Below, piece by piece: positions 1 to 23,227 of a DNA stretch of 23,227 bases. Positions within the stretch are counted from its first letter, which is position 1, and the number at the start of each line of letters is the position of its first letter. Both the position numbers and the translations under genes were made by a program. This stretch comes from a virus, in IMG/VR virus record IMGVR_UViG_3300020205_000652, positions 1-23,227 of that record; one strand, 5' to 3'. Below the pieces are notes generated by a model that did not search any database, was not told the origin of the DNA, and worked only from the letters and a program-made list of their open reading frames with translations.

Positions 1-711
1 CCAAAGGCTGACATCATTGTTTCCACCAATGTCTTTCAGCACACCAAAGACATTCATGCCTTCTTGCGTGGCATCCAAAAGCATCTAGATGGCGTGTGGA
101 TCCTTGAGTTTCCCTACGCTTTGGAAACCATTCTCACTGGCCAGTTTGATCAATTTTACCACGAGCACTATTACTACTGGCTGCTTTCTCCGTTGGAAGA
201 ATTGTTCAAGCAATACGGTCTCAAGATCATCCATGCGCTTCCCGTGGACATCCATGGCGGCACCATGCGGCTATGGATGACAAACAAAGAACCAAGTGCT
301 CCTGCCGTTGATCTATCTTGCTACACGAAGCTTGAACAAGAGGCCGTAGCGCAGGCACCAGTTCTCTTTAGTGATGCTATCGCCATTGTTGGTGATGAAT
401 TCATTCATAAATTGACAAGTGGTGAATGGGGCAAGGTTTGCTTCTTCGGGGCAGCAGCTAAGGGCTGCGTGTTTCTCAACGCCCTCAATCTTAATATTCA
501 CACTGTTGGCGAAATGGTGGTCATTGACGACACGCCAGAAAAGCAAGGTCTCTTCATCCCAGGCGCTGGCTTTCAAGTGGTAGATAGGAGCGTGCTGCCA
601 GAGTACGACACTATCATCATCCTTGCTCACAACTTCAGGCATCACATTGCGGAATCACTGGCTACACATTGGAATGGTCAAATTGTTTCCCTTCTGCCGA
701 TAGTGCAATGA
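1..711 (+). CDS. Sugar C-methyltransferase, C-terminal part (partial at window edge)
   Basis: The frame is open from base 1 and ends at TGA 709-711, so the 5' part lies outside the window. A TTG at 64 is only an internal codon, because related-looking sequence continues upstream of it. The visible 236 residues match the catalytic and C-terminal parts of the family that adds a methyl group to keto-deoxysugar nucleotides (Methyltransf_13/14 type, as in TylC3 or EvaC). They show VFQHTKD, then FDQFYHEHYYYW, whose YHEH carries the Tyr/His pair typical of the active site, then IHGGTMRLWM, the family's HGGSxR signature. The C-terminal 100 residues form a Rossmann-like tail (VCFFGAAAKG). The N-terminal zinc-binding part is not visible. 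The gene overlaps the next by ATGA, so translation is probably coupled. An inferred role is making a branched methylated sugar for a glycan. The exact substrate cannot be told. Confidence 0.85.
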   Translation, partial: PKADIIVSTNVFQHTKDIHAFLRGIQKHLDGVWILEFPYALETILTGQFDQFYHEHYYYWLLSPLEELFKQYGLKIIHALPVDIHGGTMRLWMTNKEPSAPAVDLSCYTKLEQEAVAQAPVLFSDAIAIVGDEFIHKLTSGEWGKVCFFGAAAKGCVFLNALNLNIHTVGEMVVIDDTPEKQGLFIPGAGFQVVDRSVLPEYDTIIILAHNFRHHIAESLATHWNGQIVSLLPIVQ

Positions 712-1322
712 AACAGCGATTTGTCATCTACCACCTTTATCAAGCGCACCACTGGGAGCAAATCTTTAGCGAGCAAATGGGCTTGCTGATGCTCAGTGGG
801 CTTTTTGATAATGCAGAAGTGATTGTTTCAGTGAATGGTTCTTCCCCATTGCCGAAGGGACCATATAAACAAGTGTATCGAGAGGATGGCTTCTCCGAGA
901 AGCCTTCTCTTTTGATGGCACGGCACTATGCCGAATCCTTCCCTGATTCACAAATCCTTTACTTCCATAGCAAAGGCATTTCCCATCCCACTAAGAACCA
1001 GGATGATTGGCGGATGATGATGCAACATTTCATCCTGATGGACTGGCGGCGGGCTTGCTTGCTGCTTGACGATCATGACGTGGTAGGAGTAAACTGGCGC
1101 TCATTTCCTGTGGAGCATTCTTCTGGCAACTACTGGTGGGCCAATGCTTCCCATTTGCTGAAGCTGGATCCAGCCTTCTTGAATGACCATGACCGCATGA
1201 GCCAAGAATTTTGGATTGGCTCCATTCCCGCCAAAGTGCATAATATGCACGAAACTGGGCTTGACCACTACAATCAAGCCTGCCCCTCCTCCTCCTATTG
1301 CTCACGCTATTTCCAACCATGA
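708..1322 (+). CDS. Glycosyltransferase-like protein
   Basis: 204 residues. I chose ATG 708 because it overlaps the previous stop as ATGA; an in-frame ATG at 669 would overlap the preceding gene by more than 40 bases. Recognisable features are YFHSKG at residues 85-90, an aromatic-rich GNYWWA at 140-145 and QEFWIG at about 166-171, followed by a C-terminal HNMHETGLDHYN. The combination of a HSKG block, a GN(Y/F)WWA block and an (E)FWI block recurs in short glycosyltransferase-like proteins of polysaccharide clusters and some phages. No classical DxD metal site is obvious, so the activity is inferred from this pattern and from the two flanking sugar-type methyltransferases. There is no signal peptide or membrane segment, so it would act in the cytoplasm. 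It could also be a non-catalytic relative. Confidence 0.6.
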   Translation: MKQRFVIYHLYQAHHWEQIFSEQMGLLMLSGLFDNAEVIVSVNGSSPLPKGPYKQVYREDGFSEKPSLLMARHYAESFPDSQILYFHSKGISHPTKNQDDWRMMMQHFILMDWRRACLLLDDHDVVGVNWRSFPVEHSSGNYWWANASHLLKLDPAFLNDHDRMSQEFWIGSIPAKVHNMHETGLDHYNQACPSSSYCSRYFQP

Positions 1323-1933
1323 CTCTCCGCGAAATCATTGCCAAGTACGACATCAATGGCCACGAGAAGGATGGTGGCACGGACAAAGATACCTTTCACT
1401 CCTACATTGAGCTTTACGAGGAACTTTTAGCTCCCTTTGTTGACAAGGCGATCACGCTGGTGGAAATTGGCATTCAATATGGTGGGTCGATGCTGCTGTG
1501 GCAAGACTATCTACCTAAGGCTCAATTTGTCTTTGTGGACAACGTGAACAGCATCCATCCTAAAATTCTTGATCACCTGGATCCAAGTCGGACCTCCCTC
1601 TTGTTCCAAGATGCCTACAGTGAAATCAGCGCAAATGCTGTAAGTCGCATTGCGGATTCCGGGCTTCCCGGTGACATCGACTTCATCATTGATGATGGCC
1701 CGCACACGCTGCAAAGTCAGATTGACTTCCTGCGCCTTTACCTTCCATTGCTGAACAAAGGAGGCATTGCCTTGATTGAAGATGTGCAAGATGTGTACTG
1801 GTTTGCATATCTAGAGTGGGAAGTGGAAAACGCAGGTAGCGAGTTTGCTCGCGAGTTTACTTTTGAACGAGTGGATCTTCGTCATGTCAAAGGACGCTAC
1901 GATGATTTAGTGTTTGTCGTTAAAAGGCTTTGA
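1319..1933 (+). CDS. Class I SAM-dependent methyltransferase
   Basis: 204 residues. The start at ATG 1319 overlaps the upstream stop (ATGA); a TTG 21 bases upstream is in frame but less likely. The SAM-binding motif I is EIGIQYGGS at residues 49-57, preceded by a hydrophobic strand. IDFIIDDGPHT at about 120-130 supplies the acidic pair and the histidine typical of the Methyltransf_24, TylF and MycE-like O-methyltransferases that act on sugars and polyketide glycosides. GGIALIEDVQ follows as a later strand. In those relatives DD and H bind a metal and assist catalysis; that is family knowledge, not shown here. With the upstream C-methyltransferase and glycosyltransferase-like gene it forms a compact glycan-modifying set. 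The acceptor is unknown. Confidence 0.85.
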   Translation: MTLREIIAKYDINGHEKDGGTDKDTFHSYIELYEELLAPFVDKAITLVEIGIQYGGSMLLWQDYLPKAQFVFVDNVNSIHPKILDHLDPSRTSLLFQDAYSEISANAVSRIADSGLPGDIDFIIDDGPHTLQSQIDFLRLYLPLLNKGGIALIEDVQDVYWFAYLEWEVENAGSEFAREFTFERVDLRHVKGRYDDLVFVVKRL

Positions 1934-1935
1934 CC

Positions 1936-2214
1936 ATGGAAGATCGTGAGGACGCAGCGGCTCCCAAAAGCAAGAAAGCCCAGCAAGCTAAAATTAGGAA
2001 GGTTTTGAAGGAATTCAAAGCTGGCACTCTCAAGAGCAGCAGCGGCGAGAAGATCACTGATCGTCGCCGTGCCATTGCCATTGCCTTGTCAGAAGCTGGC
2101 ATGAGCATGCAAGGTAAGAGCGACGCCTATTGGGATAGCTACGTCAGCGTGATGGTAGGCGAAGAGGAGGAGGAGGGAATGGAAGAGGAGGAGGAAGACT
2201 CCCCAAAGGGCTGA
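1936..2214 (+). CDS. DUF6496-like lysine-rich small protein; zero-frame product of a likely -1 frameshift
   Basis: 92 residues from ATG 1936, which lies 2 bases after the upstream stop; a TTG at 1930 is also in frame but would overlap that gene. Residues about 20-56 are basic and end in RRRAIAIALSEAG, the hallmark of the DUF6496 family, often written as a K/R-rich helix followed by QAIAIALSEAG. Its biochemical function is unknown. The C-terminus is a run of glutamates (residues about 76-90). The last codons before TGA 2212-2214 contain the slippery heptamer C CCA AAG at 2202-2208, and the -1 frame is open beyond it for another 354 bases. A longer 208-residue fusion is therefore predicted. The protein is charge-polarised, with a basic N-terminal half and an acidic tail, which could suit nucleic-acid or scaffold interactions, but that is speculation. 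Confidence 0.8.
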   Translation: MEDREDAAAPKSKKAQQAKIRKVLKEFKAGTLKSSSGEKITDRRRAIAIALSEAGMSMQGKSDAYWDSYVSVMVGEEEEEGMEEEEEDSPKG

Positions 2215-2264
2215 GGGGAGACGCTGAATCATTCTCCCCTCCATCGTCTGTACGGGCTGCAGCG
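2202..2264 (+). other. Predicted programmed -1 ribosomal frameshift signal
   Basis: The heptamer CCCAAAG at 2202-2208 is in X XXY YYZ phase with the gene starting at 1936 (codons CCA AAG). A 4-base spacer follows, then a perfect 9-bp stem: GAGGGGAGA at 2213-2221 pairs with TCTCCCCTC at 2233-2241 around an 11-base loop. Loop bases CGCTG at 2222-2226 can also pair with CAGCG at 2260-2264, giving a possible H-type pseudoknot. The zero-frame stop lies at 2212-2214, just past the slip site. The -1 frame has no ATG, GTG or TTG before 2349, although its sequence looks like protein from the slip site onward. These are the classical parts of a -1 frameshift site. Use of the site is inferred, not shown. 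Confidence 0.72.
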
Positions 2265-2561
2265 CGTCGTGGGCTTGAACTACGCAAGAAGTATGGCAAA
2301 GGTGGTTTAACCACCCAGGAGGCCGGGAAACAGGGCATTGGCAGTGGCGTGGCTCGCGCTACTTCCCTGGCCAATGGGGAAAGCGTGAGTTATGAGACTA
2401 TCAAGCGCATGGCTGCATTCTTCTCTCGGCACGAAAAGAATAAAAGTGGCGGAGAAGATGATGCTGGTTTCATAGCCTGGGCGTTATGGGGATCTGATGC
2501 CGGTAGGGCTTGGGCAAATCGTGTGATTAGGATGGTTGAAAAGCGACAGTCCAATGAGTGA
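2208..2561 (+). CDS. Frameshift-extension frame: conserved phage domain without its own start codon
   Basis: Read in the -1 frame from 2208, this is 117 residues ending at TGA 2559-2561. Joined to the upstream 91 codons it makes a 208-residue protein. It begins GLRGDAESFSPPSSVRAAAR and continues with RGLELRKKYGKGG. Further on are GVARATSLANGE, ETIKRMAAFFSRHEK and AGFIAWALWGSDAGRAWANRVI. I recall the pattern (VR..A.RGLE, then ..RM..FF.RHE.., then G.(I/V)AW.LWG.(D)AGR.WA) as a small domain of unknown function recurring in phage head-region proteins. The first usable start, GTG 2349, would remove the VRAAARRGLELRKKYGKGG part and has no Shine-Dalgarno at a proper distance (CAGGAGG lies 26 bases upstream). 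Translation by frameshifting is therefore the better explanation. A truncated GTG-initiated product remains possible. Confidence 0.7.
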   Translation, partial: GLRGDAESFSPPSSVRAAARRGLELRKKYGKGGLTTQEAGKQGIGSGVARATSLANGESVSYETIKRMAAFFSRHEKNKSGGEDDAGFIAWALWGSDAGRAWANRVIRMVEKRQSNE

Positions 2562-2868
2562 ATACGTTCACATCGTCGAAAAGGAAGACGAGGATGGCAT
2601 TGGAGTGCTGAAGGCACTAGCCGTGCTTTCTTCCAACGAGCATAGGAATACCAGCGAATGGCATTTGGTCGAGAAGCAATGCTTCAAGAATGGTCGCCTC
2701 GACGAAACTCACATCTTTTGCGAGAGCGTTTACAGGCAGCCCGACCCATACTTTGAGCCAGCAAAGATGCTGGTGTTTGAAGTGCAGGCAATTGCCAAGG
2801 CACTCATAATGGAGAGCGTAGAAGATCAGTTGCGCGAAATCCGCGAAGATGATGAAGACGACGATTAA
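2554..2868 (+). CDS. Hypothetical acidic phage protein
   Basis: 104 residues from ATG 2554, overlapping the end of the preceding frame by 8 bases (stop at 2559-2561). A TTG at 2536 is in frame but deeper in the neighbouring gene. I recognise no family. Residues 1-50 are mixed, the middle contains KQCFKNGRLDETHIFCESVY, and the C-terminus is a helix ending in an acidic run (REDDEDDD). There is no signal peptide or membrane segment. It is the last plus-strand gene before the antisense regulator and its stop overlaps the 3' end of that gene by 4 bases. It is most likely a small accessory protein of the head operon, but no function can be assigned. Confidence 0.65.
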   Translation: MSEYVHIVEKEDEDGIGVLKALAVLSSNEHRNTSEWHLVEKQCFKNGRLDETHIFCESVYRQPDPYFEPAKMLVFEVQAIAKALIMESVEDQLREIREDDEDDD

Positions 2869-3146
2869 TGCCTTGCTGCATTGACCACAAAGTTGGGCAT
2901 GCCCAAGAGCCATAAAATTGAAATGCCGTGCAATCCACTTAACACGCGGATCTGAGCGCAGTCAGGCGCGAGAACACCACGCTCCATCCTGGAGTAGGTG
3001 CTTTGGCTGATATTCAGCTCCTCTGCCACGTCACACTGTTTTAGTCCAGACTGAAGCCGAGCCTCTCTAATCCTTGATGCAATTTCACGCCTTGCCTCTT
3101 TGCAGGCAATGGATGGCACTGTAAACATTGTGGTGGTCGGTCTCAT
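2865..3146 (-). CDS. XRE-family (Cro/CI-type) helix-turn-helix regulator
   Basis: The only convincing minus-strand gene in the window. From ATG 3146 it is 93 residues. In-frame starts also exist at 3230, 3179 and 3128, and none has a strong Shine-Dalgarno, so the start is uncertain. The core is a textbook XRE domain: REIASRIREARLQSG, then LKQCDVAEELNISQSTYSRMERG (residues about 35-57) with the turn and the recognition-helix QSTYSRMERG, then a C-terminal helical part ending in ISILWLLGM. Such proteins dimerise on short inverted or direct repeats and usually repress. It lies tail-to-tail with the 2554-2868 gene (4-base overlap) and divergent from the head genes starting at 3247, so it may control them or itself. 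A lone antisense regulator inside a structural operon is unusual. Confidence 0.85.
   Translation of the reverse strand: MRPTTTMFTVPSIACKEARREIASRIREARLQSGLKQCDVAEELNISQSTYSRMERGVLAPDCAQIRVLSGLHGISILWLLGMPNFVVNAARH
3119..3128 (+). repeat. Copy 1 of a 10-bp direct repeat, CTGTAAACAT
   Basis: The same 10-mer recurs at 3239-3248. This copy lies inside the 5' part of the XRE gene and, on the minus strand, reads as an in-frame ATG TTT ACA. The spacing of 120 bases around the divergent region makes it a candidate binding site for the XRE protein. The role is inferred only from position and repetition. Confidence 0.4.
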
Positions 3147-3246
3147 GGAAGAATAGTCCCGTAAGTGTAATACCCACATTCCGCATCCATAGTCTGATTT
3201 GACTGGTTGAATAGCTGCAATGTAGCGCATTCGTTAGCCTGTAAAC
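3147..3246. promoter_or_regulatory. Divergent control region between the XRE gene and the head operon
   Basis: This 100-base stretch separates the likely starts of the two divergent genes and should hold promoters for both, though no consensus sigma70 pair is clear. On the plus strand TTGACT at 3199-3204 could be a -35 box, but no good -10 follows at 16-18 bases. On the minus strand TATTAC lies at 3167-3172. There is an imperfect 13-bp inverted repeat, GCTGCA-A-TGTAGC, at 3214-3226 (5 of 6 base pairs match). The second copy of CTGTAAACAT begins at 3239 and overlaps the ATG at 3247. If the XRE gene instead starts at 3230, most of this region would be coding. Confidence 0.4.
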
Positions 3247-3248
3247 AT
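3239..3248 (+). repeat. Copy 2 of the 10-bp direct repeat, overlapping the head-gene start codon
   Basis: CTGTAAACAT here runs into the ATG at 3247, so a protein bound to it would cover the translation start and the end of any promoter. It is identical to copy 1 at 3119-3128. Confidence 0.4.
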
Positions 3249-4440
3249 GGATTCACTCAATTGTTTCCGTTACGACGTATCGGCCATCCAGAACTACGAG
3301 TTCACGGATGAAGGATATTTGCGCGTAAAAGCGCGGATTGCCCGCACAGGCATTCAGTCGTACACGGATGCAAATGGTGGTATCCGCTTGGAGTACAGAC
3401 CGGAAGAAGAAGTGGCCGCTAGCACGGCCTTGGACAGCTTCCGGGAAAAGTGCGTGACAAGGGAGCATCCCCCTGCCCTCCTAGACGCATCCAACACAAA
3501 GGACTATGCAATTGGTTTCACCAGTGCAGATGTCTCGTATTCCGAAGGCTTTGTTGAATCCACCTTGACCGTAACCGACAAAGAAACCATTGATGAAATC
3601 ATGCGCGGCAACGTTCGTGAAGTCTCATGTGGTTACAAAGTTGATTACTCTCCTGAGCCCGGAATCACTTCTGACGGCCAACAGTACGATGGTATTCAGA
3701 AAAACATTCGTGGCAATCATGTGGCGATTGTCAACAGAGCTAGGGGTGGGGCGCAAGTTCGCCTCATGCTTGATTCAGCGGATGCCGCTGTCAACGATTT
3801 AATCACCCACTCACAAGGAGCAGTTATGTCTGCGAACATTGCGTTCGACGGCGTTTCCTTTGAGGCTGATCCGGCCCTAGCTGCCGCGATCTCTGCTGAA
3901 CGCGATGACGCAAAAGGCAGCTACGCCGATATGAAGCGCCAGTATGAAGATGCCATGGCTGAAGCTTCCAAGATGAAGGAAGAAATGGATGCCATGGAAA
4001 AGGAAATGAAGGGCAAGTGTGACTCCGCTGAGGGTCGCGCTGATGCTCTTTCCGAAGAGAATGCAGCCCTCAAGAGCGATCTTGAAGCTGCCAAGCAAAT
4101 CAATGTGGACAGCCTTGTTGAAGAGCGCATTGCGCTGATCGACAAAGCTCGCCCTTCCCTTGATTCCACCTTTGATTTCGCTGGCAAGTCTGTCCGTGAA
4201 ATCATGGAAGCCTCCATCAAGGCCGTTCGTGCTGATGCTGATCTGTCGGATCGCTCCGATGATTACGTTACTGCCATGTTCGACACCTTGGCTGAAACTG
4301 CCGCCCGTGACGATTCCGGCACGAGCGAACTGCGTAAAGCCGTTGCTTCCATCGCCTCCCCCATGTCTGCACCTTCGTCCTATATGGAGAAGCTGCAAAA
4401 CGCATGGAAAACTCCCCTCTCCGTCTCTAAGGAGCGCTGA
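3247..4440 (+). CDS. Head maturation protease-scaffold fusion (DUF2213-type)
   Basis: 397 residues from ATG 3247. Residues about 1-190 have the DUF2213 prohead-protease layout: TREHPPALLD with His74, then REVSCGY with Ser127, then a YDGIQ...IRGNHVAIVNRARGGAQVRL block with His158. By analogy with HK97-type proteases, His74 and Ser127 are the likely catalytic pair; this is inferred from motif position. Residues about 215-290 are a highly charged coiled coil (KMKEEMDAMEKEMKGK), typical of scaffolds, followed by a helical capsid-binding tail. The protease would cleave the scaffold and capsid during prohead maturation. An in-frame internal start at Met194 (base 3826) with a perfect Shine-Dalgarno predicts separate production of the scaffold part. 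The gene stands directly before the cement and capsid genes, as in other siphophages. Confidence 0.88.
   Translation: MDSLNCFRYDVSAIQNYEFTDEGYLRVKARIARTGIQSYTDANGGIRLEYRPEEEVAASTALDSFREKCVTREHPPALLDASNTKDYAIGFTSADVSYSEGFVESTLTVTDKETIDEIMRGNVREVSCGYKVDYSPEPGITSDGQQYDGIQKNIRGNHVAIVNRARGGAQVRLMLDSADAAVNDLITHSQGAVMSANIAFDGVSFEADPALAAAISAERDDAKGSYADMKRQYEDAMAEASKMKEEMDAMEKEMKGKCDSAEGRADALSEENAALKSDLEAAKQINVDSLVEERIALIDKARPSLDSTFDFAGKSVREIMEASIKAVRADADLSDRSDDYVTAMFDTLAETAARDDSGTSELRKAVASIASPMSAPSSYMEKLQNAWKTPLSVSKER
3815..3820 (+). promoter_or_regulatory. Internal ribosome binding site for nested scaffold gene
   Basis: AAGGAG at 3815-3820, then 5 bases, then ATG 3826, which is in frame with the surrounding protease gene (codon 194). 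It is among the best Shine-Dalgarno sequences in the window and has no role unless translation starts inside the gene. Confidence 0.7.
3826..4440 (+). CDS. Nested scaffold protein (internal in-frame start)
   Basis: 204 residues, identical to the C-terminal half of the protease-scaffold protein, beginning MSANIAFDGVSFEADPALAA. The start is supported by AAGGAG at 5 bases distance and by its place exactly at the boundary between the protease domain and the coiled-coil scaffold. This copies the lambda C/Nu3 arrangement, in which a protease-scaffold fusion and an excess of free scaffold come from one frame. The coiled coil (about residues 22-95 of this product) would drive prohead assembly, and the C-terminal part probably contacts the capsid protein. 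Free scaffold would be made in larger amounts than the fusion and be degraded by it. The arrangement is inferred from sequence only. Confidence 0.68.
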   Translation: MSANIAFDGVSFEADPALAAAISAERDDAKGSYADMKRQYEDAMAEASKMKEEMDAMEKEMKGKCDSAEGRADALSEENAALKSDLEAAKQINVDSLVEERIALIDKARPSLDSTFDFAGKSVREIMEASIKAVRADADLSDRSDDYVTAMFDTLAETAARDDSGTSELRKAVASIASPMSAPSSYMEKLQNAWKTPLSVSKER

Positions 4441-4443
4441 TCC

Positions 4444-5004
4444 ATGGCTGTTACTTTCTCTGCCTCGGGGACTGCCTCTGTTGGTGGCGTGCAACAAGCT
4501 TATGCTTTTACGCACGATCGCTTCCACGAAGGTCAACTCTCTGACATCCGCGACCACACGATTGGCACCTACATCAACGAAACTGCCGTTGTGCAGCCCT
4601 TCGGTGGTGTGCAAGTGTATAACACTGCTGGTACTGTTGCCAACTCTGCTACTACCATTTCTGGCGCTAGCGACACTGTTCTTGGCCTGAATGTTCTCAC
4701 CTATGTGGACGAAACTGCACTGAACGCTGATGGGCGTCCTGGTGTGAAAGTCCAGCAAGTGGTGAACGTCGCCAACGAAGGTGCTGTTGCCGTCTATGTG
4801 ACTGGTAGTGTCACCCCTGCCTCCATTGTCCGTGTGCTTTATAGCGCTAGCGGCACTGGCAAGGCTGGTCAATTCAGCCATGCTTTCGCTTCGGGCAGGA
4901 CTGTGCGTCTGTCCAATGCTCGCTACCTGTCCTCTACCACTGGTAGTGGCCTGGCAGTGCTTGAGCTGAACGGCCCGAGCTTCACCCTCTCCGCCGATTC
5001 TTGA
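4444..5004 (+). CDS. Head decoration / structural cement protein (gp24-like)
   Basis: 186 residues from ATG 4444, with AAGGAG at 4429-4434 inside the end of the upstream gene. The protein is rich in Gly, Ala, Ser, Thr and Val with few lysines and almost no predicted helix, as expected for a beta-rich capsid cement. An opening HEGQLSDIRDHTIGTYINE block is followed by GLNVLTYVDET, PGVKVQQVVNVANEGAVAVYV and a C-terminal barrel-like segment. This matches the layout of the structural cement family related to P22-type gp24 and DUF2190 proteins. The position between scaffold and major capsid protein supports a decoration or cement role on the outside of the head. The family assignment is by pattern, so a related trimeric decoration protein is also possible. 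Confidence 0.72.
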   Translation: MAVTFSASGTASVGGVQQAYAFTHDRFHEGQLSDIRDHTIGTYINETAVVQPFGGVQVYNTAGTVANSATTISGASDTVLGLNVLTYVDETALNADGRPGVKVQQVVNVANEGAVAVYVTGSVTPASIVRVLYSASGTGKAGQFSHAFASGRTVRLSNARYLSSTTGSGLAVLELNGPSFTLSADS

Positions 5005-5017
5005 TAGGAGCACCCTC

Positions 5018-5932
5018 ATGACCGATTTTCGCATGGATACGGCGGGTCTGTTTCTTGAGCGTCAGCTTGAGTTCATCCGCCCTCAGATATTTGAGACTCA
5101 GTACGCTGACATCAAATATCCCACCATTCTGCCTGTGACTAGCGAAGCTGGTCCTGGCGCTCAAACCTTCACCTATCGGATCATGGATTCGACTGGTGAG
5201 TTCCGCCTGCTTGCTGACGCTGCTGCCGACCTCCCCCGTGCTGACATCAGCCAAGTGGAGAAGAGCATCAGCATCCGCTCCTTCGGTGGTTCCTTCGGCT
5301 ACACCGTTCAGGAACTGCGTGCTGCTCAAATGGCAAACATTGCTCTTGAGCAACGTCGTGGTGCTGCTGTACGTCGCGCCTATGAAGAGAAGGTGGAAAG
5401 CGTTGCGCTGTTTGGTGAAAGCACCGTTGGCCTGTCTGGTTTCTTCAACAACTCCACCGTGGACATTGTTGCTGCTGATAAGTGGTTCTCCACCGTTAGC
5501 ATCACTGCCCAGGAAATGCTTGAACTGCTGAACTATGGCGTTACTGCCATCATCAGCGCTTCCAAGATGAAGGAGCAGCCTGACACCATCCTGCTTGGTT
5601 ACGACGACTACAACAAGATTTCGACCACCCGCAACTCCGATTCTTCGGACGTGACCGTGCTCGAATACTTCCTGCGTACCAACCCCTACATCCGTAATGT
5701 TGAGCCCATCAACCAACTGACCAAGGGGAACAACGCTGGTCGTCTGAACACTAGCCGCATGGTGGTCTACAAGCGCGATCCTGAGAAGGTGCAACTGCAC
5801 ATTCCTCAGCCGCTTGAACTGTTCCCGCCCCAACAGCGTGGTCTGGAGTTCATTGTCCCCGCTCATGCCCGTCTGGGCGGTGTGGCACTGTACTACCCCA
5901 AGAGCGTCATCTACGTTCAAGCTTCTTCTTGA
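5018..5932 (+). CDS. Major capsid protein (DUF2184-type, HK97 fold expected)
   Basis: 304 residues from ATG 5018, with AGGAG at 5006-5010 and a 7-base spacer, a strong site suited to a highly made protein. The N-terminus (FLERQLEFIRPQIFETQYADIKYPTILPV) and the following FTYRIMDSTGEFRLLADAAADLPRADI are typical of DUF2184 capsid proteins. So are SFGYTVQELRAAQMA, YEEKVESVALFGES, LLGYDDYN and the ending RLGGVALYYPKSVIYV. In DUF2184 proteins the HK97 fold is known from the family; here it is inferred. Length is normal for the family. It directly follows protease-scaffold and cement genes. Expression is probably high, given the ribosome site and the GC-ending codons (CTG, GTC) in runs. Confidence 0.9.
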   Translation: MTDFRMDTAGLFLERQLEFIRPQIFETQYADIKYPTILPVTSEAGPGAQTFTYRIMDSTGEFRLLADAAADLPRADISQVEKSISIRSFGGSFGYTVQELRAAQMANIALEQRRGAAVRRAYEEKVESVALFGESTVGLSGFFNNSTVDIVAADKWFSTVSITAQEMLELLNYGVTAIISASKMKEQPDTILLGYDDYNKISTTRNSDSSDVTVLEYFLRTNPYIRNVEPINQLTKGNNAGRLNTSRMVVYKRDPEKVQLHIPQPLELFPPQQRGLEFIVPAHARLGGVALYYPKSVIYVQASS

Positions 5933-5964
5933 ACCTAGCGAGGATGGGCGTTAAGCTATCAGCA

Positions 5965-5976
5965 GTTCTTAAGAAC
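5965..5976. repeat. Perfect 12-bp palindrome after the capsid gene
   Basis: GTTCTTAAGAAC lies in the 52-base gap between the capsid gene and the next gene. GGATG at 5942-5946 and CATCC at 5976-5980 could extend a wider imperfect hairpin. No T-tract follows, so it is not a standard terminator. It could be a protein site, an RNA processing hairpin, or chance. Confidence 0.35.
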
Positions 5977-5984
5977 ATCCCAAA

Positions 5985-6371
5985 ATGCTAATCGCTTATC
6001 GCCCTGACCTTGAAAATCCGCCTCGCGAAGGTGGTTTCGGCGTGGTCACTGAAGCTGGTCTCATTCAACTGGCTCCAGGACTCAACCAAGAAGTGCCAGA
6101 ACAGCAATGGCTAAAGGCGCGTCAAAACGCTACTGTCAAACGCCTAATGGCGATTGGTGCCATTGAAGAAGTTCAGGAACGCCTTACTGTAGAAGAAATT
6201 CCGCAGGACGTGCAATCACTGAGCAACATGCCCTTGGTTGAAGCATTCCGTGTGATCGAGATCATCCATGATGCTGAGCAATTGGCGGAATGGAAAAAGA
6301 TTGAAGGTCGCATTAAGGTGCGTAATGCCATTGCCAAGCGCATTGAAGCCATTAAAACTGGACGGGCCTGA
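5985..6371 (+). CDS. Small phage protein of unknown function, capsid-adjacent
   Basis: 128 residues from ATG 5985; no Shine-Dalgarno is visible. I do not recognise a named family. Residues 1-45 contain a Gly- and Pro-bearing segment (YRPDLENPPREGGFGVVTEA) and residues about 45-65 read WLKARQNATVKRLMAIGAIE, a helix. The rest is largely helical and charged, ending in IKVRNAIAKRIEAIKTGRA. No membrane segment or signal peptide is present. Lying between the major capsid protein and the DUF4054 connector, it may be a head-tail joining or capsid accessory protein. The KRLMAIGAIEEV-like segment resembles that of small capsid-adjacent proteins in other phages, but no function is implied. Confidence 0.65.
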   Translation: MLIAYRPDLENPPREGGFGVVTEAGLIQLAPGLNQEVPEQQWLKARQNATVKRLMAIGAIEEVQERLTVEEIPQDVQSLSNMPLVEAFRVIEIIHDAEQLAEWKKIEGRIKVRNAIAKRIEAIKTGRA

Positions 6372-6373
6372 TA

Positions 6374-6688
6374 ATGACGGTCTCCTACTCCAGCTTCCTT
6401 AATCGGTTTCCTGAGTTCACGCCCCATCCAGAGGGGATTGTGAACGGCGCCATCTCCGAGGCGAGTGCTGATGCTTCTAGTGATGTGTTTGGTGATCAAA
6501 CAGATCGTGCCGTGAAGTACCTAGCTGCTCATATCATTGCCATTCAACTTGCACAAATGGGCATCCAAATTGGTGCCACTGATGGCAAGGTATATGGCAA
6601 AGGACTTGAAGCCACACAATATGGCCAAGAGTTCAAACGAATGCTTGAAACCGTTGCCGGGTCTTCCATCATTGGATTTGTCGTATGA
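6374..6688 (+). CDS. DUF4054-type head-tail connector protein
   Basis: 104 residues from ATG 6374, 2 bases after the previous stop. The layout matches DUF4054: FLNRFPEF near the start, then a helix with A..ASSDVFGDQTDRAVKYLAAHIIAIQLAQ, a glycine turn (IGATDGKVYGKGLEATQYGQEF) and a final short helix. In tailed phages these gp6-like connector proteins form a ring under the portal that leads into the neck. The gene ends in an ATGA overlap with the next one. Length is at the short end of the family. The role is based on family knowledge and position, and the portal itself is not in the window. Confidence 0.8.
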   Translation: MTVSYSSFLNRFPEFTPHPEGIVNGAISEASADASSDVFGDQTDRAVKYLAAHIIAIQLAQMGIQIGATDGKVYGKGLEATQYGQEFKRMLETVAGSSIIGFVV

Positions 6689-7077
6689 TCAATGGGATGC
6701 CGCCACTAGCAAATGCAGCCCTTTCGTGGGATGTTGCCACTGGCGTGTATTCCGTTGATGCTTCTACTGGCAATCAAGTGGCCTCCGTTCAGGAAGTCAC
6801 CTACTATGCCTGCTTGAAGCAAAAGACCAATCCACGATACGATTACTTGCTTGGTGCTGATAACACTGCCGTCTACATGGAGGGGCGTTTAGTTGGACCA
6901 TTGGCGTTCTCTAACATTTCTCCTGGCAGCAGCGCTTCTGCAGTGATCAATGGGAGAGAGGGACGGTTTGAGCTACTGCCTAATGAACAACTTGTTGAAC
7001 ATTATTGGCAGTTTCTTGGCACACCAATCAGAGGCATCTTTAGACTGGTTGGTAAAGGAAGCGTCTTGAACGCTTAA
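6685..7077 (+). CDS. Probable head-closure (stopper) protein
   Basis: 130 residues starting at ATG 6685, which overlaps the previous stop as ATGA. The sequence is mostly beta-prone (NAALSWDVATGVYSVDASTGNQV, KTNPRYDYLLGADNTAVYMEGRL, then REGRFELLPNEQLVEHYWQFLGTPIRGIFRLVGKGS), fitting a small beta-barrel such as head-closure and head-stopper proteins. I see no signature that identifies it outright. The place after the DUF4054 connector and before the tail tube supports the call. It may alternatively be a second adaptor protein. There is no signal peptide or membrane segment. Confidence 0.5.
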   Translation: MINGMPPLANAALSWDVATGVYSVDASTGNQVASVQEVTYYACLKQKTNPRYDYLLGADNTAVYMEGRLVGPLAFSNISPGSSASAVINGREGRFELLPNEQLVEHYWQFLGTPIRGIFRLVGKGSVLNA

Positions 7078-7104
7078 TCGTTCCCATTCTCCCATCGAGG
7101 AAAA

Positions 7105-7686
7105 ATGACCATTTATCATCCCACCGAACTGGTTAAGAGCCAAGACGTTATCATTCGTGTTGGCTCTATCACTGGTACTACGCGCCCCCTCATCACTCAG
7201 AGTGGCGCCACCTTCACTGTAAGCGGCGCTCCTACGCTCTACACGCTGCAGGCTGCTACAACGGCCTCCATGGCCTTCAACGACAACAACACTGAGTTCT
7301 ACGTCCTTGGTGGCGGCGGCTTCACTGATAGCGTTGTCGTGACTGCTGGAGCCACTGCTTCCGTTACCACCTACTTCCAGAAGGACGTGGACGGTGCTGT
7401 GTTCCTCCCCAATAGCTTTGATGAAGCATTCCAAGTGGTTGCTGCTTCACGCTATGACAAGAACGCGGAAGTCTACTTTGAAGTGAACAAGCAACTGGGT
7501 TCCAGTGGTACTACGTTCTACTACGATCGCGTGGCTTATGTTGGTCGCGTTAGCAATCTGAACGAGAGCTATCCCGCTGACAACCTCGTGGAAGTGACTT
7601 TTGATGTGATGAGCCGTGGTCGTGTTGGCATCCACCAGAATGCCCAAGAGACTGGCAGCATCATCCCGACCACTCCTAACGCCTGA
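7105..7686 (+). CDS. Major tail (tube) protein
   Basis: 193 residues from ATG 7105, preceded by GAGG at 7097-7100. The central part reads NTEFYVLGGGGFTDSVVVTAGATASVTTYFQKDVDG, then FDEAFQVVAASRYDKNAEVYFEVNKQL and ESYPADNLVEVTFDVMSRGRVG. Phage tail tubes of siphoviruses show this pattern: a glycine-rich FTDSV turn, a YF.KDVDG segment and an ending with SYPADNLVEV.FD.MSRGR. Many copies polymerise into the tube around the tape measure. A strong terminator follows at 7709-7734, which is common after a highly expressed tube or capsid gene. The gene stands before the tail terminator and neck genes rather than after them. Confidence 0.85.
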   Translation: MTIYHPTELVKSQDVIIRVGSITGTTRPLITQSGATFTVSGAPTLYTLQAATTASMAFNDNNTEFYVLGGGGFTDSVVVTAGATASVTTYFQKDVDGAVFLPNSFDEAFQVVAASRYDKNAEVYFEVNKQLGSSGTTFYYDRVAYVGRVSNLNESYPADNLVEVTFDVMSRGRVGIHQNAQETGSIIPTTPNA

Positions 7687-7708
7687 TCCACTCCCATTGT
7701 TTCTTGCT

Positions 7709-7734
7709 AGCCTCTCCTTAGGGAGGGGCTTTTT
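7709..7734 (+). terminator. Rho-independent terminator after the tail tube gene
   Basis: AGCCTCTCC at 7709-7717 pairs with GGAGGGGCT at 7722-7730 (9 pairs including one G-U) around a TTAG loop, followed by TTTT at 7731-7734. The next gene begins only 6 bases further at 7741. Transcripts reading through would supply the downstream tail genes at lower level. Confidence 0.85.
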
Positions 7735-7740
7735 AATACC

Positions 7741-8151
7741 ATGAACATCACCCAGCTACGGGACGCCATTAATACGCTCTTGACTGACTCTCCGAGTTTG
7801 CTGGGCACCTACACGCTTCCTAATAAAAGCACCACTCCAGCAATTTACACAGTGGGCAGGCAGTCAGTACCGGCTGAATGGAAAGTGGCTGGCCTAGAGG
7901 CCACCATTCGTGAATTCCCTGAGAGGATTCCCACTGCCATGGTAGGGGCAGTGAAGGTCATGCAAACATGGGAAGTAGTGCTGGTGCAATATACGCCTGC
8001 TAGTACCACGCTGAGCACTGCCATTGACAGGATGGTGCGGCGATTCCCTGATGCACTATTACGTTACACGCAAAAGGATGACATCACCTATGAGCGTTGT
8101 AGATTTCTCATTCCTGATGCCACTGTTCGCAATCTCTACCCTGGTCCATAG
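7741..8151 (+). CDS. Probable tail terminator (tail completion) protein
   Basis: 136 residues from ATG 7741. The N-terminal helix (ITQLRDAINTLLTDSPSLLG) is followed by mixed alpha-beta segments with ATIREFPERIPT and VMQTWEVVLVQYTPASTTLSTAIDRMVRRFPDA. This short alpha/beta build, with a helix, a W.V.LVQY strand and a helix bearing RM..RFP, resembles tail terminator proteins that cap the tube and join it to the head. I base the call on this pattern and on its place beside a neck protein and after the tail tube. No ribosome site is seen next to the ATG; the GGGAGGGG of the terminator stem lies about 12-20 bases upstream. An alternative is a minor tail protein of unknown role. Confidence 0.6.
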   Translation: MNITQLRDAINTLLTDSPSLLGTYTLPNKSTTPAIYTVGRQSVPAEWKVAGLEATIREFPERIPTAMVGAVKVMQTWEVVLVQYTPASTTLSTAIDRMVRRFPDALLRYTQKDDITYERCRFLIPDATVRNLYPGP

Positions 8152-8153
8152 TC

Positions 8154-8618
8154 ATGGCTATCTTTGGCGGCAATGTCATTAACGGCCACCTTATTGAGAA
8201 TGCCTTGATTGCTGCGTTTGAGACGTGGGTGGAGGAGGACATCAACAAGAGGCACTGGGATGAGCAATTCAAGAACATGTCGAAATGGGACTATGACTTG
8301 GGCGACAAGCCAACTTTGCGGAAAAATGGAGAAGTTGTTGACAGCCCAAGGGACATTTATGATCTCGGCCTTTTGCACAAGAGCGGAATAGCAAGCTCAG
8401 TGGTTGAAAACACGGGAACGATGGTCACGGCTAATTGGCACTGGGATGCAAAGAACACCAGTGGCAAGGAATATGCCTGGTATGTGCATGAAGGTTTTGG
8501 CAGCAACACTACAGCGCGACCGTTCACTGACGACATTGCCTTCGCCCCCAATTTCTTCTTGAAAGCACCTGGCATCAGATTTAAGATGCGAGTTCGGGAG
8601 GCGCTGGCCAGGCTCTAA
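8154..8618 (+). CDS. HK97 gp10-like neck / head-tail joining protein
   Basis: 154 residues from ATG 8154, 2 bases after the previous stop. The start region (NVINGHLIENALIAAFETWVEEDINKRHWDEQF) is helical. SPRDIYDLGLLHKS at about residues 63-76 matches the PRD..DTG.L..S motif of the HK97 gp10 family, and YAWYVHEGF....ARPF near residue 105-125 matches its YA.yVE.G....ArPF block. Members join head and tail or support tail assembly. The gene overlaps the next by TAATG. It sits beside the tail terminator, as neck genes usually do. No catalytic residues are expected. Confidence 0.75.
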   Translation: MAIFGGNVINGHLIENALIAAFETWVEEDINKRHWDEQFKNMSKWDYDLGDKPTLRKNGEVVDSPRDIYDLGLLHKSGIASSVVENTGTMVTANWHWDAKNTSGKEYAWYVHEGFGSNTTARPFTDDIAFAPNFFLKAPGIRFKMRVREALARL

Positions 8619-8857
8619 TGCAAATCGACTACTTAAAAAGCGACGATGGCCGAGTGCATGCCATCAACTGCTCCTCTTCCGAAGGCGCCCTTGACATCGG
8701 CATATTGTGTTTGATTGCCTGCACTGAAAGTACCATTAGAATTACAGACGAACATCATCGTTTCATTGTTGAAGTGCCAAAGGAGTTTCGCTCTAGCAGC
8801 GAGCGCGTGAAGGCCTTCAACGCTTCTCTTACCATCCTGTCCCATGAGCAAGTATAG
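8618..8857 (+). CDS. Small hypothetical tail-region protein
   Basis: 79 residues from ATG 8618, sharing one base with the previous stop (TAATG), and overlapping the next gene start (8844) by 14 bases. The middle contains a hydrophobic, cysteine-bearing stretch (ALDIGILCLIACTES) but is too short and mixed to be called a membrane segment. The ends are charged. I recognise no family. Its place just before the tail assembly chaperone suggests a tail assembly accessory function, but that is only context. Confidence 0.55.
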   Translation: MQIDYLKSDDGRVHAINCSSSEGALDIGILCLIACTESTIRITDEHHRFIVEVPKEFRSSSERVKAFNASLTILSHEQV

Positions 8858-9389
8858 TTTCCTGCTTCAGTCCAAGGAAGCCGAGTATTTTGCACTTACA
8901 GAGCATCTTCGCTTGAAGAAGCATGGCGGCTGGTTGGTGGCAGAAGCCATCGAGCAGGAAGAGATCAGCAAGGTGCAAAGCCAAGCTACCATTCGTGCCG
9001 TGCAACTGGCAAAGCGTATTGCCACTGCCAAGGGCATTGAGCTGGATGAAGCCTTTGCGCTGCTGCAAGGTGGCACTGACCTTGGCGAGATGGAACTGCT
9101 TAGCGACTTCACTGAGGAGACGCTGGGCATGATCAGCAGCGGCGGCAGCATTGAAACCAGCAATGCTCGCATGGTGACGGCCTTTGTTCGTTGCCGTGGT
9201 GAAGGCTTTATTGATGGCCAATGGCAAGCCGTTGACGACTGGTCCATTGAAGACACCAAGACCATGGGACGGCCCGTGATCGCCAAGGCCATGGAATTCA
9301 TTGCGTCTGAGCAAGAGCAGGAGGCCAGCGAAGCGAACGCAGCAAAAAAAGCCCCGCAGAAGACGAAGGAAGTGTTGCCGAACGCCTAG
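8844..9389 (+). CDS. Tail assembly chaperone (lambda gpG-like), zero-frame product
   Basis: 181 residues from ATG 8844, overlapping the previous gene by 14 bases. It is largely helical and acidic toward the end, with AEAIEQEEISKVQSQATIRAVQLAKRIATAKG in the first third and a middle read as FVRCRGEGFIDGQWQAVDDWSIEDTKTMG. The C-terminus is rich in Glu, Ala and Lys (QEQEASEANAAKKAP). The last part holds the slippery run A AAA AAA at 9344-9350, and the -1 frame continues to 9817, the classical two-product chaperone arrangement known from lambda G/GT. The product would bind the tape measure and prevent its aggregation before tube polymerisation. Sequence identity to lambda G is not evident; the call rests on frameshift, size and place before the tape measure. 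Confidence 0.85.
   Translation: MSKYSFLLQSKEAEYFALTEHLRLKKHGGWLVAEAIEQEEISKVQSQATIRAVQLAKRIATAKGIELDEAFALLQGGTDLGEMELLSDFTEETLGMISSGGSIETSNARMVTAFVRCRGEGFIDGQWQAVDDWSIEDTKTMGRPVIAKAMEFIASEQEQEASEANAAKKAPQKTKEVLPNA
9344..9350 (+). other. Programmed -1 frameshift heptamer of the tail chaperone
   Basis: Seven A residues in the phase A AAA AAA (codons AAA AAA of the zero frame at 9345-9350), followed by GCC. A -1 slip puts the ribosome into a frame open to 9817 that has no internal stop and joins smoothly (AERLEKQAKAFLKGLVKWDD). I see no strong stem close downstream; poly-A heptamers can work without one. This matches the expected conserved frameshift of tail assembly chaperones. Confidence 0.88.
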
Positions 9390-9817
9390 AGAAGCAAGCC
9401 AAGGCCTTTCTCAAGGGCTTGGTGAAATGGGATGACATTCACTTTCGTCTGAATTCTTGTAGCTACAACGATGAACGCTGGTCTGCTAAAAACTTTGGCA
9501 GCCAGCGAGTGGCTGATGTAAATGCTGCATTGAGTTGGATTGAAAAGCATGATGTGGCAAGGTACAACCTTGAGAGCATTTCCATTGCAAAACTTGGTTC
9601 CTTTGTGGCTGCATCCCTTGGTGGCAAAAATACTAAGGTGTCGCCGCAGGACTTCTTGCCGTTTGACACGCGCAAGATTCGCACTGAACATGGCATCACT
9701 GACAAGAGCATAGAAGTGTTGCGTCGTTTGATGAAAACACAGGCGATGGATGGCAGGGTGATTGGTTTGCTTGCTGAAGAATTGAAAAGCGCATCATCGC
9801 GTAGTAATGACGAATAG
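9350..9817 (+). CDS. Tail assembly chaperone extension (lambda gpT-like), made by -1 frameshift
   Basis: The -1 frame from 9350 gives 155 residues after the 169 shared codons, a fusion of about 324 residues. It reads PAEDEGSVAERLEKQAKAFLKG then LVKWDDIHFRLNSCSYNDERWSAKNFG. It ends with an S-rich tail (ELKSASSRSNDE). A TTG at 9419 starts a 132-residue frame but is unlikely to be a separate gene because the fusion sequence continues upstream of it without a break. In lambda-like phages the extended form (GT) links the tape measure to tail-tube subunits. This is family knowledge. The 3' end lies 35 bases before the tape measure start. Confidence 0.82.
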   Translation, partial: SPAEDEGSVAERLEKQAKAFLKGLVKWDDIHFRLNSCSYNDERWSAKNFGSQRVADVNAALSWIEKHDVARYNLESISIAKLGSFVAASLGGKNTKVSPQDFLPFDTRKIRTEHGITDKSIEVLRRLMKTQAMDGRVIGLLAEELKSASSRSNDE

Positions 9818-9852
9818 TTGGCTAAACTGAGAGGTAATAGGACGAGTAGATC

Positions 9853-12800
9853 ATGGCTGCTGCGGAACTGAAGCTTCAAGTAGGGCTTGATCTTGCTTTC
9901 TTCCGGCAGCAACTGGCGCAACTTGGCAGTGTGGCGGTTGGCTATCAATTGCCAATCAATATCAAGTTTGACCGTCTTGGTATCCAACAAGAACTGAATA
10001 GACTTGCAACAAATATAAACAGGCGAAAGTATAAACTAGAAGTTGCCACCAATATACAAAAAGAAATTGAGGCCGCTGGAAAGCTTGACACGGCTCTTAG
10101 CAATTTACAAGGCAAGGAAATTGGCATTAAGGTAACAGGCACTCTTGGTAAGATTGCGCCAAAAGATGCTACTAAAATTCGCAATGATCTAGCGGAGGCC
10201 GTTGCTGGAGGAACAGGTAAAAAAATTCTTGTTGATGTTAGCGTCAGAGAAAATGCTATTGGAGAGGAGCTTCGTGCAGTTCGTAAAGCATTAAATGAAA
10301 AGATTACTCCTAAAAACGGCAAAATTCTTGTCGCTGCCAGTATTCGGAGTGGTATTACAAATGAAGAAGCTAAAGAGTTCAGGGAATCAGTTAAACGCAA
10401 AGTTGGCAACATTATTGTCAATGTCACGGGATCTGCCGACCAGCTAAGGGCTAAGGAAGCAAAGAGTATTCGCACCTCTCTTTATCAATCCATTATCTCC
10501 AATGGCGGAAAAATTAAAATTCCCGCCACATTGACTATTGCGGATAGCGAAGTTGCTGCGTTTCAAAAAGCTGTAAACAGTAAATTTGCTGGAATTACTG
10601 TCAAGGTCAAGGCTGAGATTGAAGAAATTCAAGGCGGAAAAACACAAGCGCAAATCGAAAAAGAAGCAATGGCTGGATGGCAGCGCATCCAAGAAGTGGG
10701 CGCCGCACGAATGAGTGGAGGCTCGTCTGATCCTGCTCGCAGAGAAAGTTTGCGTCAATCGCTCTCTGGAAGAGACATTGGAGAGCTAAGGAGCATAGGC
10801 GAACAGTTGGGAGTAAAAGGAGCAAGGCGATACAGTAATGTGCGAAATTTAATCGAAAAGATTGTTGCAGATGCTTCGATCGAAATGATCAAGAAGTATC
10901 TTGATCCTCAAGCGGTAATGCGTAATCCAGACAGAAGTGGCTTGGGTAAAGTCCTTGACACTTTTGCTCGCGGTGTCTTCCACATGCTTGGCATGGATCC
11001 GGCAGCAATGATGGCGGCGCAAAGACAAAAACTACTGCCTCCTTCCATTAGCTGGCCTGCTTCTGCCGCCACCCCGCCATCGTATCAAGGGAAACCCGGC
11101 ACGATGCTTCCAGGAGCACCAGCGCCCACGTTGATTGGTGGGGCTCCTGGCCCTTTTGGGCTCTTGCCTCGCACAACAAGGGCAGGCGCCATGGGCGACA
11201 TGATGCGCATGCTATCGCAAGGTGCTGGCGAGGAGTCTCCAGGAGTATTGGCTAAAACAACAAAAGCCAGAATTGATGAAATTATCAATAAATACTTGCG
11301 AGTGGTTGAAGTCCAGGTCGGAAAATCTTTTGATATTCCATTTGAACTCAAGAAACAATTAAATACTTTCTCTTATCTTGTCCAGGCTTTGCGTGACGCG
11401 GAAACACGCACAGCACAAATGCAAATGCCTACTACTAAGGCAATTGGAGGTACTGCTTTTGGTTCCCAAAAATATCTTCCAACTGCTCTTGGTGATGAAA
11501 CCAAGAAAGTATTGAGAGATGCGGCTCATGCATTCTTGCGTGTGATGCGTGAAGAAATGAGAAAAGTTGTATATCAAGTCAATGTGCAGGATCTTGGGCA
11601 GGCAATTAACAGGCAAGCAATGCTGCCAGGGCAAGCTAAAGCGCCTTTGATGTTGCCCGCAGCAGGAGGTACAACGCCTCGCAACCAAATGCCTTTGCAT
11701 GCGGTAAGTACAGGCGCTTATGTTGGCCAGCCAGGCTTTATGCAAGCGCCTTCCATTCCGCCTCCAATGGGCGGTGGTGGCGCTCCTCCCGCTCCTCCAT
11801 CCCCTCCAAGTGGCGGGCGTGGAGGCTTCGGAAGCTTTGGCGGCTTTGGAGGGGCAATGCCCAATCTTTCCTTGCCAGGCGCTGGCTTGGTGAAAGAGGT
11901 GGGCGACCAGTTTGGCTATGCAGCCCAGCAAGTATTGCTATTTGGCACCACTTACAAGGCACTTGCCTTCCTCACTGACTTCCCATCGAAAGTGGGAGAA
12001 GCCGTTGCACAACTGCAAAGCTTCCGCAATACGCTTCAGGCCATTACTCCTAATGCCGACGAATTTCAAAAGTCAAATCAATTCATCCTTGATACTGTAG
12101 ATAAATACAATATTCCCATTCAATCCGCTCGCGATGGATTCACTAAGCTTTACGCATCCATGAAACCCGCTGGCTTTAGTGGTGAACAAATACAAAAATT
12201 GTTTCTTGGCATCTCAAAAGCTTCTGCCACGCTAGGCCTAAGTAGCGACAAAGTGGATCGCGTCACCTATGCGTTCTCCCAAATGGCAAGCAAAGGGCAA
12301 TTGATGTCCGAAGAAGTTTCTGGGCAATTGGGAGACGTAATTCCTGGCGCCTTGTCAATCATGGCAAAAGCTGCCAATATGGACATCAAAACCTTCAAGA
12401 AAGCGATGGAGGATGGAGTATTTGTCGGAAAAGCATTCACGGATGTGATGAGCAATGTCCCGATTGTTTTAGAGCAGCGCTTTGGTAAAGGCGCCGAAGG
12501 GGCTGCTAAAACCTTCCAGGGTCAAATGAATGCAATGGCGACCGCCACGCAAATGCTGTATGAATCATTTGTTCCAGTTGGTGATCTTTTTACCAGCAAA
12601 ATTGTTGCGCCATTCACGAAAGGATTACAAATACTGGCGGACGGATTCAATGCTTTCTTCTCTGGCGCGGCCACTAAGACCGCCGGTGGTTCTGCTCTGT
12701 TTCAAGAACTAGAAAAACTACGTCCCACCTTCAAGGGCATTGCTGATAACATCAAGCAGTTATTACCTGTTTTGCAATCTTTCGCAACCACAGCCCTGGG

Positions 12801-15534
12801 GCTTGGCAAAATTTTACTTCAGATAGCTGGCAATCCATTTGCTGGTTACCTGGCAAGAGTTTACCTTGCTGTTTTGCCATTGACAATGGCGATTCAGGCT
12901 CTTAACTTGCAAGCGCTCGTTCCAATGATTGCAAGTTTTGTTCGCGCAATACCAGCATTCATCGCCTATCAGGCAGCTTTGCTGCAGGGGGTTTCAGCAA
13001 ATAAATCATTGCAGTTGTCCATGGTTTTAACCGGGCAATCGGCTGGAATTACTGCGGGCAAGATAAGACTTGTTAGCGCAGCTCTTGGATCGTTGGCCGT
13101 CGGTGGAATAATTCTGGGCATTGGCGTATTGATTGAAAGATTTATGAGTCTTGGTGCAGCTATAGACGGCGTACATCAAGCCACAAAACAGACAGTCCAA
13201 GGCATTTCAAGCCTGGCTAACACCGGAGATGTTGGTGGATTAAAGAATATCTTGGCGGACACAAAGAAACAAGTGGAGACGTTTAAGGGTCTTCGTCAGT
13301 TTGTCGGTGGAGGATCGCTTGGCGCTCCGTCAAAGCGATTGACTCAGCCCGCAGCAAATCAAATGAAAGCTCTTGGATTAGAGCGATTTGTATCTAATGA
13401 TGTATTTGGAAAACCATATGTCAATGACTTTATAAATGCCTCAAAACTTATAGAGGAAAAGCTGAAAGGATTAGAGAAAGCCGCTGGGGCTGTTCAGAAA
13501 AAATTGCCATTAGCTGCCAAAATAGCTGAAAACATAAAGCAACAGGCTAAGAAAGCAAGTGATGCCATTACCCCCATTACTGGCGCTGGTGGAGACGAAG
13601 CATCGGCTAAACCTGCTGCTGCTCTTTATGAAAATCGAAGCCGTGTTGCAGATGATCTTTCAAAGATGCAAACCGCAGCGGATATAGAGCGTAAAACGGC
13701 AGTATTTGATTTTCAAGTAGATCGCATGAATACTTTCTACGACATGCAGGAAGCTCGCGAAAATAGTTTCCAAAAGGCCAGCATTCAATTCCAGCGGGAA
13801 ATGTTTAATATTGAAGTGCAAAGGCAGAAGGCCAACTTGAATGCACAAAATCAAATTACAAAAGCTCAAGGGAGTGTGGCTGGAGGAGGAGGTACTGCAG
13901 GCGCATATTTGCAAGGTGACATTGGGCCAACCAGCACTGGTCCGCATTTTGACGTAAAAAAAGTTGGTGGCGGTTACTTTGATCGCAAATTCCTGGACCA
14001 GTATGTTCAAGTGAATGGCAAGCCGCTGTCTAGCGGAACCACTGTTGGTGGCGGTACATTTGCCGCTCATCAAGGTCGTGACAGCAGTGGATGGGACTAT
14101 GCCTTTGGGGGTGGACGTCATGCTGCTACGTTGATGGGAGGCGCCCAGTGGCTTGAAGGTAAACCAACCGCTCACGGCGAGCAAAGGCGCTTCCAGATTC
14201 CCACTGGAGAACAGTTCCAATTTCTTCACGGCAAGTCGGAAGGCATTGGTGCCATTCCTCCCGGCAAGGTTGCAGCAAGTCAAGCGCGGGTAATGAAGGC
14301 TGAGCTTGCTACTAATATTGCAATCACCAAGCAACATGAAACTGCAACTCGTGCAGACGAAAAAGCATTACTTGATCAACAAGTTGCAATGCAAAAATAT
14401 GTCAGTTCAATTATGCCCATTGCCGAGCAGGAGCTGCAAATTCAACTGCTGCGAAAACGCAGCGAATTGACAAAATCCGGCATCAGTCAAGAGCAGATTG
14501 ACACGGAAATGCAAATCTTTGAGACGAGAACAAAGTCTGGCATTGCGCTGAAAGATTATACAAGGCTAATTGAGCAATACGAAAATGCAGTCACGACAGG
14601 AGAAGTAAAGCAAGGGTTTGCAACTAAAGCAATTGCTGGATTTAGGGCGGAAATAGATAAGATAAACAAGGGACTTCCGCTGACAGTAAAGCAAATCAAC
14701 GAGCTAGCGGAAGCCCAGTCAAACTTAAAAGTAGACGCAGCAGTTAAAGACTTGCAAAACCGATTGGAAATGGCAGGAGCATTTACTCCTGAAGACGAAA
14801 TGCGAGTACGGATTAAACAACAGTTCCCGAAGGCGTCTGAGTCCCAATTATCAGATTTATTCAAGAAAGAAAAAACTGCCATCGAGGCCGAAAAGCTCAA
14901 GGAGGATTTGGTTGGTATTGCCTCTTCCATCGGCACTGCTTTTGGCGATGCCTTTAAGGGCATCATCACCGGCTCAATGACTGCACAAGAAGCACTGGCT
15001 TCATTCTTCCAAAACCTAAGCAACTACTTTGCTGACATGGTGAGCAAGATGATTGCGGAATGGTTAAAGGTGGAAGCCATTAAGGGCCTTAAGTCGCTAC
15101 TGCCCAATCTATTTGGCGGTGGCGCGGGCTTTGCCTTCACTGGCGACTCTGGCTTAGGCGCTGTAGCTTTTGGCAGCGGCTTTCAAGTGCCAGGTTTTGA
15201 ATTTGCCAATGGTGGCATTGCTCCTAAAGGCTTCCAGGCCTTTGCTTCTGGAGGCATCGTCACAGGCCCCACGCTGGGCCTTGTAGGCGAAGGGCGTTAC
15301 AACGAGGCCGTGATTCCATTGCCCGATGGGAAGAGCGTTCCAGTGGATCTAGGAGGGGAAGGCGCTAGACTTGGCGGGAATGGTGGCGTATCAGTGGGTG
15401 AGATTAACATCACAGTCCAAAATACTGGCGACACGCTAAGTCCTGCTGCTCAAAAGCAAATTGCAGGGCAAGTGCAAGGTATAGTATTGGCAACAATGGC
15501 TGATCAGCGTCGCTCAGGTGGCTTACTACGATGA
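9853..15534 (+). CDS. Tail tape measure protein with beta-alpha repeats and an M23-like domain
   Basis: 1893 residues from ATG 9853, giving by the usual proportion (about 0.15 nm per residue) a tail near 280 nm. Residues 1-255 are a tandem array of beta-strand/helix units (27-35 residues each). A Gly/Pro-rich linker lies at about 640-675. Residues about 685-935 match the tape-measure domain seen in many phages (FQKSNQFILDTVDKYNIPIQSARDGFTKLYASM, QLGDVIPGALSIMAKAANM). Hydrophobic stretches are at about 994-1040 and 1077-1098, suited to DNA passage through the inner membrane. Around 1355-1470 is an M23-like metallopeptidase-type segment (TSTGPHFDV, HQGRD, FLHG). The C-terminus carries FASGGIVTGPTLGLVGEGRYNEAVIPL, common at tape measure ends. 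It overlaps the next gene by ATGA. Confidence 0.92.
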   Translation: MAAAELKLQVGLDLAFFRQQLAQLGSVAVGYQLPINIKFDRLGIQQELNRLATNINRRKYKLEVATNIQKEIEAAGKLDTALSNLQGKEIGIKVTGTLGKIAPKDATKIRNDLAEAVAGGTGKKILVDVSVRENAIGEELRAVRKALNEKITPKNGKILVAASIRSGITNEEAKEFRESVKRKVGNIIVNVTGSADQLRAKEAKSIRTSLYQSIISNGGKIKIPATLTIADSEVAAFQKAVNSKFAGITVKVKAEIEEIQGGKTQAQIEKEAMAGWQRIQEVGAARMSGGSSDPARRESLRQSLSGRDIGELRSIGEQLGVKGARRYSNVRNLIEKIVADASIEMIKKYLDPQAVMRNPDRSGLGKVLDTFARGVFHMLGMDPAAMMAAQRQKLLPPSISWPASAATPPSYQGKPGTMLPGAPAPTLIGGAPGPFGLLPRTTRAGAMGDMMRMLSQGAGEESPGVLAKTTKARIDEIINKYLRVVEVQVGKSFDIPFELKKQLNTFSYLVQALRDAETRTAQMQMPTTKAIGGTAFGSQKYLPTALGDETKKVLRDAAHAFLRVMREEMRKVVYQVNVQDLGQAINRQAMLPGQAKAPLMLPAAGGTTPRNQMPLHAVSTGAYVGQPGFMQAPSIPPPMGGGGAPPAPPSPPSGGRGGFGSFGGFGGAMPNLSLPGAGLVKEVGDQFGYAAQQVLLFGTTYKALAFLTDFPSKVGEAVAQLQSFRNTLQAITPNADEFQKSNQFILDTVDKYNIPIQSARDGFTKLYASMKPAGFSGEQIQKLFLGISKASATLGLSSDKVDRVTYAFSQMASKGQLMSEEVSGQLGDVIPGALSIMAKAANMDIKTFKKAMEDGVFVGKAFTDVMSNVPIVLEQRFGKGAEGAAKTFQGQMNAMATATQMLYESFVPVGDLFTSKIVAPFTKGLQILADGFNAFFSGAATKTAGGSALFQELEKLRPTFKGIADNIKQLLPVLQSFATTALGLGKILLQIAGNPFAGYLARVYLAVLPLTMAIQALNLQALVPMIASFVRAIPAFIAYQAALLQGVSANKSLQLSMVLTGQSAGITAGKIRLVSAALGSLAVGGIILGIGVLIERFMSLGAAIDGVHQATKQTVQGISSLANTGDVGGLKNILADTKKQVETFKGLRQFVGGGSLGAPSKRLTQPAANQMKALGLERFVSNDVFGKPYVNDFINASKLIEEKLKGLEKAAGAVQKKLPLAAKIAENIKQQAKKASDAITPITGAGGDEASAKPAAALYENRSRVADDLSKMQTAADIERKTAVFDFQVDRMNTFYDMQEARENSFQKASIQFQREMFNIEVQRQKANLNAQNQITKAQGSVAGGGGTAGAYLQGDIGPTSTGPHFDVKKVGGGYFDRKFLDQYVQVNGKPLSSGTTVGGGTFAAHQGRDSSGWDYAFGGGRHAATLMGGAQWLEGKPTAHGEQRRFQIPTGEQFQFLHGKSEGIGAIPPGKVAASQARVMKAELATNIAITKQHETATRADEKALLDQQVAMQKYVSSIMPIAEQELQIQLLRKRSELTKSGISQEQIDTEMQIFETRTKSGIALKDYTRLIEQYENAVTTGEVKQGFATKAIAGFRAEIDKINKGLPLTVKQINELAEAQSNLKVDAAVKDLQNRLEMAGAFTPEDEMRVRIKQQFPKASESQLSDLFKKEKTAIEAEKLKEDLVGIASSIGTAFGDAFKGIITGSMTAQEALASFFQNLSNYFADMVSKMIAEWLKVEAIKGLKSLLPNLFGGGAGFAFTGDSGLGAVAFGSGFQVPGFEFANGGIAPKGFQAFASGGIVTGPTLGLVGEGRYNEAVIPLPDGKSVPVDLGGEGARLGGNGGVSVGEINITVQNTGDTLSPAAQKQIAGQVQGIVLATMADQRRSGGLLR

Positions 15535-16055
15535 CTGCATTCATCACGCTGAACAATGTGCCTATTGCCATTGATTCAAAAGTAAAGCGTTCTGTAAGAT
15601 CGCAACGCACCCAATTTGGCGATGGTTACAGTCAAGTGTTGGCTGATGGGCTTAACGCACAGTTGGAAATATGGAGCTGTAGCACGAGGCCTCTTTCTGA
15701 AAATGAAGTGTATGGCATCGAATCATTTCTGCTGCGGCAGAAGGGACAGCCAATTCAATGGTCGCCGCCAAACTCCACCAAGAGCTTTACGGGACAGTTT
15801 GAAGCTGGAGTGCTGGAACTAGGCTACAACGACCTTGCCTCGTTAATACTTACTGGCTACTCCAGACCTGGCAACTACACTGCTAATTTATCCACTGGTC
15901 GCCTTGCTTCTGTTACCATTGCAAATCTAGTGGATGTGGGAATTTCCCTTGTTCTCAACCCTAGGAGCTACATCATTGAAGATGGCTGGGAATTTTCATT
16001 CCTAGGTGATGATTACTTTCAGCTAGGCTTCGCCCTGCGTCAGGTGTATGTATGA
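15531..16055 (+). CDS. M: Minor tail protein, lambda gpM family
   Basis: 174 residues from ATG 15531, overlapping the tape measure stop (ATGA). Near the N-terminus is RSQRTQFGDGYSQV, the R.Q..FGDGYSQ signature of the Phage_min_tail (lambda gpM) family; the rest is beta-rich with an aromatic DGWEFSFLGDDYFQLGFALRQVYV end. In lambda, gpM joins the tail tip between tape measure and gpL. Position matches exactly. It ends at TGA 16053-16055, overlapping the next start by 4 bases. Length is slightly longer than lambda gpM. Confidence 0.88.
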   Translation: MTAFITLNNVPIAIDSKVKRSVRSQRTQFGDGYSQVLADGLNAQLEIWSCSTRPLSENEVYGIESFLLRQKGQPIQWSPPNSTKSFTGQFEAGVLELGYNDLASLILTGYSRPGNYTANLSTGRLASVTIANLVDVGISLVLNPRSYIIEDGWEFSFLGDDYFQLGFALRQVYV

Positions 16056-16759
16056 CACAGCAATCACCAATAGCCCAGACACTTAAAACTGTTACGGCTG
16101 AAATCATTGATCTGTTTACGCTGGATATTACAGTGCTGCTACCTCCTGGCAGCATGGATCAAGCCATCTATCGTTTCTGTAATTGGACGCAAGTCGGCGG
16201 TGCTGATGTGGTGTATCAAGGCAACACTTACATTGCTCTTCCAATGCAAGCAGAAGGCTTCAGTCTCACTGGTTCCGGCCAGTTGGCACGGCCTACGATC
16301 ACCTTCAGCAACATCGGCTTGGCCATCAGCGGCCTCACCAACACCTACGATGACTTTGTAGGCGCCACGATCAGCCGCCTGCGCACAATGACCACCTACC
16401 TAGACGGAGCCCCTGCAGCCGATCCTGACGCCTACTGGGGGCCTGATGAATGGATTGTTGAACAGAAGTCTTCCGAGAACAAGCTTGCCATTAGCTTTCA
16501 GCTTGCCGTGCCCTTTGATCTAGAAGGTCAAACGCTTCCAGGGCGGCGCTTACTGCGTGAACAGTGCCAATGGATTTATCGTGGTGCCATCGGCTGTCAA
16601 TACACTGGCGCTTCCTATTGGAACGTCAATGACATATCAGTGGGTACGCTCGCTCAAGACGTATGTGGCAAGCGACTTAGCAGTTGTCAGTTACGATTTG
16701 GCAGTGGTTCTCGCCTTCCATTTGGCGGCTTTCCTGGCCTGCGAGATACACAGGGATAA
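16052..16759 (+). CDS. L: Minor tail protein, lambda gpL family (Fe-S tail tip)
   Basis: 235 residues from ATG 16052 (ATGA overlap with the previous gene). The N-terminal half is beta-rich, with FCNWTQVGGADVVYQGNTYIALPMQAEG, the canonical gpL opening of this family. Four cysteines in the C-terminal half, C172, C182, C205 and C212 (EQCQW, IGCQY, DVCGKR, SSCQLRFG), and the RLPFGGFPG ending match gpL, whose C-terminal domain coordinates an iron-sulfur cluster in lambda-like phages. Here the cluster is predicted from the cysteine pattern. It lies in the distal tail tip, before K. It is near the usual 232 residues of lambda L. Confidence 0.92.
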   Translation: MTQQSPIAQTLKTVTAEIIDLFTLDITVLLPPGSMDQAIYRFCNWTQVGGADVVYQGNTYIALPMQAEGFSLTGSGQLARPTITFSNIGLAISGLTNTYDDFVGATISRLRTMTTYLDGAPAADPDAYWGPDEWIVEQKSSENKLAISFQLAVPFDLEGQTLPGRRLLREQCQWIYRGAIGCQYTGASYWNVNDISVGTLAQDVCGKRLSSCQLRFGSGSRLPFGGFPGLRDTQG

Positions 16760-16762
16760 ATC

Positions 16763-17479
16763 ATGACACTCAGCACCTTCGCTACTTCCATTACTGCCGA
16801 GCAATCAGCAGAAATTCGTCGGCTATCAGAGCAGGCTTTCCCAAAGGAAGCTTGTGGTTTCATTCGCGCTGATGGCACAATTAGCGAATGCACCAATCAA
16901 AGCACTATTGAAGATCAATTCATTATTGCCGCTAGTGATTACGATGATGATGCCTTGGCTGTTTGGCATAGTCATGCTAATCTCGCTCGTTTCAGCGCAG
17001 CAGACATCAAAGCATGCAAGCAACTTGGCCTGCCTTTTGTCATGTGGGATTGTGGCAGTTCACAACTCTTCTTTCTCAGTGCAAGTCAAGACATAGGCTT
17101 AATTGGTCGTCCATGGAACTATGGCATCTACGATTGCTATGCAGCAGTGCGTGATTGGTACTATCAACAATTTGGCTGGGAGCTTGGTGATTATGACCGC
17201 CAGTATGAAGGCGAATGGTCCACTCGTGGCTTCACGCATTTTGAAGACAATTTCAAGGCTGAAGGCTTCTTGCAACTTGCACCAAATGAGCCCGTGCAAC
17301 GTGGCGACGCCATCTTATTTCGCATTAGGAATGATGTCACTGCTAATCATGTGGCCGTGATAGAGGATCCAAGTGCTAACATGTTATTTCAGCAGTTAGT
17401 AGGACGACTGTCAGGGTTGTCTCCCTATTCGTCTTACTTCCGAGAGAATACCACCAAGATCCTGAGGAGAACCGTTTAA
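16763..17479 (+). CDS. K: Tail tip peptidase, lambda gpK-like (JAMM plus NlpC/P60)
   Basis: 238 residues from ATG 16763. The N-terminal half is a JAMM (Mov34/MPN) metallopeptidase: Glu29, then HSH at residues 69-71, Ser78 and Asp81 in HSHANLARFSAAD, giving the H-x-H-x7-S-x2-D motif. The C-terminal half is NlpC/P60: YDCYAAVRDWY with catalytic Cys125, and RGDAILFRIRNDVTANHVAVIED with His196. Such proteins cut the peptidoglycan peptide stem or process tail proteins during entry and assembly. Both active-site sets are intact, so activity is likely, but the substrate is inferred. It overlaps the next gene by one base (TAATG). Length matches lambda gpK, 199-240 residues. Confidence 0.93.
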   Translation: MTLSTFATSITAEQSAEIRRLSEQAFPKEACGFIRADGTISECTNQSTIEDQFIIAASDYDDDALAVWHSHANLARFSAADIKACKQLGLPFVMWDCGSSQLFFLSASQDIGLIGRPWNYGIYDCYAAVRDWYYQQFGWELGDYDRQYEGEWSTRGFTHFEDNFKAEGFLQLAPNEPVQRGDAILFRIRNDVTANHVAVIEDPSANMLFQQLVGRLSGLSPYSSYFRENTTKILRRTV

Positions 17480-18057
17480 TGGTTACCATTCGATTGCTTG
17501 GTGAAGCTGGCCGTCGTTTTGGACGGAAATTCACGCTTGATGTGAAGAATGCAGCGGAAGCAGTAAGGGCTCTTTGCGTTCAAATGCCAGCCATGCGTCA
17601 ATACTTGCTTGATAGCAGTGACAATGGCATCCTTTGGCGAGTGGTGACAGAAGATCCTCTCGGGCTAGACGAAGAAGGTTTACTCAGTCCATGCAGCAAG
17701 CGCGTGGTACTGGCCCCTCAGCCAGCAGGGCGCGGCAGTGTGGGACGCATTATCCTTGGCGTCGCATTGATTGCAGGAGCCTTCATAATTGGTCAGCCAT
17801 GGCTGGGAAAATTTGCCTTTAATCTATTCGTTGGTGTGGGCACTTCCATGGTCTTAGGAGGCATAGCACAATTGCTTACGCCAACGCCAGCGACAACCGC
17901 CTCTCGATCCAGAGAAGAACAGCAAAATAGTTTTACTTTTGACAAAAGTAATGCCAACACTATACAAGGTAGTGTTGTTCCAGTGTTGTATGGTGAGCGT
18001 ATTATTGGTTCATTGCCCGTGCTTTCCTTTAGTATTGAGCTGCAAAATTCACTATGA
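17479..18057 (+). CDS. I: Tail assembly protein, lambda gpI family
   Basis: 192 residues from ATG 17479, sharing one base with the previous TAA. It has a beta-grasp-like N-terminal part (MVTIRLLGEAGRRFGRKFTLDVKNAAEAVRAL), then a hydrophobic central region of two segments (ILGVALIAGAFIIG and FVGVGTSMVLGGIAQLL) and an ending read as VVPVLYGERIIGSLPVLS, the common gpI sequence. Lambda gpI aids tip assembly but is not itself in the mature tail; this is family knowledge. The order K-I-J supports the assignment. It overlaps J by 4 bases (ATGA). Confidence 0.9.
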   Translation: MVTIRLLGEAGRRFGRKFTLDVKNAAEAVRALCVQMPAMRQYLLDSSDNGILWRVVTEDPLGLDEEGLLSPCSKRVVLAPQPAGRGSVGRIILGVALIAGAFIIGQPWLGKFAFNLFVGVGTSMVLGGIAQLLTPTPATTASRSREEQQNSFTFDKSNANTIQGSVVPVLYGERIIGSLPVLSFSIELQNSL

Positions 18058-21000
18058 CATCCCCTGCTTTTCCCATTGAAATCATTGGTGCTGGTGGTGG
18101 TGAAACCAGCAAGGACGGTGGTGGTGGTGGACAAAGCCGCACGCCAGTAGAAGCAACGAACAACTTATTTTCAGTTGCTTTTGCCAAGACTGTCTTTGCC
18201 GTGTCGGAAGGAGAAATAGAAGGTTTCCCAAATAGTGCCACGAAAGACATCTATCTAGATGGCACTGCAATTCAACGTAGTGATGGCACCTATAACTTTG
18301 AAAATGTAACCCTCGATTATCGCACTGGTACAGACGAAACCCAAACACCAATGCTGGGTTTCTCCACTGCTGAAAATGTGGTTGGCGTTAATACGCAAGT
18401 AACACAGAATGTAGGGCCTGTTACGCGAGTAATTAGTGACACGGACATTGAGCGTGTAAGGGTGATTATTAACCATCCTGCGTTGCAATCAACTGACACA
18501 AGCAATGGTGATGTCAACCCTACAGGTGTTGCCTATCGCATTGCCCTCTCCACCAATGGCGGGCCATTCGTCACGCAAGCTGAACCCACCGTAAGTGGCA
18601 AATCAAGCGGTCAATTCCAGCGAGCTTATGAATTTGACCTGCCTGGCAGTGGACCATGGGAAGTGAGAGTGAGTCGGCTAACGGCAGATAGCAGCAGTTC
18701 GTACTTGCAAAATACCATTGAATGGCAAGCATACACTGAAATTATTGACGAGAAATTTGCCTACCCCAACACGGCACTTCTAGGCGTAAGAGTGGATGCT
18801 CGCCAGTTTAATAGCATCCCAGACGTGACCATGCGGGTGCGCGGCAGGCGAGTGCAAATTCCATCAAACTACAATCCTACCACTCGCGCATACACTGGTC
18901 TATGGGACGGAACGTTTATCACTGCATGGACCAATAACCCTGCTTGGATTTTCCGTGATATTATCGTCAACAATAGATTTGGCGTTAGGCGATTTGCTAG
19001 TGCCGTAGATATTGACAAATGGTATCTCTATACAATTTCACAATACTGTGATGAACTAGTGCCAAATGGCATTGGCGGCACTGAACCACGTTTCACTTGC
19101 AATGTGTTTTTACAAAATGAAGGTGGCGTCTTTGAGGTGATCAATGCTCTTGCTTCAGTGTTTCGTGGCTTGGTTTATTACAGCGAGAATAAGCTCTACT
19201 TAACGCAAGATCGGGCGCAAGTGCCTGTGCAGCAATTTAGCGAAGCCAATGTCATTCAAGGCGTGGGTGAAGATGGCACTGTCACTGAACCATGCTTTAA
19301 TTATGTGGGCACTGCTAAGACTGCACGAAAGTCAGTTTGCATTGCTAGTTGGGACGACCCAAATCAAAACTATAGCAGCGTTGTTGAATACCTGCAAGAT
19401 GACTACTTGCTGGAGCGTTTTGGTTACAACCCAATTGACTTGCGCCTCATGGGCGTTACCACTCGCGGGCAAGCACTAAGAGCAGCAAAGCATACGCTAT
19501 TCTCCAACCGCTATGAAACTGAGAAAGTTAGCTTTCGCGTGGCAGCAGAAGGCCTTGCGTGCAGCGTTGGTGAACTCATCCAAATTGCCGATCCATTGAA
19601 ACAAGGACAACGCCTTGGCGGCAGGGTGAAGGCCATTGATGCGCCAAACAACCGCATTACGCTTGATGCCGTGTTGAGCCTCAACCCGGCTATTGCCTAC
19701 ACGCTTAGCCTTGTTATTCCCGATGGCGAAACAATAGTAAATCCTGATGGTAGCACTACTACGCAGCCAAAGTTGCAAGTGTTGAATGTTATAGATTACA
19801 GTACATTGTCTGGCGCCAGTGAACTGCGCACGTTAATTGCAGAAAATGAAGACTTCTTAATTGCTCAGAATAATGACAATCTCACTGGCTTCATTGTTCA
19901 AGACGATGCAGCCAATACTGTCATTCGGACTAATGGCATTATCACTACACAACCGGGAGCAATATGGGTGTTGGAGTGGGAAGATTTGAACGCTGCCTTG
20001 TATCGCATTGTTGGCATTAGCGAAGTGGAGCCCCTCATTTATCAAATTGAAGCCCTTCAAAGCAACCAAAGCAAGTTTGCCTATGTAGACAATGATCTGC
20101 CTGTTGTGGTGCCGAAGGATCGGTTTACCATTCGTGATGCCAATCCACCAACGTCGCTGACGGCGCAATTGGTTTATAACAATGGTCGCACGCAAATTAT
20201 TGCCGACTGGGTGGCACCCACTTACAACGGCTACGATGACTTGCAAGTTAATCGCTACCGCTACCAATATCGCCTTGTAAATTCTGAACAATGGTCCGAT
20301 GCTTTTGAAACGGCATACACTGATAGCGCCATTTCATTGCCAGATCACATTTATGGCAATGCCTATCAACTAAGGGTGGCAAGTCGCAATCGTCTGGGGC
20401 AGCAGTCTGACTGGCTGGCTGCTGACGTGGCAGCTTTTGAGGCACTGCCCGACCTCAGCGATGCCACTTACAACGCTGTCGTCAGACATGCCAACCAGCC
20501 CGATGGCACGCAACTGTTGATCGTTAGTGCTGGCTCTTGCCCATTGCCTGAGCGCATCACTGGCTATCGCATTTGGGCCTTTCCGACTAACGTACCGACT
20601 GTCATTCCAGGCGTCAAGGAGCCCGATGCTGATGGCTGGTACTTCTTGAGTGAAATTCCTCTCACTGGTTACTATACCATTGCATTTCATGCCCCAGGCG
20701 ATTGGCAACTGCGCGTAGCTTTTACCAGTGCAATTTTTGGTGAAACACCGTCTGACTATATTTATGACACAATAGCTCGCAATGAAATTGTTCCTCCAGT
20801 GCCAGGAAACTTCACTGTTGTGCAAAACATCAATAGCCATAGCAAGCGCTTTAGCTGGCAGCTTCCGCTTAGCACCTATGGCAGTTGGGATCAAGGCGTG
20901 GTGTCTGATGTGGTGTCCTATCAAGTGAGATTTAAGCAAGGGGCATTGGTCGATGGTGATGCTGCCTTAACTTGGGAGCAAGGCCTTGATTTGTTCTCTG

Positions 21001-21923
21001 GTGGTGTGCCAGCCACTCAACAATGGTTTGAAACATCATTGTTTGATAGTGATGAATGGACAGTGATGATCAAGGCTGTAGATGCTACAAAATGGACGTC
21101 AGACGTGCCAGCTTTTATATTGGTCAACATTGGCAATCCACCACTTAGCAATGCAGTTTACACTGAATGCCTTAATACATCCACATGGCCCGGCACCTAC
21201 GTCAATGCCGAACTAAGCGCCATTTACAATATCATCACGCAAGACGGCAATTACCTTGCCACGCAAAGTGATGATTTGTTTATTGGTGATACTGGCGTGC
21301 CAGGATTAAGGCAAATTGACCCAAGCCTTGACTCCTTCTACATTTGGAACTTTGACAATAACTTCTTTGAAAGTTCAATTCTCATTACAACCACAGCGCA
21401 GGCAACGTATCAGCATAGCATTGGTGCATTGGCTGGGGCCAATACAAGTCTTTTCCAGGAAAACGATGATGAGATTTGGCAGGAAAACGACGATGCTATT
21501 TACGCTGAACAGGCCACCTATGGGGCTGGCGCACTAAGTGGTCAATCCTCCGGCATCCTCCATCCCTATGCGCCATACGAACAGCTCATTGAGGACATCT
21601 ACCAAGTGCAAACGCTATTCCGTAGCCCTGACGGCACCACGGCTGGCACGCTTGATAGTCTCTGCATTTTCTTGGACTATGCCGATCTCATTGAATCCCA
21701 GGATGATGTGGTGATTAGCAGCAGTGCTGGTGGCACGGCGATACCACTACTGAAGACGTTCCGTGCGATTAACTCCGTGCAAATTACGCTACAATCAACA
21801 GGCAGTGGTGCAATCAGCGCTATTGTTATGGCAAAAACCACATCAAGCATTACAGTGAAGTGCGTGAATAGCTCTGGTACTGCCGTATCAGGATTGATCG
21901 ACATGACCGTTGTAGGGTACTGA
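18054..21923 (+). CDS. J: Tail tip attachment protein, lambda gpJ family
   Basis: 1289 residues from ATG 18054 (ATGA overlap). The start is glycine-rich (GAGGG, GGGGGQ), followed by RTPVEATNNLFSVAFAKTVFAVSEGEIEGFPN, the conserved gpJ opening. Residues about 240-310 carry GVRVDARQFNSIPDVTMRVRGRRVQIP, the core of the family. From about residue 690 come fibronectin-III-like repeats (PTSLTAQLVYNNGRTQIIADWVAP; VPPVPGNFTVVQN). The C-terminal part (about 1085-1210) is receptor-exposed and contains FQENDDEIWQENDDAIY, an 8-residue tandem repeat. The protein forms the central fibre that meets the host receptor in lambda-like phages. It is longer than lambda J (1132 residues), so the extra C-terminal module may be host-specific. 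Confidence 0.93.
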   Translation: MTSPAFPIEIIGAGGGETSKDGGGGGQSRTPVEATNNLFSVAFAKTVFAVSEGEIEGFPNSATKDIYLDGTAIQRSDGTYNFENVTLDYRTGTDETQTPMLGFSTAENVVGVNTQVTQNVGPVTRVISDTDIERVRVIINHPALQSTDTSNGDVNPTGVAYRIALSTNGGPFVTQAEPTVSGKSSGQFQRAYEFDLPGSGPWEVRVSRLTADSSSSYLQNTIEWQAYTEIIDEKFAYPNTALLGVRVDARQFNSIPDVTMRVRGRRVQIPSNYNPTTRAYTGLWDGTFITAWTNNPAWIFRDIIVNNRFGVRRFASAVDIDKWYLYTISQYCDELVPNGIGGTEPRFTCNVFLQNEGGVFEVINALASVFRGLVYYSENKLYLTQDRAQVPVQQFSEANVIQGVGEDGTVTEPCFNYVGTAKTARKSVCIASWDDPNQNYSSVVEYLQDDYLLERFGYNPIDLRLMGVTTRGQALRAAKHTLFSNRYETEKVSFRVAAEGLACSVGELIQIADPLKQGQRLGGRVKAIDAPNNRITLDAVLSLNPAIAYTLSLVIPDGETIVNPDGSTTTQPKLQVLNVIDYSTLSGASELRTLIAENEDFLIAQNNDNLTGFIVQDDAANTVIRTNGIITTQPGAIWVLEWEDLNAALYRIVGISEVEPLIYQIEALQSNQSKFAYVDNDLPVVVPKDRFTIRDANPPTSLTAQLVYNNGRTQIIADWVAPTYNGYDDLQVNRYRYQYRLVNSEQWSDAFETAYTDSAISLPDHIYGNAYQLRVASRNRLGQQSDWLAADVAAFEALPDLSDATYNAVVRHANQPDGTQLLIVSAGSCPLPERITGYRIWAFPTNVPTVIPGVKEPDADGWYFLSEIPLTGYYTIAFHAPGDWQLRVAFTSAIFGETPSDYIYDTIARNEIVPPVPGNFTVVQNINSHSKRFSWQLPLSTYGSWDQGVVSDVVSYQVRFKQGALVDGDAALTWEQGLDLFSGGVPATQQWFETSLFDSDEWTVMIKAVDATKWTSDVPAFILVNIGNPPLSNAVYTECLNTSTWPGTYVNAELSAIYNIITQDGNYLATQSDDLFIGDTGVPGLRQIDPSLDSFYIWNFDNNFFESSILITTTAQATYQHSIGALAGANTSLFQENDDEIWQENDDAIYAEQATYGAGALSGQSSGILHPYAPYEQLIEDIYQVQTLFRSPDGTTAGTLDSLCIFLDYADLIESQDDVVISSSAGGTAIPLLKTFRAINSVQITLQSTGSGAISAIVMAKTTSSITVKCVNSSGTAVSGLIDMTVVGY
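21456..21503 (+). repeat. 24-bp tandem duplication in the J gene, encoding QENDDEIW/QENDDAIY
   Basis: The copies at 21456-21479 and 21480-21503 both begin CAGGAAAACGA and each encodes 8 residues, QENDDEIW and QENDDAIY. They differ at a few bases. It lies in the C-terminal receptor-facing third of gpJ. Similar degenerate acidic stretches occur nearby (LATQSDDLFIG at about 1064 and ENEDFLIAQNNDNL at about 598). Confidence 0.7.
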
Positions 21924-21924
21924 C

Positions 21925-23010
21925 ATGGCTGGCTTAAGGATTTCTCAACTGCCAGCAGCCACTGCGCTAGCCAGTGCAGACTTATTTCCATTTTCAAGCG
22001 TGTCTGGCAGCCAGACTCGGCGTATCACGGCTACAACCATGGCTGTGGCGTTAGGACTGCTTGGTACAAGCGTTGGTCCAACTGCGCCATCAACGCCAAG
22101 CAACGGTCAGCTCTGGGTGGATAGTAGCAGCAATCCGCCATTGGTGAAAGTATGGAATGGTGCAACGTGGACCATCGTTTCATCGCAGCCAACTGTATCA
22201 GCCTTCACTAATCCTGGAGCCACTGCCCCATCGTCCCCAGTGTTGGGCCAATTGTGGCAAGACACTAGCCAGACGCCTGATGAGCTGAAGATGTGGGATG
22301 GCGCCAACTGGGTGAGGGTGGATCCTCTTGGCATTACGCAAGCTGCAGGTGATGCTCGCTACCTGCAAATCAGTGCTGCTGCTAGTGCCTATCTTGCTTT
22401 GAGTGGTGGCACGCTTACAGGCAACTTGACTTTAGTGGGAGCACCTAGTACCACCAACATGGCTGCCACCAAGGGCTATGTGGACACGCAGATTGCTGCT
22501 ATTCCTGGCGCCAGCGACATGACACCGGCTGGCACGATCATCTACACGGCTCGATCCACTGCTCCTACGGGCTACCTAAAGGCCAATGGTGCAGCAGTAA
22601 GCCGCTCGACTTATGCCACATTATTTGCCGCCATTGGCACCACTTATGGTGCAGGTGATGGCTCAACCACGTTTAACCTTCCTGAACTGCGCGGCGAATT
22701 TGTCCGTGGCTTGGACGATGGCCGAGGCATTGATACCAGTCGGGCATTGGGCAGTGCCCAGGCACAGTCCTATCAGAGTCACAGCCATGGTGTTACGGAT
22801 CCAGGGCATAGTCATGGTTACACATCCAATGGCAGTAATATGGCGGGCAGGCTAGCTCCTGGCATAGAGGCCGGCTTTGGAGGAAACGGTATAGGTGACG
22901 TATCATTTTCAATTACCGCCAACACAACTGGCATTACTGCCACTGACGCCAGCGGCTCCACTGAAACCCGTCCCCGCAACGTGGCCGTCCTTGCTTGCAT
23001 CAAAACGTAA
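21925..23010 (+). CDS. Tail fibre with collar domain
   Basis: 361 residues from ATG 21925, one base after the J stop. The N-terminus MAGLRISQLPAATALASADLFPF resembles an attachment module shared with the next gene. Two 35-residue repeats follow (residues 51-85 and 98-132, built on GQLW.D...P..K.W.GA.W). Then comes a collar-type domain (residues about 201-262: MTPAGTIIYTARSTAPTGYL, GDGSTTFNLPELRGEFVRGLDDGRGID). SHSHG and GHSHG (H286/H288 and H295/H297) form HxH motifs like those that bind metal in T4-type gp37. It ends ETRPRNVAVLACIKT, a common fibre tip. The collar domain is known in tail fibres; receptor binding and metal binding are inferred. Confidence 0.88.
   Translation: MAGLRISQLPAATALASADLFPFSSVSGSQTRRITATTMAVALGLLGTSVGPTAPSTPSNGQLWVDSSSNPPLVKVWNGATWTIVSSQPTVSAFTNPGATAPSSPVLGQLWQDTSQTPDELKMWDGANWVRVDPLGITQAAGDARYLQISAAASAYLALSGGTLTGNLTLVGAPSTTNMAATKGYVDTQIAAIPGASDMTPAGTIIYTARSTAPTGYLKANGAAVSRSTYATLFAAIGTTYGAGDGSTTFNLPELRGEFVRGLDDGRGIDTSRALGSAQAQSYQSHSHGVTDPGHSHGYTSNGSNMAGRLAPGIEAGFGGNGIGDVSFSITANTTGITATDASGSTETRPRNVAVLACIKT
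22075..22320 (+). repeat. Two 35-residue direct repeats in the tail fibre
   Basis: Residues 51-85 (22075-22179) and 98-132 (22216-22320) share 19 of 35 positions, with G..APS.P..GQLW.D.S..P..K.W.GA.W.. as the shared frame, separated by 12 residues. This is a duplicated fibre module probably forming part of the shaft. Confidence 0.75.
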
Positions 23011-23045
23011 GCAATTAGCTAACCTATTCACATTGCTTTACGTTC

Positions 23046-23227
23046 ATGGCAAACGTTAAAATTACCGACCTAACGGCTTACACTGACCCGCTTAATACGG
23101 ACGTGTTGCCAATTGTTGACGTGACAAATAATGTCACCAAAAAGGTGAGCATTGCCAACCTTGCTAAGAACGTAAGCCTTGGTACGGCTGCATTGCCGGG
23201 CGTTGCTTTTGACGGCGATCCCAACAC
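23046..23227 (+). CDS. Second tail fibre-type protein, N-terminus (partial at window edge)
   Basis: An ATG at 23046 opens a frame that runs to the window end (60 residues, no stop). It begins MANVKITDLTAYTDPLNTDV, then LPIVDVTNNVTKKVSIANLA. This resembles the start of the preceding fibre (ISQLPA...ADLFPFSSVSGSQTRRITATTMA), with the shared pattern I(S/T)xLxA...xDxLPxVxx...T+(K/R)(V/I)... I read this as a common attachment module at the N-terminus of fibres. The rest of the gene, and so its function, is outside the window. Confidence 0.65.
   Translation, partial: MANVKITDLTAYTDPLNTDVLPIVDVTNNVTKKVSIANLAKNVSLGTAALPGVAFDGDPN

Follow-up and report, generated by a model that had tools for sequence, protein, structure and literature searches.

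We analyzed a 23,227-base virus record (IMGVR_UViG_3300020205_000652, positions 1 to 23,227), hereafter the window, in which two overlapping reading frames of the head operon meet at a candidate slip site (Table 1). The order of genes is methyltransferase-like genes, the candidate frameshift gene, a small gene, and a leftward HTH-like gene, followed by a DUF2213 head maturation protease, a cement protein, and the major capsid protein. This order agrees with that of Synechococcus phage S-CBS4 around gp016-gp024, and the capsid regions of the two are 79.5% identical; on these grounds the host of the window virus is probably a cyanobacterium. The virus family that carries the gene probably infects aquatic cyanobacteria. 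We note that the methyltransferase genes adjoining the head genes (window 1-1933; a PF08484 C-methyltransferase C-terminal domain and an RMNT_CmcI/Methyltransf_24-like protein) possibly serve glycan modification; the matching place in S-CBS4 holds glycosyltransferases and a methyltransferase. The HTH repressor-like ORF (2865-3230, minus strand) runs leftward within the rightward head operon, and the counterpart position in S-CBS4 is occupied by the leftward transcriptional repressor gp021.

Table 1. Features of the candidate frameshift gene and its neighbors, in window coordinates.
Feature	Position	Strand	Basis
Zero-frame ORF, DUF6496 protein with acidic tail, 92 aa (short product)	1936..2214	+	PF20106, E 2e-7
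Candidate slip heptamer C_CCA_AAG	2202..2208	+	Sequence; heptamer kept in homologous loci
Zero-frame stop TGA	2212..2214	+	Sequence; position kept in relatives
5' arm of putative stimulatory stem; conserved part 2214-2221	2213..2221	+	RNA folding, conservation
3' arm of putative stimulatory stem; conserved part 2233-2240	2233..2241	+	RNA folding, conservation
Proposed pseudoknot helix 2222-2226/2260-2264	2222..2264	+	Sequence only; conservation does not support
-1 frame extension, phrog_2859-type head module, 117 codons after the shift (predicted long product, 208 aa)	2208..2561	+	phrog_2859, E 3e-18; pN/pS 0.11
Downstream gene, homologue of S-CBS4 gp020, overlaps end of -1 frame	2554..2868	+	Homology
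DUF2213 head maturation protease (context)	3247..4440	+	Domain/profile match
Phage_cement capsid decoration protein (context)	4444..5004	+	Domain match
Major capsid protein (context)	5018..5932	+	Domain/profile match

The zero-frame codons at the slip site read TCC CCA AAG GGC TGA, with the heptamer in X XXY YYZ phase and the ORF ending one codon further on. The zero-frame product scores 31.7 bits against DUF6496 (PF20106), above the Pfam gathering cut-off of 24. The -1 frame is open up to the TGA at 2559-2561, its earliest ATG, GTG, or TTG is a GTG at 2349, and the 117-residue module that it encodes matches phrog_2859. The predicted fusion has 91 + 117 = 208 residues. A sequence-only reading of the window had described these elements, namely the in-phase CCCAAAG with a stop just after it, a -1 frame open to 2561 and protein-like from the slip site with no start before 2349, a DUF6496-type zero frame, and a fusion of 208 residues, and all of them held up on inspection.

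Across 7,170 codon positions, the window contains 13 in-phase X_XXY_YYZ heptamers, a count in which the slip site figures twice (through the overlapping AAAGGGC). Apart from the slip site, just one of them combines an open -1 frame with a position close to a gene end: A_AAA_AAA at 9344, near the end of ORF 8844-9389 in a classical tail-chaperone pair (8844-9817); there the -1 frame is open to 9817 and a 1893-aa tape-measure-like ORF comes next. Together with the site at 2202, this would give the window two -1 frameshift genes. CCCAAAG also occurs in phase at 16840, inside ORF 16763-17479 and far from the gene end, probably by chance. A chance origin of the slip site at 2202 is ruled out by the conservation of the arrangement in relatives, described below.

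Using only the -1 protein as query, a homology search yielded 80 viral loci, and the window and S-CBS4 brought the set examined to 82. The upstream sequence and the module stood in -1 relation in 57 of these, and the other 25 comprised 21 loci with both parts in one frame, two truncated at a contig end, and two with an extra upstream indel (L022 and L069), both of which kept the heptamer. Every one of the 57 -1-arranged loci carried an X_XXA_AAG heptamer immediately 5' of the zero-frame stop, at a distance of 10 nt from heptamer start to stop (7 nt in one locus), and only three kinds were seen: AAAAAAG, GGGAAAG, and CCCAAAG. We also ran a pattern scan over viral contigs in which AAAG, the stop region, and the 5' arm of the stem were specified and the triplet before AAAG was left free. 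That triplet was a homopolymer at 168/168 sites and at 101/101 non-redundant sites, where it was AAA in 66, GGG in 31, and CCC in 4. An apparent TTTAAAG site proved to be a scanning artefact in a fused gene and was discarded. On a tree of the domain the triplet changed at least 18 times, a count that recombination may inflate. These switches alter the zero-frame residue among Lys, Gly, and Pro, which have only the codon form XXA in common. The same three heptamers were the most efficient of 64 in a systematic study in E. coli, where CCCAAAG with a strong stimulator gave 54% frameshifting, a value for E. coli and not for the presumed cyanobacterial host (PMC4066793).

This pattern bears on two alternatives. 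Some relatives are continuous, as would be expected if a truly continuous gene had been split by faulty sequencing or assembly or by a frameshift mutation of recent origin; however, approximately 96 non-redundant sequences from independent metagenomes, one cultured phage, and one contig of a Rhodobiaceae-labelled MAG share the arrangement, and the continuous relatives lack the heptamer. Conservation has thus already refuted this explanation, and we assign it negligible probability. The longer product might instead arise from transcriptional slippage, for which AAAAAAG offers a run of six A. GGGAAAG and CCCAAAG, however, have runs of only three, occupy the same position, and interconvert with AAAAAAG on the tree, and the phasing rule that the heptamer obeys belongs, like the stop and the stem, to ribosomal slipping. 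We therefore consider transcriptional slippage highly improbable.

To gauge selection on the -1 frame, we used the 30 codons after the stem, ahead of the first start codon in the window. Pairwise differences at -1-frame codon positions 1, 2, and 3 numbered 20,383, 7,007, and 70,391, and pN/pS was 0.11; the -1 frame is under purifying selection ahead of any start codon. In seven loci a -1-frame stop lies directly 5' of the heptamer, so that the -1 ORF begins at the slip site. A rival view is that there are two separate genes, the second translated in the -1 frame either from an internal start of its own or by ribosomes reinitiating past the zero-frame stop. S-CBS4, a cultured phage with A_AAA_AAG, the stop, and the stem all present, is annotated in this way (gp018 and gp019, separate hypothetical proteins), and the module begins with ATG in distant relatives such as Limnohabitans phage DC31. 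A conserved start is nonetheless absent: 65 of 97 non-redundant loci lack ATG, GTG, and TTG over the stretch of the -1 frame between its opening and 39 nt past the slip, and the starts that are available fall at varying places inside the domain, cutting off the conserved LRGDAESFxPP, just as the GTG assigned to gp019 truncates the conserved N-terminal end of the module. The codon that overlaps the stop varies (CTG, CTA, TTA, or GTG) and hence is not a conserved start, and two genes would leave the heptamer unexplained. We regard the two-gene arrangement as very unlikely.

The earlier reading had also proposed a perfect 9-bp stem and a pseudoknot. Folding of a 76-nt stretch of the window returned the 9-bp stem as the minimum free energy (MFE) structure, although its stability was not unusual against dinucleotide shuffles of that stretch (z -0.68). 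The stem itself stood, except for its outermost pair, 2213-2241, which is possible only in TGA variants; the conserved helix is 2214-2221/2233-2240, and the gap from the heptamer is 4 nt to the 9-bp stem and 5 nt to the conserved helix. RNAalifold predicted the identical stem from 36 frameshift sequences, in which the Gly wobble base covaries with the first base of a Ser/Ala codon (A-U 20, C-G 6, U-G 6, mismatch 4). We judged the shuffle score uninformative and used in its place a synonymous-recoding null (window codon usage, stop-bearing codon kept, Arg limited to AGR). Frameshift loci had a stem stronger than this null (mean MFE z -2.1, n=95), whereas in fused loci the stem was not stronger than expected (mean z -0.5, n=6). 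There are exceptions in both directions: the stem is missing from the relative L048, and the fused relative L013 retains a strong one.

Two further stimulators were considered and rejected. The pseudoknot did not survive comparison: loop CGCTG at 2222-2226 is complementary to CAGCG at 2260-2264 in the window, but 20 of 36 relatives cannot form one of the five pairs and convincing covariation is absent. An upstream Shine-Dalgarno-like element of the kind found in dnaX is not consistent here (48/97 loci), and acidic Glu runs yield motifs of this sort anyway.

An in-phase heptamer, a short-spaced downstream stem, and conservation of the signal and both frames across relatives were all found, and the unvarying place of a highly efficient heptamer whose first triplet varies, the stop directly behind it, the selected stem, selection on the -1 frame, and the in-frame fusions (see below) bear out the programmed -1 frameshifting originally suggested. 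We conclude that a canonical programmed -1 ribosomal frameshift very probably operates at 2202-2208, as judged from sequence comparison. Most ribosomes would make the DUF6496 protein and terminate at 2212. A fraction would be held up by the stem approximately 5 nt past the heptamer, slip from CCA-AAG to CCC-AAA, and read on in the -1 frame, adding the 117-residue module. The likely purpose would be a limited, set share of DUF6496 protein carrying a head-assembly module. We infer that the slip is ribosomal, and likewise its frequency and its role in head assembly; the "fixed ratio" of fusion to short protein in the earlier reading is a supposition of the same kind.

Comparison with known systems places the mechanism as canonical and the gene family as apparently new. 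As in lambda gpG/gpGT and its conserved relatives (Xu, Hendrix and Duda 2004, cited in PMC3711429), a conserved -1 slip close to the 3' terminus of a small morphogenesis gene gives some of the protein an additional C-terminal domain; unlike gpG/gpGT, this family sits in the head operon before the protease, and the domains are unrelated. Tail assembly chaperone G/GT genes are recognized by a position before the tape measure gene and by gpG/gpT homology, neither of which applies to the DUF6496 gene. The capsid frameshifts of T7/T3, A2, and PSA likewise extend a head-operon protein to make two forms; there, the major capsid protein is extended, often with Ig-like domains, and PSA uses +1 (PMC5009743). 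Here, by contrast, the zero frame encodes a DUF6496 protein, the capsid gene is a separate one at 5018-5932, and the module gained is one otherwise found inside proteases, portals, and capsid proteins. The A_AAA_AAG signals of E. coli IS3-family elements and dnaX (PMC4066793; PMC3711429) share the heptamer class and a downstream structure with this site, which differs in being a phage gene, probably read by cyanobacterial ribosomes. A search of the literature on DUF6496, S-CBS4 frameshifting, phage heptamers, and frameshift surveys, in which subscription journals were thinly covered, found no account of this site.

The sequence-only reading had asked whether relatives share the heptamer, stem, and frame arrangement, as they do, and would have given way if they encoded one uninterrupted gene. 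Uninterrupted genes occur only in a minority (approximately three lineages), without heptamer and stop; seven such loci (L009, L013, L015, L025, L026, L033, L066) have DUF6496 and the module in one frame and neither signal element. Since heptamer and stop are missing together, these genes support the fusion product rather than refute it. The domain tree requires three changes, in one direction or the other, between frameshift and plain fusion.

The phrog_2859 domain to which the module is homologous forms an in-frame part of prohead proteases, XkdF, portal, and capsid proteins; here, only the frameshift leads into it. It precedes Peptidase_S78_2 in Limnohabitans phage DC31, lies inside the HGTV-1 prohead protease and in a Vibrio phage protein with a weak DUF2213 match, and is N-terminal in the S-CBS1 capsid polypeptide; in Pseudomonas phage PaBG it stands alone, outside a head operon. 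A structure model of an in-frame homologue (pLDDT 87, pTM 0.60) matched no solved structure by fold or sequence, and no NCBIfam family was found; predicted viral structures named prohead protease, XkdF, and portal share the fold of the module. In Vibrio phage vB_VpP_1, DUF6496 directly precedes the portal gene. The presence of the module in head proteins of other phages, together with this position of DUF6496, leads us to infer a role in head assembly, in which the frameshift determines what proportion of subunits bears the module. We tentatively propose, with somewhat less than even confidence, that the slip site controls head-assembly stoichiometry by placing the module on a set minority of DUF6496 subunits, in place of the covalent joining to the prohead protease that other phages employ.

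A rival for this role, though not for the mechanism, is that the frameshift serves mainly as a damper on the amount of the -1 module rather than to make the DUF6496 fusion, with an interchangeable upstream part. Three loci (L031, L053, L072) have an upstream frame of only ~25-35 residues without DUF6496, and two (L029/L030) have a further domain between DUF6496 and the slip site (L029, 2219-2725); heptamer, stop, and stem persist in all five, which favors a damper. The great majority of loci nevertheless keep DUF6496, and the in-frame fusions too retain DUF6496 with the module, so we consider a damper unlikely but worth weighing.

The frameshift signal is kept in approximately 100 distinct relatives, of which the known isolate is annotated as two unrelated genes. 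The frameshift would correct the annotation of S-CBS4 gp018/gp019 and, likewise, of many environmental genomes, and would place a widely conserved phage gene family among the few known frameshift genes other than the tail chaperone. If the stoichiometry proposal is true, hundreds of environmental phage genomes would contain a head-operon equivalent of lambda G/GT, missed there because annotation splits it. The family also offers a natural experiment: most lineages connect the same two domains through the frameshift, approximately three by simple fusion, and the reason for favoring a frameshift ratio over a fusion can be tested directly in a cultivated host-phage pair. The Rhodobiaceae-labelled MAG contig (L288, NYTN01000090.1) has an A-run followed by G and a TAG at 548-564, with the module, 71% identical, in the -1 frame; it represents either a misbinned phage contig or a host outside the cyanobacteria.
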